A stretch of 64,000 nucleotides of DNA. Origin: Rhodobacterales bacterium (lineage in GTDB: Bacteria > Pseudomonadota > Alphaproteobacteria > Rhodobacterales > Rhodobacteraceae). Of the stretch, positions 1 to 64,000 are shown piece by piece. The position numbers and the translations under genes are program-made. The notes under the pieces are model-generated. The model ran no database searches and was not told where the DNA came from. It worked only from the letters and a program-made list of their open reading frames with translations. The stretch is from assembly GCA_003249215.1 (NCBI GenBank), contig QKJR01000088.1, forward strand, positions 1 to 64,000, read 5' to 3'. Every line of letters starts with the position of its first letter. The stretch's first letter is position 1.

Positions 1-528
1 CGCGGCGATCGTCGGCAGTTTCGCGATCAGGCGCATCGAGGCGACTTCGCGCTGCCAGGGATCGTTGATGTCGAGGCTGTCGTGATAGAAGGCCGACATC
101 GCGCCGACCACGCCGACCATCGTCGCCATCGGGTGGCTGTCGCGGCGGAACCCGCGGAAGAAGTTGTGGATCTGCTCGTGCAGCATGGTGTGACGGGTGA
201 TCCGGTACTCGAAATCCTCCATCTGCTTGGCGTTCGGCAGTTCGCCGTTCAGCAGCAGATAGCAAACCTCGAGGTAATGCGATTTCTCGGCAAGCTGGTC
301 GATCGGATAGCCGCGATACAGCAGCTCGCCCTTGTCGCCGTCGATATAGGTGATGGCCGATTCACAGGCCGCCGTCGAAGTGAAGCCCGGGTCGAAGGTG
401 AAGACGTCGGCCTGACCGTAGAGCTTGCGGATGTCGAGAACGTCGGGGCCCACCGAGGGCGACAGAACGGGGAGGTCGTAGGTCTTGCCATCGAGAGTGA
501 GGGTGGCGACTCTGCTGTTTTCAGCCAT
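1..528 (-). CDS. gltA: Citrate synthase (N-terminal part, cut by window edge)
   Basis: Condenses acetyl-CoA and oxaloacetate to citrate, the entry step of the TCA cycle, in the cytoplasm. The 176 visible residues begin [20 protein letters not shown] and contain the type II citrate synthase N-terminal blocks: the [20 protein letters not shown] region, the [19 protein letters not shown] block and the [20 protein letters not shown] block. The ATG at 528 is preceded by a purine-rich AGGAAAGG. The rest, including the catalytic His/Asp residues, lies left of position 1, so the gene is truncated by the window and not broken. It runs in the same direction as gltX, 75 bp downstream of it. Confidence 0.96.
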
Positions 529-603
529 GGGGATACCTTTCCTGTCGTCCGGCGGGGCCGCGCCGGGAGTTACGTTCCGGTTGCCCGGACAGGCGGACGG
601 GCC

Positions 604-2004
604 TCAGGCCGCCTGATCACTCAGCCGGGCCAGCGTTTCGTCGCGGCCCAGAACAATCATCATGTCGAACACGCTGGGGGTCACGGATCGCCCCGCGAGG
701 GCCGCGCGCAGGGGGGCGGCAAGCTTGCCCAGTCCCAGCCCATGCGCCTGTGCGACTTCGCTCACGATGGCCTCCAAATCTTCCCGCGTCCAGCTAGCAT
801 TTCGCAACTGCGGCGTCAATTCTTTCAGTATACCACGGGATACCGGATCGAGGGCCTTCTGCGCTTTCTCATCGAGCGAGAGGGGCCGCGAGACAAGGAT
901 AAACTCCGCCTTTTCAAGGAGTTGCGGGAAGGTTTTCGCCGATCCCTTCAGGAAGGGCAGCGCCGCGCACAGCCCCTGTGCCTGGGTGTCGGAGAGCGGG
1001 GCAAGCCGCGCCGCCGCGAGATATCCGGCGATCTGCCCCATTAGATCGGCCTCGGAGGTCACCGCGATATGCTGGCCGCAGATGTTTTCGAGCTTCTTGA
1101 AGTCGAGTCGCGCCGGCGCCCGGCCGATTCCCTCGAGTTCGAACCAGCTTTTCGCCTGCGCATCGGTGAAAAATTCATCGTCGCCATGGCTCCAGCCGAG
1201 CCGCGCGAGGTAGTTGCGCATCCCCGATGCCGGATACCCCATCGCCTGATATTCCTCGAGCCCGACCGCGCCGTGGCGCTTGCTGAGCTTCTTGCCATCT
1301 GGCCCATGGATCAGCGGGATATGCGCGAAGACCGGCACCGCCCAGTCCATCGCGTGATAGATCTGCATCTGCCGCGCGGCGTTCACCAGATGGTCGTCGC
1401 CGCGGATCACATGGGTCACGCCCATGTCGTAATCGTCGACCACCACGGCGAGCATATAGGTGGGCGTGCCGTCCGAGCGCAGGCAGACCATGTCGTCGAG
1501 CTGGTCGTTGCGGACCGTCACCTCGCCCTGCACCGCGTCGCGGATCACCGTCGCGCCCTCACGCGGGGCCTTGAGGCGGATCACATAGGGCGCGTCCGGG
1601 TAGGTTGCCGGATCGGCGTCGCGCCAGGGGCTTTGGTAGAGGGTCGAGCGGCCCTCGGCCCGGGCGGCCTCGCGGAAGGCCTCGATCTCGGCTTGCGTGG
1701 CAAAGCATTTATAGGCTGCACCGCGCGCGAGCATCTCGCGCGCCACCTCGGCATGGCGGTCGCGGCGCTCGAACTGGCTCACCACCTCGCCATCGTAATC
1801 GAGCCCGAGCCAGTCGAGCCCCTTCAGGATCGCCGCCGTCGCCTCGGGCGTCGAGCGCTCGCGGTCGGTATCCTCGATGCGCAGCAGGAAGGTGCCGCCA
1901 TGGCCGCGCGCGAAGAGCCAGTTGAAGAGCGCCGTGCGCGCGCCGCCGATATGCAGATAGCCGGTGGGCGAGGGGGCGAAGCGGGTGACGATCTGTCCGG
2001 TCAT
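604..2004 (-). CDS. gltX: Glutamyl-tRNA synthetase
   Basis: Charges tRNA-Glu with glutamate (class I aminoacyl-tRNA synthetase, cytoplasm). The 466-residue product has the class I HIGH motif as HIGG at residues 18-21 (context [19 protein letters not shown]) and the KMSKS motif as KLSKR near residue 240. The reading frame stays open far upstream to about 3570, but that extension is antisense to comEC; the conserved protein begins [15 protein letters not shown], so ATG 2004 is the start. It diverges from comEC across about 75 bp. Alphaproteobacteria often carry a second GltX-type enzyme that charges tRNA-Gln for later amidation; from this window I cannot tell which specificity this copy has. 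Confidence 0.96.
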
Positions 2005-2079
2005 CGGGGGCCTTTCGGGGTGTCTTCGGGCCGCGTCGCCCGGGGGCGAAGGCGCAGGCATATTAACTATTCGTAAACC

Positions 2080-4359
2080 ATGAAGCGGCAAGCTTCCTTG
2101 GCCAGAGGCATAGTCGTGCGGGCGATCAGACTCAAGTCGGCTTCGGCCGCCGGGCGGTCGTGGCGGTGGGAAAGGGAGGCGGCCAGAGTGCCGGGAGCGG
2201 GCGAAGAGGGACTTGCGCGGGGCGGCTTGGCCCCGCAGGCCGGGGCCGTGGCGGCACTCGGCGAACGGGCGTTGGCCGCGACGGGGCGGGTCCTGCGCGC
2301 GGCTGTGGCCGGGCTCGACGATCTGCCGGGCGCGCTGATCCGCGCGCGGCTTTCCCTCGTTCTGTGGATGCCGGTCGCGCTCGGCCTCGGCATCGGGCTC
2401 TATTTCCTGCTGCCGGTCGAACCCAGGCCGCCCGGGCGCGCAGCGCTCGGGGCAGGCGCGGCTGCCGGCCTCGGTCTCTGGATCCGCGGGCCGGAGGTCG
2501 CGCGCTTCCCCGCGGCGCTTCTCGCGCTCCTCCTCGCGGGGCTCCTGCTCGGTGCGCTGCGCAGCCAGTCGCTCGCCGCCCCGGTGCTCGGCTTTCGCTA
2601 TTACGGTCCGGTCGAGGGGCGGGTGGTCGAGATCGACCGCTCGGCGCGCGACCGTATCCGGCTCACCCTCGACCGCGTGACCCTCTCGAACGTCGACCCC
2701 GAGCGCACGCCGGGAAGGGTGCGCGTCTCGCTCGGGCCCGACGAGGCCGCGCGCCTGCCCGAGCCGGGCACGCGGGTCATGCTCACCGCCAATCTCTCGC
2801 CGCCCGCGGCCGCCGCTGAACCCGCGGGCTTCGATTTCCGCCGCTTCGCCTGGTTCGAGGGGCTGGGCGCCGTGGGCTACACTCGCACGCCGGTGCTGCG
2901 CGTGGGCCCGCCGCCGCCGGGCGATCCGCTGATGGCCGCGCATCGGCTGCGGATGCGGGTCTCGGCCGCGATGCAGGCGCAGATGCCCGGTCAGGCCGGC
3001 GCGGTGGCCGCGGCGCTGATGACGGGCGACCGCTCGGGCATTTCCGAGGCCACCAACCGCGCGATGCGCGAGGCGAACCTCTATCACATCGTCTCGATTT
3101 CGGGGCTGCATATGGGGATGCTCGCGGGCTTCGTCTTCGGCGCGCTGCGTTACGGGCTCGCGGCCTTCGGCGGGCTTGCGCTGCGCTGGCCGGTCAAGAA
3201 GATCGCGGCCGGTGTCGCGCTGATCGCCGCAAGCCTTTATCTCTGGATCGCCGGGGCCGAGATCGCCACGCAGCGCGCCTGGATCATGGTGGCGGTGATG
3301 CTGATCGCGGTGATCTTCGACCGCCGCGCGATCAGCCTGCGCTCGGTCGCGCTCGCGGCCACGGCACTTCTGCTCTGGCAACCCGAGGCGCTGGTCTCGG
3401 CCGGCTTCCAGATGTCCTTCGCCGCCACGACTGCGCTGATCCTCGCGTTCCGGCCCTGGGGCCGGATCGCGATGGCGCTGCCGCCGCTTGTGCGGCCCGT
3501 CGCGATGCTCGCGATGACCTCGCTCATCGCGGGCTTCGCCACCGCGCCCATCGCAGCCGCACAGTTCCATCGGATGTCGGATTACGGGCTCTTGGCCAAC
3601 CTGCTCGCCGTACCCGTCATGGGCACGCTGGTGATGCCCGCGGGGGTGATCGCGGCGCTGCTTGCGCCTCTCGGGCTCGCCGCGCCCGCGCTCTGGGTGA
3701 TGCGGATCGGCACCGAATGGATGCTCTGGGTCGCCGATTTCGTCTCGGGGCTCGAGGGGGCGAGCCGCGCGGTGATGGCGCCGCCCGGTTGGGTGCTACC
3801 GCTGCTCGCGCTGGGCGCGCTCGGCGCGGTGCTGATGCGTGGGGCGGGGCGCAGCCTTGGGCTCATCGCGATGCTGGTGGCGGCGCTCGGCTGGTTCGGC
3901 GCCGCGCGGCCCGCCGTGCTGATCGCCGAGGGCGGCACGCTCGTCGGTGTGCTCGGCCCCGGGGGGCGGGTGCTCTCGAAGCCCGGGCAAGCCTTCACCG
4001 CCGAGAGCTGGCTCGCCGCCGACGGCGATGACGCCGATATAGAGGCGGCCGCCGCCCGGCCGGGCTTCGCGGGCCCGCGCGGCGCGCGCACGGGCGCGTT
4101 TGCGGTGCTCGAACAGGCGCCGCCGCGGCGGATCGTGCATCTGAGCGGCAAGGGCGCAATGGCGGCGCTGCCCGGCGCCTGCGCCGGCGGCGCGCTCGTC
4201 GTGCTCGCGGCCGAGGCGCCGGCGGGCGACTGGTCGGGCTGCGATCTCTGGGACGAGGGGCGGCTTGGCGAGACCGGGGCGGTCGCGCTCTGGCCGGACG
4301 GGCGGGTCGAGACCGTGGCCGAGGCCGCGGGCGAACGGCCCTGGAGTGCCCGAAACTGA
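2080..4359 (+). CDS. comEC: ComEC/Rec2-family DNA-uptake channel
   Basis: Inner-membrane channel that moves single-stranded DNA into the cytoplasm during natural transformation. In Rhodobacter capsulatus a ComEC homologue is needed to receive gene transfer agent DNA. The 759-residue product has hydrophobic segments near residues 90-160, then the ComEC domain containing SGLHMGML near residue 341, followed by many membrane spans. The C-terminal soluble part (after about 610) is short and does not show a recognisable metallo-beta-lactamase HXHXDH motif, as is common in this family outside Firmicutes. The start is uncertain: the ATG at 2080 lacks a clear ribosome site, and a GTG at 2188 behind GGGAGG is a good alternative. 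It is convergent with lexA. Confidence 0.9.
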
Positions 4360-4362
4360 AAA

Positions 4363-4384
4363 CGGCGCCCCGGGGCGCCGCTTT
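4363..4384. terminator. Bidirectional hairpin between comEC and lexA
   Basis: A perfect 18-bp palindrome, CGGCGCCCCGGGGCGCCG at 4363-4380, followed by CTTT on the + strand and preceded by AAAA, which is a T-run for the - strand. It sits between the convergent ends of comEC (4359) and lexA (4405), so it probably ends both transcripts. Confidence 0.75.
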
Positions 4385-4404
4385 GCAAGGCTTTCGCCGA
4401 AAGC

Positions 4405-5115
4405 TCAGTAGCTGCGGATCAGCCCGACGAGGCGCCCCTGCACCTTGACCTGATCCTCGCGCAGCATCCGCGTCTCATAGGCCGGGTTCGCCGCCTCGAG
4501 CGCGATCATCCCGCCGCGACGGTAATAGCGCTTGAGCGTCGCCTCATGCCCCTCGACCAGCGCCACGACGATATCGCCATTGTCGGCGGTCGTCTGTTCG
4601 CGGATGACCACGATATCGCCATCGTTGATCCCAGCCTCGATCATGGAATCGCCTTTGACTTCAAGGGCATAGTGCTGCCCGCGGCCGGACAGCATCGAGC
4701 CCGGCACCGCCACGTGATGCGAGACCTCGGCAATCGCCTCGATCGGCACGCCCGCCGCGATCCGCCCCATCACCGGCAGCTCGAAAGCATGGACCGCCTC
4801 GACCGGCATCGCGCCCGCGGGCGGATCGGTGCGGTCGCCCTCGATCACCTTGGGGGTGAAGCCGGGCGCGGCCGCGGATTTCGCGAGCGATTTTTCGAGC
4901 GCTTCGGGCAGCTTGACCACCTCGATCGCGCGGGCCCGATGGGCGAGGCGGCGGATGAAGCCGCGCTCCTCGAGCGCGGTGATCAGCCGGTGGATCCCGG
5001 ATTTCGAGCGCAGGTCGAGCGCGTCCTTCATTTCGTCGAACGAGGGCGGCACCCCGTCGCGATCCATCCGCTTCTGGATGAATTCCAGCAATTCCAACTG
5101 CTTGCGCGTTAGCAT
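4405..5115 (-). CDS. lexA: LexA SOS repressor/protease
   Basis: Represses SOS genes and cleaves itself when RecA is activated on single-stranded DNA. The 236-residue product has an N-terminal winged helix ([13 protein letters not shown], then the recognition region [20 protein letters not shown]) and a C-terminal S24 peptidase domain. The Ala-Gly cleavage bond is A121-G122 (RIAAGVP), the nucleophile is Ser157 in GDSM, and the general base is Lys195 in ATLKRY, so the protein looks fully active. The linker (residues 70-105) is longer than in E. coli LexA, as is usual in alphaproteobacteria. RBS GGAGGGG precedes ATG 5115. The promoter contains three GTTC half-sites (separate entry), so it is probably autoregulated. 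Confidence 0.97.
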
Positions 5116-5146
5116 TCCAACCCCTCCAGGATCGCACCCCGACCTT

Positions 5147-5186
5147 GTTCACCCAAGGTTCTAGCGACGTTCCCTTTTCGTGTCAA
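5147..5186 (-). promoter_or_regulatory. lexA promoter with overlapping SOS boxes
   Basis: On the - strand a consensus -35 TTGACA (5181-5186) and a -10 TAGAAC (5158-5163) are separated by exactly 17 bp. On the + strand three GTTC units lie at 5147-5150, 5158-5161 and 5169-5172, each separated by 7 bp, giving two overlapping copies of the GTTC-N7-GTTC box known as the LexA site of Rhodobacter and other alphaproteobacteria. The boxes cover the spacer, the -10 and the transcription start region, which fits repression by LexA. Confidence 0.9.
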
Positions 5187-5263
5187 GTTTTCCCCAGATT
5201 AGGGGAATGCGGTTAACGCAGTCTTAAGGCATCGGATGACGGCCGAGTCGCGCGCGCCCTCTC

Positions 5264-6445
5264 TCAGAGCGGTAGATAGTCGACCACCTCGCCTGCGCGG
5301 CGCGGTCCATCGCCCAAGGGCCGGATCAGCAGCGCGTCGGCCTCGGCCAACACGCCCAGAAGCGCCGAATCCTGATTGCCGAAGGGGGTAATCGTGGGCA
5401 GGCCGTCGCCCGGCGCGAGGCGCGCGCGCATGTAGTGGGTGCGCGGGCCGGTCGGGCCAACATCGGCGGCGAGCACCGCGCGCGAGGGGCTGTGTGCGCC
5501 CGGCAGGCCCTGCATCGCCGCAAGCATCGGCGCGAGGAAAAGCTTCGCGCAGACCGTGGCCGAGACCGGATTGCCGGGCAGGCCGAGCATCGCGGCCGCC
5601 CCCATCCGCCCCGCCATCAACGGCTTGCCCGGCCGCATCGCGATCTTCCAGAAGGCGCGTTCGAGGCCCAGGTCTGCCGCCACCGCCCCCACCATGTCAT
5701 GATCGCCGACCGAGGCACCGCCCGAGGTCACGATCAGATCGGCGCCCTCGGCAAGGCCGAAGACCATGCGCAGGCTCGCTTCGTCGTCGCGCGCGATCGG
5801 CAGCATCCGCACCTCGGCGCCCGCGGCCTCGGCCATGGCGGCGATCAGGAAATTGTTCGAGCACAGGATCTGATCGGGGCCGGGCACCTCGCCGGGCATG
5901 ACGAGCTCGTCGCCGGTCGCGATGACCGCCACCACGGGGCGGCGCACCACCGGCACTTCGGCGATGTTCATCGCGGCGAGCAGGCCGAGATCGCGCGCCG
6001 CAAGCGGCCGGCGGGGGAAGAACGCCTCGCCTTCGCTGAAATCCTGGCCTCGGGGGCGAATATTGGTCGATTTGCCGAGCGTTGCGGGCAGGATCAGCGT
6101 CTCGCCCTCGCGCGTCACATCTTCCTGCAGGACCACCACACCACCGGGCGCCGGGCAGGGCGCGCCGGTGAAGATGCGGATCGCCTGACCGGGGGCGAGC
6201 GGGCCGCTGTGCCCATGCCCGGCCGCGGCCTCGCCCACCACGGCGAGCCGGGCGCCGGGGGTATGGTCGGCGGCGGCGAGCCAATAGCCATCCATCGCCG
6301 AGGCATCGAAGGGCGGTTGCGTGAGTTTCGCGGCGACCGGCTCGGCCAGAACACGGCCCGCGGCTGCGCGCAAAGCGACCCGCTCGGCGGGCAGGGTGGA
6401 CACCAGCGCGAGCACCTTCTCGAGCGCTTCGGAAACCGGGATCAT
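5264..6445 (-). CDS. moeA: Molybdopterin molybdenumtransferase MoeA
   Basis: Inserts molybdate into adenylylated molybdopterin, the last common step of molybdenum cofactor synthesis, in the cytoplasm. The 393-residue protein has the typical order: an N-terminal MoeA domain with PPFDASAMDGYW, a MogA-like molybdopterin-binding domain with ATGDELV and TSGGASVGDHDMV near residue 245, GLPGNPVSATV near residue 288, and a C-terminal beta-barrel. It follows moaC by 29 bp in the same direction and probably shares its transcript with trpG-trpD-trpC-moaC. Confidence 0.95.
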   Translation of the reverse strand: MIPVSEALEKVLALVSTLPAERVALRAAAGRVLAEPVAAKLTQPPFDASAMDGYWLAAADHTPGARLAVVGEAAAGHGHSGPLAPGQAIRIFTGAPCPAPGGVVVLQEDVTREGETLILPATLGKSTNIRPRGQDFSEGEAFFPRRPLAARDLGLLAAMNIAEVPVVRRPVVAVIATGDELVMPGEVPGPDQILCSNNFLIAAMAEAAGAEVRMLPIARDDEASLRMVFGLAEGADLIVTSGGASVGDHDMVGAVAADLGLERAFWKIAMRPGKPLMAGRMGAAAMLGLPGNPVSATVCAKLFLAPMLAAMQGLPGAHSPSRAVLAADVGPTGPRTHYMRARLAPGDGLPTITPFGNQDSALLGVLAEADALLIRPLGDGPRRAGEVVDYLPL

Positions 6446-6474
6446 CGCGTCCCTCCCTTCGGAAACTGGATGAA

Positions 6475-6945
6475 TTACGCCTCGTAACGGCCTGATTTCC
6501 CGCCCTCTTTGAGGGTCAGGCGGATACCTTCGATACGCATCCCCTTCTCGGCGGCCTTGAGCATGTCATAGATCGTGAGCGCGGCCACGCTGACCGCGGT
6601 CAGCGCCTCCATCTCGACGCCGGTCTGCCCAGCGGTTTTGACGGTCGCGGTGATCCGCACGCCGGGCAGGGCCTCGTCGGGCGTGAGATCCAGCGCCACC
6701 TTGGTGATCGGCAGCGGATGGCAGAGCGGGATCAGATCGGCCGTCTTCTTGGCGCCCATGATGCCCGCGATCCGCGCAATCCCGAGCACATCGCCCTTCT
6801 TGGCCGTCCCCGCGACCACCAGCGCGAGCGTCTCGGGCGTCATCACCACCGCACCCTCGGCCACCGCAAGGCGATCGGTCGAGGCCTTGGCCGAGACATC
6901 GACCATATGCGCCTGACCCTGCTCGTCGAAATGGCTGAGCGTCAT
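6475..6945 (-). CDS. moaC: Cyclic pyranopterin monophosphate synthase MoaC
   Basis: Converts the MoaA product (a cyclic dihydro-GTP) to cyclic pyranopterin monophosphate, the first stable molybdopterin precursor. The 156-residue protein carries the conserved [13 protein letters not shown] near residues 70-82 and [20 protein letters not shown], and ends KSGRYEA as expected. ATG 6945 overlaps the trpC stop codon by 4 bp (ATGA), which argues for translational coupling to the trp genes and against the longer open frame upstream. The pairing of trpC with moaC-moeA is a familiar order in alphaproteobacteria. Confidence 0.95.
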
Positions 6946-7736
6946 GCGACCTCCAGGAGCGCGCGGGTCGCCGCGGTCACATCCGCCTGCCGCATCAGGC
7001 TCTCGCCGATGAGGAACCGCCGCGCGCCGACCTCGGCCATCGCAGCCATGTCGGCGGGGGTGAAGATGCCGCTCTCGCAAACGAGATCGCGCCCCTCGGC
7101 GAGGATCGCAGGCGCAAGCTGGCGCGTGACATCAAGAGTGACCTCGAAGGTCTTGAGATTGCGGTTGTTCACGCCGAGGAGCGGCGATTTCAGAACCTTG
7201 AGCGCGCGCTCGAGCTCCGGCGCGTCATGCACCTCGATCAGCACATCCATGCCCCAGCCCGTCGCCGCATCCTCGAGCTCGGCGGCGAGAGTGTCCTCGA
7301 CCGAGGCCATGATGATCAGGATGCAATCGGCGCCCCAGGCGCGGGCCTCGGCCACCTGATAGGTGTCATAGAGGAAGTCCTTGCGCAAAGCGGGCAGGGC
7401 GCAGGCGGCGCGCGCGGCGGTCAGGAATTCGGGTGCGCCCTGGAACGAGGGGGCATCGGTCAGCACCGAGAGACAGGCCGCGCCGCCCGCCTCATAGGCG
7501 CGGGCAAGCGCGGGCGGATCGAAATCGGGGCGGATCAGCCCCTTGGAGGGCGAGGCCTTCTTGATCTCGGCGATCAGCCCGTAGCCTTGCGCGGCTTTCT
7601 TCGTCAGCGCATCGGCGAAACCCCGGGTGGGCGCCTGCGCGCGGGCCTCGGCCTCGACCCCGCCGAGCGGACGCGCGGCCTTGGCCGCGGCCACTTCCTC
7701 GAGCTTGTAGGCCTTGATCTTGTCGAGAATGTTCAT
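6942..7736 (-). CDS. trpC: Indole-3-glycerol phosphate synthase
   Basis: Ring-closes carboxyphenylamino-deoxyribulose phosphate to indole-3-glycerol phosphate in tryptophan synthesis. The 264-residue TIM-barrel protein has the family signature [12 protein letters not shown] at residues 55-66, with the catalytic lysine in [10 protein letters not shown], plus [13 protein letters not shown] and [12 protein letters not shown]. It is monofunctional, with no TrpF fused. Both ends overlap neighbours by 4 bp (trpD upstream, moaC downstream), showing a tightly coupled operon. Confidence 0.96.
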
Positions 7737-8764
7737 TTCGCCTCCGCGGCGATGCGGGTGGTGATTTCGGCGAGCGTGGTGAGGGCGGTGAGCGCGCGGC
7801 CGCTGTCGATGGCCTCGGCGGCCATGGCGGCGCCTTCCTTCAGGTCGGCGGCCTTGCCCGCGACCAAAATCGCCGCCGCCGCATTGAGGATCACCGCATC
7901 ACGATAGGCGCCCTTGGCGCCCTCGAGCAGCGCCTTGAGCGCCACCGCATTCTCGGCCGGTGTGCCGCCGACGATATCCTTGAACGGGTGGACGGGCAGA
8001 CCCGCGTCCTCGGGATGGACCTGAAAGCCGGTGATCTTGCCATCCTTGAGCGCGGCGACCTCGGTCGTGCCGGTGATGGTGATCTCATCGGTGCCATCCG
8101 AGCCATGGACGAGCCACGCCGCTTCGGTGCCCAGCATCTGCAGCGTCTCGGCCATCGGCCAGATCAGATCGGGGGCGAAGGCGCCGGTCAGCTGACGCTT
8201 GACGCCCGCGGGGTTGGTCAGCGGCCCGAGGATGTTGAAGATCGTCTTGCAGCCCAATTCGCCGCGCACCGGGCCCACATGACGCATCGCCGGGTGGTGG
8301 ATCTGCGCCATCATGAAGCCTATATTGGCCTTTGCGAGCCCTTCCTCGGTGGCCTCCGGCCCGGCCATCACGTCGATGCCGAGCTCGCTTTGCACATCCG
8401 CGGTGCCCGAACGCGACGAGGCCGCGCGGTTGCCGTGTTTGGCGACCGGCACGCCGGCGCCCGCCACGACGAAGGCCGCCGCGGTCGAGATATTGAGTGT
8501 ATGCATCCCGTCGCCGCCGGTGCCCACGATATCCATCGCCCCCTCGGGCGCGGTGACGGGCACGCATTTCGCGCGCATCGCGGCGGCGGCGGCGGCATAT
8601 TCGGCAACCGATTCCCCCCGTGCCCGCATCGCCATCAGAAGGCCCGCGACCTGAACCGGCGTCGCCGTGCCCTCGAAAAGCTCGGTAAAGGCCGCCTCGG
8701 CCTGCGCACGGCTCAGGGGCCCTTCGGAGGCCGCGAAGATCAGGGGTTTCATCGTGTCGCTCAT
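7733..8764 (-). CDS. trpD: Anthranilate phosphoribosyltransferase
   Basis: Transfers phosphoribose from PRPP to anthranilate. The 343-residue protein has the PRPP-binding GTGGDG at residues 81-86, followed by [20 protein letters not shown] and [16 protein letters not shown], then the metal and anthranilate-binding region around [11 protein letters not shown]. It is of usual length and separate from TrpG. It follows trpG by 55 bp and overlaps trpC by 4 bp (ATGA). Confidence 0.96.
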
Positions 8765-8819
8765 CGCGCTCTCCTTGTCACTCCGGGCGCCACCAGTTCG
8801 AGCGCGCCCGCGGCGGCGC

Positions 8820-9407
8820 TCAGGCCGTCACCTTCACCCTGGCCTCGGTCAGGAAATTGCGGATCATCTGATGGCCGTGTTCGGAGGCGATCGACTCGGG
8901 GTGGAACTGCACCCCCTCGATCATCTTCTCCTTGTGGCGCAGGCCCATGATCATGCCATCCTCGAGCCATGCGGTGACCTCGAGGCAGTCGGGCAGGGTG
9001 GCGCGGTCGACGATCAGCGAATGATAGCGGGTGGCCTGAAACGGCGAGGGCAGGCCCGCGAAGACGCCCTTGCCCGCGTGGTGGATGGTGCCCATCTTGC
9101 CATGCACGATCTCGCCCGCGCGCACGACATGGCCACCGAAGGCCTCGCCGATGGTCTGATGGCCAAGGCAGACGCCCAGAAGCGGCACCCCCGCCTCGGC
9201 CGCGGCGAGCGTCAGCGGCAGGCAGATACCGGCGGCGGCCGGATCGCAGGGCCCAGGGGAAAGCACGATCGCCTCGGCGCCCATCCCCATCGCCTCTTGC
9301 ACATCGAGCGCATCGTTGCGCACCACCTTCACATCCGCGCCCAACTCGCCAAAATAGTGGACGAGGTTGTAGGTGAAGCTGTCATAATTGTCGATGAGCA
9401 GAAGCAT
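8820..9407 (-). CDS. trpG: Anthranilate synthase component II (glutamine amidotransferase)
   Basis: Supplies ammonia from glutamine to TrpE. The 195-residue class I amidotransferase begins [20 protein letters not shown] and has the catalytic cysteine at residue 80 ([17 protein letters not shown]) and the His-Glu pair in VQFHPESI near residue 170. It starts the trpG-trpD-trpC-moaC-moeA run and diverges from yibQ over about 140 bp. Its partner TrpE is encoded about 2 kb away on the same strand, beyond yibQ. Confidence 0.96.
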
Positions 9408-9548
9408 GGCGCTTTTCCGGTCTGGCCCGGATTCAGGGGTGAACCGGGACTTGGGTCGGGCTATAGATGTTCAGAGGCAGACGCCGGGGTCAAGGGCCGC
9501 AGGGCCCGCGAACCACTGGCGCGACAGCAAAACAGGAGCAGGGGCGGT

Positions 9549-11267
9549 ATGCGGGGTCTGATCGGCGGGTTTGGAGCGGGGCTCCTGACGGCGGTGCTGG
9601 GATTTGCGGCCGTCTCTCTGATCGTGCCCCTGCCAGAGCGGGTGGCGCCGGAGGCTGGCGCGGCGCCCGGAACGAAGGCGCCCGTAAAGGCTGTCGGGGC
9701 GAGCCCGGCGATTGCCGATCTGCCCGAAGCGGCGCAATTCGACAGCGCAGGCGCCGAACGCGCGCCGCAACTCGCGCCCCCGGCCGGGGCGCCGGTGGCC
9801 GGCGGGGCCGCGCCCGTGGCGCCGGTGACCGAGAGCGAGGCGCCCGAGCCCGCGATGAGCGGCATGACCCCGCCCGCGCGCCCCGAGGCCGGGGCCGGGG
9901 CCGGATCGGAGATGGCGCAGCCCGCCCCCGAGACCGCGCAAGCGGCGCTGGCCGCCCCGGTCGAGGCCGAGGCGCCGGTGCCGGTGCCGCCGCCGGGCGA
10001 GGTCGAAACGCCCGCGCTGGTGCCCGCCGAGGGCGAGGGCGCCGCGCCTGCCGAGGCCGGGGAGATGCCGCAGGAGAGTGCCGCGGTGGCGCTTCCCGAT
10101 CCGGGGGCGTCCGGGGCGCAGGCCGAGACGGCGCCCGAAACCACGCCGCAAACCGATCTGCCAGCGACCGAAGCGCCCGCCACCGCCGAGGCCGCGACCG
10201 ACCCGGTGACCGCCGCCCCCGCGCTCGCACCGCCTGCGAGCCCGGAGCCGGCGAAGCCCGCCGAGGGCGGCGCCGCGGGAACCGATATCGCGACGGATCT
10301 GCCGAGCCTGCCGCCCGTGCTCGTGCCCGAAACCGGTGTGGAAACGGCGCCCGAGATCGTCCTTTTGCCCGATGGCAGCCCGGTGCCCGATGCGACCTTG
10401 CCGCGCGTCTTCCGCCCCGATGGAACCAGCACCTTCAAACCTTCGGCCGCGCCGGGGGCGGGCCTGCCCGAGGTGGCCGGGGTGCGCGTCAACCGCCTGC
10501 CCACCATCGGCACCGATCCCGCCGCGCCCGCGGAGGACGCCCTGCCGCAGGCCGATGCGCTGCTCCCCGAAGGCGGGGCGGACCGTCCCGCTTTGCGCCG
10601 CTTTGCCGCGTCGTTCGCCGGGGCCGAGGGCCTGCCGCGCTATGCGGTGGTGATCGTCGACGAGGGCGAGGCGGCGGGCGGGCTCGACCGCACCACGCTC
10701 AAGACTTTGGGCTTTCCGGTGACCGTGGCGATCGACCCCGAGCGCCCGGATGCGGCTCAGGCGGCCGCCGAATACCGTGCCGCCGGGCTCGAGGTGGCGA
10801 TCCTCGCGCGCGCGCTGCCGCTCGGGGCGACGGCGGCCGATCTCGAGGTCGCGCTCGAGGACTGGCACCGCAAATTGCCCGAGGCGATTGCGGTGGTGGA
10901 ACCCGCGCGGCCGCTGATCCAGAACAACCGTCCGCTCGCCCAGCAGCTCGTGAAGATCCTCGCGCGCGAGGGGCTCGGGCTCGTGACGCAGCGCCAGGGG
11001 CTCAATGCCGCGGCGCAGATCGCGGGCTCGGAGGGGCTGCCCGAGGCAGAGCTCTGGCGCGTGCTCGACACCGCGCGCGACGATGCGCCGGTGATCGAGC
11101 GCACGCTCTCGCGCGCGGCCTTCGAGGCGCAGCGCGAGGGGCAGGTGGCGGTGATGATCTCGAGCTGGCCGCAATCCGTCGCAGGGCTGATGTCCTGGGC
11201 GGCGGCGGGCGAGGGCAAGGTGGCGCTCGCGCCGGTCTCGGCGCTGATGCCCGAGGGGAAATTCTGA
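9549..11267 (+). CDS. yibQ: YibQ-type divergent polysaccharide deacetylase with long Ala/Pro/Glu linker
   Basis: Envelope protein of unclear role from the divergent polysaccharide deacetylase family. The 572 residues comprise an N-terminal hydrophobic helix (about 5-25, MRGLIGGFGAGLLTAVLGFA), a low-complexity linker of some 300 residues rich in Ala, Pro and Glu, and a C-terminal deacetylase-fold domain from about residue 365 (YAVVIVDEGEA onward). The single helix suggests a membrane-anchored or secreted protein with a long periplasmic spacer. ATG 9549 follows AGGAG; the open frame continues about 880 bp upstream but only antisense to trpG. It sits inside the trp cluster on the opposite strand, as the R. 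sphaeroides trpE-yibQ-trpGDC locus contains yibQ. Confidence 0.85.
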   Translation: MRGLIGGFGAGLLTAVLGFAAVSLIVPLPERVAPEAGAAPGTKAPVKAVGASPAIADLPEAAQFDSAGAERAPQLAPPAGAPVAGGAAPVAPVTESEAPEPAMSGMTPPARPEAGAGAGSEMAQPAPETAQAALAAPVEAEAPVPVPPPGEVETPALVPAEGEGAAPAEAGEMPQESAAVALPDPGASGAQAETAPETTPQTDLPATEAPATAEAATDPVTAAPALAPPASPEPAKPAEGGAAGTDIATDLPSLPPVLVPETGVETAPEIVLLPDGSPVPDATLPRVFRPDGTSTFKPSAAPGAGLPEVAGVRVNRLPTIGTDPAAPAEDALPQADALLPEGGADRPALRRFAASFAGAEGLPRYAVVIVDEGEAAGGLDRTTLKTLGFPVTVAIDPERPDAAQAAAEYRAAGLEVAILARALPLGATAADLEVALEDWHRKLPEAIAVVEPARPLIQNNRPLAQQLVKILAREGLGLVTQRQGLNAAAQIAGSEGLPEAELWRVLDTARDDAPVIERTLSRAAFEAQREGQVAVMISSWPQSVAGLMSWAAAGEGKVALAPVSALMPEGKF

Positions 11268-11290
11268 GCCCGGAGGGGAGCCTCTGAAAC

Positions 11291-11325
11291 GCGAAACGCC
11301 GGGCGCTTGGCCCGGCGTTTTCGTT
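11291..11325. terminator. Hairpin terminator between yibQ and trpE
   Basis: Perfect 11-bp stem: AAACGCCGGGC (11294-11304), loop GCTTG, GCCCGGCGTTT (11310-11320), followed by TCGTTTC. It lies between the convergent ends of yibQ (11267) and trpE (11343). Runs of A before and T after the stem let it work in both directions. Confidence 0.85.
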
Positions 11326-11342
11326 TCGATTGAACGCGGCGC

Positions 11343-12851
11343 TTAGCTGTTGCCTTGCCGCAGGAACAGGCCCGCATCCTCTGCCGCTTTGCGCAGGGCC
11401 TTGGATTTGTTCACGGTTTCCTGGAATTCCGCCTCGGGGTCGCTGTCAAAGACGACGCCGCCCCCGGCCTGAATATAAAGCGTGTCATCCTTGACCACGG
11501 CCGTGCGCAGCGCGATGCACATGTCCATCTCGCCGTTGGCCGCGAAATAGCCCACACCGCCGCCGTAGATCCCGCGCTTCTCGGGTTCGAGCTCGTCGAT
11601 GATCTCCATCGCGCGAACCTTGGGCGCGCCCGAGACCGTGCCCGCGGGCAGACCGGCGAGCAGCGCCGAGAGCGCATCCTGACCATCCGCGAGCTCGCCC
11701 ACCACGTTCGAGACGATATGCATGACGTGGGAATAGCGCTCGATGATGAATTTCTCGGTCGGATGCACGGTGCCGATCTTGGCCACGCGGCCCACGTCGT
11801 TGCGCCCGAGATCGAGCAGCATCAGATGCTCGGCCAGTTCCTTCTTGTCCGAGAGCAGATCCTCTTCGAGCGCCTTGTCCTCGGCCGGTGTCGCTCCGCG
11901 GGGCCGGGTACCTGCGATCGGGCGGATCGTCACTTCGCCCTCGCGCAGCCGCACGAGGATCTCGGGGCTGGCGCCGACGATCTGGAACCCGCCGAAATTG
12001 AGGAAGAACAGGAACGGCGAAGGGTTGGTGCGCCGCAAGCTGCGGTAGAGCGCGAAGGGCGGCAGCGGGAAATCCGCCGACCAGCGCTGTGCCGGAACCA
12101 CCTGAAAGATGTCGCCCGCGCGGATATAGTCCTTGGCCTTCTCGACCGCGGCCTTGTAGCCCTCCGGCGTGAAGTTCGACTGCAGCGGCCCGACCTGCGC
12201 CGCCTCGCCGAGCGCGCGGCTCTCCGCGGGCGCCCGGTCGAGATCGCGCAGCGCATCCATCACCCGCTCGGCCGCCTGCGCATAGGCCGCCCGTGCCGAA
12301 AGGCCCGAGCTTTGGAACGCCGGCGCGCACAGGCTCACCTCGCCCTTGACGCCGTCATGCACGGCGACGACCGAGGGCCGCATCAAGACCGCATCGGGCA
12401 CGCCCAGCGGATCGGGGTTGACGTTCGGCAGATGCTCGACCAGCCGGATCATGTCATAGCCGAGATAGCCGAAGAGACCGGCCGCGGCCGCGGGCAGATC
12501 CTCGGGCATCTCGATCCGGCTTTCCGCGATCAGCGCGCGCAGGCTCTCAAACGGATGGCCGGGCAGGTCCTCGAAACTCTCCTCGAAGCGCGCCTGACGG
12601 TTGATCCGCGCCTGCGTGCCGCGGCATTGCCAGATCACGTCGGGCTTCATCCCGATGATCGAATAGCGCCCGCGGATCTCGCCGCCGGTCACCGATTCGA
12701 AGATGAAGGAATTGGTCTGGGCCTCGGTCAGCTTGAGCATGAGCGAGACCGGCGTGTCGAGATCGGAGGCCAGCCGCGCATAGACGAGCTGGTTCTGGCC
12801 CCGGGCCCAGGCGGCCTCGAAGATCTCGAAGGACGGGGAAAGCGCAACCAT
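11343..12851 (-). CDS. trpE: Anthranilate synthase component I
   Basis: Makes anthranilate from chorismate using ammonia from TrpG. The 502-residue protein has the N-terminal regulatory part (NSFIFESVTGGEIRGRYSII, where the tryptophan-binding LLES motif appears as IFES) and the C-terminal chorismate-binding domain with SPEILVRL, RPIAGTRPRG, DLGRNDVGRVAKIGTV and GGGVGYFAANGEMDMCIALR. The usual feedback site therefore looks present in altered form. It begins 9 bp after the ppiD-like gene, with no room for a leader-peptide attenuator, so control, if transcriptional, must act further upstream. Confidence 0.96.
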   Translation of the reverse strand: MVALSPSFEIFEAAWARGQNQLVYARLASDLDTPVSLMLKLTEAQTNSFIFESVTGGEIRGRYSIIGMKPDVIWQCRGTQARINRQARFEESFEDLPGHPFESLRALIAESRIEMPEDLPAAAAGLFGYLGYDMIRLVEHLPNVNPDPLGVPDAVLMRPSVVAVHDGVKGEVSLCAPAFQSSGLSARAAYAQAAERVMDALRDLDRAPAESRALGEAAQVGPLQSNFTPEGYKAAVEKAKDYIRAGDIFQVVPAQRWSADFPLPPFALYRSLRRTNPSPFLFFLNFGGFQIVGASPEILVRLREGEVTIRPIAGTRPRGATPAEDKALEEDLLSDKKELAEHLMLLDLGRNDVGRVAKIGTVHPTEKFIIERYSHVMHIVSNVVGELADGQDALSALLAGLPAGTVSGAPKVRAMEIIDELEPEKRGIYGGGVGYFAANGEMDMCIALRTAVVKDDTLYIQAGGGVVFDSDPEAEFQETVNKSKALRKAAEDAGLFLRQGNS

Positions 12852-12860
12852 GACGGGTCC

Positions 12861-14711
12861 TTACTGCAACTGGGCCTGCACCGCGTTGATCGCGGCGGTA
12901 TCGAGGGTCATCCCGGCCTCGGACTGGGCCGCGGCGGCGTAGAGCGCGATCAGGTCATTGGCCATCGACTGGCCGATCTGGCGCCCGGCGGCGGCGCGGA
13001 CCTGAGCGGCCTCGGGGGCGGCGGGATCGGCCGGGATCACCTTGTCCACCAGCACCACGAAGACGCGGCCCTGATCCTCGACCGCGGCCGCCTTGCCCGC
13101 CTCGAGTTCGAAGGCCTTCGGCAGGAGCTGCGGCACGGCGTTCTCGATGAAGCCGGTGCGCGGCACGGCGGGGTGGCTCTCGACCAGAACGCCGGTCGAG
13201 GCGAGCGTGGCGCCCCCTTCGACCGCAGCCACGATCTCGGCGGCGCGCGCGGATTTGAGTGTGGCGAGTTGCGCCTTGCGCCAGCTCGCCGCGACCTCGT
13301 CGCGCACCGTGTCGAAGGGTTTGAGCGTGGCGGGCGTGATCCCGTCGAGGCGCAGCGCGAAAACGCCGCCGTCATCGAGGTTGCCGAGCTCGGGGAAGTC
13401 TTCTTCGGTCACCTTTTCGGCGGCGGTGCGGAAGCTGTCATAGCCCGCGATGCCCGCATCGGTGCCCGGGCCATAGGAGATCTTGCCGAGCTCCATATCG
13501 GTTTCCCCGGCCATCTGCTCGAGCGTGGCACCCCCCGCCAGACGGTCCTCGAGATCGGCGGTCATGTCGCCGATCATCCGGCGCGCGCGCTCCATCTCGA
13601 CCTCGCCCACGAGCTCGTCACGGGCATCCTCGAGCGAGGTTTCCTGCCCGGGCAGGATCGCGTTCATCGCGTAGAGCGCGGGGCCAAGATCGCTCTCGAT
13701 CGGGCCGACGACGCCGGGCTCGGTCAGTGCGAAGACCGCATCCGCCGCGGCGCCGAGCTGATCGCGGGTCACCTCGCCCTTGTCGATATCCTCGAGCGAG
13801 AGGCCGCGCGCGGCCGCGAGATCGGCGAAACTGGCGGTGCCGGCATCATATTGCGCCTTGGCGGCCGCGGCTTCCTCGGCGCTCGGATAGACCAGCTCCT
13901 CGACCATCCGGCGCTCGGGCTGGACAAACTCGTCATGGCGCGCGTCATAGGCCGCCTGCAGCGCCGCATCGTCCACCTGCACCTTGTCGCGCAGCATGTC
14001 GGGCGTCAGCCAGACATAGCTGATTTCGCGGGCCTCGGGGGCGGTGAACTCGGCGGCATGGTCCTGATGCCAGGCCTTGAGTTCGTCCTCGGTCGGCTCG
14101 GGAACCGTGGCGGTCAGATCGGCCTCGGTCACCTCGGCCAGTTCGAGATCGCGGGTCTCGGTCAGGAAGGCGGTATAGGCCGCGGTCAGCGTCTCGGGCG
14201 CGGTCACGCCGCCGACGACCGCCGTCTGCAGGATCGAGCGGGCGATGTCGGAGCGGAGCTGGTCCTCGAAACCGCTCTCCGTGTAGCCCTCGTTGCGCAA
14301 AGCCTGGCGATAGGTTTCACGGTCGAATTGCCCGTCGAGGCCCTGGAAGGCGCGGGCGGCGTGGATCTGGCGGGTCAGCTCGGTATCGCCGACCGAAAGG
14401 CCGAGACGCCGCGCCTGTTCGCTGATCGCGGCCTCGCCGAAGATCTGGCCCTGCACCTGACGGTCGAGGCCGAGCGTGCGGGCCTCCTCCATCGTGACCG
14501 GGCGCCCGAGCTGGGCGGAGGCCGCGTTCATTTCCGAGCGCAGCGCGCGGGCGTAATCGTTCAGGCTGATCTCGGTCTCGCCCACCGCGCCGATCGCGGC
14601 GCCGCGGCCCGAGAAATTCGTCACGCCAAAGCCGCCGAGGCCAAGGATCAGCATCGCGAGCAGAACCCAGACCACCGTGCTCTTGCCATGGCTGCGCAGC
14701 TTGTTCGACAT
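12861..14711 (-). CDS. PpiD-like periplasmic chaperone (SurA_N/parvulin family)
   Basis: Membrane-anchored periplasmic folding factor. The 616-residue product starts MSNKLRSHGKSTVVWVLLAM, with one membrane helix at about residues 11-33. It continues with a SurA N-terminal-like domain (around 40-170, including QIFGEAAISEQARRLGLSVG) and a parvulin-like rotamase region (about 235-360). The C-terminal part is family-specific. The overall architecture matches E. coli PpiD, whose PPIase domain is inactive; whether this one is active cannot be read from the sequence. It sits 60 bp after an aminotransferase gene and 9 bp before trpE, so the three probably share a transcript. Confidence 0.88.
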   Translation of the reverse strand: MSNKLRSHGKSTVVWVLLAMLILGLGGFGVTNFSGRGAAIGAVGETEISLNDYARALRSEMNAASAQLGRPVTMEEARTLGLDRQVQGQIFGEAAISEQARRLGLSVGDTELTRQIHAARAFQGLDGQFDRETYRQALRNEGYTESGFEDQLRSDIARSILQTAVVGGVTAPETLTAAYTAFLTETRDLELAEVTEADLTATVPEPTEDELKAWHQDHAAEFTAPEAREISYVWLTPDMLRDKVQVDDAALQAAYDARHDEFVQPERRMVEELVYPSAEEAAAAKAQYDAGTASFADLAAARGLSLEDIDKGEVTRDQLGAAADAVFALTEPGVVGPIESDLGPALYAMNAILPGQETSLEDARDELVGEVEMERARRMIGDMTADLEDRLAGGATLEQMAGETDMELGKISYGPGTDAGIAGYDSFRTAAEKVTEEDFPELGNLDDGGVFALRLDGITPATLKPFDTVRDEVAASWRKAQLATLKSARAAEIVAAVEGGATLASTGVLVESHPAVPRTGFIENAVPQLLPKAFELEAGKAAAVEDQGRVFVVLVDKVIPADPAAPEAAQVRAAAGRQIGQSMANDLIALYAAAAQSEAGMTLDTAAINAVQAQLQ

Positions 14712-14771
14712 CGGGGCCTCCCTCGGATTGCGTCAGGCGCTGTTTAGGGCCTCGCGCGCGGGCCCGCAAGG

Positions 14772-15953
14772 TTAGTGCTGGGGCAGGGCCGCGAGCCGCG
14801 CCATCAATTCCGCGATGCCGGGCACGTCGATATTGGCGAAGGCGATGCGCAACTGCCGGCGGCCGGCCGGATCGCTCTCGGGCATGAACATCGTGCCGGG
14901 CAAGAGAAGCACGCCCGCCTCGCGCACCAGCGCCTTGGCAAACTCCGGCGCCGGGCGCGGATCGGGATGGGCGACATAGGCAAAATAGGCGCCGCAGCCC
15001 AGGAGATCCCAGCCGGGCAGGGCGGTGATGCCCGCGGCCATCGCCGCGCGCCGCGCGAGGATCTCGGCGCGCTCGCCCGCGACCCATTGGCCGAGGTTGC
15101 GCATCCCCCAGAGCGCCGCGATCTGGCCAAGCTGGCCGGGGCAGATCGCCACCGTGTCGAGGAATTTCTCGACCTCGGCCAGACGCCCGGCCGAGGCCAC
15201 GATCGCACCGACGCGGTGCCCCGTCAGCCGGTAGGCCTTGGAGAAGGAATAAAGGTGGATGAAGGCGCGGTCCCAGTCGGGATCGGCGAAGAGGTCATGC
15301 GGTGCGCCGGGGCGGCTGTCGAAATCGCGATAGGTCTCGTCGAGGATGAGCGCGATGCCGCGGTCGCGCGCCAGATCGTGGAAGGCGCGGATCACCTCGG
15401 CGGGATATTCCGCGCCGCCGGGGTTGTTGGGCGAGACCAGAACGATCGCGCGGGTCTTTGGCGTGATCAGCGCGGCCGCGCGTTCGGGATCTGGGATGAG
15501 GCCGGTGCCGGTGGCCAGGGGCACGGTCGTCACGCCCTGCATGTCGAGCCACATGCGGTGGTTGAAATACCACGGCGTCGGCAGAATCACCTCGTCCCCC
15601 GCGCCGGCAAGCGTGGCCATCACCGCGCAGAACGCCTGATTGCACCCTTGCGTGATCGCAACCTGGTTCGCGGCGATCTCACCGCCATAGGCGGCCGACC
15701 ATTGCGCGGCGATCTCGGCGCGCAATTCGGGCAGGCCGAGGACCGGCCCGTAGAGATGGGCCGCCGGATTGTCGAGCGCGGCCTCGGCGATCGCCGCGCG
15801 AAGCGCGCGCGGCGGCGGATCGACGGGGGCGGCCTGAGACACGTTGATCAGCGGCCGCCCGGGCGGGAAGTCCACGCCCTCGAGCCAGCGCCGCGCCTCC
15901 ATCACCGGGGGCGGGAAGGTGGCGGCGAAAGCGGGATTGAGCGGATGCGGCAT
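14772..15953 (-). CDS. PLP-dependent class I/II aminotransferase
   Basis: Fold-type I aminotransferase of 393 residues, cytoplasmic. Recognisable blocks are the N-terminal substrate region (YGPVLGLPELRAEIA), the cofactor-stacking segment TPWYFNHRMWLDMQG, VLVSPNNPGG, ILDETYRDFDS and the PLP-lysine block SFSKAYRLTGHRVG near residue 238. The substrate is not evident; the family includes aspartate and aromatic aminotransferases, and its place upstream of ppiD-trpE does not settle the matter. ATG 15953 (MPHPLNPAFAATFPPP) is preferred to the upstream in-frame ATG at 16007 because homologues of this type begin close to it. Confidence 0.88.
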   Translation of the reverse strand: MPHPLNPAFAATFPPPVMEARRWLEGVDFPPGRPLINVSQAAPVDPPPRALRAAIAEAALDNPAAHLYGPVLGLPELRAEIAAQWSAAYGGEIAANQVAITQGCNQAFCAVMATLAGAGDEVILPTPWYFNHRMWLDMQGVTTVPLATGTGLIPDPERAAALITPKTRAIVLVSPNNPGGAEYPAEVIRAFHDLARDRGIALILDETYRDFDSRPGAPHDLFADPDWDRAFIHLYSFSKAYRLTGHRVGAIVASAGRLAEVEKFLDTVAICPGQLGQIAALWGMRNLGQWVAGERAEILARRAAMAAGITALPGWDLLGCGAYFAYVAHPDPRPAPEFAKALVREAGVLLLPGTMFMPESDPAGRRQLRIAFANIDVPGIAELMARLAALPQH

Positions 15954-16019
15954 GGTGGTCCTCTGATCGGGTCGCGCCACCGAACCACCGCGCCGCGCGC
16001 TTGGCAAGGGCGGACGCTC

Positions 16020-16093
16020 CGCGGGGGATATTTCGGCACAGGTGATGGGCAGACCCCGCGCCCCTCATCATCTGTGTTCAAATATCCCCGCCG
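16020..16093. repeat. Dispersed inverted repeat, family A (copy A1)
   Basis: Left arm GGGGATATTTCGGCACAGG followed by TGATGGG (16024-16048); right arm CTCATCATCTGTGTTC followed by AAATATCCCC (16064-16089). Read inward, the arms are imperfect reverse complements with the shared core GGGATATTT..CACAG..TGATG. Flanking GGACGCTCCGC and GGAGGCTCCGC extend the pairing. It lies upstream of the aminotransferase and downstream of the DUF2127 gene. The same element recurs at about 26.5, 31.0, 44.5, 57.9 and 61.9 kb. Confidence 0.85.
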
Positions 16094-16132
16094 GAGGCTC
16101 CGCACGCGGCAACACGCGCGCGGGCCGAGGGC

Positions 16133-16606
16133 TCAGCGCTTGCGTTTCTCGTGCCACTCCCGCAGCGTCAGACCGATCACCGCCAGATCGAGCGCGCAGA
16201 GCGCGAGCATCATCGGCGCATGGTCGATCGTCCACAGATGCAGTTGATAGGCGATGAAGGCCGAGAGCAGCGCGATGGCCAGCGGAAAGGCCCAGAGCCA
16301 TTCGCGTGCGAGCAGATAGATGACCCCGAGTTTGAGCGCGCCATGGCTCAGCAGATAAAAGGCGTAGAAACTCTGCGCCTCGACCGAGAATTTTTCGGCC
16401 GCGTGCAACAGCGTATTGGCGATCACGTCCGAGCGATCCTCGGCGAGCTCATGCGCCGTCAGCCAATGGGCAAGCCGGACCAGCGCCCCGTCGCGCAACA
16501 CCAGAAGGATCAGTCCCGACAGGGTTTCCATTAGGGCAAAAATGCCCTTGGCGACGAGGCTCGCCTCGAACAGCCAGTGCAACCACCGGTCGAGGCGGGC
16601 GCGCAT
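16133..16606 (-). CDS. DUF2127 membrane protein
   Basis: A 157-residue integral membrane protein of the DUF2127 family, with no known biochemical function. Hydrophobic helices are visible near residues 10-40 (ASLVAKGIFALMETLSGLIL), 75-100, 105-125 and 130-150, and the C-terminus is basic (EWHEKRKR), probably cytoplasmic. It starts 3 bp after gpt and is thus its operon partner. No catalytic motif is seen. Confidence 0.85.
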   Translation of the reverse strand: MRARLDRWLHWLFEASLVAKGIFALMETLSGLILLVLRDGALVRLAHWLTAHELAEDRSDVIANTLLHAAEKFSVEAQSFYAFYLLSHGALKLGVIYLLAREWLWAFPLAIALLSAFIAYQLHLWTIDHAPMMLALCALDLAVIGLTLREWHEKRKR

Positions 16607-16609
16607 CGC

Positions 16610-17113
16610 TCAGTCGGTGCCTCGATAGGGCTGGACGTATTGCAGCGCCATGTCCCAAGGGAAGAAGATCCAGGTGTCCTGGCTCACCTCGGTGATATAG
16701 GTATCGACCTGCTCGCGGCCCTTGGGCTTGGCATAGACGGTCGCGAAATGGGCCTTCGGGTAGAGGTTGCGCACCAGTTCCAGCGTGCGCCCCGAGTCGA
16801 CGAGATCGTCGACGATCAGGATGCCGGTGCCGTCGCCCATCAGATCGGCCTGCGGCGCCTTGATGACCACCGGATCGCTCTGCGTCTGGTGGTTGTAGCC
16901 CTTGACCGAAATCGTGTCGATCACCCGCACATTGAGCTCGCGCGCGACGATCGCCGCCGGAACCATGCCGCCGCGGGTGATGCCCACGATCGCCTTCCAG
17001 GCGCCGTTGTCAGGCCCCTTGCCATCGAGCCGCCAGGCCAGCGCGCGCGCATCGCGGTGGAGCTGATCCCAGCTCACGTGGAAGCCCTTTTCATGCGGCA
17101 GACGATCGTTCAT
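16610..17113 (-). CDS. gpt: Xanthine phosphoribosyltransferase
   Basis: Salvages xanthine and guanine to XMP and GMP with PRPP. The 167-residue protein has the PRPP-binding loop [13 protein letters not shown], preceded by [19 protein letters not shown], and ends with the family's [18 protein letters not shown] block. Length is typical of alphaproteobacterial Gpt. It lies 49 bp after fabI on the same strand and 3 bp before DUF2127. Confidence 0.94.
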
Positions 17114-17162
17114 GCCATCCCCCTATCGTTTCTGGCCCCTATCGCTTCCGGGCGGGCCCGGG

Positions 17163-17984
17163 TTACTCCTTGCGCCCCGTCACAACGTCGATATCGGGCG
17201 CGTCCACCGCCTTCATGCCGACGACATGATAGCCCGCATCCACGTGCAGGTTCTCGCCCGTGGTCCCCGAGCCGAGATCGGACAAGAGATAGAGCGCGGC
17301 CTTGCCGACCTCTTCCTGCGTCACGTTGCGGCGCAAGGGCGAGTTCAGCTCGTTCCATTTCATGATATAGCGGAAATCGCCGATGCCCGAGGCGGCCAGC
17401 GTCTTGATCGGCCCGGCCGAGATCGCGTTGCAGCGGATGCCGACCTTGCCCAGATCCTCGGCGATATATTTGACCGATGCTTCCAGCGCAGCCTTGGCGA
17501 CGCCCATCACATTGTAGTGCGGCATCACCTGCTCGGCGCCGTAATAGGTGAGCGTGAGCAGCGAGCCGCCATCGGGCATCAGCGCGGCCGCGCGCGCGCA
17601 GACGGCGGTGAAGGAATAGACCGAGATGTCCATCGTCATCGTGAAATTGCCGCGCGAGGTGTCGACATAGCGGCCGCGCAGCTCGTTCTTGTCCGAGAAA
17701 CCGATCGCATGAACCACGAAGTCGATCGTGCCCCAAGCCTCTTTCAGCCCGGCGAAAAGCGCATCCATGCTGGCCTCGTCAGCCACATCGCAATCGAAGA
17801 GGAGCGGCGTGCCGAGGCTTGCCGCGAGCGGCTCGACGCGCTTCTTGAGCGCATCGCCCTGATAGGAGAAGGCGAGTTCCGCGCCCGCATCGGCGCAGGC
17901 CTTGGCGATCCCCCAGGCGATCGACTTGTCGTTCGCAAGGCCCATGATCAGACCGCGTTTGCCCGCCAACAGGTTCATCGACAT
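17163..17984 (-). CDS. fabI: Enoyl-[acyl-carrier-protein] reductase (NADH)
   Basis: Catalyses the last reduction in each round of type II fatty acid synthesis. The 273-residue short-chain dehydrogenase-like protein begins MSMNLLAGKRGLIMGLANDK (FabI variant of the nucleotide-binding motif), has the adapted active site with Tyr and Lys spaced as YNVMGVAK, and contains KTLAASGIGDF, the flexible substrate loop. ATG 17984 follows AGGAAAG; the frame stays open upstream but lies antisense to the pdxH region. It diverges from pdxH over about 200 bp. Confidence 0.95.
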   Translation of the reverse strand: MSMNLLAGKRGLIMGLANDKSIAWGIAKACADAGAELAFSYQGDALKKRVEPLAASLGTPLLFDCDVADEASMDALFAGLKEAWGTIDFVVHAIGFSDKNELRGRYVDTSRGNFTMTMDISVYSFTAVCARAAALMPDGGSLLTLTYYGAEQVMPHYNVMGVAKAALEASVKYIAEDLGKVGIRCNAISAGPIKTLAASGIGDFRYIMKWNELNSPLRRNVTQEEVGKAALYLLSDLGSGTTGENLHVDAGYHVVGMKAVDAPDIDVVTGRKE

Positions 17985-18181
17985 TTGCGCTTTCCTTCGC
18001 TTCCCTCTGGTAAGTGCGCCAGCATTAGGCGAAGAATTCGGGGGCATCAAGGCCGCGACGCATCGCGGCGGTGCAGCGAAGAGGCGCGACGGTGCGATGC
18101 GGGGCGGACAGCCCGGGCGCGCGCCGCGCCGGAAGACCCGACGCCATGCGCGGCGCCGGTTTGGGGGAAGTGGAGACGGTG

Positions 18182-18817
18182 ATGAGCGACAGAACGGGCA
18201 TTTTCGCGGGCGAGGATCCTTTCGCCCTGGCGCAGGCATGGCTGGCCGAGGCCGAAGAGAGCGAGCTGAACGATCCCAATGCGATCGCGATCGCGACCGT
18301 CGATGCCGAGGGCTTGCCCAATGTGCGCATGGTGCTGCTGAAGGAGATCGAGGGGCGGGATGCGCCCTCGGGCGGGGCCTTCGTCTTTTACACCAACTAT
18401 GGTTCGGCCAAGGCGCAGGAGATCGAGCATGCGGGGCGCGATCAGGGCAAGGCCGCTTTCGTGCTGCATTGGAAGAGCCTGCGCCGACAGATCCGGGTGC
18501 GCGGTCTCGTGACCCGCGAGGAGGGACCGCAGGCGGATGCTTATTACGCCTCGCGCTCGCTCAAGTCGCGGCTCGGGGCCTGGGCCTCGCATCAGAGCCA
18601 ACCACTCAGCTCGCGCACTGCGCTGATGGCCGAGGTCGCCAAGGTCACCGCGACGCAGGGCCCGAGCCCGAAGCGCCCGCCGTTCTGGGGCGGGTTCCGC
18701 ATTGCGCCGCTCGAGATCGAATTCTGGGCGGACGGGCCGTTCCGCCTGCACGACCGTTTCCGGTGGCGTCGCGTCAACCCGGCGGCGGAATGGCAGATCG
18801 AGCGGTTGAATCCCTGA
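18182..18817 (+). CDS. pdxH: Pyridoxamine/pyridoxine 5'-phosphate oxidase
   Basis: FMN-dependent oxidase that makes pyridoxal 5'-phosphate. The 211-residue product has the N-terminal [20 protein letters not shown], the FMN-binding [15 protein letters not shown] and the C-terminal [27 protein letters not shown] and WQIERLNP blocks typical of PdxH. ATG 18182 ([14 protein letters not shown]) lies behind GGGGGAAGTGGAG. The open frame extends further upstream without family similarity. The product is the cofactor of the aminotransferase encoded about 2 kb away, though no operon link exists. Confidence 0.95.
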
Positions 18818-18959
18818 ATTTCGCGCTTCGTGAAATGAAGAGGTATGGAATACCTGACTTTTTACGCTTGAATCCCACCCCCTACGTGTGAGACTTGGGC
18901 AAAGGCCCGGACAGGCTTCGAGTGCCGACACCCAAAGTGTCTGCGACGAAAGAGGATAA

Positions 18960-19496
18960 ATGAGCGACGAAAACTCCGAACTGCGCCGCGTGGCAGGCAG
19001 GGTCAAATGGTTTGACCCCGGCAAGGGCTTCGGCTTCATCCTGGATGAAGGGGGTGGGCCCGACATCTTGCTGCACGGCAACGTTCTGCGCAATTTCGGC
19101 CAGAGCTCGGTCGCGGATGGGGCGGGCATCACGGTGAGCGTGCAATCGACGCCGCGCGGGGCGCAGGCCGTCGAGGTGATCGAGATCCTGCCGCCCGCCG
19201 ACGAGAGCCGCGCGGTGATGGTCGAGGACCTGAGCGAGACCAGCCCCGAGACGATCGCGGCGCTGCCTCTGGAACCCGCACGCGTGAAGTGGTTCGACAA
19301 GGGCAAGGGTTTCGGCTTCGCCAATGTCTTCGGCCGCGGTGAGGACATCTTCATCCATATCGAAGTGCTGCGCCGGTCTGGCTTTGCCGATCTGACCTCG
19401 GGCGAGGCGGTGTGCCTGCGCGTGATCGAGGGCAAGCGCGGGCGCATGGCGGCGCAGGTGGTGTCATGGGAAATGGCGGTTCGGCAGGCGCGCTGA
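18960..19496 (+). CDS. Double cold-shock-domain RNA/DNA-binding protein
   Basis: A 178-residue protein with two cold-shock domains, at about residues 10-75 and 105-175. Each has the RNP1-like motif: VKWFDPGKGFGFI in the first and VKWFDKGKGFGFA in the second. RNP2 is weak in the first (DILLHGNVL) and clear in the second (DIFIHIEVL). An acidic linker joins them. Two-domain CspA-like proteins are usual in alphaproteobacteria and act as nucleic-acid chaperones. The 3' end overlaps the likely start of the DUF192 gene by 31 bp. Confidence 0.92.
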   Translation: MSDENSELRRVAGRVKWFDPGKGFGFILDEGGGPDILLHGNVLRNFGQSSVADGAGITVSVQSTPRGAQAVEVIEILPPADESRAVMVEDLSETSPETIAALPLEPARVKWFDKGKGFGFANVFGRGEDIFIHIEVLRRSGFADLTSGEAVCLRVIEGKRGRMAAQVVSWEMAVRQAR

Positions 19497-19990
19497 GCGT
19501 GGGATGCCACGGGGCGCGGCGGTTCGCGGCGCTCTGGCTTTGTCTTGCTCTGGCCGCACCGGTGGGCGCGCGGGCCGAGGCGTGCCGCGCAGATCTGGCG
19601 CGGCTCGATCTGCCCTCGGGCGGGCGCGCGCAATTCACCATCGAAATCGCCGATGACGAGGCCGAGCGCGCGCAGGGTCTGATGGACCGCGATCATCTCG
19701 CGCGTGGGGCGGGGATGCTCTTCGTCTATCCGACCGAGCGGCCGGTGGCCTTCTGGATGCACAACACGCGCATCCCGCTCGACATGATCTTCATCGACGC
19801 GCGTGGCGAAGTGGTCGGCGTGCATGAGAATGCCAAGCCCTTCGACGAGACGCCGATCCCTTCGGGCGCGCCGGTGCGCTTCGTGCTGGAAATCAACGGC
19901 GGGCTTGCGCGCGCAATCGGGATCGGGCCGGGCAGCCTGCTCGCCCATCCCGCGATCGCGGCCGAGACCGCGCGTGTTCCGTGCCGCTAG
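19466..19990 (+). CDS. Secreted DUF192 family protein
   Basis: Small exported protein of the DUF192 family, function unknown. The hydrophobic stretch [20 protein letters not shown], followed by EAC, looks like a signal peptide. The mature domain has the conserved [35 protein letters not shown] and a C-terminal [11 protein letters not shown] block. The exact start is unclear: ATG 19466 gives a long N-terminus of 174 residues in total and overlaps the cold-shock gene; a GTG at about 19499 (VGCHGARRF) would remove the overlap and give a more normal signal peptide. Coupled expression with the cold-shock gene is likely. Confidence 0.88.
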
Positions 19991-20050
19991 GGGCGCGGGC
20001 CCAAGATACGGTCTTCCCCTCCCGCGCGCGAGCCAGTAGACAGGCCCGGT

Positions 20051-20127
20051 CGGGGCGTAGCGCAGCCTGGTAGCGCGACTGTTTTGGGTACAGTAGGTCG
20101 TGAGTTCGAATCTCGCCGCCCCGACCA
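20051..20127 (+). tRNA. tRNA-Pro (UGG anticodon)
   Basis: A 77-nt cloverleaf. The acceptor stem is CGGGGCG/CGCCCCG with discriminator A and encoded CCA. The D-arm has GCGCAGCCTGGTAGCGC. The anticodon stem is ACTGT/ACAGT with loop TTTGGGT, giving anticodon TGG. The T-arm GTGAGTTCGAATCTCGC is complete. It is a lone tRNA between the DUF192 gene and nrdJ. Confidence 0.97.
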
Positions 20128-20220
20128 TCCCGCCTTTTGCCTCTCTCTTGTGCGCTTCGATTCGTGCGACCTGTGGCGGTGCCGCGACAGGCCGTCGCGC
20201 GGGGTAAACCGCCATTCTAT

Positions 20221-20236
20221 CCACAAGATATTGTGC
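20221..20236. promoter_or_regulatory. NrdR box (distal)
   Basis: CCACAAGATATTGTGC at 20221-20236 matches 13 of 16 positions of the published NrdR consensus acaCwAtATaTwGtgt, with a perfect CACAA/TTGTG dyad. No convincing second box lies one repeat period (31-32 bp) away. It is about 400 bp upstream of nrdJ. Confidence 0.6.
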
Positions 20237-20441
20237 TCTGTGGATCAACCTTAACGAAATCGTCGTGAAGTCGTCGCAAGACCGCAGGAAACAAGGCGAA
20301 TCCCGCGATCCATCCGGTCCGGGGCGCGATTAACCATTTGTGGATGAATCGGCTGCCCCCCGCCGGCCCCTGATCCGGGGTCCGCGTCAATCGAAAAATC
20401 GTGGTTACACCCCTTAAAGAAATGTTGACCGAACCCGGCGG

Positions 20442-20489
20442 CTACGTCAGTTTGTGGGCGTCAGCAGCAAAAGCCACCAGATATAGTGG
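20442..20489. promoter_or_regulatory. Tandem NrdR boxes (proximal pair)
   Basis: CCACCAGATATAGTGG (20474-20489) matches 12 of 16 NrdR-box positions and is a near-perfect dyad. A weak partner, CTACGTCAGTTTGTGG (20442-20457), begins exactly 32 bp upstream, which is the three-turn spacing known for paired NrdR boxes. The stronger box contains TATAGT, a possible -10, so NrdR bound here would block the promoter. Both lie about 145-190 bp upstream of nrdJ. Confidence 0.65.
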
Positions 20490-20633
20490 CGGCGCAGACG
20501 GGGACAGATCCAGCATCCAGCTCGGTCCGTGGGGCCGTGCCGCACTCGGTTTGCGCCGGGATGCGAGGGTCTTTCGCGCCAGTGCCCTGCGACAATTTTT
20601 TGAGACGCACTTGAAGAGCATGGGACAGGGCCA

Positions 20634-23600
20634 ATGAAAATCGAACGCAAGTTCACCCGAGCAGACACCGGCGCCTATGGCGAGATCGCTTTCGCCACGA
20701 CCACCTCCGAGATTCGCAATCCTGACGGCAAGATCGTCTTCAAGAACGACCAGGTGGAGGTTCCCGAGGGCTGGAGCCAGGTCGCCTCGGACGTTCTTGC
20801 GCAGAAATATTTCCGCAAGGCCGGCGTTCCGGCGGTGCTCAAGCGCGTGAAGGAAAAGGGCGTGCCCGAGTTCCTGTGGCGCTCGGTCGCCGATGAGGCG
20901 GCGCTTGCCCAACTGCCCGAAGATCAGCGGATCGTGGGCGAGACCTCGGCCAAGCAGGTCTTCGATCGTCTGGCCGGCGCCTGGACCTATTGGGGCTGGA
21001 AAGGTGGCTATTTCACCACCGAGGCCGATGCCCGCGCCTATTACGACGAAATGCGTTACATGCTGGCCGAACAGATGGCCGCACCGAACTCGCCCCAGTG
21101 GTTCAACACCGGCCTGCACTGGGCTTATGGCATCGACGGCCCGAGCCAAGGTCACTACTATGTCGACCACGTCACCGGCAAACTGACGAAATCCGCGAGC
21201 GCCTATGAGCACCCGCAGCCGCACGCCTGCTTCATCCAGTCGGTCAAGGACGATCTGGTGGGCGATGGCGGGATCATGGATCTCTGGGTCCGCGAGGCGC
21301 GTCTTTTCAAATACGGCTCGGGCACCGGGACCAACTTCTCCTCGCTCCGCGCGGAGGGCGAGAAGCTCTCGGGCGGCGGCAAATCCTCGGGCCTGATGGG
21401 CTTTCTGAAGATCGGTGATCGCGCGGCGGGTGCGATCAAATCGGGCGGCACCACGCGCCGCGCGGCCAAGATGGTGATCTGCGACATGGATCACCCCGAT
21501 ATCGAGAGCTTCATCAACTGGAAGGTCATCGAAGAGCAGAAGGTCGCCTCGCTGGTCGCGGGCTCGAAGATGCACGAGCGCGAGCTCAACAAGATCTTCG
21601 AGGCGATCCGCGCCTGGGATGGCACTGAAGAGGGCCGCGTCGACCCGAGCGTCAACGAGGGCCTCAAGGCCGCGATCCGTTCGGCCAAGAAGGCGCTGAT
21701 CCCGGAAACCTATGTCAACCGCGTGCTGCAATATGCGCGTCAGGGCTTCGACAGCATCGAATTCCCGACCTATGACACCGATTGGGACTCGGAGGCCTAT
21801 ATCTCGGTCTCGGGCCAGAACTCGAACAACTCGGTGCGGGTGACCAACGCCTTCCTCAAGGCGGTCAAGGACGATGCGCCGTGGGAACTGCTGCGCCGCA
21901 CCGATGGCAAGGTCGCCAAGACCGTCAAGGCGCGTGAGCTCTGGGAACAGGTGGGTCATGCCGCCTGGGCCTGTGCCGACCCCGGCATCCAGTTCCACGA
22001 CACGGTGAACGAGTGGCACACCTGCCCCGAGGACGGGCAGATCCGTGGCTCGAACCCCTGCTCGGAATACATGTTCCTCGATGATACGGCGTGCAACCTC
22101 GCCTCGATGAACCTGCTGACCTTCTACAAGGGCGCGAAATTCGACGCCGAGGCCTATGTCCATGCGACCCGGCTCTGGACCGTCACGCTGGAAATCTCGG
22201 TGCTGATGGCGCAATTCCCGAGCCAGGAAATCGCGCAGCGCAGCTATGACTTCCGCACGCTCGGCCTTGGCTATGCCAATATCGGCGGTTTGCTGATGAA
22301 CATGGGGCTCGGTTACGACTCGGCCGAGGGCCGGGCGCTTTGCGGTGCGCTGACCGCGGTCATGACCGGCGTCAGCTATGCGACCTCGGCCGAGATGGCG
22401 GCAGAGCTTGGCGCCTTCCCGGGCTATGCCAAGAACGCGGCGCATATGCTGCGCGTCATCCGCAACCACCGCACCGCAGCGCATGGGAAAACCGAGGGCT
22501 ATGAGGCGCTCGAGGTGAAACCGGTCGCGCTCGATCACGCCAACTGCCCCGATCAGGGCCTGATCGCCATGGCGAAATCGGCCTGGGATGAGGCGCTGGC
22601 CTTGGGCGAGGCGCATGGCTTCCGCAATGCGCAGGTCTCGGTCATCGCGCCGACCGGCACCATCGGCCTTGTCATGGATTGCGACACGACCGGCATCGAG
22701 CCCGACTTCGCGCTGGTGAAGTTCAAGAAGCTGGCCGGCGGCGGTTACTTCAAGATCATCAACCGCTCGGTTCCGGCGGCGCTCGAAACGCTGGGCTATG
22801 GCTCGGCGCAGATCGAGGAAATCATCGCCTATGCGGTGGGTCATGGCTCGCTTGGCAACTGCGCCGGCATCAACCACACCGCGCTGATCGGCCACGGCTT
22901 TGGCGCGCGGGAAATCGAGAAGATCGAGGCCGCGCTGCCCTCGGCCTTCGACATCCGCTTTGTGTTCAACCAGTGGACGCTGGGCGAGGATTTCTGCACC
23001 AAGACGCTCGGCATCCCGGCCGAGAAGCTGAACGACCCGACCTTCGACATGCTGCGTCACCTCGGCTTCACCCGCGCGCAGATCGACGCGGCCAATGACC
23101 ATGTCTGCGGCACGATGACCCTCGAAGGGGCGCCGTTCCTGAGCCCCGCGCATTACGTGGTCTTCGACTGCGCCAATGCCTGCGGCAAGAAGGGCAAGCG
23201 TTACCTCTCGGTCGAGAGCCACATCCGCATGATGGCCGCGGCGCAATCGTTCATCTCGGGCGCGATTTCCAAAACGATCAACATGCCGAACTCGGCCACG
23301 ATCGAGGAAACGCTGGCGGCCTATGAGCTGTCGTGGTCCCTCGGCATCAAGGCAAACGCGCTTTACCGCGATGGCTCGAAACTCAGCCAGCCGCTGGCGT
23401 CCGCGCTCGTCGAGGATGACGAGGAGGCCGAGGAAATCCTCGCCACCGGCAGCCAGCAGGAAAAGGCCGTGGTTCTGGCCGAGAAGATCATCGAGAAGGT
23501 GGTCGTCAAGGAGATCGTGCGCAGCCACCGCGAGAAGCTGCCCGAGCGCCGCAAGGGCTATACCCAGAAGGCGGTCGTCGGCGGTCACAAGGTCTATCTG

Positions 23601-24308
23601 CGGACCGGCGAATATCAGGACGGCCAGCTCGGCGAGATCTTCATCGACATGCACAAGGAAGGCGCAGGCTTCCGGGCGATGATGAACAACTTCGCCATCG
23701 CGGTCTCGGTCGGCCTGCAATACGGCGTGCCGCTCGAGGAATTCGTCGACGCCTTCACCTTCACCAAGTTCGAGCCTGCGGGCATGGTCCAGGGCAATGA
23801 CTCGATCAAGAACGCGACCTCGATCCTCGACTATGTGTTCCGCGAGCTGGCGGTGAGCTATCTCGACCGCACCGATCTCGCGCATATCAAGCCGAAGGGG
23901 ACGTCGTTCGACGATCTCGGCGGCGGCACGGATGAGGGCAAGCGCTCGAACATCGAGCCGGTCAGCGAGTCGGCTGCGTCGAAATCGCTCGAGGTGCTGC
24001 GCCAGATTTCCTCGACCGGCTATCTGCGCAAGCGCCTGCCGCAAGAGCTCGTCGTGCTGCAAGGCGGCGCCGCGGCGCTCGACCCGATGAGCGCGCTCAA
24101 CACGCTGGTGCCCGAAACCGCGATGGCGGTGAACGCGAGCGTGAGCACCTCGATTTCCTCGGGCGTGGTGGCGATGGATGCGCGCACCAAGGCCAAGATG
24201 CAGGGCTACGAGGGCGAGGCCTGCGGCGAATGCGGCAACTATACGCTGGTGCGCAACGGCACCTGCATGAAGTGCAACACCTGCGGCGGCACGAGCGGCT
24301 GCAGCTGA
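20634..24308 (+). CDS. nrdJ: Adenosylcobalamin-dependent (class II) ribonucleotide reductase
   Basis: Reduces ribonucleotides to deoxyribonucleotides using a B12-generated thiyl radical, with or without oxygen. The 1224-residue single-chain enzyme has the N-terminal RNR region, the catalytic barrel with [12 protein letters not shown], the active-site block [40 protein letters not shown] and [18 protein letters not shown], and a C-terminal TSCPD domain. It ends in a zinc-ribbon-like run of cysteines ([22 protein letters not shown]) that probably carries the redox pair. Such length is typical of the alphaproteobacterial form. NrdR boxes upstream suggest dATP-responsive repression, and a strong terminator follows. 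Confidence 0.97.
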
Positions 24309-24313
24309 TCAAC

Positions 24314-24340
24314 CGGCCCCGGGTTCGCCCGGGGCCGTTT
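24314..24340 (+). terminator. Rho-independent terminator of nrdJ
   Basis: Perfect 10-bp stem CGGCCCCGGG, tetraloop TTCG, CCCGGGGCCG (24314-24337), followed by TTT, 5 bp after the nrdJ stop codon. Confidence 0.9.
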
Positions 24341-24437
24341 CCATCCGGGGCGGGTGCGCTCGCCCCAGGCGCCGAGATGGCCCAGGCAAAACGGCGAAAG
24401 CTAGGGCGGTCAACGAATGAGCCTGATCGGTGAACCT

Positions 24438-24468
24438 GGCCCCCTTCCCTTTGAAGGGGGCCTCTTTC
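24438..24468. terminator. Second hairpin between nrdJ and the anti-sigma gene
   Basis: Perfect 10-bp stem GGCCCCCTTC (24438-24447), loop CCTTT, GAAGGGGGCC (24453-24462), followed by TCTTTC on the + strand. It lies at the end of the convergent anti-sigma gene (24470), so it may also stop that transcript, though there is no T-run on the - strand. Confidence 0.65.
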
Positions 24469-24469
24469 G

Positions 24470-25270
24470 TCAAAGCGACAGTTCGTGATAGGCGGCTTCG
24501 GCCAGCGGCCAGAGCGCGGCGCGATCCATCGGCCCCGAAAGCGCAAAGCCCAGCCCCGCCTCGACCCAGACGAGGCTCGCCGTGCCATCCGCGCCCTCGC
24601 GGAAGCGGAAGGCGGTCTCGCTGCCCGGGGTGGCGGCGACATAGAGGGTGACGCGCTGGCCGCTCGCGTCTTCATACATGAGCTGCGCGGCGGGGCCCTG
24701 ATCGGCGGGCAGGAGGCGGCCGCCGATCAGCGTGAAGCCTTGGGCGCGCAGATCGGGGGCCGCGAGCGGATGGCCAAGGCGTTTGGAAAGCCAGGCCATC
24801 AGATGCGGTTCCGCCGCATCGCCCTCGCTCACCGCCACTTCGACCGGATGGGCGACCTCGACCGCATAGACGGCATGGGCCAGTTGCGCCTCGGCGGCGA
24901 GGCGCATCATCGGCTGGGCGGCGGGGGCGGGGTCACGGCCTGCGATCTGCCAGCCACCGAGCGCGCCGATCCCGATCAGGGCGAGGCTCGCCGCGATCCG
25001 GCGCAGCGGCACGAAGGCCCCGTCGCGCGGCGCGAGATGCGCAAGGCGCAGCCGCTCGGGGATCGGCTCGGCCGCGATCGGGTCGAGGGCCGCGCGCAGC
25101 GCGAGGCGGTCGGCGCGCTGGGCGGCAACGCGGGCCGCGAGATCGGGATCGGCGGCCAGCGCCGCGCGCGCGGCCTCGGCCCGATCCGGGGGCAGACGGT
25201 CATCGACCAGCGCCTGGACCTCGGCCTCGGTCAGCGGGGCTTCGGGGCGGGGGGCGTTCACTTCGGTCAT
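24470..25270 (-). CDS. Membrane anti-sigma factor, partner of the ECF sigma factor
   Basis: A 266-residue single-pass protein that probably holds its cognate ECF sigma factor inactive. The N-terminal cytoplasmic part (1-88) resembles RsiW/RskA-type anti-sigma domains (LTEAEVQALVDDRLPPDRA) but lacks the zinc-binding HXXXCXXC motif, so it is not a zinc-dependent ZAS protein like ChrR. A membrane helix is at about 91-108 (RIAASLALIGIGALGGWQIA). The periplasmic domain runs from 110 to 266 and contains no cysteine. Its ATG overlaps the sigma gene's stop by 4 bp, the usual sigma/anti-sigma coupling. No protease site or signal can be read from sequence. Confidence 0.88.
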   Translation of the reverse strand: MTEVNAPRPEAPLTEAEVQALVDDRLPPDRAEAARAALAADPDLAARVAAQRADRLALRAALDPIAAEPIPERLRLAHLAPRDGAFVPLRRIAASLALIGIGALGGWQIAGRDPAPAAQPMMRLAAEAQLAHAVYAVEVAHPVEVAVSEGDAAEPHLMAWLSKRLGHPLAAPDLRAQGFTLIGGRLLPADQGPAAQLMYEDASGQRVTLYVAATPGSETAFRFREGADGTASLVWVEAGLGFALSGPMDRAALWPLAEAAYHELSL

Positions 25271-25803
25271 TTCACGCTCCTCAAGGGGGGCCGCGGGCCG
25301 GATCGGTCGGTTTCGGTCGGCGGCTCTTCGGTCAGGGCCCGCAGCGCCGCGCGCCCGCGCGAGAGCCGCGACATCACCGTGCCGCGCGGGATGCCGAGGA
25401 TGCGGGCGGTCGCCTCATAGCTGAAATCCTCGACCCCGACCAGCAGCAGCACCTCGCGCTGTTCGAGCGGCAGGCGCCCGATGGCCTGCATCACTTGCGT
25501 GAACTGCAGCGAGGCCTCGGGGGTGCCGGCGGCGGCGGGTTCTGGCGCGAGATCGAGCGCAACCGGCGTGCCGCGCCGGGCCTTGGCACGCAGCCCGTCG
25601 ATATGCAGGTTGCGCAGCATCGCAAAGAGCCAGGCGCGCAGTTCCTCCTCGGAGCGCAGGAGGTGCCAGCGCGAGAGCGCCCGCAGCAGGCAATCCTGCA
25701 CCAGATCGTCGGCGGCCTCGGCATCGCGCAAAAGCGCGCGGGCAAAGCGGCGCAGCGCGGGGATCTGCGCTTCGATCAGATGGCGGGTGCGGCGCGTGGT
25801 CAT
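25267..25803 (-). CDS. ECF-family RNA polymerase sigma factor
   Basis: A 178-residue extracytoplasmic-function sigma factor. Region 2 is at about 10-80 (DAEAADDLVQDCLLRALSRW, then AWLFAMLRNLHIDGLR). Region 4 is at about 110-160 (LPLEQREVLLLVGVEDFSYE, then GIPRGTVMSRLSRGRAALR, the helix-turn-helix). The target promoter is unknown; a candidate sits before the small secreted gene upstream (26313-26341). It is followed by its anti-sigma gene (4-bp overlap) and preceded by two GC-rich hairpins at 25834-25885. Confidence 0.95.
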   Translation of the reverse strand: MTTRRTRHLIEAQIPALRRFARALLRDAEAADDLVQDCLLRALSRWHLLRSEEELRAWLFAMLRNLHIDGLRAKARRGTPVALDLAPEPAAAGTPEASLQFTQVMQAIGRLPLEQREVLLLVGVEDFSYEATARILGIPRGTVMSRLSRGRAALRALTEEPPTETDRSGPRPPLRSVK

Positions 25804-25833
25804 GCTCTCTCGCAGGTCTTGGCTCGGGGAGGC

Positions 25834-25885
25834 GGCCCCGGGCTCCGGGGCCGTCCGGGTCGCGCCAGCCCGGGGGCGCTGGCGC
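25834..25885. other. Two adjacent GC hairpins before the sigma gene
   Basis: GGCCCCGG-GCT-CCGGGGCC near 25834-25852 and GCGCCAGC...GCTGGCGC near 25861-25884, both perfect stems, between the small secreted gene (ends 25900) and the sigma gene (starts 25803). There is no T-run on the - strand, so they may be a processing or partial termination signal, not a clean terminator. Confidence 0.5.
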
Positions 25886-25899
25886 GGCCGTCACTGGCT

Positions 25900-26280
25900 T
25901 CAGGGTTGCGCGACGTGCCAGGCGCCGTCGAGGAAATTGTCGCCGGTGATGTCGCCCGGCTTCATGTCCTTGACCCAGGCATAGAGCGGCTTGCCCTTGT
26001 AGGCCCATTGCATCGTGCCTTCGGGGCGGGTGACGACGGTCCAGTCGCCCGAGGCCATCGCACCCGCTTCGGCGAGGAACGGCGGCCAGTTCGCGGCGCA
26101 TTTGTCGACGCAGGCGACCTTGTCGGCGCTGTCCTTGTCGAAGGTATAGAGCGTCATGCCCTTGGCGTCGACGAGGGTCGGGCCCTTGGCGGTGGTGGCG
26201 GTCATCGCCGGGTCGGCGGCGAGGGCGGCGGTGCTGGCCAGCATCAGGCTGAGCGCGGACGTCAGGATCAGTCGGGTCAT
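25900..26280 (-). CDS. Small secreted protein of the COG4315 (YX(F/W/Y)XXD) repeat family
   Basis: A 126-residue exported protein. A signal peptide is visible (MTRLILTSALSLMLASTAAL, cleaved after ALA-AD). The mature part has two copies of the family repeat: MTLYTFDKDSADKVAC, then KPLYAWVKDMKPGD. Two cysteines in VACVDKCAANWPPF could form a disulphide. Many relatives are lipoproteins, but no lipobox cysteine is seen here. The function is unknown. Placed upstream of an ECF sigma/anti-sigma pair, it may be a regulated target or an envelope sensor component. Confidence 0.88.
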   Translation of the reverse strand: MTRLILTSALSLMLASTAALAADPAMTATTAKGPTLVDAKGMTLYTFDKDSADKVACVDKCAANWPPFLAEAGAMASGDWTVVTRPEGTMQWAYKGKPLYAWVKDMKPGDITGDNFLDGAWHVAQP

Positions 26281-26312
26281 CTCGGGGTCTCCCTGTTGGA
26301 TTGGACAGAAGA

Positions 26313-26341
26313 GAAGACGATGGGGTGCGGGGTTTATTCCC
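26313..26341 (-). promoter_or_regulatory. Candidate ECF-type promoter
   Basis: On the - strand, GGGAATAAA (26341-26333) and CGTCTTC (26319-26313) resemble the -35 (GGAA-type) and -10 (CGTC-type) elements used by many ECF sigma factors, with a spacing of about 15 bp. They lie 33-61 bp upstream of the small secreted gene. Autoregulation by the adjacent sigma factor is an inference. Confidence 0.45.
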
Positions 26342-26469
26342 GCAGAGACGCAAATTTTGCGCAGAGGCGGCGCGGCCGCGATTTGCTGAGGGGCGTATCC
26401 CGGACATTGTGAGGGACGGGGAGGGTGCAGGGGGCTGCTCGCCCCCTCGCCGCGGTGCGGCTCACCCCT

Positions 26470-26496
26470 CGGGATATTTGGGCACAGTTGATGGGG
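26470..26496. repeat. Dispersed repeat family A, single arm (copy A2)
   Basis: CGGGATATTTGGGCACAG followed by TTGATGGGG (26470-26496) matches one arm of the family A inverted repeat. I find no opposing arm nearby, so this copy looks partial. The 26281-26616 stretch holds only this, the candidate ECF promoter and the terminator at 26570. Confidence 0.75.
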
Positions 26497-26569
26497 AAAG
26501 GGGGGCGCAGGCGCGGGCGGGTTCGTTCGTAGGCGGGCGGGTTATGGGGGCAAGCGCGCCCCGCAAATG

Positions 26570-26597
26570 AAAACCCCGGGCGCGTGGCCCGGGGTTT
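26570..26597 (-). terminator. Terminator of the first TRAP receptor gene
   Basis: Perfect stem AAACCCCGGGC-GCGTG-GCCCGGGGTTT at about 26571-26597. Read on the - strand it ends in a T-run and stands 20 bp after the stop codon of the TRAP receptor gene. Confidence 0.88.
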
Positions 26598-26616
26598 CGT
26601 GGTCCGTCGTGAGGGA

Positions 26617-27798
<1,182 letters not shown>

Positions 27799-27853
27799 TT
27801 ACTTGACCGGATCGCCCTGTCCAGCCCTGCCGCAGCGGCCGTGCGCAATTTTC

Positions 27854-27895
27854 GTTAATAAAATACCCCCCGCCGCGAAAGATCGGGGCGGGGGG
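27854..27895 (-). terminator. Terminator of the second TRAP receptor gene
   Basis: Stem CCCCCCGCC (27866-27874) with GGCGGGGGG (27887-27895). On the - strand the hairpin is followed by TATTTTATTAACG, a T-rich tail. It separates the two tandem TRAP genes into different transcription units. Confidence 0.85.
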
Positions 27896-27951
27896 CGAAG
27901 CGATCCGGAGTGAATGCCGCAAGTCTCGGCATTCGCACAGGTTTCGGGCGA

Positions 27952-29294
<1,343 letters not shown>

Positions 29295-30122
29295 TCAGCC
29301 GCGGGTGTCGGGCAGCGCGATGCGCGCGACCTGTTCGGCGATCGGATCGACCGAGAGCGGGTGGGTCTCGCCCGAGTGATCCTCGGGGTTGCCGATATCC
29401 TGCCAGCGGCCGTTCTTGAAAATCTCGAGCGCGCCGAAACGGGCCTTGTAGCCCATCTTGCGCGAGCCGGGCACCCAATAGCCGAGATAGACGTAAGGAA
29501 GCCCCGCGCGGCGCGCGATATCGACATGATCGAGGATCAGATAGGTGCCGAGGCTGTCGTCGATCCGGTCCGGGTCATAGAAGCTGTAGACCATGCTCAG
29601 CCCGTCATCGAGCACATCGGTGAGGCAGACGGCGGTCAGCGCACGGGTGGTGCCCGGGGTGGCGGCGGTCTCGCGATATTCGATGACGCGGGTCTTGACC
29701 GGGGTTTCCTCGATCATCGCGGCAAATTCGAAGATATCCATGTCGGCCATGCCGCCGTCCGCGTGACGGTGGTCGAGATAGCGGCGAAAAAGGGCGAATT
29801 GCTCTTCGGTGGCCCAGGGGCTCGTCGCGGTGCGCTTGAGATCGGCATTGCGCCGCAGGACCCGGCGCTGGGTCTTCGAGGGCGCAAAATCCGCAACCCG
29901 GATCCGCGCCGAGAGGCAGGCGGTGCAATCGGCGCAGGAGGGGCGATAGAGCACGTTCTGCGAGCGGCGGAACCCCTGCCGCGAGAGCGCGTTGTTGAGC
30001 TTCTCCGCGCCTTCGCCCTGCAGTGCGGTGAACAATTTCCGTTCGGCCCGGCCCTCGAGATAGGGGCAGGGCTGCGGGGCCGTCACGTAGAACTGGGGGG
30101 CGAGGGGGAGTGAGTGGCGCAT
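29295..30122 (-). CDS. bpt: Aspartate/glutamate leucyltransferase (Bpt)
   Basis: Adds leucine from Leu-tRNA to proteins with N-terminal Asp or Glu, marking them for ClpS/ClpAP degradation (N-end rule). The 275-residue protein starts [20 protein letters not shown] and has the conserved cysteine-rich region [17 protein letters not shown] and the C-terminal transferase fold with [12 protein letters not shown] and [20 protein letters not shown]. The ATG at 30122 has no good ribosome site; directly before it lies an 87-bp multi-stem element (separate entry). Confidence 0.93.
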
Positions 30123-30125
30123 GAC

Positions 30126-30212
30126 CCGTCAGAAATAGCCTTCGCGCCGAGGCTATCAAGAGCCGGGGCTTGCGCCAAGGGGCTCGTGCAGATTGCTTGG
30201 ATTTTCTGACGG
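30126..30212 (-). promoter_or_regulatory. Candidate structured 5' leader of bpt
   Basis: Outer stem CCGTCAGAAA (30126-30135) pairs perfectly with TTTCTGACGG (30203-30212). Inside are hairpin TAGCCT/AGGCTA (30136-30155) and hairpin GAGCC/GGCTC (30160-30185), the latter capped by CTTG/CAAG. CCAAG (30175-30179) could also pair with CTTGG (30196-30200). On the - strand the outer stem closes three bases before the bpt start codon. The arrangement resembles a regulatory RNA, but I do not recognise a known riboswitch class. Confidence 0.45.
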
Positions 30213-30219
30213 ATAGGGG

Positions 30220-30242
30220 GCGCCGCCCCGGTGGGGCGGCGC
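30220..30242. terminator. GC hairpin after DUF2852
   Basis: Perfect 10-bp stem GCGCCGCCCC-GGT-GGGGCGGCGC, 12 bp after the DUF2852 stop codon on the - strand. No T-run follows, so termination may be partial and bpt may be read from the upstream promoter. Confidence 0.55.
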
Positions 30243-30253
30243 GGTTGGTGCAA

Positions 30254-30760
30254 TCAGTAGGCGCCGGGCCGGGGCGGGTCGGTCCGCTCGGGGCTCGGCG
30301 CGCCGCCCTCGTCGTCGAGCTCGGTCTCGTCGGCCGGGGCTGCCGCGGCGCGGGCACGTTCGTCCATGTATTGATCGAACTCGGCCTTGTCGCGGGCTTC
30401 GCGCAGGCGGCGCAGGAAGGCTTCGAAATCGTCCTGCTCGCGTTCGAGCCGGGCCAGCGTCTCGGCCTTGTAGGTGTCGAAGGCGGCATTGCCGGTCATC
30501 CGGCGGGCATGGAAGTGCATCCGCGGCCCGCAGGCCCCAAAGCGTGCCTGATGCCGTTCGCGCGCCGCGCGGCAGCCGCGCCCGAACCGCCCGGTGATCA
30601 GGATGAAGCCGAGCACGACGAGCCCGAGGGGGCCGGCGAAAATGAACGAGCCCACCATGACCACGATCCAGGATAGCGGCCCGCGTTCGTCGAGCCAGTT
30701 GAGCGTGCGGGTGATCCAGCCCGGGCGGGCAGGAGCGTCGGAATAGGCATAGGCAGACAT
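30254..30760 (-). CDS. DUF2852 family membrane protein
   Basis: A 168-residue protein of the alphaproteobacterial DUF2852 family, function unknown. One or two hydrophobic helices at about residues 28-58 (SWIVVMVGSFIFAGPLGLVV, then LGFILITG) are followed by a basic stretch (GRFGRGCRAARERHQARFG) and a long charged region (about 90-140) likely to form a coiled coil (YKAETLARLEREQDDFEAFL). The tail is acidic and Pro-rich. Its promoter has two matching palindromic operators, which is unusual for a housekeeping gene of this sort. Confidence 0.85.
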   Translation of the reverse strand: MSAYAYSDAPARPGWITRTLNWLDERGPLSWIVVMVGSFIFAGPLGLVVLGFILITGRFGRGCRAARERHQARFGACGPRMHFHARRMTGNAAFDTYKAETLARLEREQDDFEAFLRRLREARDKAEFDQYMDERARAAAAPADETELDDEGGAPSPERTDPPRPGAY

Positions 30761-30779
30761 GTGAACCTCCGTTGGGTTA

Positions 30780-30855
30780 TGTAAATTGCCTTTACATGAG
30801 CCAAGATGGGAGGGCGGGGCGCTTCGGTCAAGAGGGGATGTAAAAGATTTTTACA
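30780..30855 (-). promoter_or_regulatory. DUF2852 promoter flanked by two palindromic operators
   Basis: On the - strand a -35 TTGACC (30826-30831) and a -10 CATCTT (30803-30808) are 17 bp apart. Two identical-pattern palindromes, TGTAAA-N5-TTTACA, lie at 30780-30796 (over the expected start site) and at 30839-30855 (just upstream of the -35), 59 bp centre to centre. This layout fits a repressor that binds both sites. It is not the PpsR pattern TGT-N12-ACA, since the spacing here is N11. Confidence 0.7.
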
Positions 30856-30895
30856 TTTTCGGAGAGGGAGCCGCTTCACAGGCCCCCGCGCGCCA

Positions 30896-31052
30896 AAGGG
30901 GGGGCTCTGCCCCCGGCTCTTGCGAGCCTCCCCCGGGATATTTGGATCAGGTTGAAGAGGAGATCGCCGCGCACCTCTCGGAGGGCTTCTCCCTCAACTG
31001 TGCAAAAATATCCCGGGGGTGAGGGCGAAGCCCGAGGGGGCAGCGCCCCCTG
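30896..31052. repeat. Dispersed inverted repeat, family A (full composite copy A3)
   Basis: Order: GGGGGCTCTGCCCCC hairpin, then arm CCCCGGGATATTTGGATCAG followed by GTTGAAG (30932-30958). A short centre follows, then arm CTCAACTGTGCAAAAATA followed by TCCCGGGG (30993-31018), then GAGGGCGAAGCCC and a GGGGGCAGCGCCCCC hairpin. The same order recurs at 61829-61966. It fills the space between the DUF2852 promoter and the end of the YbaK gene. Confidence 0.85.
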
Positions 31053-31061
31053 TGACGGGTG

Positions 31062-31529
31062 TCATTCCGTGAAATCGGCGAGCTTCGCGCCGGTCACCGC
31101 CAGGAGATCGCCGGGCGCCGCGCGGAAGATGTGGCGCGGCGTGCCGGCCGCGGCCCAGACCTCGGTGAAACCGAGCAGCCGCGGGTCGAAATAGGCCCGC
31201 ACCGGGGTCAGATGGCCGACGGGCGAGACGCCGCCGATTGCAAAGCCGGTCTCGGCGCGGATCAGATCGGCCTCGGCCTTGCCGAGCGGCTGGCCTGCGA
31301 CCGCGCTTGCCTTCGCCGCGCTGACCCGGTTGCCGCCCGCGGTCAGGAACAACACGACATGGCCGCTCTCCTCGCCGCGGAAGATGATGGATTTCACGAT
31401 CTGATCGACCGCGCAGCCCGCGGCCTCGGCCGCCTCGAGCGCGGTGCGCGCCTGCCCGACCTCGCGGATCTCGGCCGCGATCCCGGCCGCCGCCAGCGCC
31501 GCCTCGACCCGTTTCAGCGATTTGCTCAT
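31062..31529 (-). CDS. YbaK/ProX-type aminoacyl-tRNA deacylase
   Basis: A 155-residue protein of the YbaK/aminoacyl-tRNA editing family, which hydrolyses mischarged tRNAs such as Cys-tRNA-Pro or Ala-tRNA-Pro. Conserved features: IVKSIIFRG, VVLFLTAGGNRVSAAKAS with the editing lysine, and GFAIGGVSPVGH. The exact tRNA specificity cannot be assigned. It diverges from glnE across 95 bp. Confidence 0.9.
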   Translation of the reverse strand: MSKSLKRVEAALAAAGIAAEIREVGQARTALEAAEAAGCAVDQIVKSIIFRGEESGHVVLFLTAGGNRVSAAKASAVAGQPLGKAEADLIRAETGFAIGGVSPVGHLTPVRAYFDPRLLGFTEVWAAAGTPRHIFRAAPGDLLAVTGAKLADFTE

Positions 31530-31624
31530 TGCGCCTCTCCCTTGCTGCTGCGCAGCGGTTTTGCCATGCGGCCGCAGCGAGGGGAAGCCATTGACCGGGC
31601 CGGGCGCGGGGCTAGTGTGGCGCC

Positions 31625-34414
31625 ATGACCCAAATGTCGTTCGCCGCCCGCCTGACCCGTTCCCCGATCGCCTTCGAGCGCGCGCGGGGGGCCGATGTCG
31701 CGGCGCTTTATTCCGATCTTCCGCCCGAGATGCGGGATCTGATCGCGGGCACGGCCGGCTGCTCGCCCTTCCTCGCAGGCGTCATGACGCGCGAGGCGGA
31801 GTGGCTCGCCCCGGCGCTCGCGGGCGCGCCCGAGGCCGCCTTGTCGGCCGCGCTCGCCGATCTGCCGGAGACCCCGCTCGACACTCTGGGCGAGGCCCTG
31901 CGCGCGGCCAAGCGGCGCGTCGCGGCGCTCACGGCGCTGGCCGATCTCGGCGGGGTCTGGCCGCTCGAGGCGGTCACCGGGGCGCTGACGCGGCTGGCCG
32001 ATACCGCGGTCGATCTGTCGATCCGCCGCCTTGTGGCCGAGGAGATCCGCCGCGGCAAGATCCCCGGCGCGGGCCCCGAGGATGCCGAAACCGCCGCCGG
32101 GATGGTGGCGCTCGCGATGGGCAAGATGGGCGCGGGCGAGCTCAATTACAGCTCGGACATCGACCTGATCTGTCTCTTCGACGAGACCCGCTATGCCCCC
32201 GACGACCGGATGGACGCGCGCGCGGCCTTCATTCGCGTGGCGCGCAAGATGACCGCGCTTCTCTCGGACGTGACCGCGGGCGGGTATGTGTTCCGCACCG
32301 ATCTGCGGCTGCGCCCCGATGCGAGCGTGACGCCGGTCTGCATCTCGATGGGCGCGGCCGAGCAATATTACGAGGCCGAGGGCCGCACCTGGGAGCGCGC
32401 GGCCTATATCAAGGCGCGGCCCTGCGGCGGCGATCTCGCGGCGGGCGCGGGGTTCCTGCGCACGCTCACCCCCTTCGTCTGGCGCAAGCATCTCGATTTC
32501 GCCGCCATTCAGGACGCGCACGATATGCGGCTGCGCATTCGCGATCACAAGGGGCTGAACGGGCCGATTTCGCTGCCCGGGCACAATATGAAACTTGGGC
32601 AGGGCGGCATCCGCGAGATCGAGTTTTTCACCCAGACCCGGCAGCTCATCGCAGGCGGGCGCGATCCGGGCCTGCGCGATCCGACCACGGTCGGGGGCCT
32701 CGCGAAACTCGCCGCGCGCGACTGGGTGCCGCTCGCCGTCGCGCGCGAGCTGACCGAGCACTACCGCGAACATCGCGAGATCGAGCATCGGATCCAGATG
32801 GTCAACGACGCCCAGACGCAGCTTTTGCCGACGAGCCCCGAGGGCCTCGCGCGGATCGCGGCGATGATGGGCGAGGGCGATCTGGCGGCCTGGTCGGCGC
32901 GGCTGATCGGGCGGCTCTCGCGGGTCGAGGCGCTGACCGGCGACTTCTTCGCGCCGGGCGAGGCGGCGGCGCGACCCGAATTGTCCACGGCGGCCGAGGG
33001 GGTGGTGGCGGGCTGGCGCTCCTATCCCTGTCTGCGCTCGGACCGGGCGCAGGCGATCTTTGGCCGGATCGAACCCGAGATCCTGCACCGCCTGCAGGAG
33101 GCGGCGGCCGATCCCGATGAGGCGCTTCGGCAGTTCGATAGATTTCTCAAGGGGTTGCCGGCCGGAGTTCAACTGTTTTCGCTGTTCGACGCCAATCCCC
33201 AGCTAATCGATCTGATTGTTGACATCTGCGCAACGGCGCCGGGGCTGGCCAGCTATCTCTCGCGCAATTCCGGGGTGCTTGATGCGGTGATCGGGGGGGC
33301 GTTCTTCGCGCCCTGGCCGGGGGCGGAGGCGTTGCGCAAGGGCTTCGATGCGGAGTTGGACGTCGCCGGAGATTACGAGAAAAAGCTCGATATGGCAAGG
33401 CGTTGGAGTAAAGAGTTGAAGTTCCGCGTGGGCGTGCATCACCTGCGCGGGCTGATCGACGCGGGCGAGGCGGCGCGCGCTTATGCCGATATCGCGGGGG
33501 TTGCGGTCGCGGGGCTTTGGCCCGCGGTGGTGGCGGAATTCGCGCGCAAGCATGGGGCCCCGCCCGGGCGTGGGGCGGCGGTGCTCGGGATGGGCTCGCT
33601 CGGGGCCGAGCGGCTCAATGCCGCCTCCGATCTCGACCTGATCGTGATCTATGACGCGGCGGGCGCCGAGGCCTCGGAGGGGCCCAAACCGCTCGCCACG
33701 CGGACCTATTTCGCGCGGCTGACGCAGGCGCTGATCACCGCGCTGACCGCGCCGATGCCCGAGGGGCGGCTTTACGAGGTCGACATGCGCCTGCGGCCAT
33801 CGGGCAAGCAGGGGCCGGTCGCCGTTTCGCTCGAGAGCTTCCGCGACTATCAGATGACCGAGGCCTGGACCTGGGAGCATCTGGCGCTGACCCGCGCGCG
33901 CGGGATTGCGGGCGATCCCGGGCTTCTGGCCGATATCGAGACGGCGCGGGTCGAGGTTCTGGTGGCCAAGGGGGGCGCGGCGCGGGTGATGCCCGATCTC
34001 GCCGAGATGCGGGCGCGGATCTTTGCCGCCAAGGCCCCCGACGGCGCCTGGGAAGCCAAGATCGGCCCCGGCCGGTTGCAGGATCTCGAACTGCTCGCGC
34101 AGAGTTTCGCCCTGCGTGCCGGGGCGCCCGCGCGGCGCGTCGAGGCGCAATTGCGGATCGGTCCCCGGGCGGGCTTCGTGAGCCCCGAGGAGGCGGAGAC
34201 CCTGGCCTCGGCCTATCGGTTCCTGTGGCGGCTGCAGGCGGGCGGGCGGCTCCTGACGGAAAAGCCGCTCGACATGGAGGCGATCGGCGCAGGCGGGCGG
34301 GCCTTCCTGCTGCGCGAGGTCGATGCCGAAAGCCTCGAGGCGCTGGCCGCGCGGCTGGCCGAGGTCACGGGCAGCGTGGCCGCGGTTGTGAATCGGGCGC
34401 TGGGCGAGGCGTGA
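31625..34414 (+). CDS. glnE: Bifunctional glutamine synthetase adenylyltransferase/deadenylase
   Basis: Adenylylates and deadenylylates glutamine synthetase in response to PII and glutamine, controlling nitrogen assimilation. The 929-residue protein has two nucleotidyltransferase domains. The first (deadenylylase) carries GELNYSSDIDLICLFD near residue 170; the second (adenylylase) carries GSLGAERLNAASDLDLIVIY near 657. Each is followed by a helical domain. Both catalytic Asp-x-Asp motifs are intact. It is of usual alphaproteobacterial length. A small gene follows after 14 bp. Confidence 0.96.
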   Translation: MTQMSFAARLTRSPIAFERARGADVAALYSDLPPEMRDLIAGTAGCSPFLAGVMTREAEWLAPALAGAPEAALSAALADLPETPLDTLGEALRAAKRRVAALTALADLGGVWPLEAVTGALTRLADTAVDLSIRRLVAEEIRRGKIPGAGPEDAETAAGMVALAMGKMGAGELNYSSDIDLICLFDETRYAPDDRMDARAAFIRVARKMTALLSDVTAGGYVFRTDLRLRPDASVTPVCISMGAAEQYYEAEGRTWERAAYIKARPCGGDLAAGAGFLRTLTPFVWRKHLDFAAIQDAHDMRLRIRDHKGLNGPISLPGHNMKLGQGGIREIEFFTQTRQLIAGGRDPGLRDPTTVGGLAKLAARDWVPLAVARELTEHYREHREIEHRIQMVNDAQTQLLPTSPEGLARIAAMMGEGDLAAWSARLIGRLSRVEALTGDFFAPGEAAARPELSTAAEGVVAGWRSYPCLRSDRAQAIFGRIEPEILHRLQEAAADPDEALRQFDRFLKGLPAGVQLFSLFDANPQLIDLIVDICATAPGLASYLSRNSGVLDAVIGGAFFAPWPGAEALRKGFDAELDVAGDYEKKLDMARRWSKELKFRVGVHHLRGLIDAGEAARAYADIAGVAVAGLWPAVVAEFARKHGAPPGRGAAVLGMGSLGAERLNAASDLDLIVIYDAAGAEASEGPKPLATRTYFARLTQALITALTAPMPEGRLYEVDMRLRPSGKQGPVAVSLESFRDYQMTEAWTWEHLALTRARGIAGDPGLLADIETARVEVLVAKGGAARVMPDLAEMRARIFAAKAPDGAWEAKIGPGRLQDLELLAQSFALRAGAPARRVEAQLRIGPRAGFVSPEEAETLASAYRFLWRLQAGGRLLTEKPLDMEAIGAGGRAFLLREVDAESLEALAARLAEVTGSVAAVVNRALGEA

Positions 34415-34428
34415 TGGGGAGGCGGGTG

Positions 34429-34704
34429 ATGGAGCTGGCTCAGGCCGACCCCAAGGGGCTGATCCGCGAGAGTTACCGGATCGAGGGGATCACCGAGGGC
34501 GAATGCCGCTCGATCTTCCTCGACTGGGCGCTGAGCCTTGCGCCCGGCACCGAGCCGCAGGAGGCGATGCATGTGGTGCTGGCCGCCCATGGCGCCGACC
34601 CCGCCCATCCGATGAGCCGGGTTCTGGCGGCGGGGCTTGCTGCGTCCCTGGCCGCGGCCGGAAAACGGCGCGGCGGGCGCGCGGCGCGGATCGAGGGGCC
34701 CTGA
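34429..34704 (+). CDS. Conserved small protein downstream of glnE
   Basis: A 91-residue soluble protein that I cannot assign to a named family; similar small proteins follow glnE in related bacteria. It starts MELAQADPKGLIRESYRIEG and carries a conserved-looking CRSIFLDWALSL segment, then an Ala-rich helical tail ending RIEGP. ATG 34429 is preferred because GGGAGG lies 7 bp upstream; ATG 34414, overlapping the glnE stop, would add five residues. It ends 4 bp before the end of convergent eda, with no terminator between. Confidence 0.75.
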   Translation: MELAQADPKGLIRESYRIEGITEGECRSIFLDWALSLAPGTEPQEAMHVVLAAHGADPAHPMSRVLAAGLAASLAAAGKRRGGRAARIEGP

Positions 34705-34708
34705 AGCC

Positions 34709-35350
34709 TCAGCGCGGCAGGGCACTCGCCTCGGCGGCCAGTGTCTCGATGCCCGCCCAATCGCCCGCGATCATCTTCGCTTCAGGCGCGACCCAGGAGC
34801 CACCCGCGCAAAGAACATTCGGCAAGCTCAGGTAATCACGGGCATTCTTCAGGCTGACCCCGCCGGTCGGGCAGAAGCCCACCTGCGGCAGCGGCCCGCC
34901 GAGCGCCTTGACCGCCGCGGCCCCGCCCGAGCTTTCCGCGGGGAAGAATTTGAGCGTGGAATAGCCCCATTCCATCGCGCGCATCACCTCGGAGGCGGTG
35001 ACGCAGCCGGGCAGGAGCGGCAGGCCCTCGTCCTGACAGGCCTTGACGAGCGTCTCGGTGAGCCCGGGCGAGACCCCGAACCGCGCGCCCGCGGCCTTGG
35101 CGGCCTTGACGTCAGCGGGCGTCAGCAGCGTGCCCGCCCCGACGACGCCGCCGGGCACATCGGCCATCGCGCGGATCGCCTCGAGCGCCGCGGGCGTGCG
35201 CAGGGTCACCTCGAGCGCGGGCAGGCCACCCGCGACCAATGCGCGTGCAAGTGGCGCGGCATGGGCGACCTCCTTGACGACGAGAACCGGGATGATCGGG
35301 GCGAGGGCGCAGATCTTGCGGGCCTCGGTGGATTGGTCGGCGGGGGTCAT
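34709..35350 (-). CDS. eda: 2-keto-3-deoxy-6-phosphogluconate aldolase
   Basis: Cleaves KDPG to pyruvate and glyceraldehyde-3-phosphate, the last step of the Entner-Doudoroff pathway. The 213-residue TIM-barrel protein has the conserved Glu in LEVTLRTPAA and the Schiff-base lysine in STLKFFPAE, plus FCPTGGVSLKNA. It lies 96 bp downstream of edd, with a family B inverted repeat in between, and probably shares its promoter. Confidence 0.96.
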   Translation of the reverse strand: MTPADQSTEARKICALAPIIPVLVVKEVAHAAPLARALVAGGLPALEVTLRTPAALEAIRAMADVPGGVVGAGTLLTPADVKAAKAAGARFGVSPGLTETLVKACQDEGLPLLPGCVTASEVMRAMEWGYSTLKFFPAESSGGAAAVKALGGPLPQVGFCPTGGVSLKNARDYLSLPNVLCAGGSWVAPEAKMIAGDWAGIETLAAEASALPR

Positions 35351-35374
35351 GCGCGGCTCCTGGGTAAGGAAAGA

Positions 35375-35440
35375 GCCTCCGGCGGGCGTATTTTTCCAAG
35401 GAAATGGGCTTTTCCTGGTCCAAATACTCCCGCCGGAGGC
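35375..35440. repeat. Dispersed inverted repeat, family B (copy B1), between edd and eda
   Basis: GCCTCCGGCGGG (35375-35386) and CCCGCCGGAGGC (35429-35440) form a perfect 12-bp outer stem. Inside, GTATTTTTCCAAGGAAA and TTTTCCTGGTCCAAATAC are imperfect reverse complements. The inner core, TATTTGGACCAAGGAAAAG as read in the better copy, also occurs at 52519-52585. As it lies within the edd-eda operon, its hairpin may set the ratio of the two products. Confidence 0.85.
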
Positions 35441-35446
35441 GAGAAT

Positions 35447-37264
35447 TCAGATCACGACGGCCGCGCCTTCGGTGGCAGGGCCGACATTGCGGCGGAAGGC
35501 GGCGAAGAGCTCGCGCCCGAGGCCGGCCTGATTGGCGGAGAGATCGGCCACGACCGGCGGGCGGGCTTCGAAATCGGTTGCAAGGCAGGTAAGAGTGCCC
35601 GCCTCGGCATCGAGCCGGACGATATCCCCGTCGCGCAGCCGCGCAAGCGGCCCGCCCGCGGCGGCCTCGGGGCTCACATGGATCGCGGCGGGCACCTTGC
35701 CCGAGGCCCCCGACATCCGCCCGTCGGTTACCAGCGCCACCTTGAGCCCGCGGCCCAGCAGGACCGAGAGAATGGGGGTCAGCGAATGCAATTCGGGCAT
35801 TCCGTTCGCCTGCGGCCCCTGAAAGCGCACGACGACCACGGTGTCTTCGGTGAACTCGCCGCGCTGGAAGGCGGCCTTGACCTCGGCCTGATCGGGAAAG
35901 ATGCGCGCGGGTGCCTCGATCAGCCGATGCTCGGGGGCGACGGCGGAAATCTTGATCACCCCGCGGCCGAGATTGCCGGCGAGTTGCTTGAGCCCGCCCG
36001 TCGGCGCGAAGGGGGCCGCGGCCGGGCGCAGGATCTTGTCGTTCGTCGTCTCCCCGGGGCCCTTGACCCAAGCGAGCTTGCCGTCGATCAGCTTCGGCTC
36101 GCGGGTATAGGCGGCGAGCCCGTCGCCCATCACGGTGCGCGCATTGGGGTGCAGCAGCCCGCCCTTGAGCAGCTCGGCGATCAGGAATTGCAGCCCGCCC
36201 GCGGCGTGGAAATGGTTCACATCCGCGAGGCCATTGGGATAGACCTTGGCCATCAGCGGCACCACCTCCGAGAGCGCATCGAAATCCTCAAGGTCCAGCG
36301 CGATCCCCGCCGCGCGCGCCATCGCCGGCAGGTGCAGCACGAGATTGGTCGAGCCCCCCGTCGCCATCAGCCCGACGATCCCGTTGACGAAGGCCCGCGC
36401 GTCGAGGATCTCGCCGACCGGGCGATAGTCGTTGCCGAGCGCGGTGATCTCGGCCGCACGGCGTGCCGCCTGCGCGGTCAGCGCATCGCGCAAGGGGGTT
36501 CCGGGATTGACGAAGCTCGCGCCGGGCAGGTGCAGGCCCATCACCTCCATCAGCATCTGATTGGTGTTCGCCGTGCCGTAGAAGGTGCAGGTTCCCGGCC
36601 CGTGATAGGAGGCCATCTCGGCCTCCATCAGCTTGTCGCGGCCAATCTCGCCGGCGGCGAATTGCTGGCGCACCTTGGCCTTTTCGTCGTTCGGCAGGCC
36701 CGAGGTCATCGGCCCCGCGGGCACGAAGACGGCGGGCACATGGCCAAAGCTCGCCGCCGCCATGATCAGCCCGGGCACGATCTTGTCGCAGACCCCGAGA
36801 TAAAGCGCGGCGTCGAAGCAATTGTGACTCATCGCGACCCCGGCGGCGAGCGCGATCACATCGCGGGAAAAGAGCGACAGCTCCATCCCGGTCTGGCCCT
36901 GCGTGACGCCATCGCACATCGCGGGCACGCCGCCCGCCACCTGCGCCGTGGCGCCGGTTTCGCGCAGCGCGGCACGGATCTGATCGGGATAGCTCTCGAA
37001 GGGTTTGTGCGCCGAGAGCATGTCGTTATAGGCGGTGACGATGCCGATATTGGGGGCCTGCCCGGCGGCCAGCGCGGGCTTGTCGCCTTCCATCGCGGCA
37101 TAGGCATGGGCCTGATTGCCGCAACTCAGATGGGCGCGCACCGGGCCCGCGGCGCCCGCCTCGCGGATCCGCGCGAGATAATCCCCCCGCATCCCCGCCG
37201 AGCGCCGCTCGATCGCCTCGGTCACTCGGGCCAGCGTGGCATTCAGGGGGGGCATCTCGGACAT
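35447..37264 (-). CDS. edd: Phosphogluconate dehydratase
   Basis: Dehydrates 6-phosphogluconate to KDPG, the first dedicated Entner-Doudoroff step, with a 4Fe-4S cluster. The 605-residue IlvD/Edd protein contains [57 protein letters not shown] and [18 protein letters not shown]. Cluster cysteines are visible in these blocks. The start at 37264 ([18 protein letters not shown]) matches the family length of about 603; a 20-residue longer frame exists but lacks support. Its promoter carries a LacI-type operator (separate entry). Confidence 0.96.
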
Positions 37265-37359
37265 GGAACAGACTTTCGTCATCTGGTGGCACGGCCGGGG
37301 CCGGACCGGGGGGAGGGGGCGCAACCGGGCCGGTGAGGGCCGCGGGGGAGCCTGCCGGG

Positions 37360-37388
37360 GTTGTAGGTCGATAGCGCTAACAAATCAA
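37360..37388 (-). promoter_or_regulatory. edd promoter with LacI-type operator in the spacer
   Basis: On the - strand -35 TTGATT (37383-37388) and -10 TACAAC (37360-37365) are 17 bp apart. The spacer contains GTTAGCGCTATC (37370-37381), one mismatch from the palindrome GTTAGCGCTAAC, which occurs perfectly upstream of zwf. CceR, the LacI-family repressor of central carbon genes in R. sphaeroides, is the likely ligand; that identity is an inference. Confidence 0.75.
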
Positions 37389-37534
37389 CCAGCAGCAGGC
37401 GAGGCGGGGTGGCCGATCTGTCGCAGGACCGGGGACAATATCCCCGAATTGGAACCAAACATGGCCAATTGTTGCCATATTCACGTGTCACTCTTCAATC
37501 CCAGAGCAGACATCCTTGGCAGGGGAGCGTAACG

Positions 37535-38206
37535 ATGATGAATTTTCGACCGATCCTGGTCACCGCGCTGGCAGTCATGCTGGGCGCTTGCACGACCGAG
37601 ACCACCTCGCGCGGGCTGAGCGATCCCGCGCCGCTCGCGCTTCCGGCCGCGCCCGGACAGGCCGCCGCCGTGCAGCAGGCCCAAACCGCCGCGCCCCGCG
37701 CCGAGGCCGCTTTCGCGATCCGCGCGGTCGAGGTCGATGTGCCGCGCAGCCTGCGCGTTTCCGAGGCCAATCTCTACATGCCGGTCGCCGATATCGTCTG
37801 GCGCGGCGATCCGCGCGGCGACCGTTACCAACAGGTCGAGGCGATCATGACGGCGGCCGCGCGCGAGGCCACGCAGGGGATGCGCAAGGGCACGCCCGTG
37901 GTGCTGCACCTCAAAATGCGCCGGTTCCACGCGTTGACCGAGAAGGCGCGCTATGTGACGGGCGGCAATTACGCGGTGCATTTCGACCTCAGCCTGCGCG
38001 ATGCGCGCACCGGCGTCGAGCTGATGCCGCCGCGTTCGGTCAATCTCGATATTCAGGCCTCGGGGGGCCAGAAGGCGATCGAGGAAGAGGCCCGCGGGCT
38101 CACCCAGAAGGTGATGATCAATGCGGGCGTGGTGAAGGGGCTGCGCGATCAGCTCGCGATCCTCGCGCGCGAGCTTGGGGCCAAGCCGGTCGCTGCGCTG
38201 CGCTGA
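37535..38206 (+). CDS. Rhodobacterales lipoprotein (DUF6778-like)
   Basis: A 223-residue outer-membrane or periplasmic lipoprotein. The N-terminus MMNFRPILVTALAVMLGACT has a clear signal with lipobox VMLGAC, so Cys19 is the lipid anchor. A linker rich in Ala and Pro (30-60) precedes a folded domain of about 150 residues (SLRVSEANLYMPVADIVWRG, HLKMRRFHALTEKARYV). The function is unknown, and the DUF6778 name is from memory. RBS AGGGGAG precedes ATG 37535. It diverges from edd and ends before a strong terminator. Confidence 0.8.
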   Translation: MMNFRPILVTALAVMLGACTTETTSRGLSDPAPLALPAAPGQAAAVQQAQTAAPRAEAAFAIRAVEVDVPRSLRVSEANLYMPVADIVWRGDPRGDRYQQVEAIMTAAAREATQGMRKGTPVVLHLKMRRFHALTEKARYVTGGNYAVHFDLSLRDARTGVELMPPRSVNLDIQASGGQKAIEEEARGLTQKVMINAGVVKGLRDQLAILARELGAKPVAALR

Positions 38207-38261
38207 GCGGGGCAGATCGGGTCCGCGCCGAGGCTTTCGTTTGCGGGCGGAAGCGGGTAGA

Positions 38262-38282
38262 GGGGGCGAAAGCCCCCTTTTT
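38262..38282 (+). terminator. Rho-independent terminator after the lipoprotein gene
   Basis: GGGGGC-GAAA-GCCCCC (38262-38277) followed by TTTTT, 55 bp after the lipoprotein stop codon and 14 bp before the next start. Confidence 0.92.
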
Positions 38283-38296
38283 CGATTGAGCCTGCC

Positions 38297-39523
38297 ATGA
38301 CCGACGATCAGACCCCCGATCTTGCCGAGACCCGTCCGGGCCGCCCCGTCGTGCGCCTGCGCCCCAAGGCCGAGGCGCGCGCGATCCGGCACGGCTTTCC
38401 CTGGGTCTATGCCGATGAGCTGGTCGTGGACCGGCGCACCAATGCGCTGATCCCGGGCACGATCGCCACGCTCGAGGATGCCGAACGGCGGCCGCTCGCC
38501 ACCGTCACCGTCAATCCGAAATCGAAGATCATCGCGCGGGTGATGGACCGTGATGCGGGGGCCGAGATCACCCGCGACTGGATCGCGGCGCGGATCGCCC
38601 ATGCGGCCGAGCTGCGCGCGCGGCTCTTCGATCAGCCCTTCTACCGGCTGATCCATGCCGAGGCCGATGGCCTGCCCGGCGTGATCGTCGACCGTTTCGG
38701 CGATCTGGCGGTGATTCAACCCAATGCCGCCTGGTCCGAGGCGATGATCGGCGATCTCTGCGCTGCGCTGGTTGCCGTGACCGGGGTTTCGACCGTGATC
38801 AAGAACGGCTCGGGCCGGGCGCGCGGCCTCGAGGGGCTGAGCGAGGAAACCGTGATCCTGCAGGGCGCGGTCGAGGGGCCGGTGCCGGTGCCGATGAACG
38901 GCGCGACCTATATGGCCGATGTGCTGGGCGGGCAGAAGACGGGCCTGTTTTACGATCAGCGGCCGAACCATGCCTTTGCCGCGCGGCTGGCCGAGGGCGC
39001 GCGGGTGCTCGACGTCTTTTCCCATGTCGGGGGCTTCGCGCTCGCCTGTCTCGCCGGGGGCGCGGCCTCGGCGCTGGCCGTCGATGGTTCCGCCCCGGCG
39101 CTCGATCTGGCGGCGCAGGGCGCGGCCGCGATGGGGGCCGCGGAGCGCTTCGCCACCCGTCAGGGCGATGCCTTCGCCACGCTCGAGGCGCTGGCGGCCG
39201 AAGGGGCGCAGTTCGATCTGGTGATTTGCGATCCGCCCGCTTTTGCGCCGGCGAAACCCGCGCTCGCCGCGGGCCTGCGCGCCTATGAGCGGATTGCGCG
39301 GCTGGCGGCGCCGCTTGTCGCACCGGGCGGGTATCTCACGCTCTGTTCGTGCAGCCATGCCGCAGACCTGACGCAGTTCCGTGCGGCTTCGGCGCGCGGT
39401 ATCGGCAAGGGTGGGCGGCGCTCGCAACTCCTGCACACCGGATATGCCGGCCCCGATCACCCGATGCTGCCGCAGCTTGCCGAATCCGGCTATCTGAAGG
39501 CGCTCTTCTTCCGGCTCGACTGA
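38297..39523 (+). CDS. RlmI-like class I SAM-dependent rRNA methyltransferase
   Basis: A 408-residue protein of the RlmI/YccW family (23S rRNA m5C methyltransferases). The N-terminal PUA-like domain spans about 20-90 (RLRPKAEARAIRHGFPWVYA); an EEHEH-type middle part follows; and a Rossmann methyltransferase domain from about 215 has VLDVFSHVGGFALACLAGGA for SAM binding and DLVICDPPAFAP as the catalytic motif IV. SCSHAADLTQF supplies the second conserved cysteine. The target position cannot be read from sequence. The PIN gene overlaps its stop by 1 bp. Confidence 0.88.
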   Translation: MTDDQTPDLAETRPGRPVVRLRPKAEARAIRHGFPWVYADELVVDRRTNALIPGTIATLEDAERRPLATVTVNPKSKIIARVMDRDAGAEITRDWIAARIAHAAELRARLFDQPFYRLIHAEADGLPGVIVDRFGDLAVIQPNAAWSEAMIGDLCAALVAVTGVSTVIKNGSGRARGLEGLSEETVILQGAVEGPVPVPMNGATYMADVLGGQKTGLFYDQRPNHAFAARLAEGARVLDVFSHVGGFALACLAGGAASALAVDGSAPALDLAAQGAAAMGAAERFATRQGDAFATLEALAAEGAQFDLVICDPPAFAPAKPALAAGLRAYERIARLAAPLVAPGGYLTLCSCSHAADLTQFRAASARGIGKGGRRSQLLHTGYAGPDHPMLPQLAESGYLKALFFRLD

Positions 39524-40068
39524 TGCGGATGCTGCTCGATGCCTGCGTGCTCTATCCGACCGTGCTGCGCGAGATCCTGATCGGCGTGGCGCGGACGGGG
39601 CTCTATCGCCCGCTCTGGTCGGCGCGCATCCTCGAGGAATGGGCGCGCGCCGCGGCCCGCCTCGGCCCGGTGGATGAGGCCTATGCCCGCGGCGAGGTGG
39701 CAAGCCTGCGCGCCGAATTTCCGGGCGCCGAGGTCGCGCCGCAACCGGGGCTCGAAAGCCGCCTGCATCTGCCTGACGAGAACGATATCCACGTGCTCGC
39801 CGCCGCGATCAGTGGCCATGCCGATGCGATCGTGACCTTCAACGCGCAGGATTTCCCGCGCGGCACCTTGGCCGCCGAGGGGCTCGAGCGGCGTGACCCG
39901 GATGGCTTTCTCTGGGCGCTCTGGTCCGATCATCCGGCCAAGGTCGGTGCCGTGGTCGAGGCGGTGCGCGCCCGCGCCGAGGCGCTCTCGGGGCAGCCGC
40001 AGCCGCTGCGCCCGCTCCTGAAACGCGCGAAACTGCCGCGGCTCGCCAAGGCGATGGAGGCGGCATGA
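39523..40068 (+). CDS. PIN-domain protein (RSP_2648-type)
   Basis: A 181-residue protein of the PIN_3 type. Acidic metal ligands are seen in LLDACVLYPTVLREIL (N-terminal Asp), DENDIHVLAAA and DAIVTFNAQDFP. No antitoxin-like gene adjoins it, so it is probably a chromosomal PIN nuclease-like protein rather than half of a toxin-antitoxin pair. The RSP_2648 name is that of a conserved Rhodobacter family. It overlaps both neighbours (1 bp with the methyltransferase, 4 bp with DUF2478), so the three are one operon. Confidence 0.85.
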   Translation: MRMLLDACVLYPTVLREILIGVARTGLYRPLWSARILEEWARAAARLGPVDEAYARGEVASLRAEFPGAEVAPQPGLESRLHLPDENDIHVLAAAISGHADAIVTFNAQDFPRGTLAAEGLERRDPDGFLWALWSDHPAKVGAVVEAVRARAEALSGQPQPLRPLLKRAKLPRLAKAMEAA

Positions 40069-40565
40069 GGCTCGGCTTCGTCACTCTGAGCGAGCGCGGC
40101 CGCGCCGATCGGCTGCTCGCGGATCTGGCCGAGACCCTGCGCGCCGACGGGCATCCGCTGATCGCGATGGTGCGTGCCGAGATCGCCGCGCCGCGCCCCT
40201 GCGAGATGCATCTGCGGCTTCTGCCCGGCGATCGGATCGTCTCGATCTCGCAAGAGCTTGGCCCCGGGGCGGATGCCTGCACGCTCGACGCCGGCGCCCT
40301 CGAAGGGGCGGTCGCCGAGACCGCCCGCGCGATCGAGCTGGCGGCGCCCGGGGCCGCACTGATCCTCAACAAATTCGGCAAACAGGAGGCCGCGGGCCGC
40401 GGATCCCGGCCGCTGATCGGCGCCGCGCTCGAACGCGGGATGGCGGTGCTGATCTCGGTCCCGCCCGAGACTCGGGCGGAGTTTCTGATATTTGCCGAGG
40501 GGATGGCGACCGAGCTCGCCCCCGATCCTGCGGTGCTTGCGGCCTTCCTCACTGCTCCGGACTAG
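40065..40565 (+). CDS. DUF2478 family protein
   Basis: A 166-residue cytoplasmic protein (MRLGFVTLSERGRADRLLAD, then LAETLRADGH). Relatives in the DUF2478 family are often found next to molybdate transport or nitrogenase genes and have a P-loop-like fold. Here the N-terminus lacks a clear GxxGxGK loop. The segment AALILNKFGKQEAAGRGSRP is the best conserved block. Here it follows a PIN gene and precedes the zwf promoter, so no function can be inferred from context. Confidence 0.8.
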   Translation: MRLGFVTLSERGRADRLLADLAETLRADGHPLIAMVRAEIAAPRPCEMHLRLLPGDRIVSISQELGPGADACTLDAGALEGAVAETARAIELAAPGAALILNKFGKQEAAGRGSRPLIGAALERGMAVLISVPPETRAEFLIFAEGMATELAPDPAVLAAFLTAPD

Positions 40566-40610
40566 ATCGGCCAGCTCAGGCCGGGGCGGCCAAACCGCTT
40601 TGATTGCACT

Positions 40611-40682
40611 TTGCACCGGCCTCGCACCGGGCTAGACTTCGGCGGAGTCGGTGGCTAAACAGGCCACGTTAGCGCTAACGTG
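40611..40682 (+). promoter_or_regulatory. zwf promoter with perfect LacI-type operator
   Basis: -35 TTGCAC (40611-40616) and -10 TAGACT (40633-40638) are 16 bp apart. Downstream lies CACGTTAGCGCTAACGTG (40665-40682), an 18-bp perfect palindrome, 20 bp before the zwf start. A repressor bound here would block early elongation. The core is shared with the edd promoter. Confidence 0.8.
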
Positions 40683-40702
40683 ACCTCAAAACGGAGAGCC
40701 CC

Positions 40703-42163
40703 ATGGTTTCGCGCGTCATCCCGGTCGATCCCTTCGACCTCGTGATTTTCGGGGCGACCGGCGATCTGGCCACCCGCAAGATCCTTCCCGGTCTTTATCG
40801 GCGCTTCTTCGCAGGGCAGATCCCCGAGGGCACGCGGATCGTGGGCGCGGCGCGCAGCGAGATGGATGCCGAGGGCTTCCGCGCCCAGGTGCGTGCGGCG
40901 ATCGACGACTATGTCGGGGCCACCAAGCGCGATGCGGCGCAGATCGCGGGCTTCCTCGATCTGCTCGATTACGTCGCGCTCGATGCTCTGGGCGAGGGTG
41001 GCTGGTCCGAGCTCAAGGAGCGCATCCGCTCCGACCGCGTGAATGCCTTCTATTTCTCGGTGGCGCCGGCGCTCTTCGGGGCACTGGCCGAGCGGCTGCA
41101 TACCAATGGGATCGCCACGCCCGAGTCGCGGATCGTGGTGGAAAAACCCTTCGGCCGCGATCTGGCCACCGCGAAAGCGCTCAATGCCACGCTCGCTGCG
41201 CATTTCGATGAGCATCAGATCTATCGGATCGACCATTACCTCGGCAAGGAGACGGTGCAGAACCTGATGGCTGTGCGCTTCGCCAATATCCTCTTCGAGC
41301 CGCTCTGGAATGCGCAATATGTCGATCATGTGCAAATCACGGTGGCCGAAACGGTCGGCGTGGGCGGCCGGGGGTCGTATTACGACAAGTCCGGCGCGAT
41401 GCGGGACATGGTGCAGAACCACCTGATGCAGCTTTTGTGCCTGATTGCGATGGAGCCGCCCTATCACTTCGACCCCGATGCCGTGCGCGACGAGAAGCTC
41501 AAGGTGATCCGCGCGCTGCAGCCGGTCGGCCCCGAGGATATCGTGCGCGGTCAATATATCGCCCGCGGTAGCGCCGAGACCGATTACGTGAGCAAGGCCG
41601 AGAACCCGGCCTCGAAGACCGAGAGCTATATCGCGCTGCGCGTGCATGTGGCGAACTGGCGCTGGCAGGGCACGCCCTTCTATCTGCGCACCGGCAAAAG
41701 GCTGCGGGCGCGCACGTCGGAAATCGCCGTCACCTTCCGTCAGCCGCCGCATTCGATCTTCGACGAGGAAGAGGGCAACTGGCGCGAGAATGTCCTCGTG
41801 ATCCGGTTGCAGCCGAATGAGGGGATGAACCTGAAGGTGATGATCAAGGAGCCGGGGCCGGGCGGCATGCGCCTTGTGCAGGTGCCGCTCGACATGTCCT
41901 TCGCTGAGGCGCTGGGCGAGGAGGGGGCGGATATCCCCGATGCCTATGAGCGGCTGATCATGGATGTGATCCGCGGCAACCAGACGCTGTTCATGCGCGG
42001 CGACGAGGTCGAGGCCGCCTGGGCTTGGACCGATCCGGTGATCGCTGGCTGGGAGGCGCGGGGCGACAAGCCGAAACCCTATGACTCGGGCTCCTCGGGA
42101 CCCGATGACGCGCTCATGCTGATGCATCGCGACGGTCGCCGCTGGCGGGAGATTCGCGAATGA
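40703..42163 (+). CDS. zwf: Glucose-6-phosphate 1-dehydrogenase
   Basis: Oxidises glucose-6-phosphate to 6-phosphogluconolactone with NADP+. The 486-residue protein has the coenzyme fingerprint [16 protein letters not shown] near residue 13, the active-site block [19 protein letters not shown] near 176 and the C-terminal DMSFAEALG. Start at 40703 follows GGAGAG. It is the first gene of a zwf-pgl-pgi operon, overlapping pgl by 4 bp. Confidence 0.97.
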
Positions 42164-42831
42164 ATTTTGTCGATTACCCGGATCGCGAGATGATGCTCGT
42201 GGCGCTCGCGGATACCATCGCCTCGGAGCTACGCCGCGCGCTGGAGGTCGATGGCCGCGCCACGCTCTGTGTGCCCGGCGGCACCACGCCGGGGCCGATT
42301 TTCGACATTCTCGCGGGGCTCGATCTCGACTGGTCCAAGGTCTCGGTGATGCTCAACGACGAGCGCTGGGTGCCCGAAGAGAGCCCGCGCTCGAATACCG
42401 CGATGCTGAAGCGACGGCTGCTGCAGGGGCGGGCCGCGGCGGCGACGCTGGTGCCGCTCTATGCGCCGGGTGAGACCCCGGAGGACCGGATCGACGAGCT
42501 CGCGGCGGGCGTGTCCGCGGTGCTGCCGATCACGGTTCTGGTGCTCGGCATGGGCGGGGACATGCATACCGCGAGCCTGTTTCCGGGCGGTGACCGGCTG
42601 GCCGAGGCGCTCTCGGACGATGCGCCGGTGCTGGTGCCGATGCGTTCGGCGGCGACCGGCGATCCGCGCGTCACGCTTTCGGCCCCGGTCCTCAAGGACG
42701 CGATGCATATCCATATCCTGATCACCGGCCCGGAAAAACGCGCCGCGATCGAACGCGCGGCGCATCTGCCAGAGGCCGAGGCCCCGGTGCGCGCGCTGAT
42801 GAAAAACGCCACTATCCATTGGGCAGAATGA
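42160..42831 (+). CDS. pgl: 6-phosphogluconolactonase
   Basis: Hydrolyses 6-phosphogluconolactone to 6-phosphogluconate. The 223-residue protein of the SugarP_isomerase-like DevB/Pgl family has [36 protein letters not shown] and [19 protein letters not shown]. Its ATG overlaps the zwf stop (ATGA), and pgi begins 1 bp after its stop codon. Confidence 0.96.
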
Positions 42832-42832
42832 C

Positions 42833-44443
42833 ATGACGACCTGGACCGACCTGCAAGACCACGCCGCGAAAGTGAAATCGCGGCGGATCTCGGAATTGTT
42901 CGAAAAAGACAATCGCGCCGCCGAATTCACGGCGGAATCTGGCCAGTTCCTGTTCGATTACTCCAAGACGAATATCGACGAGACGGCGCGCGACCTGCTG
43001 ATCGGCCTGGCCGAGGGGGCGGGCGTGGCCGCCAAGCGCGAGGCGATGTTTTCGGGCGCCAAGATCAACGAGACCGAGGGCCGCGCGGTTCTGCACACGG
43101 CCTTGCGCAACCTCAACGGATCGGTGATCGTCGACGGTGAGGATGTGATGCCCGAGGTCCGCGCGACCCATGCCCGGATGGCCGAATTCGCTCAGGCCGT
43201 GCGCGCGGGGCGCTATACCGGGCAGGGCGGGCGGATCACCGATGTGGTCAATATCGGCATCGGTGGCTCGGATCTCGGGCCGGCTATGGCGACCCTCGCG
43301 CTTGCGCCCTATCACGACGGGCCGCGCTGCCACTTCGTCTCGAACGTCGATGGCGCGCATGTGCATGACGTGCTCAAGGGGCTTGATCCCGCGACGACTT
43401 TGGTGATCGTCGCCTCGAAAACCTTCACCACGATCGAGACGATGACCAATGCCGCGACCGCCAAGGCCTGGATGGCGGCCGAGGTCGCCGATCCCGGCGC
43501 GCAATTCGCCGCGCTCTCGACCGCGGCCGATCTGACCGCGGCTTTCGGGATCGACGCGAGCCGCGTCTTCGGCTTTGCCGATTGGGTCGGCGGGCGCTAT
43601 TCGATGTGGGGGCCGATCGGGCTCAGCCTGATGCTCGCGGTGGGCCCCGAGGACTTCGACGCGATGCTCGCCGGCGCAGCGGCGATGGACGCGCATTTCC
43701 GCGAGGCGCCCTTCGCGGAAAACCTGCCCGTGCTGCTCGCCCTTGTCGGGATCTGGCACAATCAGGGCTGTGGCCGCGCCACCCGCGCGGTTTTGCCCTA
43801 TGATCAGCGGCTTGCGCGGCTGCCTGCCTATCTGCAGCAGCTCGAGATGGAGAGCAACGGCAAGCGCGTCAGCATGGATGGCGCCGATCTGGTGGTCGAC
43901 AGCGGCCCGGTGGTCTGGGGCGAGCCCGGCACCAACGGCCAGCACGCCTTCTACCAGCTGATCCATCAGGGCACCCGCATCGTGCCCTGCGAATTCCTGG
44001 TGGCGGCCGAGGGGCATGAGCCGGACCTCGCGCATCAACACCTGCTGTTGATCGCCAATTGCTTGGCGCAATCCGAGGCGCTGATGCGCGGCCGCTCGCT
44101 CGAGGAAGCCACCGCAATCATGGCCAAGAAGGGCCTGACCGGGGCCGAACTCGAGCGTCAGGCGCGCCACCGCGTCTTCCCCGGCTCGCGCCCTTCGACC
44201 ACGCTCCTCTATCCGAAACTGACGCCCGAGGTCTTTGGCGGCATCGTCGCGCTTTACGAACACCGCGTCTTCGTCGAAGGGGTGATCCTGGGGATTAACA
44301 GCTTCGATCAATGGGGGGTGGAACTGGGCAAGGAGCTGGCGCTGGCGCTCGCTCCGGTGCTCGATGGCCGCTCGGAGGGCGCCGGCAAGGATGGATCGAC
44401 ACGGGCCCTGGCCGCCCGGATCCGGGCGCTGCGCGGGATGTGA
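42833..44443 (+). CDS. pgi: Glucose-6-phosphate isomerase
   Basis: Interconverts glucose-6-phosphate and fructose-6-phosphate. The 536-residue protein has [33 protein letters not shown], the PGI signature block [20 protein letters not shown] and, near the C-terminus, [20 protein letters not shown]. It ends the zwf-pgl-pgi operon. Together with edd-eda nearby it lets the cell feed fructose-6-phosphate into the Entner-Doudoroff route. Confidence 0.97.
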
Positions 44444-44449
44444 GACGGG

Positions 44450-44571
44450 GCAGGGGGCGCCGCCCCCCGGGTCTGCGACCCTCCCCCCGGGATATTTCCG
44501 CACAGATGATGAGACACCCCTTCCCCCTCAACTGTGCATAAATATCCCGGGGTCCGGGGCAGGGCCCCGGT
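44450..44571. repeat. Dispersed inverted repeat, family A (copy A4)
   Basis: Arm CCCCGGGATATTTCCGCACA followed by GATGATGAG (44485-44513), and arm CCTCAACTGTGCATAAATAT followed by CCCGGGG (44525-44551), with GC-rich hairpins outside (GGGGGCGCCGCCCCC on the left, GGGGCAGGGCCCC on the right). It separates the convergent pgi and MFS genes and may also serve as their terminator. Confidence 0.85.
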
Positions 44572-44586
44572 CGCTTGGCCAGGCGC

Positions 44587-45810
44587 TCAGCGCGTCTCCT
44601 TCGGGCGCAGCACGAGCCAGATCAGCGCCCCACCCGCCAGCGTCAGGAAGGGCAGCATCGCAAGGTTGACCGCCTGCCATCCGGCCTGCGGATCGCCCGC
44701 GGCCGAGCAGTTCATCAGGCTGCCCGAGCTCAGCGAGGCGAGGAACACGCCGCCGAAGACCACGAAGTCGTTCATCCCCTGCACATGGCCGCGCTCGTCG
44801 GGGCTGTGGGCCGAGGCGAGCATGGCGGTCGAGCCGATGAAGCCGAAGTTCCAGCCGACGCCGAGCAGCACGAGCGCGAGGAAGAATTTCTCGAGCTCGA
44901 CCCCGGTCATCGCCACCGCCCCCGAGGCCGCGAGGATGACAAGGCCCACCCCCACGATCGCCTCGCGCCCGAAGCGCGCGATCAGATGGCCGGTGAAGAA
45001 CGAGGGCAGATACATCGCCAGAACATGGGCCGAGACGATATTGGCGGCATCCCCCGCCTCGAACCCGCAGCCGACGACCGCAAGCGGCGTCGAGGTCATC
45101 ACGAGGTTCATCAGCGCATAGGAGACCATGCCGCAGATCATCGCCACCGCGATCACCGGGTCCTTCAAGAGCTCGCGCCGGCTGCGGCCGGGATGGGCCA
45201 CGCCCTTGGCGCGCCGTCCGGGCGCCGGGATCTTGAGAAACGCAAACAGGATCGGCCCGAGGAAGTTGATCCCCACGATCGCGAGATAGGTGGCCATGAA
45301 GGGCACCGCCATCGCCTGCGAGGTGGTCTTCACCAGTTGCGGGCCGATGATCGCCGCGGCGAGGCCGCCCGCCATCACATAGGAGATCGCCTTGGGCTGA
45401 AACTCGGGGGCGACGCCATCGGTCGCCGCGAAGCGATAGAAGCCCTGCGCCGACATGTAGATGCCGGTCAGGAACGAGCCGGTCATGAAGAGCGGGAACG
45501 ACCCGATCCAGAGCGCGCGCGCGGCGATCGCGGCACCCACGCCGCCCGCGAAGGTCGCGAGGATGAAGCCCGCCCGCCGGCCATAGGCGGCCATGAACTC
45601 GCTCATCGGTTGCGCCGAGAGCACCGAGCCGAGCACGATGAGCGACAGGGGCAGCGTCGACCAGCAGGGGTTGGGCGCGAGCGATTGCCCCGCGAGGCCC
45701 CCCACCGTGAAGATCATCGACATCTGCGCGCCGAGCACCGCCTGGGCCAGCACGAGCACGATCACATTGCGCCATTTCGCGGCGCCTTCGGGGGAGGCAA
45801 CTTGGGTCAT
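44587..45810 (-). CDS. Major facilitator superfamily transporter
   Basis: A 407-residue inner-membrane permease with about 12 predicted helices. The MFS signature after helix 2 is poorly kept (MSEFMAAYGRRAGFILATFA). The second half has a central loop with FARFGREA-like sequence (HLIARFGREAIVGVGLVIL). The cargo cannot be assigned. ATG 45810 (MTQVASPEGAAKWRN) is chosen over an upstream in-frame ATG at 45846, which would add a hydrophilic tail and shorten the 65-bp divergent promoter region shared with the glycosylase gene. Confidence 0.85.
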   Translation of the reverse strand: MTQVASPEGAAKWRNVIVLVLAQAVLGAQMSMIFTVGGLAGQSLAPNPCWSTLPLSLIVLGSVLSAQPMSEFMAAYGRRAGFILATFAGGVGAAIAARALWIGSFPLFMTGSFLTGIYMSAQGFYRFAATDGVAPEFQPKAISYVMAGGLAAAIIGPQLVKTTSQAMAVPFMATYLAIVGINFLGPILFAFLKIPAPGRRAKGVAHPGRSRRELLKDPVIAVAMICGMVSYALMNLVMTSTPLAVVGCGFEAGDAANIVSAHVLAMYLPSFFTGHLIARFGREAIVGVGLVILAASGAVAMTGVELEKFFLALVLLGVGWNFGFIGSTAMLASAHSPDERGHVQGMNDFVVFGGVFLASLSSGSLMNCSAAGDPQAGWQAVNLAMLPFLTLAGGALIWLVLRPKETR

Positions 45811-45875
45811 GCGCCAAGGCGTAACGGCGCGAAAGGGGGCTGGCAAGTGGCGGCGCGCTCGGGCAGGGTGGCGCC

Positions 45876-46508
45876 ATGGTCGGGCGCATCATTCATACCG
45901 AGGACGATATCGCCGAAGGGGCGGAATGGCTCGCTGCGCGCGAGCCACGTTTTGCGGGCGTGATCACGGCGACGGGGCCCTGGCCGCTACGCCGGCGGGC
46001 CGACGGGTTCGAGGCGCTGCGCGATGCGATTCTGGGCCAGCAGGTCTCGGTCGCGGTGGCCAATGCGATCCGGGGCAAGGTGCTGGCGGCGGAGCTCGGC
46101 GCGCCGGAGGCGATTGCCGAGGCCACCGAGGAGGATCTGCGGGCCTGCGGCCTCTCGCGCCAGAAGGTGCGCTATGTTCAGGCGCTCGCCCGCGCGGGGA
46201 TCGACTTCGAAGGGCTGCGGGCCCTGCCCAATGAGGAGGTGATCGCCACGCTCCTGCCGCTGCCGGGCATCGGGCGCTGGACGGTCGAGATGTATCTGAT
46301 CTTCGCGCTCGGGCGCGCGGATGTCTTCGCGGTCGACGATCTGGCACTGGCCGAGGGGGCGCGGATCCTCTTCGATCTGCCCGAGCGGCCGAAACGCAAG
46401 GCCTTCGATGCGCTTGCCGCCGAGTGGTCGCCCTGGCGGGCGGTCGCGGCGCGGGGGCTCTGGGCCTATTATGCACATTGCAAACAACGAGAAGGGGTGG
46501 CGCCATGA
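45876..46508 (+). CDS. AlkA-type DNA-3-methyladenine glycosylase
   Basis: Removes alkylated bases such as 3-methyladenine. The 210-residue HhH-GPD protein has the helix-hairpin-helix LPLPGIGRWTVEMYLIFALG near residue 128 and the catalytic Asp in VFAVDDLALAEG near residue 150. It is shorter than E. coli AlkA and lacks the N-terminal Ada-like domain. It shares an ATGA overlap with the next gene. Confidence 0.92.
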   Translation: MVGRIIHTEDDIAEGAEWLAAREPRFAGVITATGPWPLRRRADGFEALRDAILGQQVSVAVANAIRGKVLAAELGAPEAIAEATEEDLRACGLSRQKVRYVQALARAGIDFEGLRALPNEEVIATLLPLPGIGRWTVEMYLIFALGRADVFAVDDLALAEGARILFDLPERPKRKAFDALAAEWSPWRAVAARGLWAYYAHCKQREGVAP

Positions 46509-47167
46509 CGCGCGAGTTGAAGGCCGGGCGCGTGGCGCCGAAATCGGGGCAGGTGAAGACGGCCGTTGTGTTCCTGCACGGCTATGGCGCGGATGGGGCG
46601 GACCTTTTGGGCCTCGCCGATCCGCTGGCGCCGCATCTGCCCGATACGGTCTTTCTCGCCCCCGACGCGCCCGAACCCTGCACCGGCAATCCCTTCGGGC
46701 GGCAGTGGTTTCCGATCCCCTGGCTCGACGGGTCGTCGGAGGCGGCGGCGGCCGAGGGGCTCGCGCGCTCGGCCGAGGATCTGAACGCCTTCCTCGATCA
46801 GCTTCTGGCCGACGAAGGGCTCACGCCCGACCGTCTGGCGCTGGTGGGCTTTTCGCAGGGCACGATGATGTCGCTCGAGGTGGCGCCGCGGCGGCCCGAT
46901 CCGGTGGCCTGTGTCGTGGCCTTCTCGGGGCGGCTCCTGCGGCCCGAGGCGCTGGCGGCCGAAGCCATCTCGAAGCCGCCCGTTCTGCTGTTGCATGGCG
47001 ATGCCGATCCGGTCGTACCCTTCGCGGATATGGGGCTCGCGGGCGATGCGCTGGTCGCCGCGGGGTTCGACACCTTCGCCCATGTGATGAAGGGCACCGG
47101 CCACGGCATCGCGCCCGACGGGCTGGGCGCGGCGCTGGGTTTTCTGCGTAAATACCTGCCGGAGTGA
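46505..47167 (+). CDS. Alpha/beta-hydrolase, phospholipase/carboxylesterase family
   Basis: A 220-residue serine hydrolase of the carboxylesterase/lysophospholipase type. The catalytic triad is visible: Ser in LVGFSQGTMM near residue 116, Asp in LHGDADPVVPF near 167 and His in KGTGHGI near 199. VVFLHGYGADGADLLGLAD is the oxyanion region. The substrate is unknown. It begins within the last codons of the glycosylase gene, so the two are co-translated. Confidence 0.9.
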   Translation: MTRELKAGRVAPKSGQVKTAVVFLHGYGADGADLLGLADPLAPHLPDTVFLAPDAPEPCTGNPFGRQWFPIPWLDGSSEAAAAEGLARSAEDLNAFLDQLLADEGLTPDRLALVGFSQGTMMSLEVAPRRPDPVACVVAFSGRLLRPEALAAEAISKPPVLLLHGDADPVVPFADMGLAGDALVAAGFDTFAHVMKGTGHGIAPDGLGAALGFLRKYLPE

Positions 47168-47347
47168 GCCGGAAAGGCAGGGCGGGGAATCACCCAGCCA
47201 TGCACCGGCCGACCCGCGTGCGGCGCGCGTCTGCCCGATTTTCGAACGCATTTTCGCGCGCTGCCGCTTTTTTCCACAGCCTTGTCATGCCGTTGTTGCA
47301 GCCCGCTGCTACCCCCATTGCTGCGGGGCCATCGCAGATCGCGGGGC

Positions 47348-47375
47348 TTGCCAGAGGGCAACCGCGATATATAGT
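47348..47375 (+). promoter_or_regulatory. Candidate promoter of the HNH gene
   Basis: TTGCCA (47348-47353) and TATAGT (47370-47375) are 16 bp apart, 66 bp upstream of the HNH start. The rest of 47168-47440 shows GC-rich stems (for example around 47221-47260) but no gene. Confidence 0.5.
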
Positions 47376-47440
47376 CAACTCAGGCAGGGGCGGGGCTCCC
47401 CGTCCTTCGCCGCAGGCGACGGGCGAGGAAGGGTGCTTTC

Positions 47441-48040
47441 ATGCTGGACCACGGCGACAGGGGTGATTTCCGAACGCATTTCGTGCGCGAGCCATCGGCG
47501 CTCAAGCGCTTCCCGGCGCTGGTGTTGAACGCCGATTTCCGTCCACTGAGCTATTATCCGCTCTCGCTCTGGCCTTGGCAGGAGGCGATCAAGGCGGTCT
47601 GCCTCGACCGGGTTACGATCCTCGCCGAATACGACGAGGTGGTCCGGTCCCAGCGCGAGAGCATACGGATCCCTTCCGTCGTCGTGCTGAAAGAATTCAT
47701 CAAACCCCAGAAGCGCGTGGCCTTCACGCGCTTCAATCTTTTTCTGCGGGACGAATTCTGTTGTCAGTATTGCGGGTCCAAGGGTGATCTGACCTTTGAC
47801 CACGTGATCCCGCGCTCGCGTGGCGGGGTGACGAGCTGGGAGAATGTGGTGGCCGCATGCGCGCCCTGCAACCTCAAGAAGGCGAACAAGTCGCTCAAGG
47901 CCAGCGGGATGCGCCTCAAACGCCCCGCGCGCCAGCCGACCCCCGAGGACATGCACGCCGTCGGCCGCCGCTTCCCGCCGGGGCATCTGCACGACAGCTG
48001 GATGGACTTCCTCTATTGGGACGCCGAGCTCGAGGCCTGA
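47441..48040 (+). CDS. HNH endonuclease family protein
   Basis: A 199-residue protein with a C-terminal HNH nuclease module. CQYCGSKGDLTFDHVIP begins near residue 108, then SWENVVAACAPCNLKKANKS; the two CxxC pairs bind zinc and DH...N...K are the active-site positions. The N-terminal half (ALVLNADFRPLSYYPLSLWP) is conserved in this alphaproteobacterial family. Such stand-alone HNH proteins are common housekeeping genes; no restriction partner or Cas gene is near. It converges on the SulP gene with 9 bp between. Confidence 0.9.
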   Translation: MLDHGDRGDFRTHFVREPSALKRFPALVLNADFRPLSYYPLSLWPWQEAIKAVCLDRVTILAEYDEVVRSQRESIRIPSVVVLKEFIKPQKRVAFTRFNLFLRDEFCCQYCGSKGDLTFDHVIPRSRGGVTSWENVVAACAPCNLKKANKSLKASGMRLKRPARQPTPEDMHAVGRRFPPGHLHDSWMDFLYWDAELEA

Positions 48041-48049
48041 GGCCGAAGC

Positions 48050-49525
48050 CTAGTGCCCCGTGGCGGGGGCGTCTTCCGACAGTTTCTCGATGATCGTCTC
48101 GCTGGCGGCATTGAGTCCCACAAGTTTCACCTCGGTGCCGTTCGCACGGAATTTCGCCATCGCCCGGTCGAGCGCCGCGACCGAGGAAATATCCCAGATA
48201 TGGGCATGGGTGAGGTCGATCACCACCCGTTCGAGCGGTTCACGGAAGTCGAAGGCACGGTTGAAATCCTCGACCGAGGCGAAGAAGATCTGACCCTTGA
48301 CGAAATAGGTCCTGAGCCCGTGCGCGGTGTCGAGCCGCGAGGTGATCTCGGTCAGCCGCGCGATCTTGCCGGCAAAGAAGATCCCCGACAGCAGAACGCC
48401 GACCAGCACGCCGATCGCGAGGTTATGGGTCAGCACGACGAAGGCGACGGTGGCGAGCATCACCACCGACGAGCTGCGCGGTTGCGTGCGCAGCGCGCCG
48501 AGCGAGGACCACGAGAAGGTGCCGACCGAGACCATGATCATGATCGCGACCAGCGCGGGCATCGGGATCCGGCCCACCAGATCGCCGAGGATCACGCAGA
48601 ACACCAGAAGCATGATCCCCGCGAAGAAGGTCGAGAGCCGCCCGCGCCCGCCCGAACGCACGTTGATCACCGATTGCCCGATCATCGCGCAGCCCGCCAT
48701 GCCGCCGATGAAGCCGGTCGCGAAATTCGCGATGCCCTGACCGTAGCATTCCTGCTGCCGGTCCGAGGAGGTGTCGGTCATCTCGTCGACGATCTGCTGG
48801 GTCATCAGGCTTTCCAGAAGCCCCACGACCGCGACCGCGACCGAATAGGGCAGGATGATCCGCAGCGTCTCGAAGGTCAGGGGCACGTTCGGGATCAGGA
48901 AGCTCGGCAGTTGGTCGGGGAGCGCACCCATGTCGGCGACCGTATGGACCTCGGTCAGGCCAAGGCCGATGGTGAGCGCCGAGAGGACGAGGATCGCGAC
49001 CAGAGGCGAGGGGATCGTACGGTTCAGCCGCGGGAAGAGGTAGATGATGGCAAGCGCGAGTGCCACCAGCGGATAGGTGAGCATCGGCACATGGCGCGGG
49101 TCAAGTTCGGGGAGCTGGGCGAGAAAGATGAGGATTGCCAAAGCGTTGACGAAGCCGGTCATCACCGATTTCGACACGAAGCGCATGATCTGACCGAGGT
49201 TGAGCGCCCCGGCCGCGATCTGGATCACGCCCGCGAGGATGGTGGCGGCGAGCAGGTAATCGAGCCCGTGCTCGCGCACGAGTGTGCCCATAAGCACGGC
49301 GGTCGCCGCGGTCGCCGCAGAGATCATCGCCGGGCGGCCGCCGAAGATCGCCGTGATCACCGCGATCGAGAAGCTGGCATAGAGCCCGACCTTGGGATCG
49401 ACGCCGGCGATGATCGAGAAGGCGATCGCCTCGGGGATCAGCGCGAGCGCGACCACGAGCCCCGACAAGAGATCGGCCCGGGGGCTGCGCAGCCATTCGC
49501 GGCGATAGCGGTTCAGGTCGATCAT
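48050..49525 (-). CDS. SulP-family anion transporter
   Basis: A 491-residue inner-membrane transporter (sulphate, bicarbonate or another anion) with an N-terminal Sulfate_transp domain and a C-terminal STAS domain (about residues 400-491, [20 protein letters not shown]). The conserved [20 protein letters not shown] block is near residue 20. It resembles BicA-like bicarbonate carriers, but the substrate is unproven. ATG 49525 ([12 protein letters not shown]) is chosen because the longer frame upstream carries no family similarity. Confidence 0.9.
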
Positions 49526-49622
49526 CGGGCCCTCTGGACATGCAGCGGCCCGCGCGAGGCGGGCCGGATGGCGTTTTCTAGGGCATAACGCCGCATCGCA
49601 GAAAATCCAACCCCCGAGGGGG

Positions 49623-50255
49623 TCAGCCAGGCGCCGCCTGTCCGGCGAGGGCGATTTCGAGATCGCCGTAACCGGTGAAGCGCCTCTCATAAGCGAGCCC
49701 AAGGCGCGCGGCCGCCTCGCTGGCCTTGGCCTCGAGCGCGGGGTCCTCGGTCTGGGCGAGATAAACGAGCTTCTGGTAATTGCCGAACATCGTGTGGATC
49801 AGCTCGGGGTAGCGGTCGAAGCCCATCGGGCGCCAGACGAAGGCCTCGAATTGCCGGACCAGGAAATCGGTCAGGTAAAAAGCCGCGAATTCGGTTTCCG
49901 CATGGGCCGCGAATGTGTCGTTGCCTTCAAAAAACGAATAACAATGCGGGCCTGCGACCATTTCGACGCCCAGTTCCTTGCACTTTTCCAACAATTGCCC
50001 GCCGGTGCCGCAATCGGCATAGACCACGAAGATCCGTGCGTAATCGGGGCGGTGTTTTGCGACCGCAGCCGCCACGGCAGGGGTGATCCTCTCGGGGTAG
50101 AGATGCAGATCGGCGGGCAGGCAGGTCAGCTCGAGGTGATCCCAGCCATTGCGCTCCTTGAGCGCGAGGATCTCGCGGGCGAGCGCACCGCAGGCGATCA
50201 GCAGAACCTTTCCGGCTGTGCCTTCGGGGGGGGCGCCCTCGGGTGTGGGTGTCAT
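49623..50255 (-). CDS. DUF1638 protein linked to corrinoid methyl transfer
   Basis: A 210-residue DUF1638 protein. It has LIACGALAREILALKERN, FVVYADCGTGGQLLEKCKEL and HCYSFFEGN, where conserved Cys and His residues could bind a metal or cofactor. DUF1638 genes usually sit beside cobalamin-binding methyl carriers and MttB-type methyltransferases, so a supporting role in methyl transfer is likely; the reaction is unknown. It overlaps the small membrane gene upstream by 4 bp. Confidence 0.88.
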   Translation of the reverse strand: MTPTPEGAPPEGTAGKVLLIACGALAREILALKERNGWDHLELTCLPADLHLYPERITPAVAAAVAKHRPDYARIFVVYADCGTGGQLLEKCKELGVEMVAGPHCYSFFEGNDTFAAHAETEFAAFYLTDFLVRQFEAFVWRPMGFDRYPELIHTMFGNYQKLVYLAQTEDPALEAKASEAAARLGLAYERRFTGYGDLEIALAGQAAPG

Positions 50256-50410
50256 TCGACCCGGGCCATGAGCCGCACGAGCCCCGCCGCGAGCAGCGCG
50301 CCGATCCCCAAGACCGCGAGCGGCACACCCGCCTTGGCCGCGAGCCAAAGGCTCAGCGCCGCGGTCAGCACCACCGCGAGGATCAGGATCAGGAAATGGG
50401 GCAGGGGCAT
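50252..50410 (-). CDS. Small membrane protein upstream of DUF1638
   Basis: A 52-residue ORF: MPLPHFLILILAVVLTAALS, then LWLAAKAGVPLAVLGIGALL, ending RLMARVE. It consists mostly of two hydrophobic helices. It overlaps DUF1638 by ATGA, and the same place in related genomes tends to hold a short hydrophobic protein, so it is probably real. No function is known. A weak GGAG-like sequence precedes ATG 50410. Confidence 0.65.
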   Translation of the reverse strand: MPLPHFLILILAVVLTAALSLWLAAKAGVPLAVLGIGALLAAGLVRLMARVE

Positions 50411-50451
50411 TGCGGTCCTCCGTCCTTAACTATGCCCCTCGAATTGGAAAA

Positions 50452-50484
50452 GTGAAAGCCCCGAGGTGCCCCCCGGGGCTGTTT
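50452..50484 (-). terminator. Terminator after the corrinoid-protein gene
   Basis: AGCCCCG (50457-50463) pairs with CGGGGCT (50474-50480). On the - strand it is followed by TTTCACTTTTCC. It separates the corrinoid gene from the small membrane gene and DUF1638. Confidence 0.7.
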
Positions 50485-50531
50485 CTGCGCTCGCTCCGGA
50501 TCACGAATGCCGGATCGGGCCGGATCGGGGT

Positions 50532-50561
50532 TGGCCCGATCAGATCTGGCCCGATCAGATC
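50532..50561. repeat. 15-bp tandem duplication over the corrinoid gene's stop codon
   Basis: TGGCCCGATCAGATC occurs twice in direct succession (50532-50546 and 50547-50561). The stop codon of the corrinoid gene (50555-50557 on the - strand) lies inside the second unit. A related GGATCGGGCC repeat just beyond (50513-50530) can pair with it to form a hairpin. Confidence 0.85.
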
Positions 50562-51247
50562 TGATTATGCTTGCGCGCGATCATGTCCTTGGCGGTCTGC
50601 ACCGCGATCGCGGCATCCCGGCAATAGGCATCCGCCCCGATCGCGCGTCCGAATTCCTCGTTCAGCGGCGCGCCCCCCACGAGGATCATGTAGCGCTCGC
50701 GCAGGCCCTGATCCTTGAGCGTGTCGATCACCACCTTCATATAGGGCATCGTGGTGGTGAGCAGCGCCGACATGCCGATGATATCGGCCTCTTCGCGCGC
50801 GGCCGCCTCGAGGTAATTCTCGACCGGATTGTTGATCCCGAGATCGACGACTTCGAAGCCCGCGCCCTCCATCATCATCGCGACGAGGTTCTTGCCGATG
50901 TCGTGGATGTCGCCCTTGACGGTGCCGATCACCATCTTGCCCATCCGCGGCGCGCCGGTTTCCACCAAGAGCGGCTTGAGGATCGCCATCCCGCCCTTCA
51001 TCGCATTCGCGGCCTGCAGCACCTCGGGCACGAAGAGGATGCCGTCGCGAAAATCCGCGCCGACGATCGTCATCCCGGCGACGAGGGCGCGGGTCAGCAC
51101 GTCATAGGGCGTCCAGCCGCGCGCGATCAGGATGTTGACGCCCTCCTCGATCTCCGCGCGCAGCCCGTCATAGAGGTCGTCATGCATCTGCAGGACAAGC
51201 TCTTCATCGTCGAGTTCCGAGAGGATGATGTCGTCGTCTTCGGCCAT
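50555..51247 (-). CDS. Cobalamin-binding methyl-carrier protein (MtbC/MttC-like)
   Basis: A 230-residue corrinoid protein that carries a methyl group between a substrate-specific methyltransferase and a second acceptor. The N-terminal helical cap domain covers about 10-95 and the B12-binding Rossmann domain 100-225. The key DXHXXG motif is present as GTVKGDIHDIGKNLVAMM near residue 112, with ILVGGAPLN near the end. The substrate may be betaine or a methylamine given the neighbouring DUF1638 and betaine-homocysteine methyltransferase genes. No MttB partner is in the window. Confidence 0.92.
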   Translation of the reverse strand: MAEDDDIILSELDDEELVLQMHDDLYDGLRAEIEEGVNILIARGWTPYDVLTRALVAGMTIVGADFRDGILFVPEVLQAANAMKGGMAILKPLLVETGAPRMGKMVIGTVKGDIHDIGKNLVAMMMEGAGFEVVDLGINNPVENYLEAAAREEADIIGMSALLTTTMPYMKVVIDTLKDQGLRERYMILVGGAPLNEEFGRAIGADAYCRDAAIAVQTAKDMIARKHNQI

Positions 51248-51385
51248 GGCGGGTCTCCTGAGCGGGGCGTGCGAGAATCCTTGCGGGAAAGGGGCCCAGG
51301 CGCTCGGCGATTTGCGACATGCGCCGGTCGGTCCCCGACGCGCGGCCAACCGCGGCCGCCGGCCAGGCCGAATCTCTTGGCAAAT

Positions 51386-51400
51386 GTTCTCAATTTGTTC
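51386..51400 (+). promoter_or_regulatory. SOS (LexA) box before the radical SAM gene
   Basis: GTTCTCAATTTGTTC (51386-51400) is an exact GTTC-N7-GTTC LexA box of the type seen at lexA itself. It ends 12 bp before the start codon and lies 3 bp downstream of a possible -35 (TTGGCA, 51377-51382), where bound LexA would block transcription. Confidence 0.85.
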
Positions 51401-51412
51401 TAGTTTGCCGCC

Positions 51413-52513
51413 ATGTCGATGCTGCCCCTCTCACTCCCTCCTGCCGATCCCGCGAAGCGCCTGCGCGCGCGGGGTGCCGCCCATGCGCCCAAGGGCCGGT
51501 TCGAACCCTATGAGCGGCTCTGGGAGCCCGACGGCTGGGAGCAGGAGGGCGAGGCTGAGGCGCCCGTGCGCACCGAGATCACGGTGGAGCAACCGCGCAG
51601 CATCCTGACGCGCAACGACAGCCCCGACCTCGCCTTCGACCGCTCGGTGAACCCCTATCGCGGCTGCGAACACGGCTGCATCTATTGTTTCGCGCGGCCC
51701 ACGCATGGCTATCTCGGGCTCTCCTCGGGGATCGACTTCGAGACCAAGATCGTGGCGAAACCCTCGGCGCCCGAACTGCTCGCGCGGGAACTCTCGCGGC
51801 GCGGCTACATGCCCGCCCCCCTCGCCATCGGCACCGCGACCGATCCCTATCAGCCGGCGGAGGCGAAACTGGGGATCATGCGGGGGCTGTTGCAGGTGCT
51901 GAGCGATTTCAATCACCCCGTCGCCATCGTGACGCGCGGCGCGGGCGTGCTGCGGGATCTTGACTTGCTGTCGGATATGGCGGGGCGCGGCCTCGTGCAT
52001 CTGGGGGTCAGCGTGACGACGCTCGACGCCGAGCTCGCCCGCAAGATGGAGCCGCGTGCGCCCGCACCTGACACGCGCCTGCGGATGATCCGCGAGGCGG
52101 CGCGGGCGGGCATTCCGGTACGGGTGATGGCCGCGCCGATGATCCCCGGTCTCACCGATCACGCACTCGAGGCGATCCTGACCGAGGCGCGGCGCGCGGG
52201 GGCGCGCGCGGCCTCGATGATCCCGCTGCGGCTCCCGCATGAGGTGGCCGATCTCTTCGCCGACTGGCTGCAGCGGCATTACCCGGCGCGGGCCGAGCGT
52301 GTGCTGAATGCGGTCGCGGCCTTTCGCGGCGGGCGGCTCAACGATCCGCGCTTCGGCAGCCGGATGCAGGGCGAGGGCACCGAGGCCGATCTGCTCGCGC
52401 AGCGCTTCGCGCTCTCGTGTCGGCGGCTGGGCCTCGATCGCGGGCTGCCCGAGCTCGACTGTAGCCGCTTCGCGCCGCCGCCCCGGCCGGGGGATCAGCT
52501 GGAGCTGTTCTGA
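51413..52513 (+). CDS. PA0069-family radical SAM protein (SplB-like)
   Basis: A 366-residue radical SAM protein. The 4Fe-4S motif CEHGCIYC is near residue 85, just after SVNPYRG, followed by ARPTHGYLGLSSGIDFETKI and TDPYQPAEAKLGIMRGLL. It belongs to the group related to spore photoproduct lyase (COG1533), annotated as DNA repair photolyase-like, but its reaction is unproven. An exact LexA box sits just upstream, so here the gene is probably induced by DNA damage, which supports a repair role. It is on the opposite strand to the methyl-transfer genes around it. Confidence 0.92.
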   Translation: MSMLPLSLPPADPAKRLRARGAAHAPKGRFEPYERLWEPDGWEQEGEAEAPVRTEITVEQPRSILTRNDSPDLAFDRSVNPYRGCEHGCIYCFARPTHGYLGLSSGIDFETKIVAKPSAPELLARELSRRGYMPAPLAIGTATDPYQPAEAKLGIMRGLLQVLSDFNHPVAIVTRGAGVLRDLDLLSDMAGRGLVHLGVSVTTLDAELARKMEPRAPAPDTRLRMIREAARAGIPVRVMAAPMIPGLTDHALEAILTEARRAGARAASMIPLRLPHEVADLFADWLQRHYPARAERVLNAVAAFRGGRLNDPRFGSRMQGEGTEADLLAQRFALSCRRLGLDRGLPELDCSRFAPPPRPGDQLELF

Positions 52514-52518
52514 CATTT

Positions 52519-52585
52519 TTGAGTATTTGGACCAAGGAAAAGGAGAGGCGCCGGTTTGCGCTTTTTCTTGGCTCAAATACTCAAA
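52519..52585. repeat. Dispersed inverted repeat, family B (copy B2)
   Basis: TTTGAGTATTTGGACCAAGG followed by AAAAG (52519-52543) mirrors CTTTTTCTTGGCTCAAATAC followed by TCAAA (52561-52585). It lies between the convergent radical SAM and methyltransferase genes and could end both transcripts. Confidence 0.85.
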
Positions 52586-52597
52586 CCGAACCTCGGA

Positions 52598-53608
52598 TCA
52601 CCCGCGCCGCCGGCCGCGGCGTTCGCGCGCGGGGCCTTCGTCGCCGGTGCCGTCCGAGGCCGAGGAGAAGCCGCCAAGCCGGGCCGAGACATCCTCGAGC
52701 GTGGGCCGGGGCCCGCGCGGGCGGGTCTCGAGCGCGGCGCGCATCGCGCGCAGATGCTCGGGCATCGTGCCGCAGCAGCCGCCGATGATCGTGGCGCCCG
52801 CGTCGCGCGCGAGGCAGGCGTAATCGCCCATCAGCGCGGGCGTGCCGTCGTAATGGATATGGCCGTCGTAATATTTCGGGATCCCGGCATTGCCCTTGGC
52901 GATGATCGGCCGCTCGGTCCCGGAGGCGGTGAAGCCGAGGATCGTGCGCATCAGATCGGCCGCACCGACCCCGCAATTCGCGCCAAAGGCGAGCGGCGGA
53001 TTGGGCAGCGTCTCGACCAGCGCCGCGAGCTGCGCCGAGGTCACGCCCATCATCGTGCGCCCGGCCGTGTCGAAGCTCATCGTGCCGCACCAATCCATCC
53101 CGGCAAGCGCCGCGGCCTCGGCGGCAGCGGCGAATTCCTCGATGGCCGAGATCGTCTCGACCCAGAGCACGTCGGCGCCGCCTTCCTTCAGGCCCTCGGC
53201 CTGTTCGTGGAACATCTCGACCGCGAGCGCATGGGTGAGCGTGCCCATCGGCGCGAAGATCTCGCCGGTAGGGCCCATCGAGCCGCAGACCGCCACCTCG
53301 CGCCCGGCCTTTTCGGCCACCTCGCGGCCGATCTCGGCGGCGAGTCGGTTGAGCTCGCGCACGCGTCCCTGTGCCGCGTGGAGTTTGAGCCGCGAGGCAT
53401 TGGCGCCGAAGGAATTGGTCAGAAAGAGGTCCGATCCGGCCTCGACCGCGCCGCGATAGAGCGTGGCGATCCGGTCGGGGTGATTGGCGTTCCACAGCTC
53501 GGGCGGTTCGCCCGCGCTCAGCCCCATGTTGAACAGGTTGGTGCCAGTCGCGCCATCGGCCAGAAGCCAGTCGCGGGCGCCCAGCAGGCGGTTCAGGGCA
53601 TGGGTCAT
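52598..53608 (-). CDS. Betaine-homocysteine S-methyltransferase-like protein
   Basis: A 336-residue zinc-dependent homocysteine methyltransferase (MetH N-terminal/BHMT fold). LLADGATGTNLFNMGL is near residue 15. Zinc ligands are visible as GANCGVG and GGCCGTMPEH, and SNSFGAN-like LTNSFGANASRLKLHA is present. It probably makes methionine from homocysteine with betaine as donor, as in roseobacters. The C-terminal tail is rich in Arg and Gly. ATG 53608 (MTHALNRLLGARDWLLADGA) is preferred over a longer frame. Together with the corrinoid and DUF1638 genes it makes a methyl-transfer neighbourhood. Confidence 0.88.
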   Translation of the reverse strand: MTHALNRLLGARDWLLADGATGTNLFNMGLSAGEPPELWNANHPDRIATLYRGAVEAGSDLFLTNSFGANASRLKLHAAQGRVRELNRLAAEIGREVAEKAGREVAVCGSMGPTGEIFAPMGTLTHALAVEMFHEQAEGLKEGGADVLWVETISAIEEFAAAAEAAALAGMDWCGTMSFDTAGRTMMGVTSAQLAALVETLPNPPLAFGANCGVGAADLMRTILGFTASGTERPIIAKGNAGIPKYYDGHIHYDGTPALMGDYACLARDAGATIIGGCCGTMPEHLRAMRAALETRPRGPRPTLEDVSARLGGFSSASDGTGDEGPARERRGRRRG

Positions 53609-53681
53609 GGCGGGGCCTTTCGCTGCAAACCGGATGAACCCGGACGCGCCCCTCCTGCCACGCGACGGGGGATTCGGCAAT

Positions 53682-55847
53682 TCACGCGGCGCGGCGAAGC
53701 GTCTCTGCCAGCGGTGTGGCAGGTGTCGACGTTGTGAGGTCTGGCGCCACGCTTACGGAGGGGGCGGGGGGCAGGGCGGCGGGGCGATGGATCGCCCGGG
53801 CGAGCCGCAAGGCCGCGAGGGCGAGCCCCGCGCGCCCCGGCGTCGCGAGATAGAGCGTTCGGCTGCGCGGGGCGAAACCGTCCTTGAACTGCGCCAGTCC
53901 ACGCGCCCCGGCATTGCGCCCGGCGAAGCGCCAGAGCCGCGCGGCCGGGCCACGCAGGTGGTCGGGGTCTGGTGGCAGAGCCGCGAGCGAAAGGCGCGCG
54001 GCCCCCTCCGCGCGGGCAGCCTCGAGCGCGGCGAGGATCAGCGCCTGCATCGTGCCGTCGGGCGCTGCGGGGCCCGGGCGCATCAGGTCGAGCACCCATT
54101 CGGGGCCTGCGGCGTGAAAGCTTGCGAAGCCGACGATCTGGCCCGCGTGCTGTGCCGCGAAGACGCGTTGCGTGGTGAGATAGGCGGGCGCGAAGCGGCC
54201 CATCGAGAAGCCGCGTTCGCCGCCGCGGGCCGTGCTCCAGTCGGTGTTGAGGCGGGCGAGCTCGGCCAGCGGCAGGGCGTCGGGGGGCAGCGCGGCGACC
54301 GTGACCCCGACCTTGGCCGCCTTGCGCAGCTTGCGGCGCAGCCCGGCGCGGGTCGGCGTGTCGAGGGTGAAGTCGTCCAGATCGAGCCAGAGCTCACGCC
54401 CCACGGGCGCCACCTGCCAGCCCGCGGTGCGGGCAAGGGCCGCGCTGCGCGCGCCGATCTTGTAGAGGCAGGGGGTGCGATGCTCCGCCCTTGCGCGGGC
54501 GCCGAGCGTGGCGATCAGGCCGGGGGTGGCGCGGGCGGGGCCGAACGGGTCGAGCAGCGCCGCCATAAGCCCGGGCGCCCGGCCGATCAGCCATCCGGCA
54601 CCGGTTCCCGGATCGAAGAGAAGCCCGTGTTCGCCCTGCGCATGCAGGCCGATCTCGGCGGGGTGGCCGGCTTCGCGTGCGGCATCGAGTGCCCAGAGCA
54701 CGGGGGTGGGCAGGGGGACGTCCGGGGCCAGAAACGCGGCCCGGAGGGGGCGCGGGGCGGGCAGGGCGATCCGCGCGGCGCGCGGGCGGGCGCCAAGAAC
54801 GAGCGCCACGGCGAGCGCCGCGGGCAGGCCGTAATAAGCCACCCGCCAGGCAAGCACGGCGGCCAGCAGCGGCGCCTGATCGAGCCCGGGCAGCAGCAGA
54901 AGGAGAACCATTTCGAAGGGGCCGACGCCGCCCGGCGTGCCCGAGACAAAACCCGCCCCGAGCGCGAGCAGGAAGGCGGGATAGAGCGCGGCAAGGGGCA
55001 CGACGCTGCCCGCCGGCAGCAGCGCCCAGAGCGCGAGCGCGGCGAAGGCCGTGTCGAGCGCGGCGAGCCCGAGGATCTGCGCCATGACGGGGGGCGCGGG
55101 CAGGCGCAGGCCGAGCGGGCCGATCCTGAGGCTGGGGCGCGCGAGGGCGAGGAGCGCCAGCGCCCCGCCCGTGGCAAGCGCGAGCCCGGCGAGCCCCTGC
55201 ACCGTGGCCGCCGGCAGGCCGCGCAGCGCGACCGGCGCGACCAGCAGGGCGCCCGCGGCCAGCACCGCCCAGGCCGCAAGAAAGCTCGCCGCCACCGCGG
55301 CCGTCACTTTCGAGGCTTCGACGAGGCTCAGGCCGGGCAGCATCCGCCAGCGCACCAGCGCCCCCGAGACGAGGCCGAAGCCGAGCACCTGCGAGAGCGC
55401 GATCGCGCTCCATCCGGCGCGGCGGGCGGGGGCGGGGGCGATGCCGGTGCCGATCATCCGGTGCACCAGCGCGTCATAGCGGGCGAGGGCTGCGAAGCTG
55501 AGCGCGGTGGCGCCGAGCGCGAGCGCCCATTGCAACACCGAAACCGTGGCGAGGGCGGCCTTGATCGCAGCGACATCGAGGGCGGCGATCCGCTCGCGCG
55601 CCACGACCACGAGCCCGATCAGCAGCACCAGAACGACCCCCTGCCGCAGCAGCGCGCGACGCCAGCCCGGCAGCGCGCGCGGCGCAGAGGCGCCGTCGCT
55701 GGCCCCGTCACCAGTGGCGCCGCCCTCGGGGGCATATCCCGGCATCACGCCCGCTTCGGATCGGGTGCCGATCCGTTCCTGGCGTCGCGCCAGGCCTCTT
55801 GCCGCCGTGTTGTTGGCCGCTCGCCCGATTGTCTGTCGCATCGTCAT
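53682..55847 (-). CDS. MprF-like bifunctional membrane flippase/aminoacyl-phospholipid synthase
   Basis: A 721-residue protein of the phosphatidylglycerol lysyltransferase type. The N-terminal half (about 50-370) has many membrane helices of the LPG-flippase type; its GTPGGVGPFEMVLLLLLPGL block is near the middle. The C-terminal half (about 390-690) is a DUF2156/GNAT-like transferase domain (LDDFTLDTPTRAGLRRKLRK, RGGERGFSMGRFAPAYL, VLDLMRPG). It may add an amino acid to a membrane lipid and flip the product. ATG 55847 lies behind GGAGAGGGG; an upstream in-frame ATG at 55889 is less likely. The lipid and amino acid are unknown. Confidence 0.85.
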   Translation of the reverse strand: MTMRQTIGRAANNTAARGLARRQERIGTRSEAGVMPGYAPEGGATGDGASDGASAPRALPGWRRALLRQGVVLVLLIGLVVVARERIAALDVAAIKAALATVSVLQWALALGATALSFAALARYDALVHRMIGTGIAPAPARRAGWSAIALSQVLGFGLVSGALVRWRMLPGLSLVEASKVTAAVAASFLAAWAVLAAGALLVAPVALRGLPAATVQGLAGLALATGGALALLALARPSLRIGPLGLRLPAPPVMAQILGLAALDTAFAALALWALLPAGSVVPLAALYPAFLLALGAGFVSGTPGGVGPFEMVLLLLLPGLDQAPLLAAVLAWRVAYYGLPAALAVALVLGARPRAARIALPAPRPLRAAFLAPDVPLPTPVLWALDAAREAGHPAEIGLHAQGEHGLLFDPGTGAGWLIGRAPGLMAALLDPFGPARATPGLIATLGARARAEHRTPCLYKIGARSAALARTAGWQVAPVGRELWLDLDDFTLDTPTRAGLRRKLRKAAKVGVTVAALPPDALPLAELARLNTDWSTARGGERGFSMGRFAPAYLTTQRVFAAQHAGQIVGFASFHAAGPEWVLDLMRPGPAAPDGTMQALILAALEAARAEGAARLSLAALPPDPDHLRGPAARLWRFAGRNAGARGLAQFKDGFAPRSRTLYLATPGRAGLALAALRLARAIHRPAALPPAPSVSVAPDLTTSTPATPLAETLRRAA

Positions 55848-55984
55848 CCCCTCTCCACCGGGGCACGACCATAGCGCGACGGGGTTCACGAGGGTTTAAT
55901 GCGGACAGGTATTCGCAGTCAGGCTTAAGCGCGCGTTAGGTTTTGCGGCGCCTTTGGGGCGGGGCCGAACTGCTGGGGCGAGAA

Positions 55985-56021
55985 CGGAAAACCCCGCCCT
56001 GCGGAGCAGCGGGGCGGGGCA
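55985..56021 (-). terminator. Terminator of the DUF1476 gene
   Basis: CCCCGCCC (55992-55999) with CTGC pairs to GCAG and GGGCGGGG (56006-56019), with a GGA loop and one bulged base. On the - strand it is followed by GGTTTTCC. It lies about 100 bp after the DUF1476 stop codon. Confidence 0.75.
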
Positions 56022-56122
56022 TCGGGTGTCCGCCGGGCCTAGGCCGCGGCAAAATCTCTCTGGTTGCGGCGCGCGGCCGCTTCGGGTCACCCGGGACGAC
56101 CCGGGCCGCTGTCGCGCCCGGA

Positions 56123-56437
56123 TCAGCCGGCGGCGATCTGGCGCTTCGCCTCGATCAGCAGCTCGCCCATCTTGGCGCGAACCGTCGCCTCGTCGGCCTT
56201 GCCGGCGAGATCGGCGGAGACTTTCTGCACGACATCATCGCAGCCCGCTTCCTTGAAGTCTGCGATGATCACGTCGGCCACATAGGCGTCCAGTTCGGGG
56301 CCGCTCTTGCCGAGGAGCGCGCCGGCCCATTGTGCCATCAGCTTGGCGCAGCGTGCAGACACCTTGAAGTCATCGGCGGCATCGCGGACGAATTTGGCCT
56401 CGAACGCACGCTCGCGGTCGTTGAAGGTGGTGGTCAT
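56123..56437 (-). CDS. ATPase inhibitor zeta subunit (DUF1476)
   Basis: A 104-residue protein of the DUF1476 family, known in Paracoccus denitrificans as the zeta subunit that binds and inhibits the F1Fo ATP synthase, stopping ATP hydrolysis. It starts MTTTFNDRERAFEAKFVRD, contains the typical inhibitory N-terminal helix and the four-helix core (KVSARCAKLMAQWAGALLG, VADVIIADFKEAGCDDVVQK). ATG 56437 behind CGGGAGGGG is clear; the longer frame upstream is out of family. Confidence 0.93.
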   Translation of the reverse strand: MTTTFNDRERAFEAKFVRDAADDFKVSARCAKLMAQWAGALLGKSGPELDAYVADVIIADFKEAGCDDVVQKVSADLAGKADEATVRAKMGELLIEAKRQIAAG

Positions 56438-56859
56438 TTTCCCCTCCCGTTCGGGTTGCTCCGTTAACTTCATATGGCGCGCCAAAGGGGGTAGAGCAAG
56501 AGCGGAATGCACGAAACCGTGAGGTGCTGCGGTGCGGCGGGCGAAATGCCGCGCCAATCGGGGCGAAGGGCCCGGAAATGCTGCATAAATTGCTGCACTG
56601 CGGCATTGCGAAGAGGGGGCCGTCGGGGCGGAGGCGCGCCGGGGACGCCCAGAAGACGGGCGTTCGGATATTGGTCTGCGCCGGTGCGGGTGGCACCTTT
56701 GGCGGTTGAGAATTCACGGCCCTGTCACATGCCCTTTGCCTTGCGGCGGCGCGAGCCTTGTCCTATTAGGGCCGCAAGGGGTATCGCCTGCGTTGCAGGG
56801 CCGGACCCAATGCCGGTTCCGGCCGGGCAGTTCACAGCTTCACCAGATCGGGAGAGCCC
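56438..56859. other. 422-bp region between DUF1476 and purC
   Basis: No credible gene. It holds divergent promoters for DUF1476 (- strand) and purC (+ strand), the latter given separately. A direct repeat TGCTGCA-N5-TGCTGCA lies at 56579-56597, and AATGCCGC (56545-56552) is mirrored by GCGGCATT (56600-56607). Confidence 0.6.
56741..56769 (+). promoter_or_regulatory. Candidate purC promoter
   Basis: TTGCGG (56741-56746) and TATTAG (56764-56769) are 17 bp apart, about 90 bp upstream of purC. I do not see a PurR-type box. Confidence 0.5.
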
Positions 56860-57621
56860 ATGGCACCGCGTCGCAAGAAGATTTACGAAGGCAAGGCGAA
56901 GATCCTCTATGAAGGCCCCGAGCCCGGCACCCTCGTGCAGTATTTCAAGGATGACGCGACCGCCTTCAACGCGCAGAAGAAGGCGACGATCGACGGCAAG
57001 GGCGTGCTGAACAACCGCCTGTCCGAGTATTTCATGACGGGCCTCACGAATATCGGCATTCCGAACCATTTCATCCGCCGCCTGAACATGCGCGAGCAGC
57101 TGATCCGTCAGGTCGAGATCGTGCCGCTCGAGGTGATCGTGCGCAACTTCGCCGCCGGTTCGATCGCGAAACGTCTGGGCATGGAAGAGGGCACGGCCCT
57201 GCCGCGCCCGATCGTGGAATACAGCTACAAGAACGACGCGCTCGGCGATCCGCTGGTGCCCGAGGAATACATCATTGCCTTCGGCTGGGCCAATCAGCAG
57301 GACCTCGACGATATCGTGAGCCTCGCGCTGCGGGTGAACGATTTCCTCTCGGGTGTGTTCTTCGGCGTCGGCATCAAGCTCGTCGATTTCAAGATCGAGA
57401 TCGGCCGGGTCTGGGATGGCGATTTCATGCGCCTGATCGTGGCCGATGAGATCAGCCCCGACAGCTGCCGTCTGTGGGACATCAAGACCGGCGCGCATCT
57501 CGACAAGGACGTGTTCCGCCGCGATCTGGGCAGCCTGACCGATGCCTATACCGAGGTTGCGCGGCGTCTGGGTGTGCTGCCCGCCAATGCGACCAACATC
57601 AAGCCGACGCTGATCAACTGA
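56860..57621 (+). CDS. purC: Phosphoribosylaminoimidazole-succinocarboxamide synthase
   Basis: Joins CAIR and aspartate to make SAICAR in purine synthesis. The 253-residue protein begins [20 protein letters not shown] with the ATP-binding N-terminus, then [36 protein letters not shown] and [20 protein letters not shown]. It lies 11 bp before purS in a pur operon. Confidence 0.97.
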
Positions 57622-57632
57622 GGAGAGGCCCG

Positions 57633-57872
57633 ATGAAAGCCCGCGTTCATGTCATGCTCAAGGACGGCGTTCTCGACCCTCAGGGCGAGGCGGTGCGGTC
57701 CGCGCTCGGCCATCTGGGCTTTTCCGGCGTCGAAGGCGTGCGGCAGGGCAAGGTGATCGAGCTCGATCTGACGGCGACCGACAAGGCCGCCGCCGAGACC
57801 GAGGTCAAGGCCATGTGCGAGAAGCTGCTCGCCAATACCGTGATCGAGAAATACACGATCGAGATCGCCTGA
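57633..57872 (+). CDS. purS: FGAM synthetase subunit PurS
   Basis: A 79-residue small subunit of the phosphoribosylformylglycinamidine synthase complex, which links PurQ and PurL. It starts MKARVHVMLKDGVLDPQGEA and has VEGVRQGKVIELDL and ANTVIEKYTIEIA as expected. GGAGAGG precedes the ATG. Confidence 0.96.
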   Translation: MKARVHVMLKDGVLDPQGEAVRSALGHLGFSGVEGVRQGKVIELDLTATDKAAAETEVKAMCEKLLANTVIEKYTIEIA

Positions 57873-57884
57873 GGGGAACAAGGC

Positions 57885-57930
57885 CGGGGGCCAGCCCCCG
57901 GACCCCCGGGATATTTGGACACTGTTGAGA
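57885..57930. repeat. Dispersed repeat family A, single arm (copy A6) between purS and purQ
   Basis: GGGGGCCAGCCCCC hairpin followed by CCCCGGGATATTTGGACACT and GTTGAG. Only the left half of the family A element is present. It stands between purS and purQ, inside the purine operon. Confidence 0.75.
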
Positions 57931-57947
57931 GCAGGAGCGCCTCTGTC

Positions 57948-58616
57948 ATGAAAGCCGCCGTCATCACCTTCCCCGGGTCGAACTGCGACCGTGATCTGGC
58001 CGTGGCCTTCGAGGCGGCGGGGGCCGAGGTCGTCCGGATCTGGCACAAGGATACGGTCCTGCCCGCGGGCGTCGACGTGATCGGCGTGCCGGGCGGGTTT
58101 TCCTATGGGGATTACCTGCGCTCGGGCGCGATCGCGGCGCGCTCGCCGATCGGGCAGGCGGTGGTCGATTTCGCCGGTCGCGGCGGCTACGTTCTGGGTA
58201 TCTGCAACGGTTTTCAGGTGCTGACCGAGATGGGGCTCCTGCCCGGGGCGCTGATGCGCAACGCCGGGCTCAAGTTCCTCTCGAAACCCGTTTCGCTCAA
58301 AGTCGCCACGACCGAGAGCGCCTTCACCGCGGGCTATGCCGCCGGACAGGAGATCGTGATCCCGATCGCGCATCATGACGGCAATTACACGATCGACGCC
58401 GAAGGACTCGCGGCCCTCGAGGCCGAGGATCGGGTGGCCTTCCGCTACAGCGCGAACCCGAACGGCTCGATGAACGACATCGCGGGCGTGCTGAGCGCCA
58501 ATCGCCGGGTGCTGGGCCTCATGCCGCACCCCGAGCGTGCGGCCGATCCCGCGCAGGGCGGCACCGACGGGGCGGCGCTTTTCCGCGCGTTGAGCGGTGT
58601 GATGGCCCGCGCCTGA
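57948..58616 (+). CDS. purQ: FGAM synthetase glutaminase subunit PurQ
   Basis: Supplies ammonia from glutamine for FGAM synthesis, with PurS and PurL. The 222-residue class I amidotransferase starts [20 protein letters not shown] and has the catalytic cysteine in [20 protein letters not shown] and the His-Glu pair in GLMPHPERA. An upstream in-frame ATG at 57915 lies in repeat A6 and is not used; ATG 57948 follows GCAGGAGCGCC. Confidence 0.96.
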
Positions 58617-58661
58617 TCCAGGCGCCTTGCCGCGCCCCGGGGCGAGCCCTAAAATCGCGCC

Positions 58662-60467
58662 ATGCGGCAGAGAACCGATATCAGTGAACCGGCCGAGACC
58701 CGGGCAGAACGCCGGGTGAGCCCGCGCAGGCTCTGGGTCTTGCGCGGGGCGGCGCTGGGGATTGTGCTGACCGCCGCCGCGACGATCTGGACGACCAACG
58801 CCTGGCTCACCGAGCGCTTCACCGAGACGACGCGGGTGCGCACCGAACTCAGGCTCGCGCTTTATTCCGGCAATATCCTCTCGGAATTGCAGCGGATCTC
58901 GGTCGTGCCGCTTCTGCTCGCGCGCGATCCGGTGCTGACCTCCTCGCTCGAGAGCGGGGATTACTCGAAATCCTCGGCCGCGCTGATCGAGGCCAAGGAA
59001 GATATCGCCGCGGCCTCGATCCGGCTGCTCGATGTCAGCGGCCGCACGGTGGCCGCGACCAACCGCAACCTGATCGGCACGCAATACGGCACCTCGCCCT
59101 ATTTCATCGAAGCGCAGCGCTCGCGCGAGACGATTTTCACCGCCTCCCCGCGCGATACCGGCGGGACCGAGTTCAACTATTCGCGCGCCCTTGTGGCCAA
59201 CGGGCAGTTGATCGGGGTGATCGTCGTCGAGGCGGAGCTCGCGAAATTCGAGCGCGCCTGGGCGGGGATCTCGGATGCGGTGGCGGTGACCGACAGCGAG
59301 GGGCGGATCATCCTGACGACCGAGCCGAAGTGGCGCGGCCTCGAGATGGATGAGGCGCTGACCGCGCGCGACGCGCCCACCGCGATCGAACGCGCGCTGC
59401 AGGCGACCGCCGACTGGGCCAACGAGCCGCCCGACGCCTATCTCAAGGGGCAGGCGGTGATGCGCACCGAGACGCGGATCCCGTTCCGCGGCTGGCGGAT
59501 GATCGCCTTCACCGGCTACGAATCGGTGCGCGAGCGGGTGAATGCGGTGCTCGCGCTCGAGATCATGGGATTCGCGCTGCTGCTGGCCTTCGCCTTCTGG
59601 TGGCTGTCGCGGCGGGCGCGGGTGCAGTCGGCGCGCTACCGGCGCGAGTCGACCGAGCTGCGGGCGCTGAACGCGCGGCTCTCGCGCGAGATCGCCGAAC
59701 GCGAGCGGGTGCAGAAGGATCTCGCCGTGGCCGAGCAGACGCTGGCGCAGAGCTCGAAACTGGCCGCTTTGGGCGAGATGTCGGCGGCGGTCAGCCATGA
59801 ACTCAATCAGCCGCTCGCCGCGATGAAGACCTATCTTGCGGGCGCGCGGCTTCTGTTGCAGCGCGGGCGCGGCGAGGAGGCTTTGTCCTCCTTCCAGCGG
59901 ATCGACGATCTGATCGAGCGGATGGGGGCGATTACCCGCCAGCTCAAATCTTACGCGCGCAAGGGCGGCGAGGCCTTCGAGCCGGTCGATCTGCGCGCGG
60001 CGCTGTCCTCCGCGCTCGCGATGATGGAGCCGCAGTTGAAGCGCCGCACCGTGCGGATCTCGCGCGCCATCGCGCGCGATCCGGTGATGGTCATGGCTGA
60101 CCGGATCCGTCTCGAACAGGTGATCATCAACCTGTTGCGCAATGCGCTCGATGCGACCAAGCAAGTGACCGAACCCGAGATCGAGATCCTGCTGACCGCG
60201 GGCGAAACGGCGGTGCTCGGCGTGCGCGACAACGGTCCCGGGATCACCGATCTCGAAAAGCTCTTCGAGCCGTTCTGGACCACCAAGAAACCGGGGGAAG
60301 GGACGGGGCTCGGCCTTGCGATCTCTTCCTCCATCGTGAGCGATTTCGGTGGGCGCCTGACGGCGCATAATGCCGAGAGCGGCGGCGCCGTCTTTGAGGT
60401 GCAACTGCCGCTGATCGCGGAAGGGACCCGGAGCCCCGGCACGGCCGGTCTTCGGGCAGCGGAGTAG
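58662..60467 (+). CDS. dctB: DctB-like sensor histidine kinase
   Basis: Membrane sensor kinase, 601 residues, probably for a C4-dicarboxylate or related organic acid. It has a first membrane helix at about residues 27-47, a periplasmic double-Cache-like domain (about 50-280), a second helix near 295-315 and a coiled coil ([20 protein letters not shown]). The phosphoacceptor histidine is in [20 protein letters not shown] near residue 379, and the ATPase domain has [20 protein letters not shown] and [11 protein letters not shown]. The start lies 45 bp after purQ. It is followed 3 bp later by the response regulator dctD. Confidence 0.9.
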
Positions 60468-60470
60468 ATC

Positions 60471-61805
60471 ATGAGCCGTATGATGAAAGTGGCGATCGTC
60501 GATGACGAGGAAGACATGCGCCAGTCGGTGAGCCAGTGGCTCGCGCTCTCGGGCTTCGACACCGAGACCTATTGCAGCGCCGAGGAGGCGCTCAAGGTGA
60601 TCGGCGCGGATTGGCCGGGCGTGGTGATTTCCGACATCCGGATGCCCGGGATGGACGGGATGGCCTTCCTCAAACGCCTGATGGGGCTCGATTCGGGACT
60701 GCCGGTGATCATGATCACAGGCCACGGCGATGTGCCGATGGCGGTCGAGGCGATGCGGCTCGGGGCGATGGATTTCATGGAGAAGCCCTTCAACCCCGAC
60801 CGGATGACGGAACTGGCGAAACGCGCGACCCAGATGCGGCGGATGACGCTCGACAACCGCGCGCTGCGCCGTGATCTGGCCGAAGGAAGCCAGGTGATGG
60901 GCAAGCTCATTGGCACCTCGGCGCCGATGGAGCGACTGCGCGAGGATATCCTCGATCTCAGCCAGGCCGATGGCCATGTGCTGATCGACGGCGAGACCGG
61001 CACCGGCAAGACGCTGGTGGCCCATGCCCTCCATGCCACTGGCCCCCGCGCGGGCAAGAAATTCGTCACCGTCAGTTGCGCGGCCTTCACCGAAGAGGCG
61101 CTGACCGCGCGGATCTTCGGCCCGGTCGAGGAGGGCGGCACGCTGCCGCTCGTCGAGGAGGCGCGGGGCGGCACGCTGGTGCTCGAGGATGTCGAGGCGC
61201 TGAGCCCGGGGCTGCAGGCGCGGCTCCTGACCTTCATCAACGATCAGGGGGCGCCGGCGGAAACCCGGATCATCGCGATCTGCAACGCGCACGGCGAGGG
61301 CCGCACGCTCGAGGACGCGCTGCGCCCCGATCTCTTCTTCCGGCTGGCCGCCCTCAAGATCACCTTGCCGCCGCTGCGCACGCGGGGCGAGGATGTGCTG
61401 ACGCTCTTCACCCGGATGTCCGAGCAATTCGCCGAGGAATACGGCTGCGAGGCGCCCGAGGTGACCGCACAGGAGGCCGCCCAACTGCTTCAGGCGCCCT
61501 GGCCGGGCAACGTGCGCCAGCTGATCAACGTGGCCGAGCGTGCGGTGCTGCAAAACCGCCGTGGCACCGGCTCGATCGCCTCGCTGCTGATGGCCGATAA
61601 CGAGACCGCGGGGCCGGCGGCGATGACGACCGAGGGCAAGCCGCTCAAGGAATATGTCGAGAGCTTCGAGAAGATGCTGATCGACAATGCGATGAAGCGC
61701 CACAAGGGCTCGATCTCGGCGGTGATGGACGAGCTTTGCCTGCCTCGGCGCACGCTGAACGAGAAGATGGCGAAATACGGCCTCTCGCGCGGCGATTATC
61801 TCTGA
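60471..61805 (+). CDS. dctD: DctD-like NtrC-family response regulator lacking GAFTGA
   Basis: Partner of DctB, 444 residues: a receiver domain (phospho-Asp55, [13 protein letters not shown]), an AAA+ domain and a C-terminal Fis-type helix-turn-helix (about 400-440, [19 protein letters not shown]). The Walker A is GETGTGKT (174-181), and Walker B is degenerate (GGTLVLED, with ED in place of DE). Where sigma-54 activators have GAFTGA, the sequence reads [20 protein letters not shown], shorter by about seven residues. It is therefore probably not a sigma-54 activator, as is known for R. capsulatus NtrC, which also lacks GAFTGA. The receiver and helix-turn-helix look normal. Confidence 0.88.
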
Positions 61806-61828
61806 GCTTGGTCCGGGGTCCGGCGCCG

Positions 61829-61966
61829 GAGGGGGGGCTCTGCCCCCGCCCGTTCCGGGCTCCCCCGGGATATTTCGGCACAGATGATGACAGGATCGTC
61901 TCATCATCTGTGTCCAAATATCCCGGGGGTGAGGGCCGCAAGGCCCGAGGGGGCAGCGCCCCCTTG
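61829..61966. repeat. Dispersed inverted repeat, family A (full composite copy A5)
   Basis: The best copy: GGGGGCTCTGCCCCC hairpin, arm CCCCGGGATATTTCGGCACA followed by GATGATGA, centre CAGGATCG, arm TCATCATCTGTGTCCAAATA followed by TCCCGGGG, then GAGGGCCGCAAGGCCC and a GGGGGCAGCGCCCCC hairpin. The two arms pair almost perfectly over about 30 bp. It lies between dctD and mrcA, both on the + strand. Confidence 0.9.
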
Positions 61967-62085
61967 CGAGTGCGGGCAGGGGCGCGCAGCTTCCCGCCTC
62001 TCCCACACCAAGTTGTTTTGACCCTCGCGCCCGCGCGCGATAAGAGGGGGCCGAACCGGGGCGCGTTGCCTCATGGGGGTGGTCG

Positions 62086-64000
62086 TTGATCCGTTTTATC
62101 CTGTCTTCGCTCGGGGGTCTCTTCTCGTGGATCGTGACCGCGCTCTTCTTCGGTGCGCTGGTGATCGGCGCGATCTTCTGGATGTATTCGCGCAACCTGC
62201 CGAGCCATGAGCAGCTTGCGCAATATACCCCCAAGACGATCTCGCGGATCTACAACGGCGAGGGCCGGCTGATCGACGAATTCGCCGAGGAGCGGCGCAT
62301 CTTCGTGCCGATCCAGGACATCCCCGATCTGGTCAAGGACGCCTTCATCTCCGCCGAGGACAAGCATTTCTGGTCGCACCCGGGCTATGACGCGCGCGGT
62401 ATGGTCGCGGCGCTGGTGCAGGCGGTGCAATCGGGGGGGCAGGATGTGCGCGGCGCCTCGACGATCACCCAGCAGGTGATGAAGAACTTCCTTCTGTCCT
62501 CGGACCGCTCGATGGAGCGCAAGATCAAGGAACTCATTCTCGCGAGCCGGGTTGAGAAGGCGCTCTCGAAGGAGCGTATCCTCGAGCTCTATCTCAACGA
62601 GATCTTCCTCGGGCAGAACAGCTACGGTGTGGCCGCGGCCGCGCAGACCTATTTCAACAAGACCCTCTCGCAGCTCGAGCCGCATGAGGCGGCGACGCTC
62701 GCGGCGATGCCCGCCTCGCCCTCGAACTTCCACCCCGTGCGCAACATGGAGAAGCTGCAGGGGCGGCGGAATTATGTTCTCAACGAGATGTGGCAGAACG
62801 GCTATATCTCCGAGGAGACCTATCGCTCCGAGCGGCTGAAGCCGGTGCGCTCGGTGCAGAACGGCGATTTCCCGCCCTTCCGCGAGGCGCTGCCGCCGCG
62901 GGACTATTTCACCGATGAGATCCGCCGGCAGCTCTCGAAGACCTTTGGGCAGGAGGAGTTTTTCGGCGGCGGTCTGACGATCCGGGCAACGGTCAGCCCC
63001 GAGATGCAGGATCATGCCGCCACCGCGCTGCAAAATGCGCTCGAGAAATATGACCGGGGGCTCGGCATCTGGCGCGGCACCGGGGCGACGATCCCCGAGG
63101 ATCAGCTCGGCGACGAGCGGAGCTGGCGTGCGGCGCTCGATGCGGTGCCGACCGACAAGGCGCCGCGCGACATCGCGGGCTGGCATCCGGCCGTGGTGCT
63201 CGCGCTCGACGGCGGTTCGGCGCGGATCGGCATCGAGGGGATCGAGGAAGACGGTGACGGCCATTGGATCCCGGCCGAGGATGTGACCTGGGCGCGCAAG
63301 CTCAATTCGGACGGCAAGCTCGGGCCGCGGGCGAAACGCGCGAGCGATCTCGTCGATGTGGGCGATGTCGTGCTCGTGCGGGCGATGACCAAGGATGCGG
63401 ATGGCAGCTTCATCCGCTGGACCCTGCGTCAGGTGCCGCGCATCGAGGGCGCCTTCATGGCGATGGACGTCAACACCGGCCGCGTGATCGCGATGCAGGG
63501 CGGCTTCAGCTATCAGTCCTCGGTGTTCAACCGCGCGACGCAGGCGATGCGCCAGCCGGGCTCGAACTTCAAGCCCTTCGTCTATGCGGCGGCGCTCGAC
63601 AGTGGCTTCACCCCCGAAACCATCGTCGTCGACGCGCCGATCGAGGTGAACACGCCGCAGGGGCTCTGGCGGCCGAAGAACGCCTCGAACAAATATTATG
63701 GTCCCACGCCGCTGCGCACCGGGCTTGAGCAGTCGCGGAACCTGATGACGATCCGGATCGCGCAGGAAATCGGCATGGAGACGGTCGCGCAATATGCCGA
63801 GCGGTTTGGCGTCTACAATCCGATGAACCCGTTCCTGGCCAACGCGCTTGGCGCGCAGGAAACCACGATGTATCAGCTGATCTCGGCCTATGCGATGTTT
63901 GCCAATGGCGGCAAGCGGGTCGAGCCCACGCTCGTCGACCGGGTGCAGGACCGCTGGGGCCGCACGATCTATCGCCACGATCAGCGCCAGTGCACCGATT
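62086..64000 (+). CDS. mrcA: Class A penicillin-binding protein 1A (3' end outside the window)
   Basis: Bifunctional peptidoglycan glycosyltransferase/transpeptidase of the inner membrane. 638 residues are visible. The start is TTG 62086 (IRFILSSLGGLFSWIVTALF, one membrane helix at about 10-32); a nearby ATG at 62073 is out of frame. The GT51 domain has ISAEDKHFWSHPGYD near residue 90 with the catalytic Glu, RGASTITQQVMKNFLL and RKIKELILASRVEKALSKE. The transpeptidase domain has the SXXK serine in RQPGSNFKPFVYAAAL near residue 491. The rest, including the KTG motif, lies beyond 64000. No frameshift is seen. Confidence 0.93.
   Translation, partial: MIRFILSSLGGLFSWIVTALFFGALVIGAIFWMYSRNLPSHEQLAQYTPKTISRIYNGEGRLIDEFAEERRIFVPIQDIPDLVKDAFISAEDKHFWSHPGYDARGMVAALVQAVQSGGQDVRGASTITQQVMKNFLLSSDRSMERKIKELILASRVEKALSKERILELYLNEIFLGQNSYGVAAAAQTYFNKTLSQLEPHEAATLAAMPASPSNFHPVRNMEKLQGRRNYVLNEMWQNGYISEETYRSERLKPVRSVQNGDFPPFREALPPRDYFTDEIRRQLSKTFGQEEFFGGGLTIRATVSPEMQDHAATALQNALEKYDRGLGIWRGTGATIPEDQLGDERSWRAALDAVPTDKAPRDIAGWHPAVVLALDGGSARIGIEGIEEDGDGHWIPAEDVTWARKLNSDGKLGPRAKRASDLVDVGDVVLVRAMTKDADGSFIRWTLRQVPRIEGAFMAMDVNTGRVIAMQGGFSYQSSVFNRATQAMRQPGSNFKPFVYAAALDSGFTPETIVVDAPIEVNTPQGLWRPKNASNKYYGPTPLRTGLEQSRNLMTIRIAQEIGMETVAQYAERFGVYNPMNPFLANALGAQETTMYQLISAYAMFANGGKRVEPTLVDRVQDRWGRTIYRHDQRQCTD

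Follow-up and report, generated by a model that had tools for sequence, protein, structure and literature searches.

The window studied here, a stretch of 64,000 nucleotides from a Rhodobacterales genome, contains a gene for a radical SAM protein of the PA0069 family (51413-52513, + strand, 366 aa), and we found that a LexA box of the alphaproteobacterial type GTTC-N7-GTTC, GTTCTCAATTTGTTC (51386-51400, + strand), ends 12 nt before its ATG at 51413. The box is real and, judged from its conservation in orthologues, very probably a working LexA operator, and it is very likely that LexA would bind there and that the radical SAM gene would be induced. The explanation as a whole, which we consider highly likely, is that the operator lies in the spacer of the promoter and that the gene encodes an SOS-controlled radical SAM enzyme other than spore photoproduct lyase (SPL). 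The reaction of the enzyme is not settled by the SOS box.

Conservation of the box and exchange of its motif

The preliminary description of this DNA had placed an exact GTTC-N7-GTTC site 12 nt from the radical SAM start and had claimed the same form of box at the lexA gene of the window, and both were borne out. The lexA gene, which encodes the presumed repressor (4405-5115, - strand; TIGR00498, 189.5 bits with a cut-off of 110.95), has two overlapping matches upstream in a pattern search (5147-5161 and 5158-5172, + strand). Since the three matches in the window compare with 1.07 expected, with 13 of 100 shuffles of the window also reaching three, and since the whole genome holds 61 matches compared to 35 for the reversed-pattern control, the bare pattern is weak evidence when taken alone. 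These counts are what speaks for the box being a coincidence, such as a pattern this short can produce where the DNA is rich in GC.

In a scan of contigs, the best 80 of 587 confirmed relatives were taken as the nearest orthologues, and in each a region of some 320 bases, taking in the start and the DNA ahead of it, was searched. The results show that the box is present on the sense strand in 69 of these 80 loci and on the opposite strand in one (L048); the other 10 have it on neither strand, and six of them are titled Pseudomonas. Each of the other spacings of the GTTC pair from 3 to 12 was seen in between 0 and 5 of the 80 loci, and the remainder of the loci (448,695 bases) holds three sense and three antisense GTTC-N7-GTTC sites. 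Since the nearest 80 had been chosen by similarity, a second, even sample of the Rhodobacteraceae was drawn (149 genomes, 148 genera), in which 106 genomes, the window's own included, exceeded the cut-off of NF033668, the model of the PA0069 family. The preliminary description had named close relatives as the place where a missing box would count against LexA control, and the exact sense-strand box was found upstream of the gene in 97 of the 105 relatives left after removal of the own genome (30 plus 75 loci). Among the eight without it, L141, L161, L163 and L191 have a one-letter variant near the start, L147 has the exact box on the opposite strand, L133 has one-letter variants only, farther upstream, and L164 has neither box nor one-letter variant within 210 bases upstream of the point where the profile match begins; L139, at a contig end where the upstream DNA is too short to judge, is counted with them. 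When hand-picked upstream stretches were checked for orientation and frame, 75 of 75 and 60 of 60 read open from the profile start. Retention of the box in so many relatives, for the most part equally far from the start codon and always spaced by 7 nt, together with the rank of the window site as the best of the 59 scored in its genome, leaves a chance match next to no probability, and it was rejected by the orthologue, spacing and strand controls.

In L048 and L147, the box is inverted relative to the gene (GAAC-N7-GAAC) and lies immediately before the start codon, so that LexA may act in either direction there. The promoter sequence is identical in L065, from a record titled Enemella evansiae TN21-6, and in L189, from a Rhodobacteraceae genome (G002). 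Enemella evansiae is an actinobacterium, and it seems that the record either contains a Rhodobacteraceae genome or is one. The alpha-type box is also present in L055, which is titled Mycobacterium sp. KBS0706.

In a wider sample, GTTC-N7-GTTC was found in 56 of 60 alphaproteobacterial orthologues. The first 30 of these were the best matches of the phylum sample and all carry the exact box, 26 of them coming from two families and hence being close kin; the second 30, from 16 families, carry it in 26. Together with the 97 of 105 Rhodobacteraceae, these counts give the operator conservation by which membership in the alphaproteobacterial LexA regulon is judged. The place of this box is taken by CTGT-N8-ACAG, the E. 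coli-type LexA motif, in 29 of 30 orthologues sampled from the family to which L063 (titled Pseudomonas) belongs, which are 30 of the 32 genomes above the family cut-off, and in 15 of 30 other beta- and gammaproteobacterial orthologues, a set defined here as genomes of the same phylum outside the class of the window. Both this last set and the second alphaproteobacterial set were picked by hand for family spread. At nine other spacings, CTGT and ACAG occur in at most 1 of 30 orthologues of the Pseudomonas family and at most 2 of 30 of the beta/gamma set, and the 15 beta/gamma orthologues without the exact site include a single one with a one-letter variant. The alpha motif is found in none of the 30 beta/gamma orthologues and in 1 of 30 from the Pseudomonas family. 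The strongest argument that the control matters is that a LexA-type site has often been kept while the motif changed between clades. LexA control is not universal, since 15 of the 30 beta/gamma orthologues and four of the second alphaproteobacterial set lack an exact site. Conservation and this exchange of motifs strongly support the earlier claim that the gene belongs to the SOS regulon, the binding itself being predicted.

Sites elsewhere in the window's own genome were scored with a matrix for which the boxes of the radical SAM gene in 96 Rhodobacteraceae loci were used, with the own genome left out. The window site scores 33.9, the top of 59 distinct sites, a rank that is partly built in since the matrix derives from the same gene in other genomes; the 99.9th percentile for random GTTC-N7-GTTC sequences with the same matrix is 21.5. 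Twelve sites score at least 15. Among the high-scoring sites, GTTCTCATCTTGTTC (19.0) adjoins recA (572 bits to the recA model, cut-off 325), and others lie beside uvrB (1029 bits, cut-off 743), lexA (189.5 bits, TIGR00498) and uvrA (654 bits, cut-off 1147, the gene being truncated by the limits of the region examined). Two more are found at an imuA/imuB-like cluster, named partly by eye (28.6 bits to ImuA and 41.4 bits to a model of DNA polymerase IV, neither of which reaches the cut-off). The genes at five of the twelve (L009, L019, L024, L029 and L227) have no supporting identity, and the protein at L029, MmcB-like by eye, has no NCBIfam match. Of the two genes by which a LexA regulon is recognised here, lexA and recA, both are present in the own genome, and recA is also boxed.

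Two of these sites mark other genes. On contig C20, a strong LexA-like box (L009:130-144, + strand, score 27.6) lies near the contig end and 26 nt upstream of an ORF of 345 aa without an NCBIfam match, which is a candidate further SOS gene. On contig C48, the box of L024 (18747-18761, - strand, score 22.9) marks the 5′ end of a gene that scores above cut-off for a ‘sunset’ domain (49.2 bits, cut-off 27); its nuclease matches are weak and stay below cut-off.

Probable promoter anatomy, start codon and neighbouring genes

The bases around the box are also conserved. In 96 relatives, T stands at both -8 and -1 before the box in 90% of cases and G at -6 in 72%, and the box is followed by T (79%), A (92%), three variable bases and T (72%). 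From this consensus we infer a TTG...TAnnnT promoter in which the operator would fill a 17-bp spacer. By comparison with the relatives, the putative elements in the window are a -35-like hexamer, TTGGCA (51377-51382, + strand), and a -10-like hexamer, TAGTTT (51401-51406, + strand), which abuts the operator. The spacer between them is 18 bp, and the TTG of the window sits one base farther out than the consensus of the relatives. Single promoters are looser, with TTG in 59 of 97, TAnnnT in 53 and both in 28, of which 22 have the 17-bp spacer; since both elements are rightly placed in only these 28 of 97, the promoter is known from the consensus and not genome by genome.

An in-frame ATG or GTG is found 11-13 nt past the box in 87 of 97 Rhodobacteraceae, and at exactly 12 nt in 68. 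In alphaproteobacteria outside the Rhodobacteraceae the distance from box to start is variable, and so the fixed geometry is confined, as observed, to the Rhodobacteraceae. AGGA, GGAG or GAGG occurs within 22 nt before 6 of 90 such radical SAM starts; of the 24 starts that a motif search located for the divergent corrinoid-protein-like gene, 18 are preceded by Shine-Dalgarno-like words, these comparison starts being drawn from a different genome set (the 80 nearest loci and the window). Since transcription from the -10 element would be expected to start on the ATG or beside it and since Shine-Dalgarno-like words are few, the message of the radical SAM gene is probably leaderless in Rhodobacteraceae. 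A narrow literature search found no earlier report of a leaderless LexA-controlled message in Rhodobacter. In the mechanism that we propose, LexA bound to the operator in the promoter spacer would block RNA polymerase, and upon DNA damage RecA would trigger the cleavage of LexA, by which the radical SAM gene would be turned on. In Rhodobacteraceae, the -10 element would abut the operator and the start codon would lie approximately at the transcription start, giving a leaderless message.

The window gene is flanked by a divergent corrinoid-protein-like gene (50555-51247, - strand) and by a convergent homocysteine-methyltransferase-like gene (52598-53680, - strand), both named by eye, and the 80 nearest loci include 28 with the first kind of neighbour and 27 with the second. 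With the operator 138 bp from the corrinoid-protein-like start at 51247, and the divergent arrangement recurring in 28 of 80 loci, the operator could be thought to serve mainly that gene; however, the box stays with the radical SAM gene among other neighbours, such as an rnhB-like gene in 25-26 of 80 loci, and its orientation relative to the radical SAM gene is 69 sense to 1 antisense, so that this reading deserves hardly any credence. The rnhB-like gene (RNase HII-like, by eye) lies downstream on the same strand in Rhizobiales and several other alphaproteobacteria, and was counted in 26 of the 80 loci by clustering and in 25 by motif search (L053-L110, for example L071:3575-4297, + strand). 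If it is co-transcribed with the radical SAM gene, rnhB would be SOS-controlled too. Operon partners were also considered as a clue to the reaction and were set aside, as the corrinoid-protein-like, homocysteine-methyltransferase-like and rnhB-like genes name no substrate.

Relation of the radical SAM protein to spore photoproduct lyase

The assignment of the protein to the PA0069 family in the preliminary description holds, with 476 bits to NF033668 (cut-off 360) over profile positions 1-348 of 348. Pfam gave a Radical_SAM match of 62.5 bits and no domain besides it. The iron-sulphur motif CX3CX2C reads CEHGCIYC (51665-51688, + strand; Cys 85, 89 and 92) and is invariant in 38 of 38 orthologues. 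The nearest other named family, NF038135 (Rv2578c family), matches residues 61-295 with 237.5 bits, and its cut-off of 430 bits is not reached by the window protein. In a search of solved structures, the family profile matched only SkfB and NifB (E from 0.001 to 0.02, the matches spanning 53 to 76 positions of the profile), and the single sequence had no match.

SPL (PF20903; PDB 4fhc and others) and the window protein are both radical SAM proteins with CX3CX2C, and they share a loose likeness of the barrel: a profile-profile comparison of the PA0069 and SPL alignments paired residues 172-285 only, a partial barrel, with 70% probability. In contrast to SPL, the window protein has neither a match to the SPL profile nor a fourth cysteine conserved in its family. 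No match to PF20903 was listed at E up to 10, a search limited by HMMER filters that discard most matches above E of about 0.1, and a profile of 38 family sequences found no SPL structure up to E = 0.1. By comparison, a profile of three SPL relatives from one alphaproteobacterial genus found 4fhc at 6e-75, and the fourth cysteine of these relatives aligns with a cysteine of 4fhc. The fourth cysteine of SPL is the hydrogen donor, and the SPL reaction, in which 5-thyminyl-5,6-dihydrothymine is repaired, belongs to spores. Across the 38 orthologues, no cysteine outside CX3CX2C is conserved, the next-best column having 17 of 38. When IGTxTDPYQP of the PA0069 family is paired by eye with EASCYTDPL of the SPL relatives, the position of the SPL cysteine is occupied by Thr, Ala, Gly, Ser and Val in 28, 7, 1, 1 and 1 of the 38 orthologues; this position is tentative, since it depends on a by-eye match on the TDP motif where the profile alignment stops short. 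The absence of a conserved fourth cysteine is independent of that placement.

It has been read from the same kind of gene, in 2012, that SOS control adds a direct reversal of UV lesions, which would make the gene an SPL or the performer of the SPL reaction. The CX3CX2C motif shared with SPL relatives, the partial profile alignment and the name splB in the passages of PMC3323433 and PMC8565304 on that gene, if it is of the PA0069 family, all point that way; the missing profile and structure matches, the lack of a conserved cysteine outside CX3CX2C and the residues at the by-eye SPL-cysteine site argue against it and make it improbable. Of the kinship with SPL claimed in the preliminary description, a distant relation through the partial barrel stands, and anything closer finds neither the PF20903 match nor a conserved fourth cysteine. 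The SPL or photoreactivation reading of the PA0069 family does not fit its sequence, and on this comparison the name ‘spore photoproduct lyase’ should not pass to the family. Of 299 Pseudomonadota sampled, 5, which belong to a single genus, have proteins above the cut-off of the SPL profile, and a search of the own genome (82% complete) at E up to 0.001 yielded no match to PF20903. Five genomes of the alphaproteobacterial genus g163 carry one or two PF20903 proteins each (L252-L256 and L258-L260), and the three of these proteins that score above 240 bits possess the fourth cysteine.

Earlier work, possible function and distribution

PA0069 itself is reportedly among the 15 LexA genes of P. aeruginosa described by Cirz et al. 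in 2006. In a review devoted to the SOS response of P. aeruginosa, the number of LexA genes is given as 15, and the name ‘PA0069’ is absent from its main text. Our literature search found no paper joining PA0069 with radical SAM or LexA, nor Rv2578c with LexA. The SOS link is not new: according to the passages on splB in Sanchez-Alberola et al. (2012; PMC3323433), it was already predicted for alphaproteobacteria, this clade included. There, splB is predicted to be controlled by LexA in alphaproteobacteria as well as betaproteobacteria; the species set includes Paracoccus denitrificans and Rhodobacter sphaeroides, and the trait is stated as unobserved in gammaproteobacteria. In addition, the passages call splB homologous to the B. 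subtilis spore photoproduct lyase, which is read as photoreactivation, and they describe two different LexA motifs at splB, so that the argument from motif change had already been made for alpha- versus betaproteobacteria. A P. denitrificans orthologue carries GTTCTCTAAATGTTC 12 nt before its ATG, and splB as treated in those passages is very probably the same gene, with the same claim, as the PA0069-family gene here. Compared with that account, we found a LexA-type site in 29 of 30 Pseudomonas-family orthologues and a protein that does not match SPL. Our additions are the large sample with its controls, the extension to relatives in Pseudomonas, the geometry of the promoter together with a probable leaderless message, and the arguments against identity with SPL.

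Related proteins appear in other studies. In the relevant text of PMC8565304, SplB (COG1533) belongs to the Bacteroidetes SOS network and is SOS regulated in several species; it resembles the window gene as a radical SAM protein under LexA-like control, but it differs in phylum and in LexA motif. SplB-like radical SAM proteins are also placed in SOS neighbourhoods in part of PMC3765255. LexA sites of Dinoroseobacter shibae are predicted in PMC6473078, whose main text contains neither ‘radical SAM’ nor ‘photolyase’.

The preliminary description had further taken SOS control as independent evidence that the protein repairs DNA. A role in DNA damage gains in likelihood from such control, which is no evidence of repair chemistry. 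LexA regulons include genes that do not repair DNA, and hence SOS control is no proof of repair. In our proposal, the SAM-radical enzyme would work in growing cells, either on DNA that has been damaged or on something arising together with the damage, and its target would not be the spore photoproduct. We lean towards DNA lesions as the substrate of PA0069-family enzymes. It is rather unlikely that the SOS-controlled enzyme has RNA, a protein or a metabolite as its target instead, in which case it would accompany the damage response as an adjunct without being a repair enzyme. Radical SAM chemistry is very diverse, and the Radical_SAM domain is the only one found by Pfam, both of which leave room for such an adjunct; against it, control has been kept across alpha-, beta- and gammaproteobacteria with differing LexA motifs, which favours a core damage function.

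A more specific proposal, that the PA0069 family carries out a widespread SOS-induced, light-independent reversal of lesions in growing cells by non-SPL chemistry without a donor cysteine, is offered tentatively and with somewhat less than even prospects. If true, the family would be an unrecognised pathway of direct reversal in a large share of Pseudomonadota, and in Rhodobacteraceae its message would be leaderless. The regulatory link between LexA and the PA0069 family is firm enough to act on: should a lesion be found, the SOS response gains a direct-reversal step, and should there be none, the scope of the SOS response widens.

The family was found above the cut-off in 171 of 398 sampled Pseudomonadota genomes. 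In the sampled Rhodobacteraceae, 40 of 149 genomes have no family match and 43 have none above the cut-off, so that the gene is dispensable. The polymerase model NF004225 exceeds its cut-off in 170 of the 398 genomes; any co-occurrence with the family would be confounded by kinship and by small genomes without both. Matches were also found in 11 phage records, all below 60% identity and none spanning 80% of the query, and in 77 plasmid records, 26 of which span at least 80% of the query; among the 20 plasmid matches listed, all records are larger than 0.8 Mb.
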